From contig NZ_LBMH01000008.1 of NCBI RefSeq assembly GCF_001005305.1, positions 62,001-126,000 of the forward strand: a stretch of DNA of 64,000 bases. The letters run 5' to 3'. Source of the stretch: Kordia zhangzhouensis (GTDB lineage: Bacteria > Bacteroidota > Bacteroidia > Flavobacteriales > Flavobacteriaceae). Numbering within the stretch: position 1 is the first letter of the stretch; the number at the start of each line of letters is the position of its first letter. A program made the translations under genes and the position numbers. Below the pieces are notes generated by a model. It was not told the origin of the DNA, made no database searches, and saw only the letters and a list, made by a program, of their open reading frames with translations. This document shows, piece by piece, positions 1 through 64,000 of the stretch.

Positions 1-298
1 CATAATAATTAAAATATGGGGTGCCTTGAAAAATATCTCCCGCATCCAATACCAATGTATTAGGGTTTTCTTTGCGAATACTTTCAATCAATGTAGCTCT
101 TCGCGCGGCACCACCTTGGTTTGGATTTCTTGGATGACTTGCGTCAAAAGGATCAATATGACTGTGTACGTCGTTAGTATGTAAGATTGTAATATGTTTT
201 TTTGCCGAACTAGCAGTAAAACTTTGTAATGACAAACCACCTAATGTTACAAAAGTACTTGCGGCTAGTGATTGTTGTATAAAATCTCTTCTTTTCAT
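1..298 (-). CDS. Metallophosphatase / 5'-nucleotidase N-terminal part (partial)
   Basis: Only the first 99 codons are inside the window; the gene continues past position 1. The N-terminus reads MKRRDFIQQS followed by a hydrophobic stretch, a Tat-type signal peptide. The mature part begins with the metal-binding motif HTNDVHSH and later has DAGDIFQGT, the two N-terminal hallmarks of UshA-like calcineurin-fold phosphoesterases that remove phosphate from nucleotides outside the cytoplasm. It lies 10 bp after the gene for a 5'-nucleotidase C-terminal domain protein, so the two halves of a UshA-type enzyme appear to be encoded as separate neighbouring genes. The family is clear; the exact substrate is not. 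Confidence 0.88.
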   Translation of the reverse strand, partial: MKRRDFIQQSLAASTFVTLGGLSLQSFTASSAKKHITILHTNDVHSHIDPFDASHPRNPNQGGAARRATLIESIRKENPNTLVLDAGDIFQGTPYFNYY

Positions 299-308
299 TG
301 TAATTAGG

Positions 309-1058
309 TTATTGTTGTATAAATCGGTTGTCAAGTACAGCAGGAATCGTATCTACACCTTTAAAATAGTCAATCATTGCATTTCTAATTTTGTAGTCAA
401 GTATTTCTAATGAAACAGGATCTTTAAAGAAATTCATTCGATCACCTCCATTTTGTAAATAATCAGAAGTTACAACGGTATAAGTTTTACCTTCTTCAAT
501 GGGTTTGCCATTTATAAGCGCTTCTTTTACAGTAAAATCCTGATCTACTTTTAAAGTTAGCCCCGAAATTGGATGTGCTCGTTTAGCACTTGCTAAGTAA
601 TCAATCAGATTGCGAACATTTTCAGTCGTTAATTCAACAACTACAATCGAATTTTCAAAAGGCATTACATTGAAAGCGGTTTGTGTTTTGATAGGTCCTT
701 TTGGAATTGGAGCACGAATACCTCCATGATTTAACAAACAAATATCAATACTTTTTCCAGTTCGCTTTTTATAAATTGGCTCGCTCTGTGATTTGATTAA
801 ATCAGCCATTAAGTTTCCAATTGTACTTTCTAGTTCACCGTCATTTTTGTGCATATCTTTAGGAGCATAGCTAAGCACTTTGTTCATATCTTCTTCAATG
901 CGCTCACGAAACGGTTTAATGAAAGCTTCTATGTTTTGATCAGCAGCAATAGAATCATTGATATTGATACGTTTTCCTTCAATTCGAGTAACACTTTGTT
1001 TTTCCTGAGAGCAAGAAAAAACAAGTAAAATAGCAAAAAGAGCAATAATTTTTCTCAT
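309..1058 (-). CDS. 5'-nucleotidase C-terminal domain lipoprotein
   Basis: A 249-residue protein with a lipoprotein signal (hydrophobic stretch, then FSCSQ with the lipobox Cys at about residue 16). The rest matches the C-terminal substrate-binding domain of UshA-type 5'-nucleotidases: GGIRAPIPKG near residue 112, VMPFENSIVVVELT near 130 and the YLQNGGDRMNFF segment near 199 that stacks on the nucleobase in the family. There is no metallophosphatase domain in this polypeptide; that half is the next gene downstream. The pair probably forms a periplasmic or surface nucleotide-salvage system. The annotated ATG follows directly from the signal peptide. Confidence 0.87.
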   Translation of the reverse strand: MRKIIALFAILLVFSCSQEKQSVTRIEGKRININDSIAADQNIEAFIKPFRERIEEDMNKVLSYAPKDMHKNDGELESTIGNLMADLIKSQSEPIYKKRTGKSIDICLLNHGGIRAPIPKGPIKTQTAFNVMPFENSIVVVELTTENVRNLIDYLASAKRAHPISGLTLKVDQDFTVKEALINGKPIEEGKTYTVVTSDYLQNGGDRMNFFKDPVSLEILDYKIRNAMIDYFKGVDTIPAVLDNRFIQQ

Positions 1059-1286
1059 AAATTCAAAATATGCGGCAAATTATGAAAAATCAGAGATACT
1101 ACGTTTGTCAAGAACACTAAAAAATTATAAAAACACGTACTTTTTTTGTGAATAGAGCTTCAAAATCAACGTTCGTTGTTAAAATTCAACGCTTACGAAA
1201 TAATTTTTCATTTCAGGAAAAGCTCTCTTAACTTGCAGAAAACTAACGTTTGTGAGTGAAAAGGTTGGTTGAATATTTTATTTTTT
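1059..1286. other. Intergenic region without a recognisable gene
   Basis: This A+T-rich stretch separates the minus-strand 5'-nucleotidase genes from the plus-strand DUF6913-dapA unit. I see no coding region. A short inverted repeat (CAAC/GTTG around 1170-1181) lies inside it, and it ends at a strong plus-strand terminator that has no plus-strand gene in front of it, so a small transcript is possible but unproven. Confidence 0.4.
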
Positions 1287-1321
1287 AAGAGATGTATGTC
1301 TTTTTCATACATCTCTTTTTT
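1287..1321 (+). terminator. Intrinsic terminator with no upstream plus-strand gene
   Basis: A perfect 12-bp stem (AAGAGATGTATG at 1287-1298 with its complement at 1306-1317), a 7-nt loop and a run of six T on the plus strand (1316-1321). The minus-strand side has no T run, so it acts on plus-strand transcription. It lies 14 bp before the promoter of the next gene. Confidence 0.75.
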
Positions 1322-1334
1322 GATTGAAAAAGAG

Positions 1335-1342
1335 TATTTTTG
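1335..1342 (+). promoter_or_regulatory. Bacteroidota -7 element for the DUF6913-dapA unit
   Basis: TATTTTTG matches the Bacteroidota consensus TAnnTTTG. It is 19 bp before the chosen ATG at 1362, and this placement argues against the longer reading frame starting at 1269, which would begin upstream of the promoter. No convincing -33 TTTG at normal spacing was seen. Confidence 0.6.
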
Positions 1343-1361
1343 CGTACAATTAATTTTTATC

Positions 1362-1874
1362 ATGTTCATCAAAACGCTTCAATACAAATCCGCAAAAAAA
1401 GCGCTCTATAAAAAACTAGCTACGGTTACTGAAAAAGAAATTAGTAAAACGCCTGTAAAACGTATAGGAGTTATTTTTGATGCTGACCAAATTGAAAAAA
1501 AAGAAACACTTATTTCAGGGCTACGTACAATTGCTGAAGTAACTGAAATGTGTTATCACAAAGATTTTAAAAAAACACGAACAATTTCATATCCCGTATT
1601 TTATGAAAAAGATTTTGGATGGAAAGGAAAAACCAGTTCGTCCGAATTGCAAGCATTTTTAAATACTCCATTTGATCTTTTGATTAGTTATTATGAAAAT
1701 GATACTTTGCCTTTAGCATTAGCTTCAGGCTTGCAAGTCTCTAATTTTAAAATTGGGATTGCAGGAACTAATCAAGCCATACATGATATGATTATCCAAA
1801 CCAAAACAAAGGATGTTCAGGTATTTATAAAAGAATTACAGACATATTTACACATACTTAATAAACTATCATAA
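1362..1874 (+). CDS. DUF6913-type conserved protein
   Basis: A 170-residue soluble protein. The reading frame is open from 1269, but those 31 codons cover a terminator hairpin and the promoter, so the start is placed at the ATG beginning [10 protein letters not shown]. It has a basic, helix-rich N-terminus, then RIGVIFDAD around residue 35 and [10 protein letters not shown] around 105, a pattern I recognise as the DUF6913 family, which sits ahead of dapA in flavobacteria. Its stop overlaps the dapA start (TAATG), which indicates translational coupling. No function is known to me. Confidence 0.75.
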
Positions 1875-2755
1875 TGAAGAAATTCGTAGGAACTGGAGTA
1901 GCCTTAGTTACCCCTTTTAAAAAAGATACATCTGTAGATACAGAAGCATTAAAAAATATTGTTACTCATGTGATTGAAGGAGGAATAGACTATTTGGTGG
2001 TGCTAGGAACAACGGCAGAAAGTGCTGTACTTACTCAACAAGAAAAGCAATTGGTTATTGATACTGTTGTAGAAACAAATCATAAGCGATTGCCTATTGT
2101 ATTAGGAATAGGAGGAAACAATACGGCTGCTGTTGTAAATGAACTTACAACAACAAATCTAGAACATGTTGATGCACTATTATCGGTGTCCCCATTTTAT
2201 AATAAACCTACACAAGAAGGAATTTATCAACACTTTAAAGCAGTGGCAACAGCTAGTTCCAAACCCATTATTTTATATAACGTACCAGGAAGAACAGCTA
2301 GTAATATGTTGCCTGAAACAGTATTGCGATTAGCCAATGAATTTGATAACATTATAGGTGTTAAAGAAGCAGCAGGTGATATGGTACAGGCAATGCGACT
2401 CATTAAAAATGCACCAAAAGACTTTCTAGTGATTTCAGGAGATGATATGATTACCTTGCCTATGATTTTAACAGGAGGATCTGGTGTGATTTCTGTTATT
2501 GGACAAGGATATCCAAAAGAATTTTCTGAAATGGTTCGTCTCGCTTTGGCAGGAAATACGGTAGAAGCTACTGCGCTTCATTACAAGCTTATGCCTTCAA
2601 TTGATTATATTTTTGAAGAAGGAAACCCAGCAGGAATTAAAGCCGTTTTCGAGCTTTTAAATTTAGCTACGGCAACTGTTCGATTGCCTCTTGTAGAAGC
2701 TTCTGTAACATTAAAAGAAAAGTTACGTAACTTTACTGAGAGATTGAATTCATAA
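1874..2755 (+). CDS. dapA: 4-hydroxy-tetrahydrodipicolinate synthase
   Basis: DapA condenses pyruvate with aspartate semialdehyde, the first committed step to lysine and diaminopimelate for peptidoglycan. The 293-residue length is normal for this TIM barrel. Visible active-site features are GTTAES at residues 45-50, YNVPGRT with Tyr135 and Arg140, and the Schiff-base Lys164 in IGVKEAAGD. The start codon overlaps the stop of the DUF6913 gene by one base, so the two are cotranscribed, and a potassium-channel gene follows 6 bp after its stop. The assignment is secure at family level; a paralogue with another aldol substrate is unlikely given the intact motif set and housekeeping location. Confidence 0.95.
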
Positions 2756-2761
2756 AGTTAC

Positions 2762-3760
2762 ATGGCTCGAAAGGTAAAAGATCCAGGGCTAGGAGAGTCC
2801 ACCACTACATCGGCAAAACGAATTGTAAATAAAGATGGTTCGTTTAATATCAAGCATTTACATGGCAAGACAGGAATTGCTGCCTTGTATGCATACTTGG
2901 TCGATATTAGTTGGACACACTTTTTTTTGCTTGTTTTCTCAGCCTATTTTGTATTGAATATGGTTTTTGCTAGTGTATATATGCTTATTGGTGTACAATA
3001 CATTTCAGTAACGCCACAATCATTTTTGAGGGATTTTGTCAATGCCTTTTTCTTTTCCTCTCAAACCATTACAACTTTAGGATATGGAGCAATGGCGCCA
3101 ACAAATATAGCAGCCGGTATAGTATCTAGCTTTGAAGCTTTATTTGGATTGTTAAGTTTTTCGTTCGTGACAGGATTGTTATATGGTCGCTTTTCAAAAC
3201 CGAAAGCGTCTATTGAGTTTAGTGAACATATTATTTATCGTGATTTTAAAGAAGGCAAAGCTTTAATGTTCCGATTGATGAATAGCAAAACGGATGTGAT
3301 GATTAATCCGCGAGTAACAGTTACTCTTGCAATCACAGAACTAGATAAAGAACAAGGATATAAGCGTAATTTTTACCAAATAAACTTAGAAAGAAATCAT
3401 ATTACGTATTTGCCAACTACATGGACTATAGTACATGAAATTGATAAAGACTCTCCTTTAGAAAAATTTTCAGAAGAGGAATTGAAACAACTCAATGGAG
3501 AATTCCTGATTATGGTAACATATTATGATGAGGCGTTTAATGAAGAAGTGTATCGCTTGCATTCGTATACTTTTAAAGAACTACTTATAGATGTGGCTTT
3601 TGAAAAAGCGTTTTATTATGACGAAGATGGCTATACTGTATTAGATCACAAAAAAATAAGCCATACAGAAAAGTTTACGTCTTCTGAAACTTCGAAAACT
3701 ATGAGCAACTCCAACTTGAAGAAACAGGAAGCTTTCTCTCAGCAAACAAACAAAAATTAA
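2762..3760 (+). CDS. Inward-rectifier (Kir-type) potassium channel
   Basis: A 332-residue protein with two transmembrane segments (about 53-77 and 116-142) around a pore loop with the selectivity filter TTLGYGAM at 104-111. From about residue 148 it continues as a soluble domain with the KASIEFSEHIIYR start typical of the cytoplasmic immunoglobulin-like domain of KirBac channels. This architecture is Kir, not the six-helix voltage-gated type found elsewhere in the window. It would conduct K+ across the inner membrane. It lies 6 bp after dapA and about 120 bp before bamD, between otherwise housekeeping genes. The last 30 residues are polar and probably disordered. Confidence 0.9.
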   Translation: MARKVKDPGLGESTTTSAKRIVNKDGSFNIKHLHGKTGIAALYAYLVDISWTHFFLLVFSAYFVLNMVFASVYMLIGVQYISVTPQSFLRDFVNAFFFSSQTITTLGYGAMAPTNIAAGIVSSFEALFGLLSFSFVTGLLYGRFSKPKASIEFSEHIIYRDFKEGKALMFRLMNSKTDVMINPRVTVTLAITELDKEQGYKRNFYQINLERNHITYLPTTWTIVHEIDKDSPLEKFSEEELKQLNGEFLIMVTYYDEAFNEEVYRLHSYTFKELLIDVAFEKAFYYDEDGYTVLDHKKISHTEKFTSSETSKTMSNSNLKKQEAFSQQTNKN

Positions 3761-3867
3761 CAGAGCAGCCATTAAAAAGTTAAATCTATAATAAAGTGTG
3801 CTAAAAACAGAATTCTAAAGTTAATTTAGCGACATTAAAAATGTTTTTATAATATATAATAAATACC

Positions 3868-3875
3868 TATTTTTG
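3868..3875 (+). promoter_or_regulatory. -7 element directly before bamD
   Basis: TATTTTTG fits TAnnTTTG and ends only 4 bp before the ATG at 3880. By the spacing seen at the SRP RNA promoter (RNA start about 5 nt after the element) transcription would begin at the start codon, giving a leaderless mRNA or use of the second ATG at 3892. Confidence 0.6.
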
Positions 3876-3879
3876 CCAG

Positions 3880-4686
3880 ATGTTTAAAAAGATGAGGAAA
3901 TTTTTATTTTTAGCCGCTATTGTGGCAACATTAGCTTCTTGTAGTGAGTACCAAAAAGCGCTGAAGTCTGAAGATACCAAAGTAAAGTATGAACTGGCTG
4001 AACGTTTATATAAAGAGGGAAAGTTCAAAAAGGCTAGTCGTTTGTTTGAACAAGTAGTGCCAAGATATAGAGGGAAACCGCAAGGAGAGCGTGTGACATT
4101 TTTATATGCAAAATCATTATTTGAGATAGAACAATACATTATTTCTGGCTACCAATTTGAGCGTTTTGTACGTTCATACCCAAAAAGTGATAGTATACAA
4201 ACAGCTTCATTTTATGAAGCAAAAAGCTATTACATGGAATCGCCTCGTTACAGTGTTGATCAAAGAGAAACAATAAAAGCGATTGATAAGTTGCAGTCAT
4301 TCATCAATATTTATCCTAACTCTAAACATTTAGATGAAGCCAACGCAATGGTAGACGAGTTGACTACAAAAATTGAGAAAAAGGCGTTTGAAATTGCAAA
4401 ACAATACAATACAATTTCTGACTATAAATCATCAATCAAAGCTGTAGAAAACTTCCTTTCAGATTATCCAGGAACAAAATTTAGAGAAGATGCTATGTAC
4501 TTAAAACTGGATGCCATGTATAACTTGGCTCTCAAAAGTTTTGAGTCATTAATGGAAGAACGTTTTAACGAAGCTGCATCTGCCTATAAAACATTGGTAA
4601 AGTTTTACCCAGAATCAAAGTATAAAGAAGAAGCTGATAAAATCATGGCTTCAATCACAGAAGAATTAGCAAAATTTTCAAAATAA
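3880..4686 (+). CDS. bamD: Outer membrane assembly lipoprotein BamD
   Basis: BamD is the essential lipoprotein of the BAM complex that folds beta-barrels into the outer membrane. The protein has 268 residues, with a signal peptide ending LATLASCSEY (lipobox Cys at about 21) and then tetratricopeptide-type helices; typical stretches are LAERLYKEGKFKKASRLFEQ and ISGYQFERFVRSYP. The length is normal for the family. There are two possible starts, 3880 and 3892 (MRKFLF); both keep the signal peptide, and the very close promoter makes the second plausible. It is followed 9 bp later by rpoZ and then coaBC, a conserved flavobacterial order. Confidence 0.93.
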   Translation: MFKKMRKFLFLAAIVATLASCSEYQKALKSEDTKVKYELAERLYKEGKFKKASRLFEQVVPRYRGKPQGERVTFLYAKSLFEIEQYIISGYQFERFVRSYPKSDSIQTASFYEAKSYYMESPRYSVDQRETIKAIDKLQSFINIYPNSKHLDEANAMVDELTTKIEKKAFEIAKQYNTISDYKSSIKAVENFLSDYPGTKFREDAMYLKLDAMYNLALKSFESLMEERFNEAASAYKTLVKFYPESKYKEEADKIMASITEELAKFSK

Positions 4687-4695
4687 CCCTATAAT

Positions 4696-5022
4696 ATGGT
4701 TGATATTAAAAACTTAGATGCTCCTATAAGCACAAAGACTATTGAAAGAAATCAATTTGATGCTCCGACCAACAATATTTACGAAGCAATTTCTGTAGTA
4801 GCGAAAAGAGCGGTGCAGATTAACTCTGAAATCAAAAAAGAATTGATTGAAAAATTAGACGAGTTTGCTACGCATAATGATAGTTTGGAAGAGATCTTTG
4901 AAAACAAAGAGCAGATAGAAGTATCAAAATTTTATGAAAAACTTCCTAAACCACATGCTATTGCTGTACAAGAATGGTTGGAAGACAAAATTTATTACCG
5001 TAACACAAAAGAAGAAGCTTAA
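4696..5022 (+). CDS. rpoZ: RNA polymerase omega subunit (Bacteroidota type)
   Basis: A 108-residue acidic protein. The segment NNIYEAISVVAKRAVQINSE (residues 27-46) matches the omega fold that clamps the beta' subunit, in the diverged Bacteroidota version. It stands between bamD and coaBC, where this subunit is found in flavobacteria; elsewhere rpoZ is often next to gmk and coaBC too. The C-terminal half (KLPKPHAIAVQEWLEDKIYY) is the lineage-specific extension. Gaps of 9 bp before and 3 bp after imply one operon. Identification rests on this segment and on synteny. Confidence 0.88.
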   Translation: MVDIKNLDAPISTKTIERNQFDAPTNNIYEAISVVAKRAVQINSEIKKELIEKLDEFATHNDSLEEIFENKEQIEVSKFYEKLPKPHAIAVQEWLEDKIYYRNTKEEA

Positions 5023-5025
5023 TTT

Positions 5026-6237
5026 ATGTCAATTTTAAGGGGCAAAAAAGTATTATTAGGTATCACTGCTGGAATTGCCGCTTATAAGACAGCTTCTCTA
5101 GTACGGTTATTCATTAAAGCAGGCGCAGAAGTCCAAGTGATTATGACGCCTGCTGCTAAAGACTTTATTACACCGTTAACACTTTCTACGTTATCTAAAA
5201 ATCCTGTGCATTCGTCATTTACTAATGAAGATGATGAAAATGCGGTGTGGACTAATCATGTTGAGTTAGGATTGTGGGCAGACTTCATGTTAATAGCACC
5301 TGCAACGGCCAACACCATGTCCAAAATGGCTTCAGGAACGAGTGATAATTTATTGCTTGCAACGTATCTATCGGCCAAATGCCCAGTGTATTTTGCACCA
5401 GCAATGGATCTGGATATGTACAAACATCCTTCTACAAAAGCATCTTTTGATAAATTAACCAGTTTTGGAAATACCATGATTCCTGCTACCAGTGGGGAAT
5501 TGGCAAGTGGTTTAGTAGGAGAAGGGCGCATGGCAGAGCCAGAAGATATTGTACAATTTATAGAAAAAGATATTTTAAACTCATTACCTCTTAAAGGTAA
5601 AAAAGTACTTATTACGGCTGGACCTACATATGAAGCTATTGACCCTGTACGTTTTATAGGAAATCATTCTTCAGGGAAAATGGGTTTTGAGCTGGCGCGA
5701 GTTGCTGCAAATTTAGGAGCTGAGGTTGTTTTGGTTGCAGGACCTAATCATCAGCAAATACAGCACAGTGCTGTACAATTGGTGCATGTTGTTAGTGGTG
5801 ATGATATGTATACTGCTGCTCATGCAGATTTTCCTTCGGCTGATATTGCAATACTTTCTGCTGCAGTTTCAGATTATAAACCAAAAAATGTTGCTTCTCA
5901 GAAAATAAAAAAGAACGATACATCGTTACACTTAGAGTTGGTTAAAACCAAAGATATATTGGCGTCTCTTGGAGAAATTAAAAAAAATCAATTTCTAGTT
6001 GGTTTTGCGCTTGAAACGAATAATGAACTAGAAAATGCAAAAGGGAAACTCACGCGAAAAAATTTAGACATGATTGTGTTGAATTCTCTAAATGACAAAG
6101 GAGCTGGATTTGGAAAACCAACAAATAAAATTACGATAATTGATAAAAAAATGAATACCTTAGCTTTTGAACTGAAAAGTAAAGCTGAAGTTGCCAGCGA
6201 TATATTCAACGAAATTTTAAAGCAAATCCATGCGTAA
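5026..6237 (+). CDS. coaBC: Bifunctional CoaBC (PPC decarboxylase / PPC synthetase)
   Basis: The enzyme joins 4'-phosphopantothenate to cysteine and decarboxylates the product to phosphopantetheine in CoA synthesis. Residues 1-180 are the flavin-dependent decarboxylase: GITAGIAAYK, catalytic His78 in NHVELG, PATANT at 92-97 and PAMDLDMY. Residues 188-403 are the ligase: NHSSGKMGF with Asn213 and the KIKK lysine. The substrate flap reads ASGLVGEGRM; the active-site Cys that E. coli has here (ACGDIGPGRM) is Ser161. All other motifs are intact, so I regard the enzyme as functional with a lineage variant flap. The last 8 bp overlap the next gene. Confidence 0.94.
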   Translation: MSILRGKKVLLGITAGIAAYKTASLVRLFIKAGAEVQVIMTPAAKDFITPLTLSTLSKNPVHSSFTNEDDENAVWTNHVELGLWADFMLIAPATANTMSKMASGTSDNLLLATYLSAKCPVYFAPAMDLDMYKHPSTKASFDKLTSFGNTMIPATSGELASGLVGEGRMAEPEDIVQFIEKDILNSLPLKGKKVLITAGPTYEAIDPVRFIGNHSSGKMGFELARVAANLGAEVVLVAGPNHQQIQHSAVQLVHVVSGDDMYTAAHADFPSADIAILSAAVSDYKPKNVASQKIKKNDTSLHLELVKTKDILASLGEIKKNQFLVGFALETNNELENAKGKLTRKNLDMIVLNSLNDKGAGFGKPTNKITIIDKKMNTLAFELKSKAEVASDIFNEILKQIHA

Positions 6238-7120
6238 TCTTGTACTAAGTATTTTATGTTGTTGTGTGACACTTTTTATGTCTGCACAAGAATTGAATTG
6301 TCAAATTACTGTAGACACACAACAAATCAATCAAACCAATCAGCAAATTTTCAAAACATTAGAACGTTCGCTAACTGATTTTGTAAACAAAACGCAATGG
6401 ACCAACAAAAAGTTTGCTCCGCAGGAACGTATCAATTGTAGTATGGTAATTAATGTGTCGCAATACAATTCAGATGAATTTGTTGCGACGATTCAAGTAC
6501 AATCATCACGACCTGTATATAACTCTTCATTTGAATCGCCTGTATTCAATTTTAACGATCGTCAATTTCGATTTATTTATCAAGAATTTCAGCCAATCGT
6601 TTACAATCCAAATGCATTTACGTCCAATCTGGTTTCTGTAATTTCATATTATGTATACGTAATTTTAGGTATAGATGCTGATACGTTTTCGCTTCGTGGC
6701 GGTTCTGATTATTTTGCCCAAGCACAACAAATTGTCAATTTATCTCAAACAAGTCCTTTTTTAGGATGGAAAGAAGCCGATGGCAATCGTACACGTTGGA
6801 CTTTATTGGATAATATGCTCAATAATACACACAAAGAATATAGAACGGTAATGTATAATTACCATCGTGTAGGTTTGGATGTTATGGCAGATGATCCAAG
6901 AGCAGGAAAAGAAGCCATCAGTGGAACGTTGGAACTCTTTAAAGCATTGTATAATCGTAGACCAAATTCATTTTTGTTGCAAACCTTTTTTGATGCAAAA
7001 GCCGAAGAAATACAAAGTATATTTTCTGGTGGACCTAAAATTAATGTGGTTCGATTAGTAGAAACTCTTAATAAAGTAGCTGCATTTCACTCTTCTAAGT
7101 GGGGAAAAATTAAATTCTGA
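6230..7120 (+). CDS. DUF4835 (PorD-type) secreted protein
   Basis: A 296-residue protein with a signal peptide (LSILCCCVTLFMSAQ, mature Gln at +1). The mature region, with YVILGIDADTFSLRGG near residue 140 and GWKEADGNRTRWTL near 180, matches DUF4835, whose member PorD is required for type IX secretion in Porphyromonas. It is the fixed neighbour of coaBC and recN in flavobacteria. It overlaps the coaBC stop by 8 bp. Its role in the T9SS of this organism is inferred from the family and from the presence of T9SS cargo genes at 9944-21142. Confidence 0.85.
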   Translation: MRNLVLSILCCCVTLFMSAQELNCQITVDTQQINQTNQQIFKTLERSLTDFVNKTQWTNKKFAPQERINCSMVINVSQYNSDEFVATIQVQSSRPVYNSSFESPVFNFNDRQFRFIYQEFQPIVYNPNAFTSNLVSVISYYVYVILGIDADTFSLRGGSDYFAQAQQIVNLSQTSPFLGWKEADGNRTRWTLLDNMLNNTHKEYRTVMYNYHRVGLDVMADDPRAGKEAISGTLELFKALYNRRPNSFLLQTFFDAKAEEIQSIFSGGPKINVVRLVETLNKVAAFHSSKWGKIKF

Positions 7121-7121
7121 T

Positions 7122-7155
7122 TTTGGTAAAAAATTAGAGCAATACACTATTTTTG
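7122..7155 (+). promoter_or_regulatory. Promoter for recN
   Basis: TTTG at 7122-7125, a 22-bp spacer and TATTTTTG at 7148-7155, matching the Bacteroidota two-part consensus. It lies 32 bp before the recN TTG start and begins right after the stop of the DUF4835 gene. Confidence 0.65.
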
Positions 7156-7187
7156 TGTTTAGATTTTAAAAATTAAAATTTGACGAA

Positions 7188-8843
7188 TTGCTCACAAAAC
7201 TTTCTATAAAAAACTTCGCATTAATAGATTCTTTACAAGTAGAATTTGATAAAGGATTTACAATTATTACAGGAGAAACTGGAGCGGGAAAATCGATTCT
7301 CTTGGGTGGATTGGCTCTCATTTTAGGAAAAAGAGCAGATTTAACTTCTCTTAAAAACAAGGAACGTAAGTGCGTGATTGAAGCAGAATTTGCGGTTAAA
7401 GAATATCAACTTACTACTTTTTTTACAGAAAATGATCTCGATTATGAAGATTACACAATCATTCGTCGGGAAATATTACCTTCTGGGAAATCACGAGCTT
7501 TTATCAATGATGTACCTGTTCGTTTGGACGTGTTACAAAACTTGGGTGCTCAACTTATAGATATTCATTCACAACATCAAACGTTGCAACTTACTGACGA
7601 TCAATTTCAGTTTCAAGTAATTGATACCTTGGCAAATATCTCAGAAGAAATTGATTCCTATCAGCAATTATTATCCAACTATCATCGTACTCAAAAAGAG
7701 TTGCGAAAGATACAAGAGGAACGAACAGCACTAGAAAAAGAACATGATTACAACATGTTCTTATTAAAGGAATTGGAAGAAGCTAAATTAGAAGGTTTGG
7801 TGCTAAGTGACTTAGAATCGCAATACGAACGTCTGAACAATACAGAAGAAATTAAAACCAATTTAAGTGCTGCTGAACAATTATTAGGAGATGAACAAAT
7901 AGGGATTCTTAACTTGCTTTCAGAATTGCGTGTTGCTTCGGGAAAATTATCAAACATTGCACCCGAATTTCAACAATTGGCAGAACGCATCAAGAGTTCA
8001 TACATTGAGTTGGATGATATTTACAATGATGTGAATACACTACAAGGAGAAACTGAATTTGACCCGGAGTTATTAGATGAAGTTTCTGCAAAACTTCAGA
8101 AAATCTTTGATCTTCAAAAAAAGCATGGAGTACAAACTTTAGAAGAACTGCTCACTATTCAAGGAGAATTATCACAAAAAGCATTGACTTCGGCTACTAT
8201 TGATGAGGTAATTCAAGCCAAAGAAAAAATGTTGAATGAGTTAAAAAAACAACTAACTCATATAGGAAAAACGATTCATAAAAAGCGCACTGAAAATATC
8301 CCTGCATTAACAACACAATTGGAAACAATGCTTGCTACACTAGGTATGCCTAATGCTCGTTTTAAAATTGATGTTCAGTTTGCGAATCGTTTTTTTAGCA
8401 ATGGAATGGACGAACTACAATTTTTATTTGCTGCAAATAAAGGAGGGCATTTTAATGAATTGAAAAAGGCTGCTTCTGGCGGAGAATTATCACGCGTTAT
8501 GCTATGCATCAAAGCAATCCTTTCAAAATATATGTTGTTACCTACTATCATGTTTGACGAAATTGATACAGGAGTTTCTGGAGAAGTAGCTAACAAAATG
8601 GCAATCATTATGCAAGAAATGAGCAAGAGTATGCAGGTATTTTCTATTACGCATTTACCTCAAATTGCTGCCAAAGGAGCACAACATTATAAAGTGTACA
8701 AAAAAGATATTGATAATGTTACTTCTACACATTTAAAACAATTACAACAAGAAGAACGTATACAAGAAATAGCGCAGATGTTAAGCGGAGCAAAGATCTC
8801 AGACTCTGCGTTGGCAAATGCCAAGGAATTATTAAAAGCATAA
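7188..8843 (+). CDS. recN: DNA repair protein RecN
   Basis: RecN is an SMC-like ATPase acting at DNA double-strand breaks. The 551 residues show Walker A GETGAGKS at 29-36, a long coiled-coil middle (about 150-390), the ABC signature ASGGELSRVMLCIK near residue 430, and Walker B TIMFDEIDTGVSG, followed by the His switch ITHLPQIA. The start is a TTG: the N-terminal LTKLSIKNFALI is the conserved beginning of the family, no in-frame ATG or GTG fits, and the promoter is 32 bp upstream. It stands between the DUF4835 gene and fabI. Confidence 0.94.
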   Translation: MLTKLSIKNFALIDSLQVEFDKGFTIITGETGAGKSILLGGLALILGKRADLTSLKNKERKCVIEAEFAVKEYQLTTFFTENDLDYEDYTIIRREILPSGKSRAFINDVPVRLDVLQNLGAQLIDIHSQHQTLQLTDDQFQFQVIDTLANISEEIDSYQQLLSNYHRTQKELRKIQEERTALEKEHDYNMFLLKELEEAKLEGLVLSDLESQYERLNNTEEIKTNLSAAEQLLGDEQIGILNLLSELRVASGKLSNIAPEFQQLAERIKSSYIELDDIYNDVNTLQGETEFDPELLDEVSAKLQKIFDLQKKHGVQTLEELLTIQGELSQKALTSATIDEVIQAKEKMLNELKKQLTHIGKTIHKKRTENIPALTTQLETMLATLGMPNARFKIDVQFANRFFSNGMDELQFLFAANKGGHFNELKKAASGGELSRVMLCIKAILSKYMLLPTIMFDEIDTGVSGEVANKMAIIMQEMSKSMQVFSITHLPQIAAKGAQHYKVYKKDIDNVTSTHLKQLQQEERIQEIAQMLSGAKISDSALANAKELLKA

Positions 8844-8886
8844 TAAGATTCGTTCGTGAGAAAACGATCAATTCAATCTTTTACCA

Positions 8887-8894
8887 TATATTTG
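8887..8894 (+). promoter_or_regulatory. -7 element for fabI
   Basis: TATATTTG, an exact TAnnTTTG match, 28 bp before the fabI ATG. An A-rich stretch with AAAGAAG lies just before the start codon. No clear -33 TTTG was found. Confidence 0.6.
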
Positions 8895-8922
8895 AACCAC
8901 TAAACAACTAAAAAGAAGAAGC

Positions 8923-9738
8923 ATGTCATATAACTTACTAAAAGGAAAAAGAGGAATCATATTTGGTGCGTTAGATGAAAATTCTATCGCATGGAAAACT
9001 GCTGAACGTGTTCACGAAGAAGGAGGAACATTTGTATTAACCAATGCTCCAATAGCGATGCGTATGGGAAAAATAAATGAGTTAGCTGAAAAAACAGGTT
9101 CTGAAATTATTCCTGCAGACGCAACAAATTTAGAAGATATCCAAAACTTAGTAGAAAAATCAATGGAGATTCTAGGAGGAAAGCTTGATTTTGTGTTACA
9201 CTCTATCGGAATGTCTGTAAATGTTCGAAAAGGAAGACACTATACCGACTTGAACTATGATTGGATGACTAAAGGTTGGGATGTTTCTGCAGTTTCTTTT
9301 CATAAAGTAATGCAAACTTTGTACAAAGCTGATGCAATGAACGAGTGGGGAAGCATTGTAGCACTTACTTACATGGCGGCGCAACGTACGTTTCCAGATT
9401 ACAATGATATGGCAGACAACAAGTCGTATTTAGAATCTATCGCACGTAGTTTTGGATATTTCTTTGGAAAAGACAAAAAAGTACGTGTAAATACAATTTC
9501 ACAATCACCAACACCAACTACTGCAGGACAAGGAGTAAAAGGTTTTGACGGATTTATTTCGTATGCAGAAAAAATGTCTCCTTTAGGAAATGCTACTGCA
9601 ATGGACTGCGCTAATTATACGGTTAGTTTATTTTCTGATTTAACACGAAGAGTAACCATGCAAAATCTATACAATGACGGAGGATTTTCAAATACAGGTG
9701 TGAGTCAGGAAGTGATTGAGCGATTTACTGAAGAATAA
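8923..9738 (+). CDS. fabI: Enoyl-ACP reductase (NADH) FabI
   Basis: FabI reduces trans-2-enoyl-ACP in the last step of each fatty-acid elongation cycle. The 271-residue SDR-fold protein has the FabI-type nucleotide loop GALDENSIAWK near residue 17, LDFVLHSIGMS near 88, and the catalytic Tyr-x6-Lys in PDYNDMADNKSYLES (the FabI spacing, unlike the Tyr-x3-Lys of classical SDRs). The stretch RVNTISQSPTPT followed by GFDGFISY is the substrate-loop region. It has its own promoter and terminator, so it is probably transcribed alone. Confidence 0.94.
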   Translation: MSYNLLKGKRGIIFGALDENSIAWKTAERVHEEGGTFVLTNAPIAMRMGKINELAEKTGSEIIPADATNLEDIQNLVEKSMEILGGKLDFVLHSIGMSVNVRKGRHYTDLNYDWMTKGWDVSAVSFHKVMQTLYKADAMNEWGSIVALTYMAAQRTFPDYNDMADNKSYLESIARSFGYFFGKDKKVRVNTISQSPTPTTAGQGVKGFDGFISYAEKMSPLGNATAMDCANYTVSLFSDLTRRVTMQNLYNDGGFSNTGVSQEVIERFTEE

Positions 9739-9763
9739 CATTTATACAAATCATATTTATACG

Positions 9764-9794
9764 ATGCCTTTACAATTTGTAAAGGCATTTTTTT
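9764..9794 (+). terminator. Intrinsic terminator of fabI
   Basis: An 11-bp perfect stem (ATGCCTTTACA, 9764-9774, with 9778-9788), a 3-nt loop and a T run to 9794. Confidence 0.85.
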
Positions 9795-9943
9795 ATGGTA
9801 GTTGGTGTGACATAGCGAAGAATTCACCCAAAAACTGAAAACTAATTGTAGTTCATAGATGTACGTGCGTTAAATATTTGTTAAATAAAAGTTGTTTTAA
9901 TAGATTAGTTGTCTCGAATTCAACTATTAATTCCCGACATCCT

Positions 9944-11668
9944 ATGAAGAAACAACTACACTTTTCTTTACTTATTGCATGTGCTTCACTTTCGTTAAAT
10001 GCGCAAATTTACTATCAAAATCAAGCAACGACACTTGGAGTTGGAGATTACAGTGGAACTATTTTCTTAGGAAGCGGAATTTCTTTTTGCGACTATAATG
10101 ATGATGGTTGGGATGATATTACTATTGGAACGCAAAGTGGAGATCCTATAAAAATGTATAAAAATAATGGAGATGGAACGTTTTCGCTAGATACTTCTTT
10201 GGGAATCAACAATACCCGTCAACAAAAACAAGTCATTTGGGTTGATTTTGACAATGATGGAGATAAAGATTTATATGTATCTTCCAATGCAGACGGAAGC
10301 CGTTTATATAGAAATGACACAGGAACGCTGGTAGATGTTACGGCTACCAGTGGTTTACCAACTGTTGCGCAAGATAATTCTGGTGCTTCTTGGGGTGATT
10401 ATAATAATGATGGAAATTTGGATGTATTCCTCTGTAACCGAGAGATTAGTTCTCCTCAATCCAACTATTTATACAGAAATAATGGAGATGGTACTTTTAC
10501 AAATGTAAGCGTCGCAGCAGGGATTGATCCAGGAAGTCATTTTTCTTTTTGTGCTGCATTTTTTGATTACAATAATGATGGCTGGCAGGATATTTATATG
10601 GCAAATGACAAAACCAATACCACAAATATCTTATATAAAAATAATGGAGATGGTACATTTACAGATGTGAGTGAGCAATCGGGAACCAACCTAGCCATTG
10701 ATGCAATGTCTGTAACTATTGGCGATTTTGATAGTGATACTTGGTTTGACATATACGTTACTAATGGAATACAAGGAAACTACTTCTTGCGAAACAATGG
10801 TGATGGGACATTCACAAACATTGCATTGAGCACAGGAACTATTTTTGGAGGTGTAGCGTGGGGAGCCGTTTTTCTAGATGCCGACAATGATAGTGAATTA
10901 GATTTATACGTTAGTGGTTCTCTTGATGGTTCTGTACCAGGGATTCCTTCTGCTGCCTTTTACAAAAATAATGGCGATGGCACTTTTAGCTCGCCTACAA
11001 CGACAGGATTTCAAGGAGATACTCGCGAAAGTTATTCAAATGCAATTGGAGATACGGACAACGATGGTTTTCCTGAGATAATTGTGAGTAACTCTGCAAA
11101 TGATGATATCTTCTTGTGGAAAAATCAAACTGTGACAACCAATAACTGGCTAAAAGTAGATCTAGAAGGAACTATAAGTAATAAACAAGGTGTAGGAGCT
11201 TTGATAGAGTTGAGTAGTGGAGGTACTTCTCAATATCGCTACACAATATGTGGAGAAGGATATATAGCTCAAAATTCAAGTACCGAATTTTTTGGAATAG
11301 GAACAAATACCACTATTGATTATGTAAAAGTGACATGGCTTGGAGGAGCACAAGATATTGTATATAACGTAACGCCAAACCAAAGGTTGCATATTACAGA
11401 AGGGAGTAATCCACTTGCTGTTGATGAGTTTGAATCGGTTGCTGAAATTCAGTTGTATCCTAACCCAAGTCAGGGAGATATCTGGTTAAAATCTACGTAT
11501 AATTATGATTACAAATACTTTATTTTTGACAGTAAAGGGGTACAAGTACAAGAGGGGATAATTAATAGCAAAAAAGCTATCCAAATCTCACATCTTGCAT
11601 CAGGTTATTATATGGTTAAAATTTTAGGAGAAAAGACCGTATTTAATAAAAAAATAATGTTAAAATAA
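9944..11668 (+). CDS. FG-GAP/VCBS repeat protein with ASPIC/UnbV domain and T9SS tail
   Basis: The start is placed at MKKQLHF, because the 22 codons before it precede the signal peptide. The protein has 574 residues: a signal peptide ending LNAQ, then FG-GAP/VCBS repeats with Ca-binding loops such as DYNDDGWDD, DFDNDGDKDL, DYNNDGNLDV and DYNNDGWQDI forming a beta-propeller (about 30-395), then an ASPIC/UnbV domain (NNWLKVDLEGTIS through FFGIGTNTTIDYVKVTWLGG), and a C-terminal T9SS type A sorting domain (IQLYPNPSQGDIWLK to the end). It should be exported by T9SS and placed on or outside the cell. No catalytic domain is visible. A decayed relative lies at 52718-53309. Confidence 0.88.
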   Translation: MKKQLHFSLLIACASLSLNAQIYYQNQATTLGVGDYSGTIFLGSGISFCDYNDDGWDDITIGTQSGDPIKMYKNNGDGTFSLDTSLGINNTRQQKQVIWVDFDNDGDKDLYVSSNADGSRLYRNDTGTLVDVTATSGLPTVAQDNSGASWGDYNNDGNLDVFLCNREISSPQSNYLYRNNGDGTFTNVSVAAGIDPGSHFSFCAAFFDYNNDGWQDIYMANDKTNTTNILYKNNGDGTFTDVSEQSGTNLAIDAMSVTIGDFDSDTWFDIYVTNGIQGNYFLRNNGDGTFTNIALSTGTIFGGVAWGAVFLDADNDSELDLYVSGSLDGSVPGIPSAAFYKNNGDGTFSSPTTTGFQGDTRESYSNAIGDTDNDGFPEIIVSNSANDDIFLWKNQTVTTNNWLKVDLEGTISNKQGVGALIELSSGGTSQYRYTICGEGYIAQNSSTEFFGIGTNTTIDYVKVTWLGGAQDIVYNVTPNQRLHITEGSNPLAVDEFESVAEIQLYPNPSQGDIWLKSTYNYDYKYFIFDSKGVQVQEGIINSKKAIQISHLASGYYMVKILGEKTVFNKKIMLK

Positions 11669-11813
11669 TGTAAAAATAAAATGTAGGAAATATCATTTTT
11701 TATGTATTTTATCGACAAAATGCATTCTTTCATCGATATTAACATGTTTGATTCAAAAAAAATGTGGTAATTTCTACTGATATTCAACTAACTAACAAAA
11801 ATCAAACTTTTTT

Positions 11814-14414
11814 ATGAAAAAAATTACACTAAAACTTTTTGTATTAATGTTTCTGTTAGGTACTTCTTTTAGTATCTCACAAACATTAAATCAACCAGCC
11901 AATTGGCCTAATGCCGCTTGGTCACTTTCCGGTACATATACTGCTGGAGGATTACTCGGTGATCCTACTACTACTGGAGCTAGTTTCATCTTTGATGATG
12001 ATGCAGCAGGAAACGGTTCATCAGACAACATCATAGCTACGTCACCAGTAATTGATTTGACAGCTGCTAGTGGAGCAGGTGAAACTTGGATTACGGTAAG
12101 CGGTAACTTTACGTATTATCCATTAGGAGGAGACGTATTAGCTGTTGAAGTATATGATGCAGATGCAATGACTTGGTCTCAATTACAAGTTTTCTCTGGA
12201 AATACTACAACGGTAGCAGATTATCAAAACTGTACAATTTCAGAAGCATACACTTCATCAGTACTTGATATTTCTGGATTTACTGCTACGCAATTATCAG
12301 GCTTCCAATACCGTGTTTCATACAATGACCAAGGAGGATGGCAATATGGTTGGTGTGTAGAGTCACCAACAATTACGTCTGCAGCTCCACCATCATGTAT
12401 TGATCCTTCTATGTTAACAGCTTCTAATATTACAGACACTGCGGCAGATTTAGGATGGACAGAAGGTGGAACAGCAATGGCTTGGGATGTTGAAATTGTA
12501 ACTAATGGAACTCCTCCTACAGGAACACCAACGGCTTCTACAGCGATGAACCCTTATCCAGCTACAGGTCTTACTGCACAAACTGCATATGATTTTTATG
12601 TAAGAGCAGATTGCGGACCAGGAGGAACTTCTAACTGGGTTGGACCTTTTACATTTACAACAGCTTGTGCGCCAATTAACGCACCTTACACAGAAGATTT
12701 TGAAACTTTTACAACATCAACTTCTGCTTTTACCTCTCAAAATTGTTGGACAGCAACAAATTCACCATCTTATTTTTGGGAATCTGCGCCAGGAACTGAT
12801 ACAGGTTCAGGAGGAACTGGGCCAGATCCAACAATTACTACAGGAAACTATTTTTATATAGAAGCTTCTGGATCAGCAGCAGGAAATGTAGCAGAATTAT
12901 TATCGCCTTTAGTTGATTTAACTCCATTAACAGCACCTTCATTAACATTTAATTATCACATGTTCGGTGGACAAATAGGAACTTTAGATGTTCTTGTAAA
13001 CGGAACTACCAATGTTTGGACATTATCAGGACAGCAACAAGCATCAGCTACAACACCATGGGAATTAGCAGTGGTAGATTTATCAGCGTATGCTGGTCAG
13101 CAAATTACAGTAACTTTCAGAGGAACTGGAGTTGGTAGTTTTGAAGGAGATATCTCTATTGATAATGTCGTATTTGATGAATTACCTGCTTGTCCTACGC
13201 CTAATGCTTTAACAGCTTCTAATATTACAGATGCTACGGCAGATTTAGGATGGACAGAGAATGGAACAGCAACAGCTTGGGATATTGAAATCGTAGATAT
13301 TACGGGAGGTGGAATGGCAACAGGAACACCAACTGCTTCAGGAGTAACTAATCCTTACACTGCTACGGGACTTACACAAAATAACGATTATTGCTTTTAT
13401 GTAAGAGCTGATTGTGGTGGAGGAACATTTTCTTCATGGGCTGGACCTTTCTGCTTTACAACATTAGAAACATGTCCAACACCATCAGCATTAACGGCTA
13501 CTAATATCATGGAAACTTCTGCAGATTTAGGGTGGACAGAAAATGGAGCAGCTACTAGTTGGAATATTGAGCTTGTTGACGTAACTGCTGGAGGTACTGC
13601 AACAGGAACACCAACAGCTTCTGGAGTAATGACTAATCCTTATAATGCAACGGGACTTGTAGGAGACAATAGCTATCAATTCTATGTGCAGGCAGATTGC
13701 GGTGTAGATGGAACTTCTGCGTGGGCAGGACCATTTTCATTCAGTACTCCGTATGTAGCAGTTCCGCCAGATTGTACTAATGGTATCTTCTTAGATTCTG
13801 GAGGAAACTCAGGAAACTACTCAAGTAATGAGAATATTACATATACTATTTGTCCAGATATGGCAGGAGACGCTGTAAACGTTGAGTTCACATTTTTCTC
13901 TACTGAAAATAATGGAGCAACTGCATGTTACGATGGATTGACTATCTACGACGGACCAGATAATACAGCACCAACAATTGATCCAGCTGGTGGTGGAACA
14001 ATATGGTGTTTTGATAGAAATGATACACCAGCAGCAGGTACAGGAGATTTACAAGGAATGACAATCGTTTCTTCTGATCCTTCAGGATGTTTAACATTCG
14101 TATTTACTTCAGATGGATCTGTTGTTAGACCAGGATGGTCTGCTAATGTAACTTGTGCACCGTTATCAGTTGAATCTGCTGAAGCTAGAGGTTTCTTACA
14201 CTATGTTAACAAATCTAATAATAGCTTTGTTGTAATGGCTCAAACAAATATTAACTCAATTGAAGTATATAATTTGATGGGACAAGTAATAGGAACTGCT
14301 AATCCTAATGATACTTCTGGAGAAGCTTATTTAGGAGCTGCTAAAAACGGCGTATATTTTGCAAGAGTAACATTAGAAAATGGAAGAACTTCAATCGTGA
14401 AATTCGCAAAATAA
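11814..14414 (+). CDS. Fibronectin type III / CUB-like T9SS cargo protein
   Basis: An 866-residue secreted protein: signal peptide ending SFSISQ, an N-terminal beta-sandwich (about 25-195), three fibronectin type III modules each opening with ALTASNIT-like sequence (about 195-285, 462-550 and 555-645), a MAM-like lectin-fold segment between the first and second (about 290-455), a CUB-like domain (about 652-785, with the typical CYDGLTIYDGPD) and a C-terminal T9SS tail (SIEVYNLMGQVIG to FAK). Such proteins act as adhesins or surface enzymes' binding parts; no catalytic motif is present. It has its own terminator. Confidence 0.85.
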   Translation: MKKITLKLFVLMFLLGTSFSISQTLNQPANWPNAAWSLSGTYTAGGLLGDPTTTGASFIFDDDAAGNGSSDNIIATSPVIDLTAASGAGETWITVSGNFTYYPLGGDVLAVEVYDADAMTWSQLQVFSGNTTTVADYQNCTISEAYTSSVLDISGFTATQLSGFQYRVSYNDQGGWQYGWCVESPTITSAAPPSCIDPSMLTASNITDTAADLGWTEGGTAMAWDVEIVTNGTPPTGTPTASTAMNPYPATGLTAQTAYDFYVRADCGPGGTSNWVGPFTFTTACAPINAPYTEDFETFTTSTSAFTSQNCWTATNSPSYFWESAPGTDTGSGGTGPDPTITTGNYFYIEASGSAAGNVAELLSPLVDLTPLTAPSLTFNYHMFGGQIGTLDVLVNGTTNVWTLSGQQQASATTPWELAVVDLSAYAGQQITVTFRGTGVGSFEGDISIDNVVFDELPACPTPNALTASNITDATADLGWTENGTATAWDIEIVDITGGGMATGTPTASGVTNPYTATGLTQNNDYCFYVRADCGGGTFSSWAGPFCFTTLETCPTPSALTATNIMETSADLGWTENGAATSWNIELVDVTAGGTATGTPTASGVMTNPYNATGLVGDNSYQFYVQADCGVDGTSAWAGPFSFSTPYVAVPPDCTNGIFLDSGGNSGNYSSNENITYTICPDMAGDAVNVEFTFFSTENNGATACYDGLTIYDGPDNTAPTIDPAGGGTIWCFDRNDTPAAGTGDLQGMTIVSSDPSGCLTFVFTSDGSVVRPGWSANVTCAPLSVESAEARGFLHYVNKSNNSFVVMAQTNINSIEVYNLMGQVIGTANPNDTSGEAYLGAAKNGVYFARVTLENGRTSIVKFAK
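12414..13573 (+). repeat. Three near-identical fibronectin-module repeats inside one gene
   Basis: The segments 12414-12496, 13209-13291 and 13491-13573 all begin TTAACRGCTWCTAATAT and continue through GGATGGACAGA (GGGTGGACAGA in the third). The first two differ at only a few bases over about 80 bp. This points to recent duplication or gene conversion between fibronectin modules. Confidence 0.8.
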
Positions 14415-14437
14415 TTTATAAAATTATTCATTATATT

Positions 14438-14469
14438 AAAAAGCTGTTCCATAGTGAACAGCTTTTTTT
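14438..14469 (+). terminator. Intrinsic terminator of the 866-residue cargo gene
   Basis: A 12-bp stem (AAAAAGCTGTTC 14438-14449 with 14456-14467), a 6-nt loop and a T run through 14469. Confidence 0.85.
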
Positions 14470-14476
14470 GTTTAGT

Positions 14477-14484
14477 TATATTTG
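14477..14484 (+). promoter_or_regulatory. -7 element directly before the glycosyltransferase
   Basis: TATATTTG ends 4 bp before the ATG at 14489 and begins 7 bp after the preceding terminator. Transcription would start at or next to the start codon, so the mRNA is probably leaderless. Confidence 0.6.
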
Positions 14485-14488
14485 CGAT

Positions 14489-15496
14489 ATGCAAATTAAT
14501 TTTTCCATAATAGTTCCAGTATATAACAGACCTGATGAGGTCGACGAACTTTTAGCGAGTATATCCAAACAGACATTTCCTGGTAATGTTGAAGTTGTTG
14601 TTGTAGAAGATGGTTCTACGCTACCAGCGAGAGACGTAGTTGCTTCATATCAACAAAAGCTAAATATAAGTTATTATTTCAAAGAAAATACTGGTCCTGG
14701 TGACTCTCGTAATTATGGTATGCAAAGAGCTAAAGGGAATTATTATTTAATTTTTGATTCAGATTGCATATTACCTCCTCAATATTTGGCAGAAGTCTAT
14801 AAGGCACTAGAAAAAGAGTATGTGGACTGTTTTGGAGGACCAGATGCAGCACATAACTCATTCACTGACATTCAAAAAGCAATCAGTTATGCAATGACTG
14901 CTTTTTTGACAACGGGCGGTATTCGTGGTAAAAAAGGAGCTGTTGATAAATTTCAACCAAGAAGTTTTAACATGGGAATTTCTCAAAAAGCCTTTGAAAA
15001 AACAGGTGGCTTTGGACAAATTCACCCAGGAGAAGATCCTGATCTAACCATTAGAATTTGGAAAGCAGGATTTGAAACAAAACTAATTCCACAAGCTTTT
15101 GTATATCATAAAAGACGTATTTCTTGGGAAAAATTTCATCTGCAAGTACGTAAATTTGGAATGGTGCGACCTATCTTAAATACGTGGCATCCACATACCG
15201 CTAAGATTACATATTGGTTTCCCACATTATTTTGTTTTGGGTTACTTATTTCTGTACTAGGAAGTTTATTCTTCCATTTTCATTGGTTTTTAATTGGATA
15301 TGCTGTATATTTTATACTCATCGTATTGGATGCTTTACGTGTAACAAAAAGTATAAAAATAGCTTTCTTGTCACTTATCGCAGTTTGTATACAATTTTAC
15401 GGATACGGTTTAGGTTTCTTGAAGTCAACCATAGCAGTAAAAGTGTTCAAACAAGATCCTCAAAAACGATTTCCTAAACTATTTTTTAAAAAATAG
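14489..15496 (+). CDS. Family 2 glycosyltransferase with C-terminal membrane segments
   Basis: The start is placed at MQINFSIIVPVYNRP, since the longer frame from 14468 runs through the promoter. The 335-residue protein has the GT-A nucleotide-sugar fold: VPVYNRPDEV near residue 9, VVVEDGST at 37-44, DSDC at 90-93 as the metal-binding DxD equivalent, and the acceptor motif PGEDPDLTIRIWKAG near 180. Two or three hydrophobic segments at about 235-315 anchor it to the inner membrane. The sugar and acceptor cannot be read from sequence. The next gene (YbbR) begins 3 bp after its stop, so they are cotranscribed. Confidence 0.85.
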   Translation: MQINFSIIVPVYNRPDEVDELLASISKQTFPGNVEVVVVEDGSTLPARDVVASYQQKLNISYYFKENTGPGDSRNYGMQRAKGNYYLIFDSDCILPPQYLAEVYKALEKEYVDCFGGPDAAHNSFTDIQKAISYAMTAFLTTGGIRGKKGAVDKFQPRSFNMGISQKAFEKTGGFGQIHPGEDPDLTIRIWKAGFETKLIPQAFVYHKRRISWEKFHLQVRKFGMVRPILNTWHPHTAKITYWFPTLFCFGLLISVLGSLFFHFHWFLIGYAVYFILIVLDALRVTKSIKIAFLSLIAVCIQFYGYGLGFLKSTIAVKVFKQDPQKRFPKLFFKK

Positions 15497-15499
15497 CCA

Positions 15500-16462
15500 A
15501 TGTCAAAAGGAGCACTACATTCAATCTCTGTATTATTAAAAAGGCGAAAAATCAATGTATTTTTAGTCTTTTTCTTAATCTCTTTCATTGTGTGGACATT
15601 AGTGAAGTTATCTAATATATATACGGACACAATCACGATGAAGGTAGCTTATACGAATCTATCAGAGGATAAAATTTTATTAGGAAATCAACAAAATATG
15701 CTGCAAGCGCAAGTAAAAGCCAGCGGTTTCCGAATTTTGCGTCAAAAGTTATTTAAAAAAGAAATTGAAGTAGATCTTAAAAAGGTTTCTAAAACAAAAA
15801 CAGACGATATTTTTTATGTCTTATCTGACGCGGCTATAAATAAGCATCTATATCAAGGAGTTGAGATTTTGAGAGTTTCCCCAGACACTTTATATGTTAA
15901 ATTAGGAAAGAACGTAACCAAGCGAGTTCCTGTGGTACATCGTTTAAAAGTGCAATTTCAAAAAGGCTATAACTTATATGATTCTTTGCGAATTGAACCC
16001 GCATATATCAATGTATCAGGACCAGAAGATGTGATGGCGCAAATAGATACTATATATACGGAAAAAAAAATCATAAAAAATATTAGTTCTAATATAAAAG
16101 AGGAGCTAACATTATTGGAAAACGATTCTCTAGATCGTATTAGCTATGAACAATATCGGGTAAATGTAATCGCAAAAGTAGAAAAATTTACCGAAGGAAA
16201 ATTAACAGTTCCTTTGCGTGTTCGAAATTTGCCTAAAGGATATTCAATTAAACTGTTTCCAAACGAAGTTACGGTTACCTATACAGCCAATGTATCTGAT
16301 TTTAATGATATTACCGTTAACGATTTTGCAATTTTTTGTGATTACAAAAGCATAGAAAATACGGAAAACTCGTTTTTTATACCTCAATTAGAGAAAGTGC
16401 CTAAAAAGGTAAAATCGTATCGAGTTGAAAATCAAAAAATAAACTTTTTAATAAAAAAATGA
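15500..16462 (+). CDS. YbbR-like domain protein
   Basis: A 320-residue protein with one N-terminal membrane anchor (about 19-38, VFLVFFLISFIVWTLVKL) and a periplasmic region with YbbR-type beta repeats (for example PVVHRLKVQFQKGY then YINVSGPEDVMAQI near 180, and LTVPLRVRNLPKGY later). In Firmicutes, YbbR proteins (CdaR) regulate a diadenylate cyclase, but no cyclase of that type is next to this gene; in flavobacteria it is coupled to coaE instead. The stop overlaps the coaE start (ATGA). Its function here is unknown. Confidence 0.82.
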   Translation: MSKGALHSISVLLKRRKINVFLVFFLISFIVWTLVKLSNIYTDTITMKVAYTNLSEDKILLGNQQNMLQAQVKASGFRILRQKLFKKEIEVDLKKVSKTKTDDIFYVLSDAAINKHLYQGVEILRVSPDTLYVKLGKNVTKRVPVVHRLKVQFQKGYNLYDSLRIEPAYINVSGPEDVMAQIDTIYTEKKIIKNISSNIKEELTLLENDSLDRISYEQYRVNVIAKVEKFTEGKLTVPLRVRNLPKGYSIKLFPNEVTVTYTANVSDFNDITVNDFAIFCDYKSIENTENSFFIPQLEKVPKKVKSYRVENQKINFLIKK

Positions 16463-17052
16463 TAGTTGGACTTACAGGCGGGATTGGAAGTGGAAAAACA
16501 ACCATAGCAAAAATGTTTCATGAGCTAGGAGTTTCTATTTATATTGCTGACATTGAGGCAAAAAAACTGATGCATACTTCGCATGAACTTAAGCAAGAGT
16601 TGATCAAAGCTTTTGGTAAAGAAACATATATTGATGGAGAACTGAATCGAAGTTACCTATCCAATATCGTTTTCAATCAGCCTGAAAAATTACAACAAAT
16701 CAATTCGATTGTTCACCCGCGTGTCGGACAGCATTTTGAAGAGTGGTATCGAGAACATCATGCGGAAAATTACATAATCAAAGAAGTTGCGATTCTTTTT
16801 GAAAACGGATCGTATACGCAATGTGATAAAATTATTACGGTAGTAGCTCCATTAGAAAAACGTTTTGAACGCCTATTACAAAGAGATCATACCACCAAAG
16901 AAGCTATACAAAAACGGATGGATGCGCAATGGACAGACGAGAAAAAAATAGCTCTTTCAGATTATGTGATTCATAATGATGATCTGGAAAAAGCCAAAGA
17001 ACAAGTACTTAAAATACATGGAGAATTAACGCTCGCAAGTGAGAAAATTTGA
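16459..17052 (+). CDS. coaE: Dephospho-CoA kinase
   Basis: CoaE phosphorylates dephospho-CoA, the last step of CoA synthesis. The 197-residue P-loop protein has GLTGGIGSGKTT at residues 4-15, the DIEAKKLMHT region, HPRVGQHFEEW near 87 and the lid RLLQRDHTTKEAIQKRMDAQ, all typical of the family. It overlaps the YbbR gene by 4 bp (ATGA), so translation is probably coupled. With coaBC at 5026 the window holds both ends of the lower CoA pathway. Confidence 0.92.
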   Translation: MIVGLTGGIGSGKTTIAKMFHELGVSIYIADIEAKKLMHTSHELKQELIKAFGKETYIDGELNRSYLSNIVFNQPEKLQQINSIVHPRVGQHFEEWYREHHAENYIIKEVAILFENGSYTQCDKIITVVAPLEKRFERLLQRDHTTKEAIQKRMDAQWTDEKKIALSDYVIHNDDLEKAKEQVLKIHGELTLASEKI

Positions 17053-17124
17053 CGATACATACATATTTGTTAAGGTTTGGTTAAAAAGTTATTATAACCA
17101 AGATTATACGTTAATTTTGATTAA

Positions 17125-18705
17125 ATGAGTAAACGATTATTTATTGTCCTTGTCATTTTGATGAGTCTATCGCTCGTTGGAATTATTTTTGTTCAAGGAT
17201 ATTGGATTGCTTCCGCGGTAAAAGAGAAGCAGGAATCTTTTTCACTAAATGCTAATCAAATTCTGACCAATGTAGCAGAAAGAGTTGCAGATGCTGAAAA
17301 TCGTAGATATTACTTGAAATTTCAAAAACTGATTGATAGTGTAGGAGAGCCTAAAGATGTTCAAGTAACCAATATCTTTCAAATACAAAGTAGAGACGAT
17401 AAGAATAATGAAATAAGTATTTACACTAGAGGGATTATTGAAGAAGATTTTAATATTTTCCCTACGTTCATTGACAATACAACTGAAGACGACAGTACTT
17501 CTGTAAAAAACTACATGCGTTTTGAAACTCGTACGATTTATCGAGAAGATTTACTTGATAATACAGACTTTAAATTAACGCCTGTTCAAAAATTCAAAAA
17601 AGTCAATAACGTATCCAAAGTAATGTCAAAATATAATGACGTTATTAACGAACTAACTCGGCAATTGCCTATTCATCAACGTATATCAAATGATTTACTA
17701 GAATTTTTATTGCAAGCGTATTTAGATGAAATGCACTTGGAATTGGATTTTGAATTTGGCGTATATGATGACGGATTGGCAACAAAGATTAAGTCTGATG
17801 GATTTAAAATAGATAATGACGGAATGTACGATGTGCCACTCTTTGAAGAAGAAGATCGAAAAAGTGGCTATACGCTATTTGTGAGTTTTCCCAAAAAGAA
17901 TAAATACGTACTGTCATCTATTATGGGAATGGCTATTATGTCGATTGTTTTTACGTTAATTATTATCATCGCATATTCAAGTGCTTTATATCAGTTAATT
18001 AAGCAGAAACAGATATCTGAAATTAAAACAGATTTCATCAACAACATGACGCATGAGTTTAAAACACCGATAGCAACAATCAATTTAGCGTTAGATGCAG
18101 TAAAAAATCCAAAGATTATTGATGATAAGGAAAAAGTAAAACGCTATTTGGGAATGATTCGTGAAGAAAACAAACGTATGCATGCGCAAGTAGAAAACGT
18201 ATTACGTATTTCCAAATTAGAAAAAAATCAGTTGGAAATTAGTAAAGAAGCAATTGATGTGCACGATTTAATCGAAGATGCAATGTCACATATAGAATTG
18301 ATTGTAGAAGATCGAAAAGGATATGTAAAAACACATTTAGAAGCCGTTGGCTCAGAAGTGATGGCAAATGATACTCACTTTACCAATGTATTAGTCAATA
18401 TATTAGATAATGCTGTAAAATATACTGAAGGAGAACCTAAAATTGATATTTATACAGAAAATATAAAGAATCATATATTGATTAAAATAAAAGATCAAGG
18501 ACAAGGAATGTCCAAATCAGTACAAAAAAGAATATTTGAAAAATTTTATAGAGAACATACAGGTGACATACATAATGTTAAAGGTCACGGACTTGGTTTA
18601 GCTTACGTGAAGCGCATTGTAGACGATCACGAAGGTCACATTAGCGTGGAAAGTGAGAAAGGCAAAGGAAGTACATTCATTATCAAATTACCATTAATAT
18701 CGTAA
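17125..18705 (+). CDS. Two-component sensor histidine kinase
   Basis: A 526-residue kinase. It has two membrane segments (about 5-30 and 268-290) around a periplasmic sensor region of about 235 residues, then an HisKA domain with the phosphoacceptor His310 in NMTHEFKTPIATI, and an HATPase domain with N box LVNILDNAVKYTEG, G1 KDQGQGM, F box IFEKFYR and G2 GHGLGLAYVKRIV. No HAMP or PAS domain is obvious. It lies 5 bp before an OmpR-type regulator, so the two are partners. The pair resembles the RprX/RprY type of Bacteroides; the signal is unknown. Confidence 0.92.
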   Translation: MSKRLFIVLVILMSLSLVGIIFVQGYWIASAVKEKQESFSLNANQILTNVAERVADAENRRYYLKFQKLIDSVGEPKDVQVTNIFQIQSRDDKNNEISIYTRGIIEEDFNIFPTFIDNTTEDDSTSVKNYMRFETRTIYREDLLDNTDFKLTPVQKFKKVNNVSKVMSKYNDVINELTRQLPIHQRISNDLLEFLLQAYLDEMHLELDFEFGVYDDGLATKIKSDGFKIDNDGMYDVPLFEEEDRKSGYTLFVSFPKKNKYVLSSIMGMAIMSIVFTLIIIIAYSSALYQLIKQKQISEIKTDFINNMTHEFKTPIATINLALDAVKNPKIIDDKEKVKRYLGMIREENKRMHAQVENVLRISKLEKNQLEISKEAIDVHDLIEDAMSHIELIVEDRKGYVKTHLEAVGSEVMANDTHFTNVLVNILDNAVKYTEGEPKIDIYTENIKNHILIKIKDQGQGMSKSVQKRIFEKFYREHTGDIHNVKGHGLGLAYVKRIVDDHEGHISVESEKGKGSTFIIKLPLIS

Positions 18706-18710
18706 CTAAC

Positions 18711-19424
18711 ATGGAGATTCAAAACAAAAAAATTTTATTAGTAGAAGATGACCCGAATTTTGGAACTGTATTAAAGGATTATCTATCAATGAACGACTAT
18801 GATGTGGTTCATGCAAAGAACGGAATGGAAGGATTTGAAAAATTCAAAAAAGACAATTACGATCTTTGTATACTTGATGTGATGATGCCTTATAAAGACG
18901 GTTTCACACTTGCTAAAGAAATTCGTGAAAAAAACAGCGAGGTTCCCATCATTTTCTTAACCGCAAAAGCATTAAAAGAAGACGTGATGAAAGGCTACAA
19001 AGTAGGAGCAGACGACTACCTAAATAAACCTTTCGACTCTGAAGTATTATTGATGAAGATCAAAGCAATCATGCAACGTAAAACATCTGATTCTGTTGCA
19101 GATAGCAAACAATTTGAGTTTGAGATTGGAAGATTTAATTTAAACTCAAAACTTCGTTTCTTAACTTTTGATGAGGAAGAACCAATCAAATTATCACCAA
19201 AAGAAAATGAACTACTTCGTTTATTAGCTTTACATGAAAATGATTTGATGCCTAGAGAATTAGCGTTGACTAAAATTTGGAGAGATGACAATTATTTTAC
19301 GTCACGTTCAATGGATGTGTATATTGCAAAACTTCGTAAATATTTGAAAAGAGACGAAGATGTTGAAATTTTAAACATTCACGGAGAAGGTTTCCGATTG
19401 GTAGTCAAAAATAAAGCAGAGTAA
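18711..19424 (+). CDS. OmpR-family response regulator
   Basis: A 237-residue regulator. The receiver domain (about 6-122) has the acidic pair VEDD at 11-14, the phosphorylation site Asp56 in CILDVMMPYKDG, and the conserved FLTAKA and Lys in NKPFDSE. Residues 135-232 are a winged-helix DNA-binding domain (LSPKENELLRLL, then SRSMDVYIAKLRKYL). It follows its kinase after 5 bp and is followed by a terminator, so the kinase-regulator pair is a two-gene unit. Its targets are unknown. Confidence 0.93.
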   Translation: MEIQNKKILLVEDDPNFGTVLKDYLSMNDYDVVHAKNGMEGFEKFKKDNYDLCILDVMMPYKDGFTLAKEIREKNSEVPIIFLTAKALKEDVMKGYKVGADDYLNKPFDSEVLLMKIKAIMQRKTSDSVADSKQFEFEIGRFNLNSKLRFLTFDEEEPIKLSPKENELLRLLALHENDLMPRELALTKIWRDDNYFTSRSMDVYIAKLRKYLKRDEDVEILNIHGEGFRLVVKNKAE

Positions 19425-19467
19425 GCATAAGTACTCTCATTGTGATTCCCTCAAACAATTGAAATAT

Positions 19468-19495
19468 AGTCGACTACCCGAATGTCGACTTTTTT
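19468..19495 (+). terminator. Intrinsic terminator of the two-component operon
   Basis: A 7-bp stem AGTCGAC (19468-19474 with 19484-19490), a 9-nt loop and a run of T to 19495. Confidence 0.75.
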
Positions 19496-19582
19496 CTTGA
19501 TTCTCTTGTAATATTGTAAAATAGAAGTACATTTTTTCAAAGTAATTCGATTTTTCCATACCTTTAAATCAAATTGATTGCT

Positions 19583-21142
19583 ATGAAATATTTTTACACA
19601 CTCTTATGTGTGTTTCTTATTACCTGTAATACTTCATTTTCACAAAACTTAGACACATATAACTTTATAAGAACTTCGTATGCGGGCTTTGATATATTTA
19701 GCTACGCAACAACGACTGATGCTAGCGGAAACCTATATGCTGCGGGCAGAGCAGACGATGAAAACAATAATTACGAACATCTTTTCATTGCCAAATATGA
19801 CGCTAGCGGTGTACTAGATGCTACGTTTGGAACTAATGGTATTCTGTTATACGATTTTGGTTCCGCCGTAAGGCAAAGAGTTCGTGATATTGAAATAGAT
19901 GCGAACGGTAAAATTATTCTGGCAGGTTTTGTTGATATGGACATCTATAGTAATCATCGTAATGCCTTCGTGATGCGTCTTGAGCAAAACGGAACTTTAG
20001 ATAGTAACTTTGGAACCAATGGTATCATAACCATTGATAATGGATACAAAAATGATGCTTTTAAAATTGTGATTGCCGCTGATGGAAAAATTTTTATTGG
20101 TGGAACTATCAAAAATAGTACTGTGAGCCAATTGGCTGTACTCAAATTGAATGAAAATGGCACGTACGATTCTACATTTAGTACTAATGGAATAAGTGTC
20201 ACAGATCCCAGTACTTTAGACGCTCCATTAGCAAATCTATATCCAGATTATAGTTATATAAATGACCTTCATATTCTTCCCAATGGAAAAATTTTAGCAC
20301 TTGCTTCAACAGGATACAACATACTACTCGCTCGTTATACGGCTCAAGGAGATTTAGATGCTACGTATGATGGCGGAGACGGCGTTTTTGTTTACAATCC
20401 TCCAAGTACAAACGTTGAGTTTTATCCAAGTGAATTTCATGTGAATAATGACGAAAGTATTTATATATCTGCTACGAAACAATGCGTAAGTTGTAATCCA
20501 GGAAGTGGAAGTAATACTGGCAGATGGATTTTCAAAATGAACGCTAGTGGCTCGTATGACAACACTTTTAGTGGTGATGGACAGTATTTTATTAGTGATT
20601 TTTTTGCTCCAAGCATAGCAATGACTGTTTCGCCGACTCAAGAAGTGTATATTGCTGTAAGGTTATTCGATTTTGAACTTCGAAAACTCACTAGTACGGG
20701 AAGCATAGATACCTCTTTTCACGGTGATGGAATCTGGAATCCAACAGAAGTATACCGTAGAAAAATGATTCCTTATGAGCTTCAACTTACTGATAGTAAT
20801 GAATTAGTAATTATGGGTAGATTTTCTTATCCTAGTTCTTCAACGAATATATACTTTTATACAAATTTACCAGAACAAAACAATGTAGTTTTAGAAATAG
20901 GCGAATATATTTTCAATGAAGCATTTACGGTATATCCAAATCCTACGAAAGATCGTTTCTTTATAAAAACGCATAACAACACATCATTTGCAATCGAGCT
21001 ATATAATAATTTGGGAATGCGTTTATTAACAAAAGAAATATCCAATGTACAGAACGAGGTCAACTTAGAGCAATATCCTTCAGGTGTGTATTATTTAAAA
21101 GTAGCAGGAACCAATACAACGCAAAGAATCCTTAAGAATTAG
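19583..21142 (+). CDS. Delta-60 repeat protein with T9SS tail
   Basis: The start is the ATG of MKYFYTLLCV rather than the upstream TTG at 19574. The 519-residue secreted protein has a signal peptide ending TSFSQ, then about five delta-60 beta-propeller-type repeats. Each carries an NGTLDSNFGTNGI-like turn (for example SGVLDATFGTNGI and NGTYDSTFSTNGI) followed by an ANGKIILAG-like strand. The C-terminus is a T9SS type A sorting domain (FTVYPNPTKDRFFI to the end). It is the third T9SS cargo in the window. No enzyme motif is visible. It converges on a minus-strand gene only 7 bp away, with no hairpin between. Confidence 0.86.
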   Translation: MKYFYTLLCVFLITCNTSFSQNLDTYNFIRTSYAGFDIFSYATTTDASGNLYAAGRADDENNNYEHLFIAKYDASGVLDATFGTNGILLYDFGSAVRQRVRDIEIDANGKIILAGFVDMDIYSNHRNAFVMRLEQNGTLDSNFGTNGIITIDNGYKNDAFKIVIAADGKIFIGGTIKNSTVSQLAVLKLNENGTYDSTFSTNGISVTDPSTLDAPLANLYPDYSYINDLHILPNGKILALASTGYNILLARYTAQGDLDATYDGGDGVFVYNPPSTNVEFYPSEFHVNNDESIYISATKQCVSCNPGSGSNTGRWIFKMNASGSYDNTFSGDGQYFISDFFAPSIAMTVSPTQEVYIAVRLFDFELRKLTSTGSIDTSFHGDGIWNPTEVYRRKMIPYELQLTDSNELVIMGRFSYPSSSTNIYFYTNLPEQNNVVLEIGEYIFNEAFTVYPNPTKDRFFIKTHNNTSFAIELYNNLGMRLLTKEISNVQNEVNLEQYPSGVYYLKVAGTNTTQRILKN

Positions 21143-21149
21143 GAAACTT

Positions 21150-21653
21150 TTATCTTGTCAATTGTTGGATAATAGTAGCGTGTTGCGGATATTCTTTCGT
21201 TAAATCGGCACGATTAGCCAACTCAAAATCGTCAAAATCAAATCCTGGTGCCACTGTACAACCCACAAATGCATATGAATCTTTTTGTGAAACGCTAGAA
21301 GCAAACCAACAACCTGCCGGAACCACTAGTTGTGGCTGTTCTCCTTTTTCAAAATTCATACCTACATGATGTTCCGTATATTTTCCATTTGGGTCAATTA
21401 CATGTACGCTTAAAGAGCTTCCTCCATAAAAATGCCAAATTTCATCTTGTTTGATTCTGTGAAACGCAGAAAAATTTTCGGAAGTCAACAAAAAATAGAT
21501 ACTTGTACAATAGCTGCGATCTCCTGAAAAATTGTCGGGCAACGCTGTTTTAGCAATTGTTTTACTACTTCTGTAGACTTCTTTATAAAATCCACCTTCG
21601 GGATGAGGTAATAGTTCTAAACTTTTTACCAATTTCTCAATCTGTTGATTCAT
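21150..21653 (-). CDS. Cupin-fold DUF985 protein
   Basis: A 167-residue cytoplasmic protein of the DUF985 (Cupin_5) family. The signature LLPHPEGGFYKEVYRS lies near residue 16, with TSIYFLLTSENFSAFHRIKQDEIWHFYGG near 50-80, where the HRIKxDEIWHFY pattern supplies the cupin metal-type residues, and VVPAGCWFAS near 110. Family members are described as possible epimerases or metal-binding proteins, but no activity can be assigned. The start overlaps the end of miaA by 17 bp, so they share a transcript. Confidence 0.85.
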   Translation of the reverse strand: MNQQIEKLVKSLELLPHPEGGFYKEVYRSSKTIAKTALPDNFSGDRSYCTSIYFLLTSENFSAFHRIKQDEIWHFYGGSSLSVHVIDPNGKYTEHHVGMNFEKGEQPQLVVPAGCWFASSVSQKDSYAFVGCTVAPGFDFDDFELANRADLTKEYPQHATIIQQLTR

Positions 21654-22563
21654 ATCTTTTTTTCATTATATCTTGAATCTTATCAATAATATTTTCTACA
21701 CGTTCTTGATAATCAAACCAAAGAATTTCTTCATCTTTTCGAAACCATGTTCCCTGTCGTTTTGCAAAGCGTCTCGTATTTTTTTTAATCTCACTCACAG
21801 CAAATTCCAAGGTACTTTTTCCATCAAAATAGGCAAACAATTCTCGATAGCCGACAGTTTGTAGCGCATTTAAGTCTTTATAAGGATACAAGCTTTTAGC
21901 TTCTTCCAATAAGCCTTCTTTTATCATATTATCTACTCGTTGATTAATGCGACTATACATGAGCTCTCTTTCAGCTGTTAGTCCTATTTTGATTGGAGTG
22001 AAATTTCGAGTAACAGTTTTATCTTTCAAAAAACTAGAATAAGGTTTTCCACTTCCAATGCTTATTTCTAATGCACGTATCAAACGATGCGGATTTTCTA
22101 AAGCAACACGTTTATAATAGTGAGGATCTAACTTTTGCAACATTGTTTGTAAAGATTCGATGCCTTCTTGTGCCAATTTTTCATTTAGTTCTTCTCTAAT
22201 TTTCGGGTCTACTTTTGGAAAATCATCCAATCCTCTTAAAACAGCATCAACATACAAACCACTTCCGCCAACCATAATAACTACGTCATATTTGGAGAAT
22301 AATTCATCTAATTTTGCAATGGCATCTTTTTCAAATTGTCCAACATTATAGGATTCAAAAATGCTAATATGTTGGATGAAATGATGAGGAGCAGCACTCA
22401 ATTCTTCATTTGAAGGAACTGCAGTGCCAATTTTCATCTCTTTAAAAAATTGACGAGAGTCACTAGATATAATTTCGGTATCAAAATGTTGAGCAAGCTG
22501 AATGCTTAAAGCAGTTTTTCCAATGGCGGTAGCTCCAACAATTGAGATTAGGTATTTAGACAT
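21637..22563 (-). CDS. miaA: tRNA dimethylallyltransferase
   Basis: MiaA transfers a dimethylallyl group to A37 of tRNAs that read UNN codons. The 308-residue protein has the P-loop IVGATAIGKTALS at 8-20, DSRQFFKEMKIGTAVPS near 35, the nucleotide/isoprenoid motif MVGGSGLYVDAVLRGLDDFP near 98, and NTRRFAKRQGTWFRKD near 275, all diagnostic. Length is normal. It comes 12 bp after the potassium-channel gene and overlaps the DUF985 gene by 17 bp. Confidence 0.94.
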   Translation of the reverse strand: MSKYLISIVGATAIGKTALSIQLAQHFDTEIISSDSRQFFKEMKIGTAVPSNEELSAAPHHFIQHISIFESYNVGQFEKDAIAKLDELFSKYDVVIMVGGSGLYVDAVLRGLDDFPKVDPKIREELNEKLAQEGIESLQTMLQKLDPHYYKRVALENPHRLIRALEISIGSGKPYSSFLKDKTVTRNFTPIKIGLTAERELMYSRINQRVDNMIKEGLLEEAKSLYPYKDLNALQTVGYRELFAYFDGKSTLEFAVSEIKKNTRRFAKRQGTWFRKDEEILWFDYQERVENIIDKIQDIMKKRYESTD

Positions 22564-22575
22564 GAAAAATAAGGG

Positions 22576-23400
22576 TTAATCTGTTTCTTCTGGATGCAAA
22601 CTTTCTCCGCAATTATAGCAATACTCAGCATCATTTCGATGTTTTTCTGCAGCACAATTTGGACACGATTGTGTATTAAGGTCTACTTTATCTAAAGTAG
22701 CCATTTCTGCTGTTACAATTCCTGTAGGAACAGCAATAATTCCGTATCCTAAAATCATAATGATAGAAGCAATAAATTGTCCCAAAGCTGTATATGGAGC
22801 AATATCGCCATAACCAACCGTTGTCAAAGTTACAATGGCCCAATATATACTTCGAGGAATACTCGTAAAACCGCTGTCTTGCTCACTTTCTACTAAGTAC
22901 ATAATAGAGCCTAAAATGGTACAAAGAATCAAGATAAACATGATAAATACACCTATTTTGATTTTGCTGGCATTCAGGGCGCGCATAATATTATTTGATT
23001 CTCCAATGTAGCGACCAAGTTTTAATACTCTAAAAATGCGCATTAAACGCAAGGCTCGAAATGCGATTAACGATTGCGTTCCAACAAAGAAGAACGATAA
23101 ATACATTGGAATTGTAGAAATCAAATCAATGATTCCATAAAAGCTAAAAATATATTTTGAAGGCTTTTTGATGGAAACAATTCGAGCAAAATACTCAATG
23201 GTAAATAAAATTGTGATGAGCCATTCAGAAACATACAGAAAAGTACCATATTTTGAGGCAAATTCACTCACACTTTCTAGCATAACTAGCAAAATACTAG
23301 CTAAGATTAAAATGAGAAGAATCACATCAAATAGTTTTCCTTCGGGCGTATCGGCCTCATAAATGATTTCGTGAAGTTTCGCTTTCCAATTTGTTGCCAT
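22576..23400 (-). CDS. Voltage-gated-type potassium channel with C-terminal zinc ribbon
   Basis: A 274-residue channel, starting at MATNWKAKLHE; an upstream ATG at 23415 would add five residues and abut the previous stop. Six membrane helices are visible, with an S4-like segment RALRLMRIFRVLKLGRYIG (Arg/Lys every third residue) and the selectivity filter TLTTVGYGDIAP before the last helix. After the pore helix the cytoplasmic tail ends with CPNC and CYNCG pairs separated by about 13 residues, a zinc-ribbon. It differs from the Kir-type channel at 2762. It would pass K+ through the inner membrane; the ribbon may sense or assemble, which is inference. Confidence 0.88.
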   Translation of the reverse strand: MATNWKAKLHEIIYEADTPEGKLFDVILLILILASILLVMLESVSEFASKYGTFLYVSEWLITILFTIEYFARIVSIKKPSKYIFSFYGIIDLISTIPMYLSFFFVGTQSLIAFRALRLMRIFRVLKLGRYIGESNNIMRALNASKIKIGVFIMFILILCTILGSIMYLVESEQDSGFTSIPRSIYWAIVTLTTVGYGDIAPYTALGQFIASIIMILGYGIIAVPTGIVTAEMATLDKVDLNTQSCPNCAAEKHRNDAEYCYNCGESLHPEETD

Positions 23401-23415
23401 ATGATAAAAATACAA

Positions 23416-25377
23416 TTATTTCTTTTGAATCACGATTCGTGTATTTGATTGTAAGGTTGCTACCTTTCCGAAAAATTCTTTTAATGCTTGATATTCTTCA
23501 GGCTCGTAATAATAGCCACCAATCACAAGTTGAAAATATACATTTAATTGTCCGCCTTGCTGTGTTACATTAATTGCGTAGACAGCTTTTCCGCCAGCTA
23601 GCGTAAATTCTTGATTTTCTGGAAGGTTTTTGTATGAAAAGTTGTCTGGTATTGACATTAAAAAACGAGTGGTGTATATACGAGGATATGCAAAGTCTAC
23701 AGGATATTGACGCTCATTTAACTGAAAGGGATTGGAAGCTAGTACTTTTTTTAAGAATGGATCTAAAAATGTCTCTTTTCCAGCAAAAGCCCCTTCATTA
23801 AAAGAAAAAGAAAAGCTTTCGGTAATTGGTTTGTCTACATCACTTTTATTTTTTGTTTTGTACTCATCTATTTCAATAAAAGTTAGTTTCTTTTCAAGAT
23901 TATCTAAATATTTATCTTCATCTATTTCATCTAGGTCTTTGCGCTTTTCATATCCTAAATAACCTGTATGTACCTGTGCAATTTGTCCTTTGGCTTCTCC
24001 ATCTTCATCAACAGTTATTCGAATAGTAGTGTTTTGACGATTTTCAGAGGTAGGACTGATTGTGTACCAATAGCTAGGATTTTTAAAGTCCATAGCACGA
24101 CCGTTATAGTTAAGTGCGCGAATTGGTAATAATCCAAATGATAAAAATTTGTCAGTGGCATCTAGTAGATATTCTTTTCCATCAATGGTAACTTTAGCAA
24201 TCAAGTAATTAAAGTCACTCATAACAGGATGTTTTTGTGTAGGTAACCCTTTGGCACGGGTAGAGAGCATAACGGTTTCTGTTTTCAAATCGGCAGCCAA
24301 TAAACTATTTATGAGAGAGATATTGATTTCGGCAACGTTTCCAGATCCGTTTTGAAATGCCTGTCGAACATTTGCATCTCTGAAAAGTCCATATTCACCA
24401 TTCCACGTGTAGTGATTTTTGATAAAATTGTATATTTTTTGTGCTTTTTTAAGCTCTGATGATTCGTTGAGAATTGTTTCAGGAAGTTGGTTTTTAAAGT
24501 AATTATTTTTACGTACTTGAGCACCGATATCTTTATCTTTTCTCATGTCAGTATCTACCGCTTTCCACGTTTTTGTGAAAGCTTCTTTAGTACCATCAAA
24601 GCGAATCAATTCAGACATTTCGAAGGCGATTCTAGAGATGTAATTATTTTTTGATAGCATGAAAGCTTCTTCTTTGAACGCAGGAATATCTTTCATAGCA
24701 TAGCGTAGTAGCTCACAATCGGCTTTGTCGCGAAATTCTTGAATTTCAAAGCATCTTTTTTCTACAGAAGCTTCGTTGATTGCCAACTCTTGAAATCCTT
24801 TTAATGTTCTATTGTAGCGATAGTTTGCAGGAATACGAGCATTAAATTCGCTATATACTTTAGGGATATCTGCTTGAAAATCCCATCCTTCAAAATTGTA
24901 AATAAAAGGCGATTGCAACGTGTAGCGATACTCTAATACACTTCCAGGCTTGGCATTAGGAAATGTAAAGCGCTTTTCACTGTAATAATTTGAAAGATCT
25001 ACAGAAAAAATTTGATCTTTTTCTAAATAATCAATCTGATCAGAATTATGAGTAATAGCAGAAATGTCTACAATTTGCTCAACAGATTTTCCATTTTTGT
25101 AAAAAGGAATCTTAATATCTGCATAAGCCAATCCTTGCTTATCTATGATTTTAATTTTAGCGTAAAAATGTTTTATTAAATAGATACGATCATAAAGAAC
25201 ATCAAAGTATGTTTCTCCATATTCTTCTAAAACTACAGCATGTGCAGTAGTATCTTTATCATACACTTTCATGCGTAGTTCATCAGACGTTACTTTGTTG
25301 AATTTTTCATGAATTGTCTTTTGAGCTTGGCATACAAATGTGCATAACAAGAAGATGGTAAGATAAAATGATTTCAT
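23416..25377 (-). CDS. DUF3857 / transglutaminase-like secreted protein
   Basis: A 653-residue protein with a signal peptide ending FVCQAQ. Residues about 55-215 form a DUF3857 domain (LEYRYTLQSPFIYNFEGWDF is typical), followed by a transglutaminase-like core (about 300-420, KIYNFIKNHYTWNGEYGLF), then a DUF3858-like C-terminal part. The core lacks the catalytic residues: where transglutaminases have GxGxCxD this protein has GSGNVAEIN, and the usual His is Tyr in FNYLIAKV; Asp is retained in YLLDATDK. It is probably a non-enzymatic binding or structural protein of the envelope. It lies between the exonuclease fusion and the channel gene with gaps of 3 and 15 bp. Confidence 0.83.
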   Translation of the reverse strand: MKSFYLTIFLLCTFVCQAQKTIHEKFNKVTSDELRMKVYDKDTTAHAVVLEEYGETYFDVLYDRIYLIKHFYAKIKIIDKQGLAYADIKIPFYKNGKSVEQIVDISAITHNSDQIDYLEKDQIFSVDLSNYYSEKRFTFPNAKPGSVLEYRYTLQSPFIYNFEGWDFQADIPKVYSEFNARIPANYRYNRTLKGFQELAINEASVEKRCFEIQEFRDKADCELLRYAMKDIPAFKEEAFMLSKNNYISRIAFEMSELIRFDGTKEAFTKTWKAVDTDMRKDKDIGAQVRKNNYFKNQLPETILNESSELKKAQKIYNFIKNHYTWNGEYGLFRDANVRQAFQNGSGNVAEINISLINSLLAADLKTETVMLSTRAKGLPTQKHPVMSDFNYLIAKVTIDGKEYLLDATDKFLSFGLLPIRALNYNGRAMDFKNPSYWYTISPTSENRQNTTIRITVDEDGEAKGQIAQVHTGYLGYEKRKDLDEIDEDKYLDNLEKKLTFIEIDEYKTKNKSDVDKPITESFSFSFNEGAFAGKETFLDPFLKKVLASNPFQLNERQYPVDFAYPRIYTTRFLMSIPDNFSYKNLPENQEFTLAGGKAVYAINVTQQGGQLNVYFQLVIGGYYYEPEEYQALKEFFGKVATLQSNTRIVIQKK

Positions 25378-25380
25378 GGT

Positions 25381-26745
25381 TTATGACAGTGGTATAATTT
25401 TTAATTTGTTTTTTCGACGAAGATAGCTTTGAATAATATGTTGTACTTCTTTGTTATTTTCCATGGGTGTAATAATTGACTTCAGGACATTTTTATTGGT
25501 AATTTGATAATTCAAACTATAAAAACCAAAACCCTTATACTCTCCATTTTCGATTAAAATAGCACTTCGTTCATCATGATGACGACCACGATCGACGATA
25601 ATGACACTTTGATTTATAAAACTATATTTTTTAATAGCTTGTTGTACACGTTCGTTATATGCAGAAGCAGTTTCTTTGGCTATACAAGCTCCATTACATT
25701 TGTTGATGGTATATTGAGCACAATTTGACTTTGCAGCATCTAACTCATTTAATTTTTGACATAAATTAAAATCTTCTGTAAGCTTAAACATAATATGTTT
25801 TGCTTGTGACAAATTACTAAAAGAGGTTATGTATTTTCTACGAGCATCTGCTTTTTCAATTCGCAAAGTATGGTAACCTTCTTGATTTGTTTCAGAACGA
25901 AGAACACATTGAAAAGATTTGTTTTTTTGTCCACGATTATACATTGGTCTTTTCCGTCTAATCTCTTCACTTTCTTTTAAAAGGGCGATTAATTCACTTC
26001 CTGTACGTTCAAAAGTTACTGCGACTACTTGTTTTTGCAACTTTTTAGCTTTATTATTTGTGCCTGTAAAATGCTGGTTGACTCTTTTTTTGATATTACG
26101 ACTTTTCCCAATAAAGATGATGTCACCTTTTGCATTATGCATGTAGTAAACACCTGTGGCGGTAGGCACGTTTTCAATAATATCCAATAAACGGGTAGCT
26201 ACCTTTTTTTTGATTTCAGTTTTTACAGCTTTACGAATAATACTTTTTTCAGAATCTTTATCAAGAAGTAATTGAAAAAGCTTGACAGTGGCTAAAGCAT
26301 CTCCAGAAGCTCTGTGCCGATCGCTCATGGGAATTCCTAATGCGCGCACCAGTTTTCCTAATTTATAGGATTCCATCTCTGGAATTAATTTTTTTGACAA
26401 CTCAACTGTACAAAGACTCTTCCGCTTGTACTCGTAACCTAAACGGTCAAACTCAGTTTGAAGCACTCGGTAATCGAAATTTGCATTGTGTGCAACCAGT
26501 ATACAATCATCAGTAATTTCGACGATGCGTTTGGCAATTTCGTAGAATTTGGGAGCATCGCGAAGCATTTGGTTATTAATGCCCGTTAAGTTTACAACAA
26601 AGGGCTGAATTTCGCGTTCTGGATTGACTAAACTAATAAATTGATCAACAATTTCATAACCATCAAATCGGTAGATTGCAATTTCGGTAATGCCTTCTTC
26701 ATTATACTTTCCACCAGTAGTCTCTATGTCTAATATAGCGTACAA
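25381..26745 (-). CDS. DnaQ-type exonuclease fused to GIY-YIG nuclease
   Basis: A 454-residue fusion. Residues 1-170 are a DEDDh 3'-5' exonuclease: DIETTGG at 6-12, VAHNANFDYRVL near 99 and DRHRASGDALAT near 142. Residues about 190-275 are a GIY-YIG nuclease like the N-terminus of UvrC/Cho: GVYYM, IFIGKS, RNIKKRVNQHF and the Glu in LIALLKESEEI. The remaining about 180 residues contain Cys-rich CAQYTINKCNGACIAKE, as in Cho-like proteins. Such proteins are taken for DNA-repair nucleases. It is 38 bp or less from no promoter I recognise and heads the DUF3857-channel-miaA run. Confidence 0.88.
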   Translation of the reverse strand: MYAILDIETTGGKYNEEGITEIAIYRFDGYEIVDQFISLVNPEREIQPFVVNLTGINNQMLRDAPKFYEIAKRIVEITDDCILVAHNANFDYRVLQTEFDRLGYEYKRKSLCTVELSKKLIPEMESYKLGKLVRALGIPMSDRHRASGDALATVKLFQLLLDKDSEKSIIRKAVKTEIKKKVATRLLDIIENVPTATGVYYMHNAKGDIIFIGKSRNIKKRVNQHFTGTNNKAKKLQKQVVAVTFERTGSELIALLKESEEIRRKRPMYNRGQKNKSFQCVLRSETNQEGYHTLRIEKADARRKYITSFSNLSQAKHIMFKLTEDFNLCQKLNELDAAKSNCAQYTINKCNGACIAKETASAYNERVQQAIKKYSFINQSVIIVDRGRHHDERSAILIENGEYKGFGFYSLNYQITNKNVLKSIITPMENNKEVQHIIQSYLRRKNKLKIIPLS

Positions 26746-26801
26746 ACGATATGTTTTCTTTTAAGAATTTGGTATAAATATAAACATATCCTAGCGATTA
26801 G

Positions 26802-27470
26802 CTAGTTTGTAGCCGTATAATTTCGAGCGCCAAAAATACTACTTCCAATGCGAACCATAGTGCTTCCTTCTTCAATAGCAAGTTGATAATCACCACTCAT
26901 TCCCATTGAAACAATTTCTAGTTTTGGATGTTGTTGCTGTAATTTGTTAAAAGTAGTTTTTAAGAACTTGAATTCTTTACGGATTTGTTGTATATCTTCG
27001 GTAAATGTAGCCATGCCCATTAAGCCAATTATTTTTACATGTTTTAATTGTAGCAGTTCCTCAGAGCAGAGTAGCGTAGAAACTTCTTCGGGAGTCATGC
27101 CAAATTTTGAATCTTCTTCTGCAATTTTTAGCTGAAGCAAGCAATTAATGACACGATTATATTTTTGGGCTTGTTTATCTATTTCTTTTAACAACTTTAC
27201 ACTATCTACGCCATGAATAAGCTCTACGAATTCAGCCATGTATTTTACTTTGTTGCGTTGAACATGTCCAATCATGTGCCAAGAAATATCTTTGGGTAGT
27301 TTTTCCCATTTTTCAGCCATTTCTTGAATTTTATTTTCACCAAACACGCGTTGCCCAGCATCATACGCTTCTTGCAGGTCACTAATTGGTTTCGTTTTAG
27401 AAACAGCGACAAGTGTTACATGTTTTGGAAGAATAGTTTGTATATTTTTTAAATTAGAAGCTATTGACAT
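26802..27470 (-). CDS. YggS-family pyridoxal phosphate homeostasis protein
   Basis: A 222-residue TIM-barrel protein that binds PLP without catalysing a known reaction and keeps vitamin B6 and amino-acid pools balanced. PLP-binding Lys25 is in LVAVSKTKP, followed by FGENKIQEMAEKW near 43, WHMIGHVQRNKVKY near 64, GLMGMATF near 148 and the C-terminal phosphate-binding MGMSGDYQLAIEEGSTMVRI. Length and motifs are standard. It lies 17 bp downstream of the DUF1015 gene on the same strand. Confidence 0.92.
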   Translation of the reverse strand: MSIASNLKNIQTILPKHVTLVAVSKTKPISDLQEAYDAGQRVFGENKIQEMAEKWEKLPKDISWHMIGHVQRNKVKYMAEFVELIHGVDSVKLLKEIDKQAQKYNRVINCLLQLKIAEEDSKFGMTPEEVSTLLCSEELLQLKHVKIIGLMGMATFTEDIQQIRKEFKFLKTTFNKLQQQHPKLEIVSMGMSGDYQLAIEEGSTMVRIGSSIFGARNYTATN

Positions 27471-27487
27471 TGTATGTGTAATCTTTT

Positions 27488-28729
27488 TTAAAATTCGTAA
27501 ATAGCAACACCGCTTCGAAGCTTTGGTTCTATATAGGTACTCTTAGGAGGCATGGTTAAGCCTTCATCGGCAATGCGTTTCATCTCATCAACTGTTACAG
27601 GAACTAACCCAAAACCTACTGCAAATTCGCCAGAATCGATTCGATTTTTCATTTCAATGACATTGTGTTTGTCATATCCATAATCAATTCTACTGTCATT
27701 GCGTAAATCGGTAATTCCTAAAATTGGTTTGAGAATGGTAATGTATAAAATGTGAGTGTCTAGTTCGCTGAGCGAATCTGTAAATTCGTAATTGGTTCTT
27801 CGTAAGTACAATGAATAAAACTCACCATCCAAATACATGCTAAAATGATGTTTTTTTGATGGTTTGTATAGTTCCAATCCACGATTTTCAATACGATAGT
27901 ATTCATCAAGTTTTAGTAAGAAATGATCTTTTGTTAATCCGTTTAAATCTTTTATCAAACGATTAAATTCGTGTATACGCAATTCAGATTCAGGAATTAG
28001 ATAGCTCATAAATGAGCGATAGGTATCTTTGGGTTTCACTTCATTGTTTTCATTAGAAGCATCCACGCTTAAAAGATAAGAAGAAGCTGACCGGTGATGT
28101 CCATCGGCAATATAAATAGCATCCATTTGAGAAAATTCCTTTTGAATAATGCATATATCTTCGTCATCTTCTACTAGCCATAAATAGTGTGTGTCTCTAT
28201 ATGTGGTTGTGAATTCAAATTCGGCACGAGTTTCTGTGTATTTTTCTAGGATTGTTTGTATCGTTGAAGAGTCTGGATAGGTAAGTAATACTGGTTCGGC
28301 ATTAAATCCTACCGTTTTTAAGTAATCTTTAAAAATTTGCTCTCTATATTCAATAGTGTCCTCGTGTCGTTTGATAATATTGTTTTCATAATCTTCAGTA
28401 CTCGCAGCAGCTACGATTCCCGTAAATATTTGCCCTTCACGATTTACCACTCTGTAGATATAAAAACAAGGTTTTTCGTCTTGTACAAAAATGCCATCTT
28501 CTTTAAACTCTAAGTATCGATTACGAACCAGACTATAACGTTTTTGTCCTGATATATCTTCTTGATGGTATTTGTAACCTGGATTGACTATGTGTAAAAA
28601 AGAAAATGGATTGTAATCCAAGCGTGCTTCTCTTTCTTCTTGTGTATAGCTTTGATAGGAACGAGAAGCTACAAGACTCACTTTGTCTCGCGTAGGACGA
28701 ACTGCTTTGAAAGGATTTATTTTTGCCAC
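27488..28729 (-). CDS. DUF1015 family protein
   Basis: A 413-residue cytoplasmic protein of the DUF1015 family. The opening INPFKAVRPTRDKVSLVASR is characteristic, and so are IYIADGHHRSASSYLL near residue 205 and the C-terminal AVGFGLVPVTVDEMKRIADE followed by MPPKSTYIEPKLRSG. In many bacteria it lies near serA/serC and was suggested to act in serine or one-carbon metabolism, but no activity is proven to my knowledge. The start overlaps the end of the M23 peptidase gene by 13 bp. Confidence 0.85.
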   Translation of the reverse strand: MAKINPFKAVRPTRDKVSLVASRSYQSYTQEEREARLDYNPFSFLHIVNPGYKYHQEDISGQKRYSLVRNRYLEFKEDGIFVQDEKPCFYIYRVVNREGQIFTGIVAAASTEDYENNIIKRHEDTIEYREQIFKDYLKTVGFNAEPVLLTYPDSSTIQTILEKYTETRAEFEFTTTYRDTHYLWLVEDDEDICIIQKEFSQMDAIYIADGHHRSASSYLLSVDASNENNEVKPKDTYRSFMSYLIPESELRIHEFNRLIKDLNGLTKDHFLLKLDEYYRIENRGLELYKPSKKHHFSMYLDGEFYSLYLRRTNYEFTDSLSELDTHILYITILKPILGITDLRNDSRIDYGYDKHNVIEMKNRIDSGEFAVGFGLVPVTVDEMKRIADEGLTMPPKSTYIEPKLRSGVAIYEF

Positions 28730-29346
28730 GATTCGTTTCTGTTTGATTTGATAAATAAAGTAGGATCTATATATCCGTTTGTACTTTGGCTATATCCGCT
28801 ACCAATATCCATAAATATCTGATCTCGGATTTCTAAATGTAAATGAGCATAATACATACCATTAGCATTTCCAATAGTACCTATTTGATTACCCTTGCTA
28901 ACAAAATTACCCTTTTTTACGGAGATAGTATCACAATGCGCATATAGAGATTCATAATAGTTTCCTTTGTATTGGTGAATGATACGTATTACTTTTCCCC
29001 AACCACCTCCAATATCTTCTGCAAATTGTACATACCCGTTTCCAATAGCAAATATGGGATCGCCAAGATCTGTGTTTCCGCCACTAATTCCGTTCCAATC
29101 ATCTCCTAAGTGATTGTTTTCCGTAAAGGATTGAGCATTGTAGTAATTTTTTGCATTTGGTTTACCCACAGGAAAGTCAAAACCAGTCGCTTTATAGGTT
29201 GCATTTTTTGTGAATAGACTATCTAAAAATGAAAACTTTTCTTTTTTAGACTGAATCTCTTTTTGAGGAGATGGTTGCTTTTGAATTTTGGGAGTTTGTT
29301 GACAAGCAAAGAAACAAAAACAACATATGTACACAAGTTGTCTCAA
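28717..29346 (-). CDS. M23 family peptidoglycan endopeptidase lipoprotein
   Basis: A 209-residue lipoprotein (signal VYICCFCFFACQQ, lipobox Cys at about 14) with a lysostaphin-type M23 domain in residues 75-195. The zinc ligands are all present: His and Asp in NHLGDDWNG, and the second HxH in AHLHLEIRD; the YAHCDTI segment provides the usual extra His. It therefore looks catalytically active on peptidoglycan cross-bridges in the periplasm. It overlaps the YcxB-like gene upstream by 4 bp and the DUF1015 gene downstream by 13 bp. Confidence 0.87.
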   Translation of the reverse strand: MRQLVYICCFCFFACQQTPKIQKQPSPQKEIQSKKEKFSFLDSLFTKNATYKATGFDFPVGKPNAKNYYNAQSFTENNHLGDDWNGISGGNTDLGDPIFAIGNGYVQFAEDIGGGWGKVIRIIHQYKGNYYESLYAHCDTISVKKGNFVSKGNQIGTIGNANGMYYAHLHLEIRDQIFMDIGSGYSQSTNGYIDPTLFIKSNRNESWQK

Positions 29347-29783
29347 CCTTTTATGAGCGATTTGAATTTGATAAAATCTGCTTCCGAATGAAAAATATCT
29401 TTAGATACATACACATACTTGTTGATGGTAATGTATAAAAGCCAATAATGCTCAGCAACAATAACATTTCTCAATTGCCCGTATTTCCACTGTGAAGTAT
29501 TTTCATCAATAGTTATGAAAAAAGATTCTTCATCAAACCGTAATTGTGTTTTTTTTAAGAAAGGTTTTAAATTTTTAAATGAAAACCATAATAATACACT
29601 GAGTCCTACAATGAGTAATGCTAATACGCTGTATAGCGCAATAATTCTACCCATTTGCCAACCGAAGAGCAGAGTCCACATAAGTAAAAAGGGAAACAGT
29701 TGGATACTATTTCTTCCTAACTTATTGAAAACGATACTTCGGTATGTGGAATATTTTAATTGATACGGTTTAGTATCGATCAT
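29343..29783 (-). CDS. YcxB-like membrane protein
   Basis: A 146-residue protein with two adjoining membrane helices (about 27-70, LFPFLLMWTLLFGWQMGRII and LYSVLALLIVGLSVLLWFSF) and a C-terminal beta-rich soluble part. The tail pattern SQWKYGQLRNVIVAEHYWLL followed by YVYVSKDIFHSEADF resembles the YcxB-like domain, where a Trp-containing strand precedes a VPK-type turn. This match is by eye and the function of the family is unknown. It overlaps the M23 gene by 4 bp and lies 2 bp after the 3-hydroxyacyl-CoA dehydrogenase gene. Confidence 0.6.
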   Translation of the reverse strand: MIDTKPYQLKYSTYRSIVFNKLGRNSIQLFPFLLMWTLLFGWQMGRIIALYSVLALLIVGLSVLLWFSFKNLKPFLKKTQLRFDEESFFITIDENTSQWKYGQLRNVIVAEHYWLLYITINKYVYVSKDIFHSEADFIKFKSLIKG

Positions 29784-29785
29784 GA

Positions 29786-30676
29786 TTAACTAAACATTTT
29801 AGCGACTTTTTCTGCTTTTCTACTTTCTGAATAATCGTAAAATCCTTCTCCAGATTTTACCCCAAGTTTTCCTGCCATTACCATATTTACAAGTAGAGGA
29901 CAAGGAGCATATTTTGGATTTTTAAATCCTTCATACATTACATTCAAAATTGACAAACATACATCTAATCCAATAAAGTCAGCCAATTGTAAAGGTCCCA
30001 TCGGGTGTGCCATTCCTAGTTTCATTACGGTATCAATTTCTTGAACACCAGCTACGCCATTGTATAGGGTTTCAATTGATTCGTTAATCATTGGCATAAG
30101 AATTCTATTGGCAACAAATCCTGGGTAATCATTTACTTCCACAGGAACTTTATTCAATTGTTTTGAAAGTTCCATGATTGTGTTTGTTACTTCATCAGAA
30201 GTATTATACCCACGAATAATCTCTACTAATTTCATAATAGGGACAGGATTCATAAAGTGCATACCAATTACCATTTCTGGACGAGAAGTTACAGCTGCAA
30301 TTTGTGTTATTGAAATAGATGATGTATTTGTTGCTAAGATTGTATCATCAGGACATAACTCGTCAAGATCTTTGAAAATTTTTAGTTTCAAATCTACATT
30401 TTCAGTGGCTGCTTCTACCACCAAGCCAGCATATTCAACACCTTCTCTAATATTGGTGTAAGTGGTAATATTAGTAAGCGTATTTTGTTTTTCTTCTTCA
30501 GAGATTTTCTCTTTTGCCACCATACGATCCAAATTTTTTGTAATCGTAGCGATACCTTTATCTAAAGAAGCTTGTGAAATATCAATTAATTGAACTTTAA
30601 AGCCAAATTGAGCAAACGTATGAGCAATTCCATTTCCCATAGTTCCAGCTCCAATAACAGCTACATTTTTCATCAT
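29786..30676 (-). CDS. 3-hydroxyacyl-CoA (3-hydroxybutyryl-CoA) dehydrogenase
   Basis: A 296-residue NAD-dependent dehydrogenase. The Rossmann motif VIGAGTMGNGIAHTFAQFG is at residues 5-23, NTSSISITQIA near 116, catalytic His in GMHFMNPVPIMKLVE near 138, and the C-terminal domain has NDYPGFVANRILMPMINE and GMAHPMGPLQLADFIGLD. This is the stand-alone Hbd/PaaH type that oxidises 3-hydroxyacyl-CoA to 3-ketoacyl-CoA or the reverse. Two adjacent ATGs are possible (30676, 30673). The second helix ends SGEGFYDY as usual. Substrate chain length cannot be judged. Confidence 0.9.
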   Translation of the reverse strand: MMKNVAVIGAGTMGNGIAHTFAQFGFKVQLIDISQASLDKGIATITKNLDRMVAKEKISEEEKQNTLTNITTYTNIREGVEYAGLVVEAATENVDLKLKIFKDLDELCPDDTILATNTSSISITQIAAVTSRPEMVIGMHFMNPVPIMKLVEIIRGYNTSDEVTNTIMELSKQLNKVPVEVNDYPGFVANRILMPMINESIETLYNGVAGVQEIDTVMKLGMAHPMGPLQLADFIGLDVCLSILNVMYEGFKNPKYAPCPLLVNMVMAGKLGVKSGEGFYDYSESRKAEKVAKMFS

Positions 30677-30692
30677 GTGTATAATTTTTTAT

Positions 30693-31382
30693 TTAGTTCT
30701 GTAATGTTAGTTTTTTTCCATGCCAAGGGCAATATTCCCAATTTCCATTCAATAATTCGTTATCTACAGGACATTGTTTTTCTTCAACCATGCTTGATAG
30801 AGGAAGACGAAAAACGAATTGTGTTTCTGTATTGAATACTACGGTAAATTTGCCAGTTTGTGTTGGAGATGCAATTGTTTTTCCATCTTTACTCTTTTCA
30901 TTAAATACATGAAAACGAATTTGTTTTCCAAATTGCCCTAACGTATTTTCCATTGCTGGTTTTATTTGGTTCAACATAGAAATGTATTCACTTGGAAGCG
31001 TTTCTTGGTCAAGTTCATCGTAAATAGTTCCTTCGGCATCTTTTAATTGTAATTGCGTAGGTTTTTTACGCATACCACCATATATGTTCAATTCTGTATG
31101 TATTGTGCCTATTAAAATGTATCCTTTGAAAATATCTTCAATGTCATTTAAAAAATTTGCAGGGACTAGTTCAGAACCCTGCATTGCAAGTTTCCAATAT
31201 TGATTTGGAATCCACCAAACCATTTTAAAGTTGTCTCCTTCTTTTTTTATGACTTGCACATCTTTTATAAATGCAGAAATGTCTACTTCTTCAAGCTTTT
31301 TAATGTTTACTTCTTGTTGTGCAAACGCAAACGATATCGTAAAAAGCCCTACAAGTAAAGTGATGATTATATATTGTTTCAT
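30693..31382 (-). CDS. Secreted protein of unknown function
   Basis: I do not recognise this family. The start is placed at MKQYIIITLLVG, since the 14 codons before it overlap the preceding gene. The 229-residue protein has a signal peptide ending ISFAFAQ with Gln at +1. The mature part is mixed alpha/beta with FKMVWWIPNQYWKLAM near residue 50 and a C-terminal CPVDNELLNGNWEYCPWHGK, where two Cys-Pro turns and a His could bind metal. It sits between the Gfo/Idh oxidoreductase (7 bp) and the 3-hydroxyacyl-CoA dehydrogenase (16 bp), likely in one transcript. Confidence 0.65.
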   Translation of the reverse strand: MKQYIIITLLVGLFTISFAFAQQEVNIKKLEEVDISAFIKDVQVIKKEGDNFKMVWWIPNQYWKLAMQGSELVPANFLNDIEDIFKGYILIGTIHTELNIYGGMRKKPTQLQLKDAEGTIYDELDQETLPSEYISMLNQIKPAMENTLGQFGKQIRFHVFNEKSKDGKTIASPTQTGKFTVVFNTETQFVFRLPLSSMVEEKQCPVDNELLNGNWEYCPWHGKKLTLQN

Positions 31383-31389
31383 TAGGATT

Positions 31390-32355
31390 TTATTTTTTGA
31401 ATTTTTCGATGATCTGAATAGCAATACGTAGCGCTTCAGTTCCTTCCTCTAGTGGAACAATAGGAGTTGTGTCATTATGAATTGCGTCGGCAAATGTTTC
31501 TAACTCATCGAGGATTGCATTGTTTTCTGAAATGTCGGGATTTTCAAAGTAGATTTGCTTTTTTACACCTTCAGCATTCTGTAAGATAAGAGCAAATTCA
31601 TCTGCTTTTTTAGGCGCATCTTTCATTTTAACAACTTCAACTTTCTTTTCTAAGAAATCTACAGCAATGTAAGCATCACGTTGAAAAAAACGGCTTTTAC
31701 GCATGTTTTTCATTGAAATACGACTTGAAGTTAAATTGGCAACACAACCATTTTCAAATTCTAAACGAGCATTGGCGATATCTGGCGAATTGCTAATTAC
31801 CGAAACGCCGCTTGCATGAATATCTTTTACTTTTGAATTGACCACACTTAAAATGGCGTCAATATCATGAATCATTAAGTCTAATACTACAGGAACATCT
31901 GTTCCACGAGGATTAAACTCAGCCAAACGATGGGTTTCGATAAACATAGGTGAGTTAATTTTGTCTTTTACTGCTGTAAATGCAGGGTTGAAACGTTCAA
32001 CATGACCTACTTGCCCTTTTACGTTATGCTTCTTGGCTAAGGCAATTAACTCTTCAGCTTCTTCTATTGTATTTGTAATAGGCTTTTCTATAAACACATG
32101 TTTGCCTTTTTCAATAGCTTGTTTTGCACATTCATAATGTGAAAGTGTAGGAGTTACAATATCAATTACATCTACGGCATCAATCAAAGCGTCTATAGAA
32201 TAATAATATGTATAGCCAAATTGTTTAGCTATTTTCTTTGCATATTCAGGATTTGCGTCATAAAAACCAATAAGTTCATATTTGGAAGACTGTTGTAATA
32301 ATCGAAGATGAATTTTTCCTAAGTGACCTGCACCTAAAACTCCAGCTTTTAACAT
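31390..32355 (-). CDS. Gfo/Idh/MocA family oxidoreductase
   Basis: A 321-residue NAD(P)-dependent oxidoreductase starting at MLKAGVLGAGHLG; a longer frame to 32373 overlaps the promoter. The nucleotide loop GAGHLGKIH is at 7-15, the conserved EKPIT near 96, and VGHVERFNPAF near 120 in the position of the family's substrate-binding motif; the catalytic Lys is that of EKP. Family members oxidise sugars, inositols or biliverdin-like compounds; the substrate here is unknown. The gene heads the long minus-strand series down to yggS and has a -7 element 18 bp upstream. Confidence 0.87.
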   Translation of the reverse strand: MLKAGVLGAGHLGKIHLRLLQQSSKYELIGFYDANPEYAKKIAKQFGYTYYYSIDALIDAVDVIDIVTPTLSHYECAKQAIEKGKHVFIEKPITNTIEEAEELIALAKKHNVKGQVGHVERFNPAFTAVKDKINSPMFIETHRLAEFNPRGTDVPVVLDLMIHDIDAILSVVNSKVKDIHASGVSVISNSPDIANARLEFENGCVANLTSSRISMKNMRKSRFFQRDAYIAVDFLEKKVEVVKMKDAPKKADEFALILQNAEGVKKQIYFENPDISENNAILDELETFADAIHNDTTPIVPLEEGTEALRIAIQIIEKFKK

Positions 32356-32372
32356 AAAGAAAGTGTTTTCCA

Positions 32373-32380
32373 CAAAAATA
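32373..32380 (-). promoter_or_regulatory. -7 element for the Gfo/Idh gene
   Basis: Read on the minus strand, 32380 to 32373 is TATTTTTG, an exact TAnnTTTG match, 17 bp before the ATG at 32355. The divergent pcm promoter lies about 145 bp away. Confidence 0.6.
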
Positions 32381-32523
32381 ATTTATTTTTCTAAAATCTT
32401 TTGAGTAATCGAGAACAATTCTGTAAATAACTTCGTCTTTACAATCAATATAGAGCGACTTTTGCAGATAAAATCCAAAAGCATTCGTTTTCAATATGTT
32501 GTATTTTCATGTAAAAAAAGTAT

Positions 32524-32552
32524 TTTGAGATTGAAAAAAGCTGTTATTTTTG
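32524..32552 (+). promoter_or_regulatory. Consensus promoter for pcm
   Basis: TTTG at 32524-32527, a 17-bp spacer and TATTTTTG at 32545-32552. The ATG follows only 7 bp later, so the 5' leader is at most a few nucleotides. Confidence 0.75.
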
Positions 32553-32559
32553 TGGTAGG

Positions 32560-33201
32560 ATGAAAGATACGTTCAAACATAAAGGAATGCGAAACCAATT
32601 GGCACAAATAGTTGCTGATAAGGGAATTACAGATGAAAAAGTACTGAATGGAATTCGAAACATTCCGCGTCATTTGTTTATGGACTCGAGTTTTGAAGCA
32701 CATGCATACCAAGATAAAGCATTTCCTATTGGAGCTGATCAAACAATTTCTCAACCTTATACTGTGGCCTTTCAAACACAACTTCTTGAGGTAACTCCAG
32801 GAGCCAAAATTCTAGAAATTGGTACAGGTAGTGGCTATCAAACTGCTATGTTACTCGAATTAGGCGCAAAAGTATATAGCATTGAACGTCAAAAAGAGTT
32901 ATTTAAAAAAACCAGTTTGTTTTTGCCCAAATTAGGATACAGAGCCAAAAAACTCATTTTTGGTGATGGCTATAAAGGATTACCAACCGAAGCACCTTTT
33001 GATGGTATTGTAGTTACAGCTGGAGCTCCTTATGTTCCCAAAGCTTTATTAGCACAATTAAAAGTAGGAGGAAAGCTAGTTATTCCTGTAGGCAGAAAAG
33101 AACAAATCATGACTTTATTTGTAAGAACTTCTGAAAAAGAATTTTCTAAACAAGAATTTGGAGAATTCCGCTTTGTGCCAATGTTGGAAAATAAGAACTA
33201 A
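32560..33201 (+). CDS. pcm: Protein-L-isoaspartate O-methyltransferase
   Basis: Pcm methylates isoaspartyl residues in damaged proteins so they can return to aspartate. The 213-residue protein opens with MRNQLAQIVADKGI, has NIPRHLFMDSSFEAHAYQD near 40, the substrate-binding GADQTISQPYTVAFQ near 64, the SAM-binding motif ILEIGTGSGYQTAMLLELGA near 87-106 and GDGYKGLPTEAPFDGIVVTAGAP near 130; all belong to this family. It has its own promoter with an almost absent leader. It is transcribed away from the Gfo/Idh gene. Confidence 0.94.
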   Translation: MKDTFKHKGMRNQLAQIVADKGITDEKVLNGIRNIPRHLFMDSSFEAHAYQDKAFPIGADQTISQPYTVAFQTQLLEVTPGAKILEIGTGSGYQTAMLLELGAKVYSIERQKELFKKTSLFLPKLGYRAKKLIFGDGYKGLPTEAPFDGIVVTAGAPYVPKALLAQLKVGGKLVIPVGRKEQIMTLFVRTSEKEFSKQEFGEFRFVPMLENKN

Positions 33202-33383
33202 ATATTTTACAATATCTTAAAAAATAAATTAATATTTTGATTTTGAGTAATTAAACTCTAGTTTTAAGAAACGTCAATTAAAAGAATAGCGAACACTTTC
33301 TGTGAATTAAAACTCAGTTAAAAAATAATCTATATCTTTTTAATTGAAAATTCTACTGTATTCATGCCTCGAAATTTTGTTAA

Positions 33384-33398
33384 AGTGACATGTTCACT
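33384..33398. promoter_or_regulatory. Palindrome upstream of the adenylation-oxoamine synthase gene
   Basis: AGTGA-CATGT-TCACT: perfect 5-bp arms around a 5-nt centre, about 90 bp before the ATG at 33488. It could be an operator for a dimeric regulator. I find no second copy, and the surrounding 33202-33487 region shows no exact TAnnTTTG element and no gene. Confidence 0.3.
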
Positions 33399-33487
33399 AT
33401 AAGAAAACTTAAAGAAAATAATTGAATTCCCTAATCCTTAAAGTTTGGAATGATACAACCATTTTGAAACTAATAAAAAGGACAATT

Positions 33488-36400
33488 ATGAATACATTCA
33501 TCCAATTTCTGTATGTGTTACAGAATGATTCTAATCAGTGGGAACGCTTCAATGCTGGCTCTAACAAAACTGAAATTACTAAAAATCGTATAGCAATGCT
33601 TCAATCTGCAAAGATTGAAGCGAAAACTGATATAGTTGCCATGTCTGCTAATGAACTTCGTTTATTTATATCGTCTTATTTGGACCAGACCTTAGGAAGT
33701 AAATTAGCAGAAACGTGTATTGGGTTAATCAAACGACAAATGCTCCAAAACCCAGATAGAGTTGCAATTATTGATGGAACTTCTGAAATTTATTATAAAG
33801 ACTTACAGAGAAAAGTAGATGAGGTAGCTGGCGAATTGAAAAGCCGCGGTATTTCCAAAGGTTCTTTAATAGGCGTATGCATGAATCGTACTTGGCAATT
33901 AGTTGCTGCATTACTTGGTGTAATGCAATCAGGTTGTGCATATGTCCCGTTAGACCCAACTTATCCTAAAGAGCGAATAGACTATATGTTGGTAAATTCG
34001 CAAGCAGTAGCAGCCATTGTTAGCAATCAAGAAACTGCTACTCTGTGTAATGAAATCCAAAAAATAATTCGAATAGGAGAAGTAGGGAGTTATGCAGATA
34101 CTAAAGTATATGCTAAAGCAACTGATTTAGCATATGTTATTTATACTTCGGGTTCAACTGGAGCACCCAAAGGTGTAGCTGTTGAGCAACGAAACGTGGT
34201 AGCAATGAGGCAATCAATGAAAGAAACATTTAGTACAGAAGAATTAAATGGGCTCTTAGCTGCAGCTTCTGTGTGTTTTGATACATCTGTAATGGAAATA
34301 CTAGGAACACTGTCTCTTGGCGGGACTATTATACTAGCTAAAAATGCACTCGACTTAACACAAATACCTGCAAAAGATAAAGTAAAAACTTGTGTAATGG
34401 TTCCATCATCAGTACAAGCACTACTTTCAACAGAAGATTTTCCTAAAAATTTGACCTGTCTTGTTTTTGGAGGAGAAGCTTTGAAGCGTTCAGTAGTAGA
34501 ATTGGCATTTCAGCAACAATCAATCAAAAAAATATTTAATGCATATGGGCCAACGGAAGATACAGTATATTCAACAATTGCAGAGATCTCTCGTGAAACA
34601 AAAGTTGTTACCATAGGAACTTCTGTGCCTGATTCACGCAGCTATATTTTAGATGAAGAATTGAATGTTGTACCTATTGGAGAAGCAGGTGAATTACACT
34701 TAGCAGGTAGTAAACTTGCACGTGGCTATTTATATGATGAAATAAAAACAAAAGAACGATTCATTACTATTAAAAATCATCCACAAATTAGAGATAAACG
34801 TTTATATAAAACAGGAGATTTATGCCGTAGATTGGAAAATGGTGAAATTGAATTTTTAGGACGTGTAGATCAACAAGTAAAAATAAGAGGATATAGGATA
34901 GAACTGGGAGAAATAGAATCGACTCTTGAATCAATGGATGGAATTCAAGCTGCTGCTGCAATAGCTATTGAAGGAGGTTTGGGACAAAAAATGCTTGCAG
35001 TGCATATTGTTAAGAATGATAAAACAGTTTCTGATGAAGAAATTAAAGATTTTTTAGGGAAACGATTGCCAAAATATATGGTGCCACAACGAATTTACCA
35101 TCGTGATGAATTGCCTTTATTACCTAACGATAAATTAGATAGAAAAAAGCTAGCTACAATAAGTAAAGAACAATATGCAGTAGAAGAGCAGGAAGGAACT
35201 TCTGTAATTGATGAAACAACGATTTCAAATCAAAAACACTCTATCTTAACAACTATTCAAAAAGAAGTAGCAGCGATTTTAAACCTACAAGAGCCTAGCA
35301 AAATAGTTGTAAATCAATCTTTTGATGGACTTGGGCTAGATTCATTAACAATTCTAGAATTTAGTAATAGACTCTCTAAGATGTTAGGAAAAAAGATTTC
35401 GGCTAGAACTATTTTAGAAAATGCTACTCCAGAATTGTTAGCCAATCAATTATCAGGAGAACTATCAACCTCCAATATAAAAGCTGCGCGTCCCTCATCA
35501 TCAAATACATTATCGGTATTTCAGTCACACATCCAATCAAGTCATCCAACATTTCAAGCGGCAAAAGTAGCCACATGGAATGTAACTGATAAAAGTAAAT
35601 TGGTTCAAGAAGTAATGAAAATGGTAAATGATGACCGAAGAAATCCATACAGTAAAATATTGAAAACAGGCAGTGCAACCAAAGGTATTGTTGGAGACGC
35701 TTATAATGACGATGTACAAGATGCTATCATTTGGACTACCAATTTGTATTTAGGATTAAATCGTGATTCTCAAGTAATGAAAGAAGCTTCCAAAGCTCTA
35801 CAAGCCTTTGGAACTGGAATGGGAACTTCTGCAGCGGCTTCAGGAATGACTGATCATCATTTGGAATTTGAAAAAGAATTTGCTGCGTTGGTAGGAAAAC
35901 CTAGCGCTTGTCTTTTTCCTACAGGCTACACTGCCAATGTAGGAGCAGTTGCAGGACTTTTAGGGGCAAATGACGTAGTGATAATTGATCAATTGTGCCA
36001 TGCCTCTATTGTTGATGGAGCACGTTTGTGCGGGGCAACAGTACGAACTTTTAAACATAATAGTGCAGAAAATCTTGAAGCTGTTTTACAATCGGAAGTA
36101 TCTCCATACAAAAGTATATTGGTAGTTTTGGAAGGAGTGTATAGTATGGGAGAAGGTGCTGCTCCGGTAGCAACTATTGTACAAACTGCAAAAAAATATG
36201 GAGCTTTGGTATTGGTTGATGAAGCACATTCATTTGGGTTTTATGGAAAAAATGGAGCAGGGATATGTGCAGCGCAAGGAGTAACCGAAGAAGTAGATTT
36301 TATAATGACAACATTGAGTAAAGCTTTGGGAAGTTTAGGTGGAGTTGTAGCTGCTAGTCAAGAGCATGTAAATTTTTTAAAGTCATCATCAAGAGCTTAT

Positions 36401-37210
36401 ATTTTTCAAGCTTCTATAAGTCCAGCAGACATGGCAGCGGCATTGACAGCTTTGCGACGTATTCGTACAGATCAAGGACTTCGAGACCGTCTTTGGGAAA
36501 CCACTCGTTACATGCGTAAGCAGTTTGAAAAAGCAGGTTATGATTTGGGAACAGGAGATGGACCAATTGTTACTCCACATTTTAGTGATAAGGATAAATT
36601 GTATGCTATTGTACAAGGTATGTATAAACGAGGAGTTCAAACCTCGGCAGTAACGTATCCAATTGTGGAAAATGGGAAAGGAAGATTGCGTTTCATATGT
36701 TCTGCGGCTCACACAAAAGAAGATGTGGATACAACTCTAAAAGCTCTTCAAGAAGCAGAAAAAGAAGTGGATATGCTACTAAGAGAAAAGAAAAATAATG
36801 TAGAAAATAGAAAACCATTGCGAAAAGATTTAATGACTTGGAGCGATTCTTTTATTTCACAGATTACAAAAAGACTTGCAAGTAGTATGTTGCCCGTTCC
36901 AGATTTTAAAATCAAAATAGCAACTTCAAAAGAAGCAACACCAATTATTATCCAGATAGAAAAAAATGCAATTCGTATTGCTGAGAATGATTTTGCAGAC
37001 TTATCTTATTGTTCTTTAATATTTAAGGATCAGCGGGCAGTAACAGCGCTGTGTACACATAACACACAGGCATTGCTAGATAGTATTTGTGATAATACTT
37101 GCGAATTGGCAGGTCAAACTGAACCTTTTGTTTGGCTTTTTGCTAGGTTGATAGAACAGCAAATATCTATTCAAGAAAACAATTTGCAAAAAGAATTAGT
37201 AGGCTTATAA
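33488..37210 (+). CDS. NRPS adenylation - carrier - alpha-oxoamine synthase fusion enzyme
   Basis: A 1240-residue multidomain protein; the ATG at 33488 is chosen over an upstream TTG at 33422. Residues 1-75 match nothing I know. Residues about 75-565 are an adenylation domain: A3 [11 protein letters not shown] at 219-229, A4 with FDTSVME, A5 [10 protein letters not shown]8 [19 protein letters not shown] and A10 Lys in PNDKLDRK. A carrier domain follows with phosphopantetheine Ser619 in GLGLDSLT. Residues about 719-1095 are a PLP alpha-oxoamine synthase (AOS): [10 protein letters not shown] and Lys945 in TLSKALGS. The last about 140 residues are unassigned. There is no condensation, thioesterase or reductase domain. 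Predicted reaction: an activated amino acid on the carrier is condensed with a second amino acid with loss of CO2, giving an alpha-aminoketone. No other biosynthetic gene adjoins it. Confidence 0.88.
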
Positions 37211-37220
37211 AGAATGAATC

Positions 37221-37249
37221 AGCCGGGCAATTTTTACAGAGGCTCGGCT
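37221..37249 (+). terminator. Possible terminator after the fusion enzyme gene
   Basis: An 8-bp stem with one G-U pair (AGCCGGGC 37221-37228 with GCTCGGCT 37242-37249) and a 13-nt loop, unusually G+C-rich for this region. The following sequence GTGTTT is a poor T tract, so the terminator role is uncertain. Confidence 0.45.
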
Positions 37250-37260
37250 GTGTTTAACAG

Positions 37261-37719
37261 TTAACGAAAACTTTTTTTAACACGATCTAAATCTCGTTTG
37301 TTATCTCGATCTTTAATCGTTTCACGTTTGTCATGCATTTTCTTTCCTTTTGCCAAAGCAATAGATAATTTTGCCAGTCCTTTTTCATTGATGAATAAAC
37401 GTAAAGGAACAATCGTTAAGCCACTATTCTTAACATTTTTGTGTAAACTTCGAAGCTCTTTTTTATTTAACAATAATTTGCGAGTACTACGAGGTTTATG
37501 ATTGTAATGTGTTCCGTACATATATTCTTCAATGTACATGTTGACCACAAAAAGTTCTCCGCGTTCGTTGAATTCACAGAAACTTTCAGCAATAGAAGCT
37601 TTGCTCATACGAATAGATTTAATCTCAGTTCCCGTAAGAACAATTCCTGCAGTATACGTTTCTAAAATTTCGTATTGAAAACGCGCTTTTTTGTTTTGTA
37701 TGTTTATATTTTTTTGCAT
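37261..37719 (-). CDS. smpB: SsrA-binding protein SmpB
   Basis: SmpB binds tmRNA and carries it to stalled ribosomes in trans-translation. The 152-residue protein shows [38 protein letters not shown] and the C-terminal [20 protein letters not shown], the basic tail that becomes helical in the decoding centre. Length is normal. It has no operon partners here: it converges on the fusion enzyme gene and is divergent from ompW. Confidence 0.95.
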
Positions 37720-37808
37720 GAATTGCCAAAGGTACTAACATTTTTTGAAATGACAACGCAGTGTTTATACTCGCATTACGAAATAGAAATAATATAATTT
37801 AGTATGCT

Positions 37809-37822
37809 ATGATTTACGTCAT
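37809..37822. promoter_or_regulatory. Possible CRP/FNR-type operator before ompW
   Basis: ATGATTTACGTCAT: arms ATGA and TCAT around a 6-nt centre. Its midpoint lies about 43 bp before the start of transcription expected from the -7 element at 37845-37852, the usual position of an activator that contacts RNA polymerase. The promoter lacks a -33 TTTG, consistent with activator dependence. Confidence 0.35.
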
Positions 37823-37844
37823 TTTTCTAGGAAAAAGTCAGCCA

Positions 37845-37852
37845 TATATTTG
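37845..37852 (+). promoter_or_regulatory. -7 element for ompW
   Basis: TATATTTG, an exact TAnnTTTG match, 25 bp before the ATG at 37878. It lies inside a longer reading frame starting at 37809 and so supports the later start. Confidence 0.6.
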
Positions 37853-37877
37853 CCTCAGAATTATTAAATATAGACTT

Positions 37878-38528
37878 ATGAAAAAAGCAATTTTAGGTGT
37901 TTTTTTAATGTTAGGTGTCTTTCAGCTAACAGCACAAGAAGATGTACAACAACAGCAAACGGATAGTAAAAAGTGGCAAGTAAGAGCTCGTTTTATTTCA
38001 GTAATTCCAAGTGAAAGTGCTTCTATTGAAGCAATTGGAGGCGATGTTTCTATTTCGACAGCATACGTTCCGGAGTTGGATTTTACTTATTTTTTCTCAA
38101 AAAACTGGGCAGCAGAGTTAATTTTAGCAACTACGAATCATGATGTAGAAGCTGTGAATACAGCTGCTGGTACTATAAATCTTGGAGATGTTTGGTTATT
38201 ACCACCAACACTTACATTTCAATATCATTATCCGATAGGTAATTTTAAACCATATGTTGGTGCAGGAGTAAACTATACAATTTTTTATGGTGAAGATGAA
38301 GGACCTGTGGCAGATGATGTGAGTTATGATAACAGTTTTGGGGTAGCTTTTCAAACAGGATTTGATTATGCTTTGAACGATACTTGGTTTTTGAACTTAG
38401 ACGTTAAAAAAATATTCCTTCAAACGGACGCAACTGTTAATGCAACTAGTGCGTTAGGTGCAACTGTAGGAGCTGATGTAGATATCAATCCATGGATTAT
38501 TGGTGTAGGTTTTGGAATGAAGTTCTAA
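37878..38528 (+). CDS. ompW: OmpW-family outer membrane beta-barrel
   Basis: The start is at MKKAILGVFLML, not the ATG at 37809, which lies upstream of the promoter. The 216-residue protein has a signal peptide ending FQLTAQ and the OmpW layout of an 8-strand barrel: WQVRARFISVIP at the mature N-terminus, AYVPELDFTYFFSKNWAAEL, LPPTLTFQYHYP, FKPYVGAGVNYTIFY and a C-terminal PWIIGVGFGMKF ending in Phe as expected for BAM recognition. It would form a narrow channel for small hydrophobic molecules. A possible CRP/FNR-type site lies upstream. Confidence 0.9.
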   Translation: MKKAILGVFLMLGVFQLTAQEDVQQQQTDSKKWQVRARFISVIPSESASIEAIGGDVSISTAYVPELDFTYFFSKNWAAELILATTNHDVEAVNTAAGTINLGDVWLLPPTLTFQYHYPIGNFKPYVGAGVNYTIFYGEDEGPVADDVSYDNSFGVAFQTGFDYALNDTWFLNLDVKKIFLQTDATVNATSALGATVGADVDINPWIIGVGFGMKF

Positions 38529-38548
38529 CACAAATTAATTGGTATAAA

Positions 38549-38584
38549 AAAAAGGATACTTAGTCTAAGTATCCTTTTTCTTTT
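38549..38584. terminator. Bidirectional terminator between ompW and the phosphatase gene
   Basis: A 14-bp stem (AAAAAGGATACTTA 38549-38562 with 38566-38579), a 3-nt loop, T run on the plus strand and a longer run on the minus strand. It serves two converging genes. Confidence 0.85.
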
Positions 38585-38596
38585 GCATGTATTTTT

Positions 38597-39118
38597 CTAA
38601 TTAATCGTTAACAATTGAACCGTTTTCACCTTTCCAGTGATTGTAACAATATATAGGTTTCCATTATTGTTATCTGCAATAGATTCGAATGTTTCGTTTT
38701 GTAATAATCGATTGGTTATAGCAGGAGTAGTATTGCTGTGACCAACAATAAGAACTGTTTTTCCTTTTGTTTCTTTTAAAAACTTATCAAGCTTCAAATT
38801 AAAAGGATCGTATAGTTCTATTTCTAGCTCATTTGCTTCAGCAGTAGGTTGTGCCGTTTGTAGCGTGCGTTGGTAATTGGTAGAGTAAACAGCATCAAAT
38901 TTAACATTTTTAAAAACTTCTGCCCAATACACAGCTCTGTTATTTCCTTGTTTTGTCAATTCAGGATCTTTATTTTGTTGATCGCTTCTATCTTTCTCTG
39001 CATGACGAATTAAGTAATAGGTTGAGGTAACGGCTTTTTTCTTTTTTTCTTTCACTTCTTGCGAAAAGCAATGAAAAGTAAAGAGTAAACTGAAAATTAA
39101 TACAACGGTTTTCTTCAT
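38597..39118 (-). CDS. Secreted histidine phosphatase family protein
   Basis: A 173-residue protein with a signal peptide (IFSLLFTFHCFSQ, Gln at +1). The phosphoglycerate-mutase-like core has the catalytic YYLIRHAEKD near residue 33 (Arg-His-Ala), TKQGNNRAVYWAEVF, YSTNYQRTLQTAQPTAE near 80 and the second catalytic His in VLIVGHSNTTPAI near 126. All four core residues are present, so it should be an active phosphatase of the periplasm or cell surface; the substrate is unknown. It follows deoD by 19 bp on the same strand. Confidence 0.87.
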   Translation of the reverse strand: MKKTVVLIFSLLFTFHCFSQEVKEKKKKAVTSTYYLIRHAEKDRSDQQNKDPELTKQGNNRAVYWAEVFKNVKFDAVYSTNYQRTLQTAQPTAEANELEIELYDPFNLKLDKFLKETKGKTVLIVGHSNTTPAITNRLLQNETFESIADNNNGNLYIVTITGKVKTVQLLTIN

Positions 39119-39137
39119 CTGTAAATTTGTTTTTATG

Positions 39138-39836
39138 TTAGATGATGGCTAGTGCAATATCAATCATTTCTTTGAAAGTTTCGGCTCTTTCATCAGAAGT
39201 GGTTGTTTCATGCGTCACCAAACTATCAGAAATAGTCAATAAAGATAATGCTTTTACATTAAATCGTGCAGCTAATGTATATAAAGCAGCACTTTCCATT
39301 TCTACACAAAGCACTCCATATTTTGCCCATTTTTTATAATATTCAGGATTTTCTTGATAAAAAACATCACTAGTAAGAATGTTTCCTGCTTTAAAAGGAA
39401 TATTTTTTTGAGTGGCAGCTTGCACAGCAGCTAAGAATAATTCTGAATCTGCGGTAGGAGCAAAATTTTCTCCATTAAAAGGGGAATCTGTAAAATTACT
39501 ATTAGAAGAAGCAGCCATAGCAATGACAATATCGCGAATTTTCACCTCTTTTTGATATGAGCCAGCGCTTCCTACGCGAATTAATTTTTTAACATCATAT
39601 TCGTTGATTAACTCGTGAGCATAAATACCAATGGAAGGTGCACCCATTCCAGTTCCTTGTACAGAAACAGGTTTCCCGTTAAAAGTTCCGGTGTAACCAA
39701 ACATGCCGCGAACATCATTGTATAATATAGGATCTTTTAAAAAGGTTTCAGCAATCCATTTGGCACGCATAGGATCACCAGGTAATAATACGGTTGGAGC
39801 AATTTCTCCTTTTTTGGCATTGATATGTATACTCAT
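39138..39836 (-). CDS. deoD: Purine-nucleoside phosphorylase DeoD
   Basis: DeoD cleaves purine (deoxy)ribonucleosides with phosphate to free base and (deoxy)ribose-1-phosphate. The 232-residue protein has SIHINAKKGEIAPTVLLPGD at the start, GMGAPSIGIYAHELI near 63, RVGSAGSYQKEVKIRDIVIA near 88, VCVEMESAALYTLA near 178 and the catalytic Asp in LTISDSL near 204. It lies 3 bp downstream of deoC, so nucleoside cleavage and deoxyribose-phosphate use are encoded together. Confidence 0.95.
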   Translation of the reverse strand: MSIHINAKKGEIAPTVLLPGDPMRAKWIAETFLKDPILYNDVRGMFGYTGTFNGKPVSVQGTGMGAPSIGIYAHELINEYDVKKLIRVGSAGSYQKEVKIRDIVIAMAASSNSNFTDSPFNGENFAPTADSELFLAAVQAATQKNIPFKAGNILTSDVFYQENPEYYKKWAKYGVLCVEMESAALYTLAARFNVKALSLLTISDSLVTHETTTSDERAETFKEMIDIALAII

Positions 39837-39839
39837 AGT

Positions 39840-40505
39840 TTAGTAATTTTCTGTTGAAGAGGTTCCATTAACAATAGCGATTCCACTTGAAGTTCCTAAT
39901 CTGGAAACACCAGCGTCAATATATTTTTTAGCAGTTTCAGCATCACGAATACCACCAGAAGCTTTCAGTTGTGCTTTTCCTTTTACAGCATTTTTCATCA
40001 GTTCAATATCTTGTAGAGTAGCGCCACCAGTTCCAAAACCAGTTGAGGTTTTTACAAAGTCAGCGCCTGCCGCAACTGCCAATTGACAAGCTTTTTCTTT
40101 TTCTTGTACTGTCAAATAACAGGTTTCAATAATCACTTTAAGAATACTTTCTTGCGCTGCAAATTTCAGCCGATGAATCTCTTTTTTTACAGCGATTTCT
40201 TGTCCAGATTTTAACCAACCAATATTGAGTACCATATCAAATTCACTAGCACCATCAAGCTTGGCACGTTCTAATTCGGCAACTTTAGCTTCGGTACTCA
40301 TCGCTCCTAAAGGAAATCCAATAACACTACACACAGCTACAGAAGTGTTAGGGAAAAGATATTCTTTAGCCAATTTTACATAGCAACTATTTACGCATAC
40401 AGAGTGAAAATTGTACGTTACAGCTTCGTCACAGAGTTTTTTGATATCTGAAATAGTTGCGGTAGCTTTTAAAAGTGTATGATCTATATATTGATTGATT
40501 TGCAT
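39840..40505 (-). CDS. deoC: Deoxyribose-phosphate aldolase DeoC
   Basis: DeoC splits 2-deoxyribose-5-phosphate into glyceraldehyde-3-phosphate and acetaldehyde. In the 221-residue class I aldolase, Asp90 is in SEFDMVLNIGWL, Schiff-base Lys152 in DFVKTSTGFG and the second Lys in KASGGIRDAETA, so the catalytic triad is complete. With deoD 3 bp downstream it forms a deoxynucleoside catabolic unit. No repressor gene of the DeoR type adjoins it. Confidence 0.95.
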   Translation of the reverse strand: MQINQYIDHTLLKATATISDIKKLCDEAVTYNFHSVCVNSCYVKLAKEYLFPNTSVAVCSVIGFPLGAMSTEAKVAELERAKLDGASEFDMVLNIGWLKSGQEIAVKKEIHRLKFAAQESILKVIIETCYLTVQEKEKACQLAVAAGADFVKTSTGFGTGGATLQDIELMKNAVKGKAQLKASGGIRDAETAKKYIDAGVSRLGTSSGIAIVNGTSSTENY

Positions 40506-40563
40506 TACAATGTGTTTTAGCTGTAAAGATACAGAAAAAGCATTCTAACAAACCTGATACTTA

Positions 40564-41052
40564 TCAAGAAACCGTAGTCAAGCGTAATTTTTTTACACGC
40601 TCATCAAAACTATTTTCAGAAACGGGAAGAGCTACATTTTTAAACAAGTTCAAGAATTCAGAGTTATGTTCGTGTGCTTTTCCTTTTATAATGTTAAAGT
40701 GAATAAAAGAACTCCACATTACTGATTTTAAGATAGATTTGTCTTCATTCCACATGCGAATTTCTACTTGTAGTTGCTTTTTGTCATATTTTAATAATTG
40801 CGAATCGATGGTAACTGTTTCCATAACAAGAGCTGGTCGTAAGTAAGCAATTTGGTGCGCTCCAACAACCCAAGTAGTTCCAGTTTTTTTAGCATTGTCA
40901 AAAATATTGAGTCCGTAGTGTTCAATAAGTTGGTCCTCACGAGCATTGATAAGGTAGTCTAAATACTTGCTATTGTTTAAATGATTTAAAGGATCGCAAT
41001 CTTGAAATCGAATTTTGGTTTTACTTTCTAAAATTTTTGGTAATGTATTCAT
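40564..41052 (-). CDS. Hotdog-fold acyl-CoA thioesterase
   Basis: A 162-residue 4HBT-type thioesterase. The motif RFQDCDPLNHLNNSKYLDY near residue 15 has the catalytic Asp and the NH(L/M)NN pattern of the family, and GAHQIAYLRPALVMETVTI near 63 gives the central strand and helix. The substrate is an acyl-CoA of unknown length. A perfect palindromic operator identical to one before the neighbouring TetR gene lies 16 bp upstream of its ATG, so it is very probably a target of that regulator. Confidence 0.87.
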   Translation of the reverse strand: MNTLPKILESKTKIRFQDCDPLNHLNNSKYLDYLINAREDQLIEHYGLNIFDNAKKTGTTWVVGAHQIAYLRPALVMETVTIDSQLLKYDKKQLQVEIRMWNEDKSILKSVMWSSFIHFNIIKGKAHEHNSEFLNLFKNVALPVSENSFDERVKKLRLTTVS

Positions 41053-41067
41053 AGTCTCTTGTTTTTT

Positions 41068-41081
41068 ATACCGATTGGTAT
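41068..41081. promoter_or_regulatory. TetR operator, copy 1 (thioesterase)
   Basis: ATACC-GATT-GGTAT, a palindrome 16 bp before the thioesterase start. It is the exact reverse complement of the site at 41719-41732. Confidence 0.8.
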
Positions 41082-41100
41082 TTTTTATTGTAAAAAAATG

Positions 41101-41700
41101 TTAGGCTCGTAATTCTGTATTAATCATTTTATCTATTTGATTCATTGTATCTTGAATATAAAAGTCATCGTCCATTGTGTATGCCATAAAAATGGCTCCT
41201 TGTATCATAGTATCAATACGCTTAGCTGTATACATGGCATTTATTTCGGTAGAAATTTCTCCAATTTCAATTCCTTCTTCAATAATACTAGCTAATTGGT
41301 CTTGTATTCGTTGTATAATGATTCGTACTTTTTCAAGTAATAAACTATTTTGATGATTGGCATCAACACCTATATTCAAAATAGGACAACCTCCCATTTT
41401 GTTGGTGTAGCGATAGTAATTGCGATAAAAATCAGAGATGAGTAATAATTTTTCAATAGGTGAATCGCTTTGATTCATGTGTTGCACCAATTCTTTCATT
41501 AGGCGTTTTACCATAAACTTAAAGGATGCAATAGCAAGTTCTTCTTTGTTTTTAAAGTTGCCGTAAATCGCTCCTTTAGTTAATCCAGTAGCTTGCGTTA
41601 GGTCTGAAATACTCGTTGCTGCGTACCCATTTTTATTAAAAATTGGAGCAACCGTTTCTACAATATAGGCAGCCGTTTTTTCTGCTTTAGTTTTCATCAC
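41101..41700 (-). CDS. TetR/AcrR-family transcriptional regulator
   Basis: A 199-residue regulator. Residues about 10-56 form the TetR helix-turn-helix (YAATSISDLTQATGLTKGAI then YGNFKNKEELA). The C-terminal ligand domain has CPILNIGVDANHQN near residue 103, resembling the TetR_C_11 type found with fatty-acid-linked regulators. A palindrome overlapping its promoter region and repeated before the downstream thioesterase gene indicates autoregulation and control of the thioesterase. The ligand is probably an acyl compound, by inference from its target. Two adjacent ATGs are possible. Confidence 0.9.
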   Translation of the reverse strand: MMKTKAEKTAAYIVETVAPIFNKNGYAATSISDLTQATGLTKGAIYGNFKNKEELAIASFKFMVKRLMKELVQHMNQSDSPIEKLLLISDFYRNYYRYTNKMGGCPILNIGVDANHQNSLLLEKVRIIIQRIQDQLASIIEEGIEIGEISTEINAMYTAKRIDTMIQGAIFMAYTMDDDFYIQDTMNQIDKMINTELRA

Positions 41701-41718
41701 TTCAAATATATAAAAAAT

Positions 41719-41732
41719 ATACCAATCGGTAT
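41719..41732. promoter_or_regulatory. TetR operator, copy 2 (regulator gene itself)
   Basis: ATACC-AATC-GGTAT, 18 bp before the TetR start and the exact reverse complement of the site at 41068-41081. Confidence 0.8.
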
Positions 41733-41836
41733 AAAAAAATGCAAGTATAGTAAAAACGTAGTGTAAGTATTGTTTTTAAGTACTGTTAAATAGTTGGTAT
41801 TTAGTACATTTAATTCATGTATACACAAAAATAACT

Positions 41837-42043
41837 ATGAAAAAAAGAAATTTTCCAGCAACATTATACTTGCATAAAAATGTAATTGCTAGTTTGGATT
41901 GTCATGTATTAGTTGGAGGAATTGTATATCCAAATGAAAATCCAACAACTGTTGATAATTCTCTTGGAAAGAAAAGTACTTGTCCTGTAGAAACATGTAC
42001 ATGTACTGATGCTTTTACAAATTGCGAACCTATACGTATATAA
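41837..42043 (+). CDS. GG-leader peptide precursor (class I lanthipeptide-like), solitary
   Basis: A 68-residue precursor. The leader LYLHKNVIASLDCHVLVGG has the LxLxKxxIxxL pattern and ends in Gly-Gly (residues 27-28), as in the Bacteroidota peptide precursors related to class I lanthipeptides (pinensin type). The core of about 40 residues has four Cys clustered near its end (TCPVETCTCT then NC) and several Ser and Thr. No modifying enzyme, protease or exporter gene adjoins it. It stands alone between the TetR gene and a cyclase gene and is followed by two hairpins, so it has its own transcript. Whether the product is modified is not known. Confidence 0.75.
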   Translation: MKKRNFPATLYLHKNVIASLDCHVLVGGIVYPNENPTTVDNSLGKKSTCPVETCTCTDAFTNCEPIRI

Positions 42044-42052
42044 AAACCATAC

Positions 42053-42090
42053 AAAGAGGAAAGATAGTACAGAAAAACGATTTCCTCTTT
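42053..42090 (+). terminator. First hairpin after the solitary precursor
   Basis: A 10-bp stem (AAAGAGGAAA 42053-42062 with 42081-42090) and an 18-nt loop starting 9 bp after the stop. The T tract is weak, so it may be an attenuating or mRNA-stabilising hairpin rather than the main terminator. Confidence 0.45.
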
Positions 42091-42091
42091 T

Positions 42092-42105
42092 CTAACAATT
42101 GTTAG
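42092..42105. repeat. Perfect 14-bp palindrome
   Basis: CTAACAATTGTTAG is identical to its reverse complement. It lies between two hairpins downstream of the solitary peptide gene and could be an operator or part of a fold-back RNA. No second copy was noticed. Confidence 0.4.
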
Positions 42106-42141
42106 TAGTCGAATTATAAATTTTGAGTTAGTTAAGGGAAG

Positions 42142-42180
42142 GATAGAAATACATGTTCGCATGTGTTTCTATCTTTTTTT
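42142..42180 (+). terminator. Strong terminator with TTCG tetraloop
   Basis: A 14-bp stem (42142-42155 with 42160-42173, one T-G pair) closed by TTCG, then seven T. There are about 100 bp between the peptide stop codon and this terminator, with no gene in them. Confidence 0.85.
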
Positions 42181-42245
42181 CTGATACGAGTTTTTTTGTA
42201 TCATGTGTGATGTAAAGTTTTGTAAAGTAAAAGGTTGAGGCATTT

Positions 42246-43337
42246 TTATTGTAGTGCGACACTATACAATTTCATAGTTTGTAATTTTCCTTTTAGTTCA
42301 TGTGTGCCTAAAGGAGAAACCAAAAATTCTACGTTTAAATTGAGTTTTTCTATTAAATCTTCTGAGATTAAAATATCCACATTTAAGCTGTTGCATAGCG
42401 CTTGAATACGAGCGGCAGCATTGAGTACATCTCCTGTAAATATGATTTCTTTTTTAAGAGTTCCAATTTCACCAGTTGTAACAGTTCCAACATGGAATCC
42501 AGCTTTAAATTTTGGAAAAACATTGAATTCTTCTTGAAACGTTTCTTGATTATCAAATAAATCTTGTTTCATCTTAAAAAAACAACGCACACAATTATTA
42601 TTCTTTATTCCGTTGTTGAGTTTCCAAGAAACAACCATTTCATCTCCAACGTATTGGTAAATTTCTCCAGAAGAATCAATTACGGCGTCAGATAGTATGC
42701 GATAGTATTCTTTTAGTAGCTTAAAATAAGTTGCATCTCCTAATTGTTCAGCGATTGTAGTGGATGATTTCATGTCTAAAAACATAAAAATACGTTGTTC
42801 TTGTTTAGGTTTGTGATATTTACCTGTTATGAAATTTACTAAAATTCCATGTCCTATATTTTCGCTTATTTCTGCATAAAAAAGAGAAAAACCTAACGAA
42901 ACAAACATTTGAAAACCTGTACTGAGAAAAGTAACGCTTTGTAAGTAGTCTGAAAATTTTTTCCAAACAAGATTGTCCAATATAGTTGTATTGAGTTCAA
43001 TACTTGCCGCTAGCGGAAACATAATAACGATTATGAGGAATAGAAAGATAGAGTAGATGACTAGCTTTCCTATAATTTTTTTTAGAAAGCTACTTTTACT
43101 AAATAATCGATTCAAAAAAAGTAGCTCAATGACTCCTATCAATATGCCTACAAAAGTCACAGCTATAGTAGCAAATATAAAGACTTGCCAATCGATTTCA
43201 ATGACTCCTTTAGGGCGATAATCATAATCTTTGGTGGCAGCAAATTCTACTAATAGGAAAATCATTCCAAAGAGCAACCATATCACACCAAATGGGAGAA
43301 TTTGAACAATATTTCTTTTTTGTTTTTGTGAAAGCAT
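42246..43337 (-). CDS. Membrane-anchored class III adenylate/guanylate cyclase
   Basis: A 363-residue protein. Four hydrophobic helices lie in about residues 12-32, 52-75, 92-113 and 138-155, followed by a class III nucleotidyl cyclase catalytic domain (180-355). Metal-binding Asp188 is in MFLDMKSST and Asp232 in YVGDEMVVSW; the transition-state pair is Asn306 and Arg310 in TGDVLNAAARIQ. The set is complete, so it should make cAMP or cGMP and is not a pseudo-enzyme. Whether it prefers ATP or GTP cannot be decided. It converges with the solitary peptide gene. A gap of 244 bp separates it from clpB. Confidence 0.88.
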   Translation of the reverse strand: MLSQKQKRNIVQILPFGVIWLLFGMIFLLVEFAATKDYDYRPKGVIEIDWQVFIFATIAVTFVGILIGVIELLFLNRLFSKSSFLKKIIGKLVIYSIFLFLIIVIMFPLAASIELNTTILDNLVWKKFSDYLQSVTFLSTGFQMFVSLGFSLFYAEISENIGHGILVNFITGKYHKPKQEQRIFMFLDMKSSTTIAEQLGDATYFKLLKEYYRILSDAVIDSSGEIYQYVGDEMVVSWKLNNGIKNNNCVRCFFKMKQDLFDNQETFQEEFNVFPKFKAGFHVGTVTTGEIGTLKKEIIFTGDVLNAAARIQALCNSLNVDILISEDLIEKLNLNVEFLVSPLGTHELKGKLQTMKLYSVALQ

Positions 43338-43530
43338 TTATTGTACGATGGATGATTTTTTAAAGCTAGAAGAAACCAAGATAAAATCAAAGTTTTGTTT
43401 GAACTGTTTACTTCAATAATTCTCAAAACTTTAACTTTTGGTTGTAAAATAAAGCTTTTCAGAATCCGTTTGTATAATGAATCTTGTAGTTCAAGAACTA
43501 TATATATAGTTCCTGTCTTTGTTAGTAAAC

Positions 43531-43562
43531 AACAAGAGCAGCTTACAAAAGCTGCTCTTGTT
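43531..43562 (-). terminator. Terminator of clpB
   Basis: A 14-bp perfect stem (AACAAGAGCAGCTT 43531-43544 with 43549-43562) and a 4-nt loop, 19 bp beyond the clpB stop in its direction of transcription. The T tract after it is short. Confidence 0.65.
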
Positions 43563-43581
43563 TATTAAATGAAGTATTCAT

Positions 43582-46182
43582 TTAGTTTTCGATTAAATCT
43601 GTTTGATTTCTAAAAACGAGTTCATCGTTAAATTCATCAAGTAAAATAATACTATCTACAGTAACTTTTCCACCGAGAATTTCTTTAGAAAGTTCATTTA
43701 ACACTTTTCGTTGTATTACACGTTTTACTGGTCGCGCTCCAAATTGCGGATCGTATCCTTGTTGAGCTAAGTATGAAACCGCTTCTTCTGTGGCATCTAA
43801 TGTAATTTGTTGTTTAGCTAACATTTTAATCACATTTTTCAACTGCAATCGTACAATTTCTTTGATGTTTTCTTGCGAAAGCGGCGTAAACATTACAATG
43901 TCATCAATACGGTTTAAAAATTCAGGTCGAACCGTTTGTTTTAACAATCCTAATACTTCTACTTTGGCAGCTTCTGTAGCACTATACAAGTCTTGCATTG
44001 CTTTAAATTTCTCTTCAATTATATGACTTCCCATATTTGAAGTCATAATGATGATAGTATTTTTAAAGTCTGCCACGCGTCCTTTATTGTCAGTCAAACG
44101 TCCTTCGTCTAATACTTGCAATAATATATTGAAGGTATCTGGATGCGCTTTTTCAATTTCGTCTAATAATATTACAGAGTATGGTTTGCGTCGCACTGCT
44201 TCCGTAAGTTGTCCTCCTTCATCATATCCTACATATCCAGGAGGTGCGCCCACCAATCGACTAACTGAATGAGATTCTTGATATTCGCTCATATCAATTC
44301 GAGTCATTGCGTTTTCATCATCAAACAAATAGGAGGCAAGTGCTTTTGCTAATTCTGTCTTTCCGACACCAGTTGTTCCTAAGAATAAGAAAGATCCTAT
44401 GGGACGATTTGCATCTTGTAATCCCGCACGACTTCTACGAACGGCATCAGAAACTGCTGTAATAGCTTCTTCTTGTCCAACTACACGTTTGTGCAATTCT
44501 TTTTCAAGTTGAAGCAATTTTTCTCGTTCACTCTGTAGCATTTTAGTCACTGGAATACCTGTCCACTTTGCTACAACTTCTGCAACATCTTCATTTGTTA
44601 CTTCTTCCTTGATTAATGCATTTTCTTCTTGTGCATCGAGCTCTTTTTGTAAAGCATCAAGTTTGGCTTGTGTTTCTTTGATTTTTCCATAGCGTAATTC
44701 TGCAACCTTTCCATAATTTCCTTCACGTTCAGCTCGTTCAGCTTCAGCTTTATAATTTTCGATAGCTTCTTTGGTAGCTTGTACATTGTCAACGATATCT
44801 TTTTCAGATTGCCACTTTGCAAAAATCTCATTTCGCTCTTCTTTCAAGTTTGCCAACTCAAGATTCAAAGCTTTTAATTTAGCTTCATCGTTTTCACGTT
44901 TAATAGCTTCAATTTCAATTTCCAATTGCATGATACGTCTGTCAAGTACATCTAAATCTTCAGGTTTAGAGTTAATTTCCATGCGTAATTTAGACGCAGC
45001 TTCATCAATAAGATCAATAGCTTTGTCTGGTAAAAATCGATTTGTAATATATCGCTGTGACAACTCTACTGCGGCAATGATGGCTTCGTCTTTGATACGA
45101 ACTTTATGGTGTGTTTCATATTTTTCTTTGATTCCTCTCAAAATAGAAATTGCACTTTCTGTATCGGGTTCGTTGACCATGATTTTTTGAAAACGACGTT
45201 CCAATGCTTTGTCTTGTTCAAAATATTTTTGATATTCGTTTAAGGTCGTTGCTCCAATGGCTCTAAGCTCACCACGAGCTAAGGCAGGTTTTAAGATGTT
45301 TGCAGCATCCATAGCTCCTTGTCCGCCACCTGCACCTACTAACGTGTGAATTTCATCAATAAACAGCACAATGTCACCATCTGCGGAAGTAACTTCTTTA
45401 ATGACTGCTTTTAAACGCTCTTCAAATTCTCCTTTAAATTTTGCACCGGCTATCAATGCTCCCATATCTAAAGAATAAATTTGCTTATCCTTTAAGTTTT
45501 CAGGTACATCTCCCTGAATAATTCGGTGTGCCATTCCTTCTGCAATCGCCGTTTTACCAACACCAGGTTCTCCAACTAAGATTGGATTGTTTTTGGTTCT
45601 ACGAGAGAGAATTTGTAAAACTCTCCGAATTTCTTCATCGCGACCAATCACTGGATCTAGTTTACCATCATTTGCTAATTGGTTTAAGTTTTTTGCATAT
45701 TTATTTAAAGAATTATAAGTGTCTTCTGCTGTAGCAGAAGTCACACGCTCTCCTTTACGTAACTCTTGAATCGCAGTTTTTAGCTCTTTTTCTGTAACTC
45801 CTTGATCTTTTAATATTTGTGATATTTTACTATTGGATTTAAAAATTGCTAAAATTAAATGCGAGGTAGATACAAATTCATCATTCATTTCTTTGGCAAT
45901 GATGTTGGCATCCGTGAGTGTTTTTCCTGCATTTTGTGACAACATGATATTGCCACCACTCACTTTTGGAAAGCTTTGTAAAGTACTTTCTAAAATTTGC
46001 GTTAATAAGGTTACATTTACGTTCAACTTTTTTAAAAGGAACGGTAGTACATTATCATCAACTTCCATGATCGCTTTGAATAAGTGTTCATTTTCTATTT
46101 GTTGATGACCATATGTTTGTGTCAATTGCTGTGCTTGTTGTACAGCTTCTTGTGATTTTATGGTATAATTATTAAAATTCAT
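43582..46182 (-). CDS. clpB: ATP-dependent disaggregase ClpB
   Basis: ClpB is a hexameric Hsp100 that pulls polypeptides out of aggregates with DnaK. The 866-residue protein has the N domain (1-145), a first AAA domain with Walker [14 protein letters not shown] near 205 and Walker [15 protein letters not shown], the middle coiled coil (about 410-530, rich in Glu/Lys), a second AAA domain with [14 protein letters not shown] near 608 and [13 protein letters not shown], and sensor NRIDDIVMF. The middle domain separates it from ClpA/ClpC. The 160 bp upstream show no exact TAnnTTTG, so stress control cannot be read directly. Confidence 0.96.
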
Positions 46183-46342
46183 AGCGTATAGTTATCTGAT
46201 TTTTTTGATAATTTTACAATTCTTATTCCAATTGAGAATACAAGACAAAATGGCGGTTAACTTACCTGTTTTTAAGACATTTTGACATTTGTGCAAGTTT
46301 GTAAGTTTACGGTCGACATATATTATAAAGTTATAGATACTT

Positions 46343-46738
46343 ATGGGAATATTCAATAAAATATTTGGTACTAGTAATACTTCAGAAACGCCTATGCCTT
46401 CTAATATACAATGGTTGCCACTGACAGATATTTCGCAATTGGAAACTATTGTGGAAGCGTCTAAAACCTTGCCTATCGCAATTTTTAAGCACAGCACGCG
46501 ATGTGGGATTAGTAGGATGGTAATTAAACAGTTTGAACAATCTTTTCCTTTAGAAAAGCATCAAATGAGAGTGTATTATTTGGATTTGTTAAATTATCGG
46601 TCTATTTCTGATGAAGTAGCAGCTCGTTTTCAGGTATGGCATGAAAGCCCTCAATTAATCGTTATAAAGAATGGGGAAACTGTAGCACATGCTTCGCATA
46701 GTCAGATTAATACAGTAAATTTAGAACAATTTTTATAA
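46343..46738 (+). CDS. ytxJ: Bacillithiol-system redox protein YtxJ
   Basis: A 131-residue thioredoxin-fold protein. The active site is HSTRCGISRMV with a single Cys54 and a Ser three residues on (CxxS), the monothiol arrangement of YtxJ, thought to reduce bacillithiolated proteins. The cis-Pro region is WHESPQLIVIKNGE near 110. Length and pattern match the family. Its presence suggests that this organism uses bacillithiol, as many Bacteroidota do. It is divergent from clpB. Confidence 0.85.
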   Translation: MGIFNKIFGTSNTSETPMPSNIQWLPLTDISQLETIVEASKTLPIAIFKHSTRCGISRMVIKQFEQSFPLEKHQMRVYYLDLLNYRSISDEVAARFQVWHESPQLIVIKNGETVAHASHSQINTVNLEQFL

Positions 46739-46853
46739 TCATTTTTTGTGTAGTTTCATAAGAATTAAGAGTTTTTTAAGAAAGATTTTACGTTCTTGTT
46801 TGTATCTTGAAGGATATCAATCAATCAAAAATCGTTGTTAAAAACCACTGCCA

Positions 46854-47966
46854 ATGGAAACTACCATGAATGTATGGATTATGCTGTTTTTTGCATTTGC
46901 CATACAAGCTTTTGTGTTAGGAATTTTATTTTTCTTGAAGCGCAAAGGAGATCGTATCGCCAATAGTATTTTTGGTGTTTTCTTACTATTATTTGCCTAC
47001 AATCAATTGTTTAATTGTGCGTATTGGTCAAGTTATCAAAGCTCTTTTAGTGAACATTTATCATTTACTAATTTCATTCCGTGGGTTTCGTATGGACCGC
47101 TTCTGTATGTGTATATCAAGCGGGTATTAAACAAATCACCTTTTACTTGGCGTGACTTGCAACACGCAATACCAATTGTATGGATTTTTTGGATTTTTGG
47201 GACTTTTTATTTTTTACCACACAGTAAAAAAGTAGAGATAGCTCATGAAAATATGTATGAATTGTATGTGAATTGGTGGCCAATTCCAAGAGGATATATG
47301 ATTTATGCAGTAACTTTATTGATGTTCATATATGTTTTTAAAATTTACTTTTTATATAAAAGTGAAAAACAAAAAGTTACTGAGCCACAACGTGTTTGGA
47401 TTAAATCATTATGGCTTTGTTTTACAGGTTATGCAAGCGTATTTTTTATCTATTTTTTATTGATTTACATGCGCTTAATGACCATTTCGAATGATTATAT
47501 GATCGGGTATGCAATGGTATTTTTTATAGGAATTGTTTCCTACTTTAGTTTTATGCAACAAAGCATATTTTCTGGAAAAACACTCATTCCTTTCGTAAAA
47601 TATCAAAATAATGGACTGTCAGACTCTATTGCCCTAGAAATGAAAGATAAGTTGGTATCTTTAATGGAATCAGATAAATTGTATCTAGATAGTTCGCTTA
47701 CGCTAGATATTTTGTCAGCACATTTAAACTTATCTCGACACCATACTTCTCAATTAATTAACGAACATTTTAGCGTAAATTTCTTTGAATTTGTCAATAA
47801 TTATCGGATTGATGAAGCTATTAAGATGTTAGAAGATGAATCTAGCACATTAAATATTAATCAAATTATTTATGCTACTGGATTCAATAATCGTACTTCT
47901 TTTTACAACGCATTCAAGAAAAAAACTGGAATCTCTCCAAAAACTTACCGTAATAAACTAGCCTAA
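46854..47966 (+). CDS. Membrane-anchored AraC-family regulator
   Basis: A 370-residue protein with about seven hydrophobic helices in residues 1-235 (first one WIMLFFAFAIQAFVLGILFF) and a C-terminal AraC-type DNA-binding domain at about 265-368. The first helix-turn-helix is LTLDILSAHLNLSRHHTSQL and the second INQIIYATGFNNRTSFYNAF followed by KKKTGISPKTYR. This is the membrane-bound 7TM-HTH type common in flavobacteria; it would sense an envelope or extracellular signal. It is immediately upstream (166 bp) of the GG-leader peptide array on the same strand and may control it, which is inference. A second possible start is the ATG at 46866. Confidence 0.87.
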   Translation: METTMNVWIMLFFAFAIQAFVLGILFFLKRKGDRIANSIFGVFLLLFAYNQLFNCAYWSSYQSSFSEHLSFTNFIPWVSYGPLLYVYIKRVLNKSPFTWRDLQHAIPIVWIFWIFGTFYFLPHSKKVEIAHENMYELYVNWWPIPRGYMIYAVTLLMFIYVFKIYFLYKSEKQKVTEPQRVWIKSLWLCFTGYASVFFIYFLLIYMRLMTISNDYMIGYAMVFFIGIVSYFSFMQQSIFSGKTLIPFVKYQNNGLSDSIALEMKDKLVSLMESDKLYLDSSLTLDILSAHLNLSRHHTSQLINEHFSVNFFEFVNNYRIDEAIKMLEDESSTLNINQIIYATGFNNRTSFYNAFKKKTGISPKTYRNKLA

Positions 47967-48073
47967 ATCATTTTCTGAGTGTTATAATAATTTGTAAACC
48001 TTTATCGGTTGGTATCTTTTTGTGCTCTTTTCTGACTTCCTTTATAAAAGAAATAAACGGCCATTTATTCAAA

Positions 48074-48106
48074 AAAGTGGAAGCTGAAAAACTGATAGAG
48101 TAGGCA
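48074..48106 (+). repeat. Repeated structured 5' element, copy 1
   Basis: This segment and 48334-48365 share AAAGTGGAAGC, then T or C, GAAAAACT, a variable loop (GATAG here, CACG in copy 2) and AGTAGGCA. The ACT/AGT and GCY/GGC pairs allow a small two-step hairpin whose loop varies while the stem is kept. It ends 26 bp before the first array gene. It is not a transposon end and not coding. Confidence 0.7.
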
Positions 48107-48132
48107 ATTACTAAAATTAAAATTATTACATC

Positions 48133-48324
48133 ATGAAGAAACAAGCAGTCAATTTTAAACTTGGATTAAACAAATTCGTTGTCTCTAATCTAAATACAGA
48201 ACAACTTAAAGGAGGTACAATAGGTATTGAATCTGTTGATCGACTTCATTGTGAAACAGAAGATTGTACACAAGGTTGTGTAACTGTATTATATACCAAT
48301 TGTAATCACTGTACAACGTGTTAA
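48133..48324 (+). CDS. GG-leader peptide precursor, array gene 1
   Basis: A 63-residue precursor. The leader LGLNKFVVSNLNTEQLKGG ends at Gly28 and matches the LxLxKxxVxxLxxxxxxGG pattern. The 35-residue core is acidic and has six Cys, ending HCTTC, with five Thr and one Ser. Such precursors are cleaved after Gly-Gly by peptidase-containing ABC exporters, and Ser/Thr/Cys residues can be made into thioether rings. No LanB, LanC, radical SAM enzyme or exporter is in the window, so processing would be in trans. Confidence 0.78.
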   Translation: MKKQAVNFKLGLNKFVVSNLNTEQLKGGTIGIESVDRLHCETEDCTQGCVTVLYTNCNHCTTC

Positions 48325-48333
48325 TCCTTTTTT

Positions 48334-48365
48334 AAAGTGGAAGCCGAAAAACTCACGAGTAGGCA
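48334..48365 (+). repeat. Repeated structured 5' element, copy 2
   Basis: This copy differs from 48074-48106 at one base in the first arm and in the short loop. It begins 9 bp after the stop of array gene 1 and ends 19 bp before the ATG of gene 2. A reading frame through it (from 48337) is not accepted as coding, because the same sequence is non-coding in copy 1. Confidence 0.7.
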
Positions 48366-48384
48366 TCATAAAAATGTAAATAAA

Positions 48385-48543
48385 ATGAAAAAACAAACAA
48401 AAAAGATAGCATTCAAAAAAACAACAGTCACAGAGTTAAACAGAGTAGCACAAACACAAATAAAAGGAGGTGCGACTTTTACATTCTTAAACTGTCTTTC
48501 ACGAGGTGATTGTACCGCTGGGACTGGAGTTTTATGTTATTAA
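48385..48543 (+). CDS. GG-leader peptide precursor, array gene 2
   Basis: A 52-residue precursor. The start is the ATG of MKKQTKKIAF, because the longer frame from 48337 runs through the repeated 5' element. The leader IAFKKTTVTELNRVAQTQIKGG ends at Gly29; the core is 23 residues with three Cys (LNC, GDC, LCY) and is rich in Thr and Ser. The leader resembles those of genes 1, 3 and 4 more than the cores resemble one another, the usual pattern of diversified natural-product precursors. No modification enzyme is adjacent. Confidence 0.75.
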   Translation: MKKQTKKIAFKKTTVTELNRVAQTQIKGGATFTFLNCLSRGDCTAGTGVLCY

Positions 48544-48566
48544 GTATAAATTTTAAAAAAAATATC

Positions 48567-48761
48567 ATGAAGAAAAAAGATATCAAAAGATCGTTAAAAA
48601 TCAATAAATCTAGTGTTGCAAGTTTATCAGATAAGAAAATTGATATGATTAAAGGTGGATCGGCGGTACCACATTTATGTCCCACTTTTATTCCAATTCT
48701 TTGTTTGGTAACTGACCGTTCGTGTACGTTTACAGAAACATATCGTACATGTCCGGTGTAA
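48567..48761 (+). CDS. GG-leader peptide precursor, array gene 3
   Basis: A 64-residue precursor starting at MKKKDIKRSLKI; the longer frame from 48510 overlaps gene 2. The leader LKINKSSVASLSDKKIDMIKGG ends at Gly31. The core of 33 residues is hydrophobic in its middle (PTFIPILCLV) with four Cys and several Thr. It comes 23 bp after gene 2 and lacks the repeated 5' element, so it is probably translated from the shared mRNA. Confidence 0.75.
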   Translation: MKKKDIKRSLKINKSSVASLSDKKIDMIKGGSAVPHLCPTFIPILCLVTDRSCTFTETYRTCPV

Positions 48762-48805
48762 AAGTATGAATGAATTTTTTTTATTAATCATTAAAATCCA
48801 ATAAC

Positions 48806-48985
48806 ATGAAAAAACAACAAGTAAAATCTTCTTTAAAGATTAAAAAAGCGACAATTGCAGAGTTGAACGAGGTGCAAACGAACTCGGTAAAAGGAGGATC
48901 TACCATTTCGACCTCTGTATTGGCAGCGTTGTGTGCAACTATCAATCCGTTAGATTGTACCATGAGTGCTTATTGTGCGTACTAA
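48806..48985 (+). CDS. GG-leader peptide precursor, array gene 4
   Basis: A 59-residue precursor. It starts MKKQQVKSSL; the leader LKIKKATIAELNEVQTNSVKGG ends at Gly31. The core of 28 residues begins with a Ser/Thr-rich run (STISTS) and has three Cys (LC, DC, YC), ending CAY. Its start resembles that of gene 2 (MKKQ) and its leader that of gene 3. It is the last gene of the array and is followed by a terminator 35 bp downstream. It is too short for most gene-calling thresholds. Confidence 0.74.
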   Translation: MKKQQVKSSLKIKKATIAELNEVQTNSVKGGSTISTSVLAALCATINPLDCTMSAYCAY

Positions 48986-49020
48986 CGTACTGTATTTTAA
49001 TTAATTTAATTACTAGTGAG

Positions 49021-49052
49021 CAACTCCAAACCTGTGTTTGGAGTTGTTTTTT
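49021..49052 (+). terminator. Terminator of the peptide-precursor array
   Basis: An 11-bp perfect stem (CAACTCCAAAC 49021-49031 with 49036-49046), a 4-nt loop and six T. Confidence 0.88.
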
Positions 49053-49114
49053 GTGATTTATCGCCATAAACGAAAGATTTCTGTTAAATTGCGGACTCTT
49101 ATAACATACAATTC

Positions 49115-49864
49115 ATGTGTGATTTGATAATTTATGTCATCTTAGGGCTTGTAGTTGGTTATATTGGTGGTTTTGCTGGTATTGGTGGCGGTCCTTTTTT
49201 AGTTTCTTTTTTAGTCTTGTATTGCGGAATGTCACAATTAGCGGCTCAAGGAAATGTATTAACCATGATGTTAGGTCCTATGAGCCTTTTGGGAGTTTTG
49301 TCTTTATACGAGTATGTGAAAAAACAATGGATATCTATTTGTATAGGAGTTCTTTTTTATTGTATCTGTTCTTATTTCGGAGCTGTATTTGCTTTTTATA
49401 TTGGCGAAACAGATTTAAAGTATTATTTCGCGATATTATTAATTTTAATAGCAATACTTCAGTTTAGATCCTACTTTCGTAAAAATACAATCGCTGCTAG
49501 TAAAGAATATATTTCATTCTATTGGATTGCAGTATTAGCATCAATTACAGGAATTTTGGGCGGAATGTTTGGGATAGGAGCAGGTGTGTTAATGATTCCT
49601 ATTTTGATAGGAGTTTTTAAATTAAAAAAAGAATATGCACGAGCAATGAGCTTAGCCATATTAATTCCTCCTGTAAGTTATGGAGCTTTTATTAAATACA
49701 ATTTTGAAAACCCTGTCAATTGGCAATTGGTTGGCGTTTTATTTGGCACCTACTTTATTGCTAATTTTTTTGGAGCAAAAATGGGGAGTAAAATATCTGG
49801 AACTACATTCACGTTGATTTACGGATTCATCTTACTAGCAATTGCTATCATTTATTTGGTTTAA
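49115..49864 (+). CDS. TauE/SafE-family permease
   Basis: A 249-residue membrane protein with about eight helices. Two repeats each contain the family motif: GYIGGFAGIGGGPFLVSFLV near residue 15 and GILGGMFGIGAGVLMIPILI near 148. TauE/SafE proteins move sulfite, sulfoacetate or related organosulfur anions, usually outward; the substrate here is unknown. It follows the peptide array 62 bp after its terminator, so it is a separate unit, and no sulfur-metabolism gene is next to it. Confidence 0.88.
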   Translation: MCDLIIYVILGLVVGYIGGFAGIGGGPFLVSFLVLYCGMSQLAAQGNVLTMMLGPMSLLGVLSLYEYVKKQWISICIGVLFYCICSYFGAVFAFYIGETDLKYYFAILLILIAILQFRSYFRKNTIAASKEYISFYWIAVLASITGILGGMFGIGAGVLMIPILIGVFKLKKEYARAMSLAILIPPVSYGAFIKYNFENPVNWQLVGVLFGTYFIANFFGAKMGSKISGTTFTLIYGFILLAIAIIYLV

Positions 49865-49901
49865 ATGGAAAGATTATAGATGAGAATATAAATGTTTGTA
49901 T

Positions 49902-49938
49902 AAAAAACAACAAAGCACCAACAATATTTGTTGATGCT
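49902..49938 (-). terminator. Terminator of fahA
   Basis: On the minus strand, an 11-bp stem (49938-49928 with 49924-49914; one T-G pair) and a 3-nt loop, followed by a T-rich tract (49913-49902). The stem is perfect only on the minus strand, which fixes the direction. Confidence 0.75.
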
Positions 49939-49962
49939 CTGTAAATATAGTATACCTAAAAG

Positions 49963-51252
49963 TTATTTCTTTTTCGATTGAAATACCGGGAGTAATTTAG
50001 TAGAAACTTCTCCAAAACCAATACGTACATGCTCATTTTTACAATAACCACGCATCGTAACGGTATCTCCATCGTTGATAAAAGTTCGTTCTGAACCATC
50101 ATTTAATTTCACAGGATTTTTTCCAGCCCATGATAATTCTAACATTGAGCCATATGAATCTGGTGTTTTACCAGATAAGGTTCCACTTCCCATCATGTCA
50201 CCAGAATTTACGGGACAACCATTTACAGTATGATGTGTTAACTGTTGTGCCATATTCCAGTACATATATTTAAAATTAGAACGAGAAACGATAGTTTCAG
50301 TGCCATTTTCTGGTGTAATACCAACTTCTAAGTTGATATCAAAACTTTTCTTTCCTGTATATTGTAAGTATGGTAATTGAGGCTTCAAAGGTTTAGGTGT
50401 TTCCACTCTAAAAGGATCCAAGGCATCTAAAGTCACAATCCATGGGGAAATAGAAGAAGCAAAGCTTTTTCCTAAAAATGGACCAAGAGGTACATATTCC
50501 CACTTTTGAATATCACGTGCACTCCAATCATTAAATAATACGACACCAAAAATGTAATCTTCAGCTTCTTCAATTGGAATTGGTTCTCCTAAATGATTGG
50601 CGTCAGTAGTAATAAAAGCCATTTCTAATTCAAAATCGACACGTTTTGAAGGACCAAAAACAGGTGTGTCTGTTCCTGCAGGCAATGTTTGTCCTTGCGG
50701 ACGATGAATTGGAATTCCAGAAGGAATGATTGAAGAACTTCTTCCGTGGTATCCCACAGGGATGTGTAACCAATTAGGCATTAGTGCGTTGTCTTCTCCA
50801 CGAAACATCTTTCCTACATTAGTTGCATGTTCAATACTTGAATAGAAATCAGTATAATCTCCAATTTGTACTGGCAATTGCATTTCAATTTCATCAAGTG
50901 TAAAAATGACGGTATTTTTATGCTCTTCGTTATCACGTAAACTTGGATTATCAGCATCAAAAATATTTCCAATACGATTTCGTACCAAGCGCCATGTTTT
51001 CTTTCCATCAGAAATAAAATCATTCAAACTATCTTGAAGAAAAATATCATCTGTTAAAGGGATTCCTTCAAAATAACCTAATTGGTGTAACGCTCCAAGA
51101 TCAATTGCGTAATCGCCAATTCGAGTTCCTATAGTAATTACATCATCTCTAGTAAGGAAAACTCCAAAAGGTATATTTTGAATGGGAAAGTCACTATCGG
51201 GAGAAACTTCGAGCCATGTTTTTCGGTTGGGATTATTGGTTGTATTTGGCAT
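49963..51252 (-). CDS. fahA: Fumarylacetoacetase
   Basis: The enzyme hydrolyses fumarylacetoacetate to fumarate and acetoacetate at the end of tyrosine breakdown. The 429-residue protein has the N-terminal SH3-like part (FGVFLTRDD, IGDYAIDLGALH), catalytic His in YTDFYSSIEHATNVGKMFRG near 138, metal ligands in DFELEMAFI near 208 and VLFNDWSARDIQKWEYVPLG near 240, and GSGTLSGKTPDSYGSMLEL near 360. Length is standard for FAH. The rest of the tyrosine pathway is not in the window. It is divergent from glyA. Confidence 0.94.
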   Translation of the reverse strand: MPNTTNNPNRKTWLEVSPDSDFPIQNIPFGVFLTRDDVITIGTRIGDYAIDLGALHQLGYFEGIPLTDDIFLQDSLNDFISDGKKTWRLVRNRIGNIFDADNPSLRDNEEHKNTVIFTLDEIEMQLPVQIGDYTDFYSSIEHATNVGKMFRGEDNALMPNWLHIPVGYHGRSSSIIPSGIPIHRPQGQTLPAGTDTPVFGPSKRVDFELEMAFITTDANHLGEPIPIEEAEDYIFGVVLFNDWSARDIQKWEYVPLGPFLGKSFASSISPWIVTLDALDPFRVETPKPLKPQLPYLQYTGKKSFDINLEVGITPENGTETIVSRSNFKYMYWNMAQQLTHHTVNGCPVNSGDMMGSGTLSGKTPDSYGSMLELSWAGKNPVKLNDGSERTFINDGDTVTMRGYCKNEHVRIGFGEVSTKLLPVFQSKKK

Positions 51253-51298
51253 AGCTGTTTTGAATATTTAGGTTTTGAAAAAAAATGTTATTTCTTTC

Positions 51299-51306
51299 CA
51301 AATATA
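51299..51306 (-). promoter_or_regulatory. -7 element for fahA
   Basis: Read on the minus strand this is TATATTTG, 46 bp before the fahA ATG. It is 35 bp from the oppositely oriented glyA element, so the two promoters overlap. Confidence 0.6.
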
Positions 51307-51340
51307 TGAGTTTTCTATATGAGTTATGGAATCTAAATCA

Positions 51341-51348
51341 TATTTTTG
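51341..51348 (+). promoter_or_regulatory. -7 element for glyA
   Basis: TATTTTTG, an exact TAnnTTTG match, 26 bp before the glyA ATG at 51375. Confidence 0.6.
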
Positions 51349-51374
51349 GATTTTATTAACATAGAGTCAAAAGA

Positions 51375-52649
51375 ATGCAACGCGACGAACAAATTTTTGA
51401 ATTAATTCAAGCTGAAAAAGAAAGACAACTCGAAGGATTAGAATTAATCGCTTCAGAGAATTTTGTAAGTGATCAGGTCATGGAGGCCGTAGGTTCTGTA
51501 CTAACTAATAAATATGCAGAAGGGTATCCAGGAAAACGCTATTATGGCGGTTGTGAAGTAGTAGATGAGGTAGAAACTATAGCTATTGAACGTGCCAAAG
51601 CTTTATTTGGCGCTGAATGGGTTAATGTACAACCTCACAGTGGAAGTCAGGCGAATACAGCTGTTTTTGCAGCATGTTTAAAACCTGGAGATAAAATTCT
51701 AGGATTTGACTTGTCGCATGGAGGACATTTAACGCATGGATCACCAGTCAATTTTTCAGGGAAATTGTACAATCCTGTTTTTTACGGAGTAGAAGAAGAA
51801 ACAGGTGTATTAAACTATGATAAAATTCAAGAAATTGCAACCAAAGAGCAACCAAAAATGATTATTGCGGGTGCTTCTGCGTATTCAAGAGATATAGATT
51901 TTAAGCGCTTTCGCGAGATTGCAGACAGTGTCAATGCCTTGTTATTAGCTGATATTTCGCATCCTTCGGGTTTAATAGCTAAAGGAATTTTAAATGACCC
52001 ACTTCCTTATTGCCATATTGTAACAACAACTACTCACAAAACACTTCGTGGACCTCGTGGAGGAATGATTATGATGGGTAAAGATTTTGACAATCCATTT
52101 GGGATTAAACTAAAAAACGGAAGTCTTCGTAAAATGTCTTCTTTGTTAGATGGAGCTGTTTTTCCAGGAAATCAAGGAGGTCCTTTAGAACATGTAATTG
52201 CTGGAAAAGCTATTGCTTTTGGAGAAGCATTGACAGATGAGTATATGCATTACATTTTGCAAGTTCAAAAAAATGCAAAAGCTATGGCAAATGCCTTTAT
52301 AGCTAAAGGATATCATATCATTTCTGGAGGAACTGATAATCATATGATGTTGATTGATCTTCGGAATAAAAATATTACAGGAAAAGACGCAGAAAAAGCA
52401 TTAGGAAAAGCTGATATTACTGTAAATAAGAACATGGTTCCTTTTGATGATAAAAGTCCGTTTGTAACTTCTGGAATTCGCGTAGGTACTGCTGCAGTAA
52501 CCACAAGAGGTTTAAAAGAGGACGATATGGAGTTGATTGTTGCATATATAGACGAAGCAATAACCAACTATGAAAACGAAGAAATTTTAGAAAACATAGC
52601 ATTTAAAGTAAATGTAATGATGGCTGATAGACCATTATTTGTATCATAA
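51375..52649 (+). CDS. glyA: Serine hydroxymethyltransferase
   Basis: GlyA converts serine and tetrahydrofolate to glycine and 5,10-methylene-tetrahydrofolate. The 424-residue PLP enzyme has LIASENFVS near 26, [19 protein letters not shown] near 50, [11 protein letters not shown] near 84, the [13 protein letters not shown] segment and PLP-Lys222 in [14 protein letters not shown]. Positions and length agree with the family. It is a single gene followed by a decayed reading frame. Confidence 0.96.
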
Positions 52650-52717
52650 CAATCACATTACGAGCGTACTCATATTCTTTTTAACATGAATTTGTTTATA
52701 TTCTAGATGTGACAAAT

Positions 52718-53309
52718 ATGAAAAAATATACGATTACGCTCGTTTTTCTTCTTTACGCTTCTTTCTTTCATGCTCAAATTTTATTTGAGGAATAAAGTAA
52801 AACCAAACGGAACATCTAGTAATAAAGCTGGTATTGAAGCTAGATGATAGCTACTAGTAGCGGATAAAATATGTACAGGCATGTCTTTTGCGGAGAAGCA
52901 TTTTTAGGTCAAAATACGGCAACAGAATTTTTTGGACTAGGCACGCTAACTACAATTAATCAATTACAAGTAATGTGGGCAAGTGATACCATCCATAGAC
53001 ACGTTTGCTAATGTAACGTCAAATCAACTGTTGACAGTCACAGAAGCTAGCACATTGAGTGTTGCAGAAAAAATTACAAAACAATTCCGCTTATCCGAAT
53101 CCTACTTCTAACCATCTATAATATTTCTACACAATACGAGCAATCATATTCTATAGCAATTTTTGATAGTGTTGGTAAAGAATTGTTTTCAAAAACGTAT
53201 CAAAATAGACAAACACACGTAGATGTTTCTGCCGCTTTCAAGCGGCATATACTTTTTATAGATTTCTTCTGCGGAAGCGAAAACAGTGCAGAAAATAATA
53301 ATTCATTAA
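52718..53309 (+). pseudogene. Decayed FG-GAP/ASPIC T9SS cargo gene
   Basis: This is a remnant with several stops and frameshifts. It begins with an intact signal peptide (MKKYTITLVFLLYASFFHAQ) and stops at 52793 five residues later. The propeller region is missing. Then come broken pieces of an ASPIC/UnbV domain: VKPNGTSSNKAGIEAR, then FLGQNTATEFFGLGTLTTIN and QLQVMWASD, all near-matches to the intact protein at 9944-11668. After another frame shift comes a T9SS tail (SYSIAIFDSVGKELFSKTYQ, then SSAEAKTVQKIIIH ending at the TAA 53307-53309). So an internal deletion was followed by decay of the rest. Confidence 0.85.
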
Positions 53310-53313
53310 AATT

Positions 53314-53670
53314 TTAGAAAAGATGTAAAATTGCAAGAATTAGTAGCGCTATCCCCACAATTACTTTAAAAGGCATTAATTTTTTAGAAATTTTCACCAA
53401 AGTTTCTCCAACGGCAGGAATTTGACTTAATACATGTGTTAATAGTAACAATCCACCAGCAATTGCCGCAATGGTATATAAAAGATGAGAAAATCCTAGT
53501 AAATACCATATACCAAGGCCAAGAGAAATACCTCCAATTACGGTGGTAAAAGGCATTAGTTTTTTGGCAATATTGTTAAAGAAGTCACTTTCACCATCAA
53601 GTTTGTCTAACGCAGTAACGCCTAGTAAAATTCCAGCTAAGATGTTTGCAATGTCAAATAAAAGTCCCAT
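53314..53670 (-). CDS. Small membrane protein with internal duplication
   Basis: A 118-residue protein with about four membrane helices, starting at MGLLFDIANILAG; the frame open to 53745 adds 25 polar residues upstream that do not look like a signal. It contains two related halves: NIAKKLMPFTTVIGGISLGL near residue 29 and KISKKLMPFKVIVGIALLIL near 93, each a basic KKLMPF followed by a hydrophobic helix. I do not recognise the family, and function cannot be inferred. A possible TATCTTTA element lies upstream. It ends 4 bp from the end of the pseudogene. Confidence 0.6.
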   Translation of the reverse strand: MGLLFDIANILAGILLGVTALDKLDGESDFFNNIAKKLMPFTTVIGGISLGLGIWYLLGFSHLLYTIAAIAGGLLLLTHVLSQIPAVGETLVKISKKLMPFKVIVGIALLILAILHLF

Positions 53671-53816
53671 ACTATTTTTCAGTTTAGAGTGTAAATATTG
53701 TTTATATTCATTATTTACTTCTAAAGATACACAAAAAAATGGCATCCTAATATAGCATATGTACTTTAAGCTTCTTTTCGTTATATGGTTATGTTTTAAG
53801 GACGAAAATTAGATAA

Positions 53817-55382
53817 TTAATCGTCATTAAAAGTAGTGTGATTGTATGCGCCAACATCTGAAGGATTTGTTCTAGGATTTCCTAAAAGATCACTTTGAAC
53901 CGCTGGAATACTGGAGGTGTTTCCTCTTTCAATAGCAGCAGAGTTTTCTCCTATAATGAATTCGTTTTTTGCAGTGTCTTTGAAGTCGATTGTATTTGAG
54001 TTGATAACCAATTCAATTTCATCAAAGAGAGTAGTATTTGAAAAATTGTATAATTCATCATTGGTAAATCGACCATTGAAATCATTAAACTTGATTAAAG
54101 AGTTGGTAAAGTTGTAGTTTAACGCAACACTTGAATCGTTTTCAGTTTTTTGTAAAAAGAGTTCAACAGCATTACTTCCATCAATAATACAATTTGAAAA
54201 ATCAGCACGTTCCAAATCAGCAGTAAAAGTAGTGCCATCTACTTCCAAGAAATTGTCAATTAAAACTGTAGGAGTGACTCTAAAACTATTACTCCAATAA
54301 TTGGCAAAGGTACAGTGTCTAAAGGTGTACTCGCCTCCTAAATTTAAATATAAAGATGCTTGTCCAGCACTACCAATTACAGAATTGTTAGCTTCAATAT
54401 GTCCTGTTCGTGCTAGCAAACCAATCGTAGCACTGTTATATATTTTAGAATTATTAAGTGTTAATGTAGGATTGGTAGTTCCATCACTATTTTCTGTTAA
54501 AAGACCTACAGAAGCATTTTTAATTGTAGCATAATTGATGTGATTATTTGTGCTTCCATCCGTAAGCCAAATAGTTCCCCATTGTCCAGGAATGTTTGCA
54601 AAAGAGGGCTCCAAACGATCGCCTTCAAAAATTACTTCATTTTCCATGTTTTCAGTAGAGCTTAGCAAACCATTGACTTGCAAAGAGCCCATGTTTCCTA
54701 CAATAATTCCTGAATTTGCATGAAAATGTACGCGAGCTCCTGCTTCTATATTGAGTACTTTATTTTCGCCTACGGCAGCATAACCATACACTACATATGG
54801 TTTTTCATTTGTCCATGTAAGTTCACTATCTTCCAAAAAGAAACCTTCAATGCGTGTTTCATTGCCTTCGTCATCTACATTTAAGAGTAAAGTTTCTACT
54901 GTTCCATCATCAAATTGTTGCGGATATAGAAATACAGCATCCTGTACCAATGTAACTAGTTCAACTTTTTGTTGATTGCTTCCTGTGTCAAATTCAATTG
55001 CATCGGTATATAAAAATTGATTTCCGCCAGAAAAATCATTAATGTCAATAGTGGTTTCTATAAAAATGTACATGCTGTCATTAGCAAGTAATTCAATGTC
55101 TTCAAACACTTTTCCTGCAATTCCATCAACATTTAAACGATATTTAGAGGCAGAGCCTTCTCCCAATTGTATTGAAGGAATATTGATATCGTCATCACTT
55201 CGGTTATATACTTTTAAATTGTAGGTACTTGAGCCAATATTGGTAAAAACCGTATCAAGAAAAACGGTGTCTTTTGAAAATTGTAATTGTCCCGAACTTG
55301 GCACTGTGACAAAATCTTTTCGGCAGGAACTCCAAAGAATCGTGATTGCAAGAATCAGAAACGTATATAAAAACTTTTTCAT
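53817..55382 (-). CDS. Lipoprotein with right-handed parallel beta-helix
   Basis: A 521-residue lipoprotein (signal TFLILAITILWSSCRKD, lipobox Cys at about 20). The N-terminal 180 residues form a beta-sandwich (LDTVFTNIGSSTYNLKVYN). From about 200 to 450 the sequence shows short repeats of beta-strands and Asn ladders (INYATIKNASVGLL, TLTLNNSKIYNSATIGLLAR, FRHCTFANYW), the look of a right-handed beta-helix such as a pectate-lyase-like fold. The C-terminus has RTNPSDVGAYNH, the terminal turn of choice-of-anchor Q proteins. No catalytic residues can be assigned. Probably it is on the outer membrane, binding or trimming glycans. Confidence 0.75.
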   Translation of the reverse strand: MKKFLYTFLILAITILWSSCRKDFVTVPSSGQLQFSKDTVFLDTVFTNIGSSTYNLKVYNRSDDDINIPSIQLGEGSASKYRLNVDGIAGKVFEDIELLANDSMYIFIETTIDINDFSGGNQFLYTDAIEFDTGSNQQKVELVTLVQDAVFLYPQQFDDGTVETLLLNVDDEGNETRIEGFFLEDSELTWTNEKPYVVYGYAAVGENKVLNIEAGARVHFHANSGIIVGNMGSLQVNGLLSSTENMENEVIFEGDRLEPSFANIPGQWGTIWLTDGSTNNHINYATIKNASVGLLTENSDGTTNPTLTLNNSKIYNSATIGLLARTGHIEANNSVIGSAGQASLYLNLGGEYTFRHCTFANYWSNSFRVTPTVLIDNFLEVDGTTFTADLERADFSNCIIDGSNAVELFLQKTENDSSVALNYNFTNSLIKFNDFNGRFTNDELYNFSNTTLFDEIELVINSNTIDFKDTAKNEFIIGENSAAIERGNTSSIPAVQSDLLGNPRTNPSDVGAYNHTTFNDD

Positions 55383-55467
55383 TGTATATTTTTAGTTGGT
55401 CTATAGCAGCGTATGATATAGTTAGCTGTAAAAATATAACTTTTTGAAGTTCTAATTATTGTTTCTG

Positions 55468-56319
55468 TTATGAATTTTTCTTCGCCTTGCGTTTTGCTTC
55501 CCTCTCTGCTTTTCTTGCAGCACGTTTAGCTTTTCGTTGCGCACGCTTTTCTAACCTTTCTTTTCGAGTTAATTTCTCAAAATCTAAATCAGATGCATCG
55601 ATAATAGTTGCAGCTCCCAATTTAGAAGTTTCAGTTCGCACACTGTATCCCACAACGACAATGGTTTCTAATTCTTCACCTATTTTCATTGAAAAATTTT
55701 GTACTGTATGTGTGTTTTCTATTGTTCGTGTAATAGTTTCATAACCTAAGTATTTTACAACTAGTGCATCACCAGGTATGATTTTAATAGTATATTCACC
55801 ATCAAAATCAGAGGTTGTTCCCTTGATGGTTCCTTTAACTAAAATGGTAGCACCTGGTAGTGGTATTCCTGTATCATCGGTTACAATTCCTTTTACCGTA
55901 ATACTATCATTTTTAGTTTGTAGAGTAGCTTTTGCTTTGCGCTGTAGTGAGCCAATGTCTAATTTTTTATATTGAAGAGTGTCAGTTTGTACTGTTTTTT
56001 CAGCCTTTTCAACGCTTGATTGTTTTTCTTGTGAAAATAAAGAGAGAGGAAATAGGAGTGAGGCTACGTATGACAACCAATGATTTCGTTTTTTTCGATC
56101 AGCAATCAATTCTCTATTGAGTTGTGATTCGTCAAATCGTCCGCATAGATTTCCTTTTGTAGAAAAATAGCGAATCAATTCTTCGTCACTTTTTGATGTA
56201 AAATCAACAACTTCTTTCGTGCACACTTTACAAAATTTACCTTTTTCAGTAGGTAACATTTGGTTCCAATCTTCGTGACACGGTTCAGGAATTTGTATAC
56301 TTAGTTTTGATTTTTTCAT
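55468..56319 (-). CDS. Carboxypeptidase-regulatory-like domain membrane protein
   Basis: A 283-residue protein starting at MKKSKLSIQIPEPC; 15 codons upstream in frame cover a hairpin and are rejected. The cytoplasmic N-terminus has a Cys cluster (CHEDW, GKFCKVC, NLCGRF) typical of this flavobacterial group, followed by a membrane helix (HWLSYVASLLFPLSLFSQ) and a CarbopepD_reg_2 domain (VKGIVTDDTGIPLPGATILV and GTTSDFDGEYTIKI) near 155-225. The C-terminal 40 residues are almost only Lys, Arg, Ala and Glu. Such proteins occur with TonB-type transport; no transporter gene is adjacent. Confidence 0.75.
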   Translation of the reverse strand: MKKSKLSIQIPEPCHEDWNQMLPTEKGKFCKVCTKEVVDFTSKSDEELIRYFSTKGNLCGRFDESQLNRELIADRKKRNHWLSYVASLLFPLSLFSQEKQSSVEKAEKTVQTDTLQYKKLDIGSLQRKAKATLQTKNDSITVKGIVTDDTGIPLPGATILVKGTIKGTTSDFDGEYTIKIIPGDALVVKYLGYETITRTIENTHTVQNFSMKIGEELETIVVVGYSVRTETSKLGAATIIDASDLDFEKLTRKERLEKRAQRKAKRAARKAEREAKRKAKKNS

Positions 56320-56351
56320 TGCTTTATTTTTGTTATTGTTCAAATAAAGCA
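56320..56351 (-). promoter_or_regulatory. Hairpin directly upstream of a start codon
   Basis: Perfect 10-bp arms TGCTTTATTT (56320-56329) and AAATAAAGCA (56342-56351) with a 12-nt loop, ending at the base before the ATG of the gene at 55468-56319. In the mRNA it would fold just before the initiation site and could restrict translation. Confidence 0.5.
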
Positions 56352-56465
56352 GAAAAAAACGCACTAAAAAATCAATAATGAGTTAACTCTCTTTTTCATT
56401 GAGGGAATAAAAAAACGCCTTCATTAAGGAAGAAAGAGTTTTTATAATCTGAATATGTGATATGC

Positions 56466-57530
56466 TTATTTTTCTATAATTTTCACCTCAAAAAGTTTGT
56501 CCCAGTATTTTCCAGTAACAAAAAATGTCTGTGTTTTTGGGTTATAAGCAATTCCGTTGAAAACATCAATTTGAGGATGATTGGTCACTTTTTCTTTTAA
56601 ACCTCTAAAATCAATTATGCCTTCCAAGGCTCCATTTTCAGGATTAATAATCATCACACTAGGGTTTTGATAGCTATTGGCATATATTTTTCCATTAACA
56701 TACTCCAATTCATTCGCTTTTACATATGTACGTTTGTTATCGCAAACTTGGATAGCGTATTGCTCTTTTAAGGTTTCAGGGGCTAAAATCCAAATTTTTT
56801 CTGTACCATCACTTTTATAAAGTTTTTCTCCATCGTTACACAATCCCCAACCTTCTTCACTTTCTTGATAGGTAAATGTTTCTAAGCGCTCTAAATTATC
56901 AGGATTAAAAACAAAACCAGTGTTGGCTTGCCATGTTAACATATACAATCGGTTGTTTAAAACTGTAATTCCTTCACCAAAGAATTTTCTGTCTAATTCA
57001 ATTTTTTGATATACTTTTCCTGTTTTATAATCTACTTTCCGTAAAGAAGATTGTCCACGTTGACCTGTACTTTCAAATAGAGTATCTCTAAAAAATTCCA
57101 ATCCTTGCGTATAAGCATTTTGATCATGAGGAAACGTATTGACAATTGTATAAGTATAGATTGTAGGTTTGGTATTTGATAAAATGGTAACGTTTTTCTC
57201 TGCTGTTGCTGTTTTTCCATCATTATATGTAATGGAAGCTTTTATAACTTGTTTACCTAATAGACTGTTTTCAGGCACTGATGTTTCTAAAGTTAGCAGA
57301 TTTGAACTTGAATTTGTTAATGTTTGTTCATTTAATGTATAAGTAACTGCCGAAACTTTGACGTTTTCATGAGTAGATAGTGTGGCTTTTACTGCGTCAT
57401 TAAGCTGAAATTTATCTGTATTATCTGTAAATTTTAAAGAAAATGTAGGGGTAGTTGATTTTTTTTTATCCTCACAGGAAAAAATACTCAAACTTAAAAA
57501 TGTGATTATGAATAGCTTATATAATTTCAT
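56466..57530 (-). CDS. Glutaminyl-peptide cyclotransferase (lipoprotein)
   Basis: A 354-residue lipoprotein (signal TFLSLSIFSCEDK). After a 100-residue N-terminal beta-domain, the rest matches the glutamine cyclotransferase propeller: HDQNAYTQGLEFFRDTLFES near 134, GQRGQSSLRKVDYKTGKV near 156, FGEGITVLNNRLYMLTW near 182 and ELEYVNGKIYANSY near 274. The family turns N-terminal Gln into pyroglutamate. In Bacteroidota many secreted proteins have Gln as first residue after signal cleavage, and ten or more proteins in this window fit that rule, so these are likely substrates. Confidence 0.87.
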   Translation of the reverse strand: MKLYKLFIITFLSLSIFSCEDKKKSTTPTFSLKFTDNTDKFQLNDAVKATLSTHENVKVSAVTYTLNEQTLTNSSSNLLTLETSVPENSLLGKQVIKASITYNDGKTATAEKNVTILSNTKPTIYTYTIVNTFPHDQNAYTQGLEFFRDTLFESTGQRGQSSLRKVDYKTGKVYQKIELDRKFFGEGITVLNNRLYMLTWQANTGFVFNPDNLERLETFTYQESEEGWGLCNDGEKLYKSDGTEKIWILAPETLKEQYAIQVCDNKRTYVKANELEYVNGKIYANSYQNPSVMIINPENGALEGIIDFRGLKEKVTNHPQIDVFNGIAYNPKTQTFFVTGKYWDKLFEVKIIEK

Positions 57531-57583
57531 TTCTTTTCTTAATTTCTGGCAAGTTAATTCATAAAAATCAGTTTAAAAAATCA

Positions 57584-57613
57584 TTGTGAAAATGTAAAAA
57601 CATTTTATCTTTG
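57584..57613 (+). promoter_or_regulatory. Promoter of the SRP RNA gene
   Basis: TTG at 57584-57586, a 19-bp spacer and TATCTTTG at 57606-57613. The first paired base of the SRP RNA is at 57618, which gives a calibration of about 5 nt from the element to the RNA start in this organism. Confidence 0.75.
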
Positions 57614-57617
57614 CATC

Positions 57618-57711
57618 GGCAAGTCCTACACAACCAGCTCCTGTTTAATCCTCCAGGGCGGGAACGCAGCAAAGGTATACGGTCGTAGCGGTGTGATGTA
57701 GGTAGCTTGCC
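57618..57711 (+). ncRNA. ffs: Signal recognition particle RNA (4.5S type)
   Basis: The RNA component of the bacterial signal recognition particle, which pairs with Ffh to guide membrane proteins. The ends pair (GGCAAG with CTTGCC), the stem is long, and the apical region has CCAGGGCGGGAACGCAGCAA, the Bacteroidota form of the Ffh-binding loop with its GGAA-type tetraloop and asymmetric AGCAA loop. Length of about 94 nt is normal for the short bacterial type. It is followed directly by seven T as terminator. GC content is well above the surroundings. Confidence 0.9.
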
Positions 57712-57795
57712 TTTTTTTATTCCTATAATTCAGGGCAGACTTTCTTCTTTTTTTAGCATATTTGTATCCTAATTTATATTTTAAACATACACAGA

Positions 57796-58602
57796 ATGTC
57801 AAAAGTAATATTGATTACCGGTGGCTCTTCCGGAATAGGAAAATCTATTGGAATTTTATTGGCTCAAAAAGGATATAAAGTATATGGTACTAGTAGAAAT
57901 CCTGAAAAAGTTACCAACTTCACTGCGTTTCCTTTACTTGCGCTTGATGTTCGAAATACAGATACAATCCAAAAAGCAATAGCTATTGTTATAAAAAAAG
58001 AAGGACGACTAGATGTATTAATCAATAATGCTGGTGTTGGCATTACAGGACCAATTGAAGAAACTCCTGATGAAGAAATTCATAAAGCTTTTCAAACAAA
58101 CTTATACGGCCCCATTGCGGTAATGAAAGCAGTACTTCCTCATATGCGTACTCAGAAGAATGGATTGATTATTAACGTAACTTCTATTGCAGGCTATATG
58201 GGATTGCCATATAGAGGAATTTACTCAGCAACAAAAGGAGCTTTGGAATTAATTACAGAAGCAATACGTATGGAGGTTAAAATGTTTGGTATAGAAGTGA
58301 CAAACGTAGCACCTGGTGATTTTGCTACCAATATTGCTGCAGGACGATATCATACACCAGTATTTGAAAATTCACCGTACAAAGAAGTTTATGGAAATAT
58401 GCTTACCGAAATGGATGCACATGTAGACGAAGGTTCAGATCCTACAATGATGGCAGAAGCTGTATTACGTATTATAGAAACTTCAAAACCTAAAATACAC
58501 TATAAAGTTGGTGCGTTTATGCAGAAATTTTCAATTGTATTGAAACGAATCCTACCAGACAAAATGTATGAAAAGTTGTTAATGAATCATTATAAATTAT
58601 AA
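57796..58602 (+). CDS. Short-chain dehydrogenase/reductase
   Basis: A 268-residue classical SDR. The cofactor loop GGSSGIGKSIG is at residues 8-18, NNAGVG near 77, the catalytic Ser in VTSIAGYMG near 130 and Tyr-x3-Lys in YSATKGALELI near 145, followed by VAPGDFATNI. Arg in TSRNPEKV near 36 suggests preference for NADPH. The C-terminal extension IHYKVGAFMQKFSIVLKRIL resembles retinol- or steroid-type SDRs. The substrate is unknown. A TTG-started esterase gene begins 3 bp after its stop. Confidence 0.88.
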   Translation: MSKVILITGGSSGIGKSIGILLAQKGYKVYGTSRNPEKVTNFTAFPLLALDVRNTDTIQKAIAIVIKKEGRLDVLINNAGVGITGPIEETPDEEIHKAFQTNLYGPIAVMKAVLPHMRTQKNGLIINVTSIAGYMGLPYRGIYSATKGALELITEAIRMEVKMFGIEVTNVAPGDFATNIAAGRYHTPVFENSPYKEVYGNMLTEMDAHVDEGSDPTMMAEAVLRIIETSKPKIHYKVGAFMQKFSIVLKRILPDKMYEKLLMNHYKL

Positions 58603-58605
58603 ATC

Positions 58606-59652
58606 TTGAATACTAGAGGTTTTGTAGTTTGGTGCTTATGCTTGTTTTGTTTGCAAATTTCTTGTAACAAAAAAACGGCTTCCGTAAAACCACAGCACAT
58701 AGAAGATGGATTGAAATCTTCTGAGGCACCATTCTCATTATCGTTAGAAACGGCTACTTTTTTTAGGGACATTGCCTATGCTAATGTTTCAGAAAGGAAT
58801 ACGTATGATTTTTTTAAGCCCAATCAAGAAGCGCCTTCTTCATTAGTTATTATGATTCATGGAGGTGGATTTGTAGCAGGAGATAAAAATAATTATTATG
58901 ATTCCTATAAGTACAGGCAATTAATTAATTATTTATTAGAACAAAATATCGCTGTAGCAACTATCAATTATCGATTTATTGACCCTTTAGCTTATAGTGG
59001 AATTCTATATAGTTTGGAAGATGTTAAATTAGTATTGCAACATTTACGATATTTTTCAAACGTATTCCACTTTGATACCGAAAACGTGCTTCTATATGGA
59101 GGTTCTGCCGGTGGAGCCGCCGCAATGTGGATAGGTTTTCAGGAAGATATGGCCGATAAAACAAGTAATGATCCAATAAAAAAAGAATCTACACGAGTTC
59201 AAGGTATTGTAGCGCTTAACGTGCAAGCCAATTATGATATTGTAAAATGGCATACGACTGTTTTTTCAGATTTTAAAAAAGCAGAATTCGATGCAACATC
59301 GATACAACAAATAGTAAAAAAACACCGACTGTTAGCTACCTACGGAATAGAAAAAATAGAGGAACTGGACGCACCAAAAACTCAAGCGTACATTCAAAAA
59401 ACAAATATGTTAGAAATGTTGTCTGCAAATGCTCCCGAATTTTATTTACAAACTGAAGATTTTGAAAATGAAATTCCTACCACTTTAAGTGAGTTGTATC
59501 ACCATCCGCAACATGTAAACACTATTTATAAAAAGGCAGAAAATGTTGGCGCAAAAGGAATCTATAATTGTCCGGCAATACATTTGAATCCTATAAATGA
59601 TGAAAGTATAGAAGAATTTATCATACGAAAAATTGGAAGACAAGTTAAATAA
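58606..59652 (+). CDS. Alpha/beta-hydrolase (esterase) lipoprotein
   Basis: A 348-residue hydrolase with a TTG start: it gives a clean lipoprotein signal (FVVWCLCLFCLQISCNK, lipobox Cys near 20), and no ATG or GTG lies between the previous stop and the conserved core. The oxyanion motif is MIHGGGFVAG near 83, and the nucleophile Ser is in LYGGSAGGAAAMW near 166; the terminal HLNP His may complete the triad. This is the HSL/BD-FAE-type esterase fold. The substrate is unknown. It is likely cotranscribed with the SDR and the two following small secreted proteins. Confidence 0.84.
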   Translation: MNTRGFVVWCLCLFCLQISCNKKTASVKPQHIEDGLKSSEAPFSLSLETATFFRDIAYANVSERNTYDFFKPNQEAPSSLVIMIHGGGFVAGDKNNYYDSYKYRQLINYLLEQNIAVATINYRFIDPLAYSGILYSLEDVKLVLQHLRYFSNVFHFDTENVLLYGGSAGGAAAMWIGFQEDMADKTSNDPIKKESTRVQGIVALNVQANYDIVKWHTTVFSDFKKAEFDATSIQQIVKKHRLLATYGIEKIEELDAPKTQAYIQKTNMLEMLSANAPEFYLQTEDFENEIPTTLSELYHHPQHVNTIYKKAENVGAKGIYNCPAIHLNPINDESIEEFIIRKIGRQVK

Positions 59653-59663
59653 ATACAAATGAT

Positions 59664-60233
59664 ATGAATAGAATGCTTAAAACCATTATTTGTCTAGGAA
59701 TGTACTTTATAGTAAATGCACATTCACAAGCACAAAGTACAATTGATATACCTGCGGGCTATACTACCCAAATAGGGAATATGGTAAGTATGTTAGAAGA
59801 TTTAAAAAGTAGAATCACGGCAAGTGTAAAGAATCTTTCTGTGAATGAAATAGATTTTTTATTGGATAAAGAAGCAAATAGAATAGGAGCTATGATTATG
59901 CATTTAGCAGCAACAGAAAAATACTATCAAATATACACTTTCGAAAAAAGAACTTTTACAGCAGAAGAAAAAGAAAAATGGATGACAGCCATAAACTTAG
60001 GAGATGCAGCTAGAGAAAAATATGTGGACAAACCGATAACATACTATTTAGATATTTGGGATGAGGTACGCGCAGAAACATTGATGAAACTAAAAGAAAA
60101 AAATGACGATTGGTTCAAACAATTAGATTATCAAAAAGTGATAAGTAATCAATACGCTTGGTACCATGTAATGGAACATCAAGCAAATCATATGGGACAA
60201 ATCCGTTTGATTCTTAAAAGAGCTCAAAACTAA
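59664..60233 (+). CDS. Secreted DinB-like four-helix protein
   Basis: A 189-residue protein (a second ATG at 59673 gives the same signal peptide, ending AHSQAQ). The mature part is a DinB/YfiT-type four-helix bundle: MVSMLEDLKSRITASVKNL, IGAMIMHLAATEKYYQIY with a candidate metal His, and AWYHVMEHQANHMGQIRLIL with two more His. Three histidines in this arrangement bind a divalent metal in the family. Most DinB proteins are cytoplasmic thiol-dependent transferases, so the signal peptide is unusual. Activity is unknown. It begins 11 bp after the esterase. Confidence 0.83.
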   Translation: MNRMLKTIICLGMYFIVNAHSQAQSTIDIPAGYTTQIGNMVSMLEDLKSRITASVKNLSVNEIDFLLDKEANRIGAMIMHLAATEKYYQIYTFEKRTFTAEEKEKWMTAINLGDAAREKYVDKPITYYLDIWDEVRAETLMKLKEKNDDWFKQLDYQKVISNQYAWYHVMEHQANHMGQIRLILKRAQN

Positions 60234-60246
60234 AAGAATAAATAAT

Positions 60247-60633
60247 ATGCGTATTTACCTTGTGTTATTTCTTTTTTGTAATGTATCTCTTCTTACAGCT
60301 CAAACAGCAATAAATAAAAGCATTATCGGAACTTGGGAGCTAGAACATGTTAATGTTGAAACTATTATTACCCAAAAAGATACTACAGCACTAAAAGAAG
60401 AACCTTTTTTAAAAAAAGATATTATTTTATCATTTGGAGACAATCATCAATTAGAAATGCGTGTAGGCGAATTTTCTTTATTTGCTGATTATATGCTTCA
60501 GGAGAAGCAACTTACTTTAGGAAAATTTACATTTACAATCACAAGGATAAATAGTGATCAAATGATTTTAGTATATATTGATACTGCTTATAAAAGAACT
60601 TATTTTTATCATCGGAGTCTACAAAAAGAATAA
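60247..60633 (+). CDS. Small secreted lipocalin-like protein
   Basis: A 128-residue protein with signal peptide VLFLFCNVSLLTAQ. The mature part begins IIGTWELEHVNVE, the usual start of lipocalin-like beta-barrels in Bacteroidota, and continues as alternating strands (IILSFGDNHQLEMRVG, KQLTLGKFTFTIT, QMILVYIDTAYKRTYFY). The fold call is by pattern only; no ligand is known. It starts 13 bp after the DinB-like gene and is probably the last gene of the SDR-esterase-DinB run; a terminator lies about 210 bp downstream. Confidence 0.65.
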   Translation: MRIYLVLFLFCNVSLLTAQTAINKSIIGTWELEHVNVETIITQKDTTALKEEPFLKKDIILSFGDNHQLEMRVGEFSLFADYMLQEKQLTLGKFTFTITRINSDQMILVYIDTAYKRTYFYHRSLQKE

Positions 60634-60954
60634 CAATTGCCCTTTATTTTTGACGATAAATTCTTACTCATTACAGATTGACCAATTGTACAAGTTCTAA
60701 ATACATCTATACATTTTTTGAATATACTTTGGTAAGTTTTCGCGTAATTTGATAGTATAATTTAATTGTGTTTATTAGCAGTGACATACTATTGCTTTAT
60801 ACTACTTAATGCAGTAGTTATACTTTGAAATTTGTATTGTGAAAGCCTGCTCAATTGCAGGCTTTTGTACTGTAAATTGTTAATAACTCGCCAACTATTC
60901 TATTCTCAAAAGATTCCATTGCTTGTTTTAATATTGTAATTTTACACCCGATTT
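60634..60954. other. Intergenic region without a gene
   Basis: Apart from the hairpin at 60842-60866 I see nothing coding in this A+T-rich stretch. It precedes the structured RNA at 60955. Confidence 0.5.
60842..60866 (+). terminator. Intrinsic terminator
   Basis: A 9-bp stem (AAAGCCTGC 60842-60850 with 60857-60865), a 6-nt loop and a short T run. It probably ends the transcript of the genes from 57796 on. Confidence 0.75.
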
Positions 60955-61041
60955 GCGTTCAGGATAGAAGCAGCATCCTTTTAGGGTATGGAGCGAAGCT
61001 TAACTACAATAAAAGATAGAGCGAATAGCCTGTAAAAACGC
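60955..61041 (+). ncRNA. Structured intergenic RNA before the transaldolase-family gene
   Basis: Nested complementary segments: GCGTT (60955-60959) with AACGC (61037-61041), CAGG (60960-60963) with CCTG (61029-61032), CTTTTA (60978-60983) with TAAAAG (61010-61015), and inside that a mini-hairpin AGC-GAA-GCT (60992-61000). GGAT (60962-60965) could alternatively pair with ATCC (60975-60978). The motif GATAGA followed by GC occurs in both halves (60963 and 61015). Many flavobacterial genomes carry similar intergenic elements with GATAGAAGC near ATCC; it may belong to the Flavo-1 RNA family, which I cannot confirm. It ends about 40 bp before the next ATG. Confidence 0.6.
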
Positions 61042-61081
61042 CCAAAAACAAACACAACGTACATAATAAACAAAAAAACAC

Positions 61082-61735
61082 ATGAAATTTTTTATTGACA
61101 CGGCTAATTTAGATCAGATTCGTGAAGCACAAGCACTAGGAATTTTAGATGGTGTAACGACCAATCCTTCGTTAATGGCAAAGGAAGGAATTACAGGAAA
61201 AGAAAATATCTTGAATCATTACAAAGCAATCTGTGAAATTGTTGATGGAGATGTTTCTGCAGAAGTAATTGCGACAGATTTTGAAGGTATGGTTAAAGAA
61301 GGAGAAGAATTAGCTGCGTTGCATTCGCAAATTGTTGTGAAATTACCAATGATTGCTGATGGAGTAAAAGCGTGTAAATATTTTTCAGACAAAGGAATCA
61401 AAACAAACGTAACGTTAGTATTTTCTGCAGGACAAGCATTATTGGCAGCGAAAGCAGGAGCTACATATGTTTCTCCATTTATAGGTCGTTTGGACGATAT
61501 CTCTACAGATGGATTGAATTTGATTGCTGAAATTAGAATGATTTATGATAACTACGGATTTTCAACAGAAATCTTAGCTGCTTCTGTACGTCATACGATG
61601 CATGTGATTGATTGTGCGAAAATTGGAGCTGATGTAATGACAGGCCCATTAAAATCGATTGTAGGATTATTAAACCATCCTTTAACAGATATCGGTTTGG
61701 AGAAATTCTTAGCAGATTATAACAAAGGAAATTAA
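61082..61735 (+). CDS. fsa: Fructose-6-phosphate aldolase / small transaldolase
   Basis: A 217-residue class I aldolase of the TalC/MipB group. [16 protein letters not shown] starts the barrel, [13 protein letters not shown] is at 24-36, Schiff-base Lys87 in [26 protein letters not shown] near 116 and PFIGRLDDI near 138. The short length separates it from full-size transaldolase; members are either fructose-6-phosphate aldolases or true transaldolases, which the sequence alone does not decide. It has its own terminator. A structured RNA lies in its upstream region. Confidence 0.92.
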
Positions 61736-61760
61736 ATTCTTTACAAGAATAGTAAAAAAT

Positions 61761-61797
61761 AAAAAAAGCGTCTTTTTCTACAAAAGACGCTTTTTTT
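61761..61797. terminator. Bidirectional terminator after the transaldolase-family gene
   Basis: GCGTCTTTT (61768-61776) pairs with 61782-61790, and the flanking A and T runs extend the stem to about 16 bp with a 5-nt loop. It serves this gene and the converging lipoprotein gene. Confidence 0.88.
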
Positions 61798-61819
61798 ATT
61801 AGAATTTATAACGATAACT

Positions 61820-63238
61820 TTATTTTAATTGATCTTTTAGGTTTGTATCATAAATATCAGCAAAACCATTGATAAAATTTCCGTTTTGGTCTGTTATAAT
61901 GAGTTTGTTAATGCTAATCAATGCATAATCTCGCAACACTTGATCCTTATTGCCTACACGATATTGTTTACTTTCAGGAAAATTGAGGTCTTTTACTGCT
62001 TTTCTCCAATGTTTATGCTCAGTATCCAAACTTATCCCTATAATATTCAAATTAGGAAATTCCTCAGCGAGAACTTTTATTTTTTCAGTAATCAATCGTT
62101 TATGTCGTAGCTGCTTGGATGTCCAAAAGTAAAAAATAGTTTTTCCTCGTTTGGAATTCAATTGATTAACTGGTACACGAGCATGTTGATCGTTATACAC
62201 ATATATTTGACTCGAAAAACTGTTTCCAAACTGCAAACTTTTGATTCCGTTATGCAAATCGGTAATTTCTTCTTTTGACTCCTTATCTGTAGCTGCTTTT
62301 TGATACAGATTAAAAAACTCATTATTTTTTACAATATCGTCGGTATTATCTCTGTAGTATGAATATGCTGTATAACGCAATAGCTCATTTCGAAGAAAAG
62401 GATAAGAAACCAAGCTGTCAATTAAAGCTAGTTTGTTTTTATTATAAATTAATGAAGTATTTATTTTTTTATCACTTTTCCACGATTTTTTCAAGCATTC
62501 ACTATACGAAGAATTATTAATGAACTGCATCACGTAACGAGTATAAGGAATATAGTAACTCATTGTAGAATCGTTCATGTTTACCTCATCTTTATAATCA
62601 AAAAAAGAATCGGCAATAGTAAGCGTTGAATCTTTCTTTTTTCGCTCGTAGAACATATTTTGATATGTTTCTCGATATCTAAAATTACAATACTTAATTA
62701 CTTTATCGGTAAAATCTTTAAAATCTTGAGAAACATTAGGATTATCTTTTAAAAATTTAGTTTGCTTACTTAACTTAATATGTTGAAGCGAATCAATTTT
62801 TGCCAAAAAAGCGTCACTATCTAATCTTGTAAATTGATAAACAGGTCGCTCATGATTTTCATTCAATAAAAATAATTCAACATAAAAATTATTCTTTTCG
62901 GCTCCTTTACCCGTAAAGAACAATGATTCATCAAAAGCATAAGTATTAAGACGTAACAATAAACTGTCACCTTTTTCAAGATTGATGTATTGATGCTCTC
63001 TATTGTGATAAAATTTATACAAACCGTTTTTATGGTTTTTGAGCTTCGTTAAAAAACGGTTATTTTCGTCAAGTTTTAAAGAATCTATCAATTCTCCTTG
63101 ATGATATAATAAAACATATTCATCTGCAGGATTGATAATTTCTCCACCAAAATAGGCAAAAGTATCTGCACTTTTCTCAGCAACATCATCACAACCAACA
63201 CAAAATATAAAAAGTACTAATAGCGTAAAATATTTCAT
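61820..63238 (-). CDS. TlpA-like thioredoxin-fold lipoprotein without catalytic cysteines
   Basis: A 472-residue lipoprotein (signal LLVLFIFCVGCDD, lipobox Cys near 16). Residues about 25-110 resemble the N-terminal DUF4369-like beta-domain of Bacteroidota TlpA-family proteins, a helical middle follows, and residues about 355-472 form a thioredoxin fold: GKTIFYFWTSKQLRHKRL, then FPNLNIIGISLDTEHKHWRK and LIITDQNGNFI. Where active family members have WxxWCxxC this protein has WTSKQLRH, so both Cys are missing and no disulfide chemistry is expected. It may be a structural or binding relative. Confidence 0.82.
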   Translation of the reverse strand: MKYFTLLVLFIFCVGCDDVAEKSADTFAYFGGEIINPADEYVLLYHQGELIDSLKLDENNRFLTKLKNHKNGLYKFYHNREHQYINLEKGDSLLLRLNTYAFDESLFFTGKGAEKNNFYVELFLLNENHERPVYQFTRLDSDAFLAKIDSLQHIKLSKQTKFLKDNPNVSQDFKDFTDKVIKYCNFRYRETYQNMFYERKKKDSTLTIADSFFDYKDEVNMNDSTMSYYIPYTRYVMQFINNSSYSECLKKSWKSDKKINTSLIYNKNKLALIDSLVSYPFLRNELLRYTAYSYYRDNTDDIVKNNEFFNLYQKAATDKESKEEITDLHNGIKSLQFGNSFSSQIYVYNDQHARVPVNQLNSKRGKTIFYFWTSKQLRHKRLITEKIKVLAEEFPNLNIIGISLDTEHKHWRKAVKDLNFPESKQYRVGNKDQVLRDYALISINKLIITDQNGNFINGFADIYDTNLKDQLK

Positions 63239-63389
63239 AGTGTTTCAATCACCTCTAATCGAGTTTTAACAAAACTAAAAATCACAGACGCAATACGCTG
63301 TTAATAGGCTGTTAAAAATATTTGTTAAAACGTTAAGATATAGCTTTGTAAAATTTTATAGAATCCTTAGTATTCTTCATTGTAATTCT

Positions 63390-63397
63390 TACTTTTG
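63390..63397 (+). promoter_or_regulatory. -7 element for the ABC-F gene
   Basis: TACTTTTG fits TAnnTTTG and lies 32 bp before the ATG at 63430. Confidence 0.55.
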
Positions 63398-63429
63398 CGC
63401 AATATAAAAAAAGTTTAAAAATAAAAAGA

Positions 63430-64000
63430 ATGTTATCTGTATCTAACTTATCCGTACAATTTGGAAAACGCGTATTATTTGACGAAGTAAATACCACGTT
63501 TACACAAGGAAATTGTTATGGGGTTATTGGCGCTAATGGTGCTGGTAAATCCACCTTTTTGAAAATTTTGTCTGGAAAGATGGAGCCAACTTCTGGTCAT
63601 GTACACTTAGAACCAGGAAAGCGTATGTCTGTTTTGGAGCAAGATCACTTTGCGTACGATGAATATCCAGTGTTGGAAACAGTAATCATGGGAAATAAAC
63701 CTTTGTTTGCTATTAAAAAGGAGATGGATGATATTTATGCAAAGGAAGACTTTTCAGATAAAGATGGTGAACGCGTAGGTGAGCTACAAGTACAATTTGA
63801 AGAAATGAATGGTTGGAATGCCGATTCGGATGCAGCTGCATTGCTATCAAACTTGGGAATTTCTGAGGCAAATCACTATTCGTTGATGAGTGAGTTGGAT
63901 GGAAAACAAAAGGTACGAGTTTTACTAGCACAGGCTCTTTTTGGAAATCCAGACGTATTAATCATGGATGAGCCTACAAACGACTTGGATTTTGAAACGA
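63430..64000 (+). CDS. ABC-F family ATPase (partial, 5' part)
   Basis: The first 190 residues are in the window. The first nucleotide-binding domain is complete up to Walker B: MLSVSNLSVQFGKRVLFDEV, Walker A GANGAGKSTFLKIL near 34, signature LMSELDGKQKVRVLLAQALF (the motif is degenerate compared with LSGGQ, as in YbiT-type proteins) and LIMDEPTNDLDFE. There are no membrane segments. ABC-F proteins act on the ribosome, in translation control or antibiotic protection; the YbiT-like signature and the housekeeping context favour a translation factor. Confidence 0.9.
   Translation, partial: MLSVSNLSVQFGKRVLFDEVNTTFTQGNCYGVIGANGAGKSTFLKILSGKMEPTSGHVHLEPGKRMSVLEQDHFAYDEYPVLETVIMGNKPLFAIKKEMDDIYAKEDFSDKDGERVGELQVQFEEMNGWNADSDAAALLSNLGISEANHYSLMSELDGKQKVRVLLAQALFGNPDVLIMDEPTNDLDFET

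Follow-up and report, generated by a model that had tools for sequence, protein, structure and literature searches.

The gene considered here occupies positions 33488-37210 (+) of the window, i.e., of the entire 64,000-nucleotide stretch of Kordia zhangzhouensis DNA that was analysed, and forms a single uninterrupted frame that specifies 1240 amino acids from its ATG. The frame, Pfam matches and orthologues define a protein of the order A-T-AOS followed by a predicted SCP2-like domain. Its adenylation (A) domain spans residues 82-549 (33731..35134, +) and combines the Pfam families AMP-binding (residues 82-415, 3.9e-72) and AMP-binding_C (residues 475-549, 4.5e-8); the NCBIfam model TIGR01733, which denotes an amino-acid adenylation domain, scores 369.4 bits, above its cut-off of 317.4. 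A carrier (thiolation, T) domain follows at residues 590-653 (35255..35446, +; PP-binding, PF00550, 1.1e-10, 42 bits against a cut-off of 20.8), and then an alpha-oxoamine synthase (AOS) domain at residues 699-1094 (35582..36769, +), recognised by profile and structure matches and overlapping an Aminotran_1_2 match at residues 746-1087 (6.2e-46). Neither a condensation domain nor a thioesterase domain was matched by Pfam in the 1240-residue protein. The first-pass annotation had described one A-T-AOS polypeptide, and this description holds: the A3 motif (residues 219-229), the phosphopantetheine serine, Ser619 (35342-35344, +), and the PLP lysine within the AOS domain, Lys945 (36320-36322, +), all lie where it had placed them, and a search of 33488-37210 for a frameshift that would split the domains into separate proteins found none.

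The upstream neighbour, which lies near the gene at most Kordia loci, is presumably pcm-like (32560..33201, +), and the downstream convergent neighbour, taken from the ORF list, is presumably smpB-like (37261..37719, -); we count neither as part of the system. Inspection of the ORF list by eye agrees with the earlier statement that the gene's immediate neighbours in the window include no exporter, regulator or tailoring enzyme. Promoter and terminator scans gave results at or below chance. Elsewhere in the window, a membrane protein is encoded at 42246-43337 (-); by eye, its C-terminal half resembles a class III adenylate/guanylate cyclase.

A survey of genomes for the same domain order shows that this architecture is far more widespread than chance would allow. 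Scanning species genomes with two AOS peptide patterns, a procedure that misses relatives having neither pattern, yielded 89 relatives, 80 of which were kept (50-76% identical to the query along almost its full length) and which belong to four phyla: Bacteroidota, Pseudomonadota, Acidobacteriota and Actinomycetota. Complete single frames of 1166-1409 amino acids, stop to stop, are present at 76 of the 80 loci; of the other four, L026, L037 and L039 begin at a contig end and L067 loses its frame. Full-length orthologues occur in nine of ten other Kordia genomes (59-69% identity) and are absent from one, such that the gene is present in 10 of 11 Kordia genomes when the window's own is counted. 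Since a sample of 395 Bacteroidota genomes searched at E 1e-90 contained a full match in the window's own genome alone (plus one match to the AOS part only), the gene is rare overall. Its presence is patchy: the genus to which the P. rubra genome belongs has it in 22 of 108 genomes, and that of an Aquimarina genome in 12 of 66. Plasmids gave no match at E 1e-100. The gene is not mentioned in the accessible part of a Kordia genome survey (PMC7477175), and a transcriptome paper on K. algicida (PMC10565126) is without the terms 'NRPS', 'nonribosomal', 'adenylation' and 'oxononanoate'.

All residue counts given below refer to the 81 rows formed by the window protein and these 80 loci. Residues 265, 266, 269, 304, 326, 328, 352, 360, 361 and 549, which we take to be the pocket positions by GrsA-PheA numbering, spell D-T-M-M-V-G-A-V-Y-K, reproducing the code that had previously been read by eye. 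We regard an Asp at the first pocket position together with a final Lys as the marks of amino-acid adenylation; Asp265 is present in 79 of the 79 rows that reach its column and Lys549 in all 81, which, along with the TIGR01733 score, bears out an amino-acid-type A domain. Across the 81 rows the code is mostly D-[T/P/A]-M-M-V-G-[A/V]-V-[Y/F]-K, with residue 304 among its most variable positions (Met in 58/81), and it changes little from Kordia to Nocardioides. Because the family code resembles that for isoleucine (DGFFLGVVYK), we lean toward a hydrophobic donor, and the donor alpha-amino acid is probably of this kind; but since no such donor code was found in the main texts of the literature checked, even 'hydrophobic' is something that we infer.

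For the AOS part, the best-scoring solved relatives are serine palmitoyltransferases (SPTs), and an AlphaFold model running from the carrier to the C-terminus (mean pLDDT 85.5, 51 sequences) matches SPT 3a2b with a Z of 49.5 and an rmsd of 2.1 over 391 aligned residues, i.e., it adopts the AOS fold. The NCBIfam scores for SPT (329.8 bits), bioF (319.3) and glycine C-acetyltransferase (315.4) are each below their own cut-offs, and therefore the domain is assigned to no single AOS subfamily. Ser619, Lys945, Asp911, His914, His838 and Arg1068 are invariant in 81 of 81 rows, as is Asn752, whose conservation is partly built in because one of the two search patterns includes this residue; loss of the catalytic lysine or the carrier serine in relatives, which the first-pass annotation had named as something that would refute its reading, was thus not seen. 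We take Lys945 to be the PLP lysine, Asp911 the PLP-ring aspartate, His838 the stacking histidine and Arg1068 the arginine that holds the carboxylate. Between Kordia TARA and K. algicida, comparison windows starting at residues 680-1040 are 79-87% identical in DNA and 88-98% identical in protein, which indicates purifying selection on the AOS.

The AOS-like domain might instead not condense at all, and might decarboxylate, transaminate or hydrolyse the loaded amino acid. What speaks for this is residue 782: of the 81 family rows, 74 have Ala and 7 have Pro there, and 9 of the 11 usable AOS paralogues have Arg (rows L110 and L116, in wrong frames, were left out of all paralogue counts). However, the other AOS catalytic residues checked are all kept, and two BioF-like paralogues also carry Ala at this column, so that Ala782 was rejected as a feature unique to the family; we regard a non-condensing domain as improbable. 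A different possibility is that the roles of the two substrates are reversed, with the carrier-bound amino acid forming the PLP aldimine and attacking an acyl-CoA, and the resulting beta-keto-alpha-amino thioester staying on the carrier. Many AOS enzymes use acyl-CoA, and the closest structural match, 3a2b, is a serine palmitoyltransferase; but the carboxylate-holding arginine, needless for a thioester, is kept in every family row (and all 11 usable paralogues likewise have Arg at its column), and the protein has no thioesterase match, which makes reversed roles quite unlikely in our judgement.

Profile searches of the two ends of the protein identified no convincing Pfam family for either. 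The N-terminal extension (residues 1-71; 33488..33700, +) is an optional feature of some Bacteroidota members: selecting loci by its start motif, we found it, at about 60-70 residues, at 19 loci besides the window's own (including L025 and L027-L032), all Bacteroidota, and it is missing from others, even inside Kordia. A Nif11-like leader was considered for this segment and dropped, as Pfam gave no support.

The C-terminus, which had been called unassignable, models as an SCP2-like fold (residues about 1110-1227; 36815..37168, +). Structure prediction for the last 150 residues, folded from 54 relatives with AlphaFold, reached a pLDDT of 91.6 and a pTM of 0.79. Foldseek matched this model to 2ksh (E 9.4e-5, TM 0.44/0.56), and its best 13 rows were all SCP2 or UbiJ-SCP2 entries, with TM-scores of 0.37-0.59; the best VIA match was 4uei (Z 9.7, rmsd 3.1, 113 aligned). 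Because a VIA Z near 8 is possible by chance, the case for SCP2 rests on the fact that SCP2 entries top both lists. Sequence searches with the C-terminus of the window protein gave nothing convincing, and the sequences of 2 of the 54 members matched Pfam SCP2, at best with E 0.0047; single members scored slightly better, at about 0.001, against two unrelated families. Tti1, a candidate relative from a profile search of solved structures, was discarded as one poor hit (E 0.26). The domain is poorly conserved, with 24-54% identity within Kordia, and in one copy (L067, from Bacteroidetes MAG-49) it is the site at which the frame is lost, through either sequencing error or decay.

The earlier idea of a locus without partners is upheld by a comparison of the neighbouring genes, which revealed no consistent neighbour families: the most widespread non-overlapping one reaches at most 6 of 30 genus labels (9/80 loci), at varied distances, and the nearest neighbours in 13 Aquimarina rows all belong to different families. 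Neighbours are partly common within genera, as in the P. rubra group, the two Microbulbifer, the two Sinomicrobium and Kordia, where the pcm-like gene lies beside the family gene at 8 of 10 loci, the window included (at L016 with one gene between). In Kordia L014 and L015 the gene is elsewhere, beside a large protein of about 1600 residues instead of the pcm-like gene, and it has therefore moved within the genus.

The remaining alternative is that the protein acts as a loading or tailoring unit for a nonribosomal peptide synthetase (NRPS) in trans, with an assembly line encoded elsewhere receiving its aminoketone or aminoacyl group. Another protein with an A3-like motif lies within the fetched flanks of 7 of the 80 loci. 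Judged by eye and by size, three of these are acetyl-CoA-synthetase-like and one is acyl-CoA-ligase-like, and the other three are larger (910 to 3059 aa): L030 of Fulvivirga marina, L042 of Flavobacterium hercynium and L056 of Acanthopleuribacter. The F. hercynium protein (L042:12151-15141, -; 996 aa) looks, by eye, like an adenylation-carrier-reductase, and those of Fulvivirga marina (L030:275-6715, -; 2146 aa) and Acanthopleuribacter (L056:12764-21943, +; 3059 aa) are possibly NRPSs. Thus, a large adenylating protein is near 3 of 80 loci, which would suit an in-trans role, but none is present in the fetched flanks of the other 77.

Condensation domains were sought at E 1e-5 in 31 carrier genomes (the window's own and 30 chosen among the 80), for which completeness is not given, so that single misses are possible. 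They are present in 22 of the 31, including the window's genome with 25 matches, which is again in favour of an assembly line elsewhere. Against it, nine carriers are without one: three Luteimonas (L092, L094, L084), three Aquimarina (L045, L053, L100), two Sinomicrobium (L046, L055) and Fulvivirga aurantia (L036). Moreover, release by an AOS leaves no thioester to pass on, and we consider a role within an in-trans NRPS unlikely. Phosphopantetheinyl transferases (PF01648) discriminate little, as all 31 carriers have a match but 10 of 14 control genomes have one too; the window's genome has three such matches, two of which lie on another contig (G000:C33, about 372000-456000), in a region rich in matches to condensation and adenylation domains. 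Because there are no consistent neighbours and 9 of 31 carriers lack a condensation domain, the gene probably works alone.

Within the family there are two AOS subtypes, and these were exchanged between A-T backbones. Phe at residue 755 defines type-2 AOS (15/81 rows), and it is accompanied by ten further AOS sites (722, 750, 780, 822, 883, 891, 950, 1001, 1005 and 1053). Taking a 75% majority in each group as the definition of a separating site, all 11 fall between 722 and 1053, and none in residues 80-556; not all are fixed (e.g., residue 1005 is Arg in 12/15), and Nocardioides (L102) is mixed for them. The A-domain code does not track AOS subtype. In trees of the AOS and the A domain built on the same 44 of the 81 rows, the latter by a quick method, the type-2 rows (from Kordia, Aquimarina, Fulvivirga, Cellvibrionaceae and Pseudoalteromonas) form one branch of the AOS tree with 100/100 support and a single subtype change, and the same label takes eight changes on the A tree. 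AU tests rejected a single type-2 clade on the A data (p 6e-77) and, on the AOS data, the grouping of K. periserrulae with Kordia TARA (p 2.5e-7, this pair having been chosen after seeing the identities); a constraint uniting all Kordia gave p 0.011 on the same AOS data.

The exchange can also be followed in individual proteins. K. periserrulae (type-1) and Kordia TARA (type-2) share 90% identity in the A domain and 78% in the AOS, and Kordia TARA and K. algicida share 93% in the AOS and 68% in the A domain. In DNA, K. periserrulae and Kordia TARA are 79-89% identical through the comparison window at residue 500, then fall to 47-59% between 530 and 650 and return to 69-78% in the AOS; other pairs also vary in the linker, and the break is therefore placed loosely, somewhere between about 530 and 680. 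Residue 780 presumably adjoins the AOS residue that discriminates the acceptor, and 755, 883, 950 and 1053 appear, by motif equivalence in the paralogue alignment and known AOS structures, to be in motifs bordering the active site. From these positions we propose that the AOS part sets the acceptor. The A domain shows no change that matches the exchange of subtypes, which agrees with an acyl donor that stays constant and an acceptor that varies.

Taken together, we consider it reasonably probable that the gene is a free-standing one-gene pathway, in which a carrier-bound aminoacyl group and a free amino acid yield a diaminoketone. Domains, conserved residues, the lack of consistent partners and the subtype exchange were all observed by computation, and the SCP2-like fold was modelled. 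Using ATP, the A domain would activate a probably hydrophobic alpha-amino acid and load it onto the phosphopantetheine of Ser619. The AOS domain would hold a second, free amino acid as its PLP aldimine at Lys945, with the carboxylate gripped by Arg1068, and a decarboxylative Claisen-type condensation with the carrier-bound aminoacyl group would then release an alpha,alpha'-diaminoketone, which could cyclise to dihydropyrazines. The SCP2-like domain would probably shelter or hand over a hydrophobic substrate or product, or brace the AOS dimer. The chemistry, the identities of donor and acceptor, and the role of the SCP2-like domain are all inferred, and the sequence does not reveal the acceptor.

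SPT, KBL, AONS, ALAS and CqsA share the fold and sequence family of this AOS domain, and each is an AOS protein on its own that relies on other proteins for its donor thioester. Fusion of carrier domain(s) to an AOS, as here, occurs in PigH (prodigiosin) and TamD (tambjamine), which in the portions of the sources available have no adenylation or SCP2-like domain described and belong to multi-gene clusters (PMC3870968, PMC4698589). The first-pass annotation had treated carrier-bound donors as special to PigH, which requires correction: L-serine and a carrier (ACP)-bound donor have been hypothesised for TamD (PMC4698589), and rhodobacterial SPTs prefer acyl-ACP (PMC9386255). The rhodobacterial SPT, AcpR and AasR likewise activate a donor, load a dedicated carrier and condense with a free amino acid, but they are three separate proteins with a fatty-acyl donor (PMC9386255). 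BioWF unites an activating enzyme and an AOS in one chain, as in the window protein, but its donor is pimeloyl or fatty-acyl CoA, it belongs to the biotin pathway, and no carrier domain is described in the available portion of the report (PMC9544090).

The same domain order was tabulated by Milano et al. in 2013 as A-CP-AOS ('A-CP-PLP2') proteins, e.g., Microscilla marina A1ZVW4 and Blastopirellula marina A3ZWL3; the accessible part of that paper gives no product, function or cluster for these entries, and describes no C-terminal domain, stand-alone behaviour or subtypes (PMC3870968). Because a Microscilla locus (L038) is in the family, A1ZVW4 may well be a member. The first-pass annotation named no characterised enzyme with exactly this architecture, and searches of the open-access literature, with subscription journals mostly outside coverage, showed no characterised A-T-AOS enzyme, but the order itself was already on record (PMC3870968, as far as that source was available). 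Nor did these searches show a precedent for the all-in-one form with an SCP2-like domain, independence from NRPSs or exchanged AOS subtypes, and the exchange of two subtypes between A-T backbones is new here.

If the free-standing reading is correct, a whole natural-product pathway is contained in one gene, so that expression of one protein in E. coli could suffice to find its product. Genome mining that centres on clusters would tend to miss such a lone 'NRPS-like' gene. AOS enzymes are used as C-C bond-forming biocatalysts, and the naturally exchanged subtypes constitute a ready experiment on acceptor choice in these enzymes. With rather low confidence, we extend this reading to a laterally mobile, NRPS-free, single-gene diaminoketone pathway whose AOS would be a swappable cassette determining the acceptor, with a fixed donor, and whose product, or its pyrazine dimer, would be a small diffusible metabolite common to unrelated, often marine, bacteria. 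The scatter of the family over four phyla, together with its little-changed donor code, suggests one compound class that is useful to very different bacteria.
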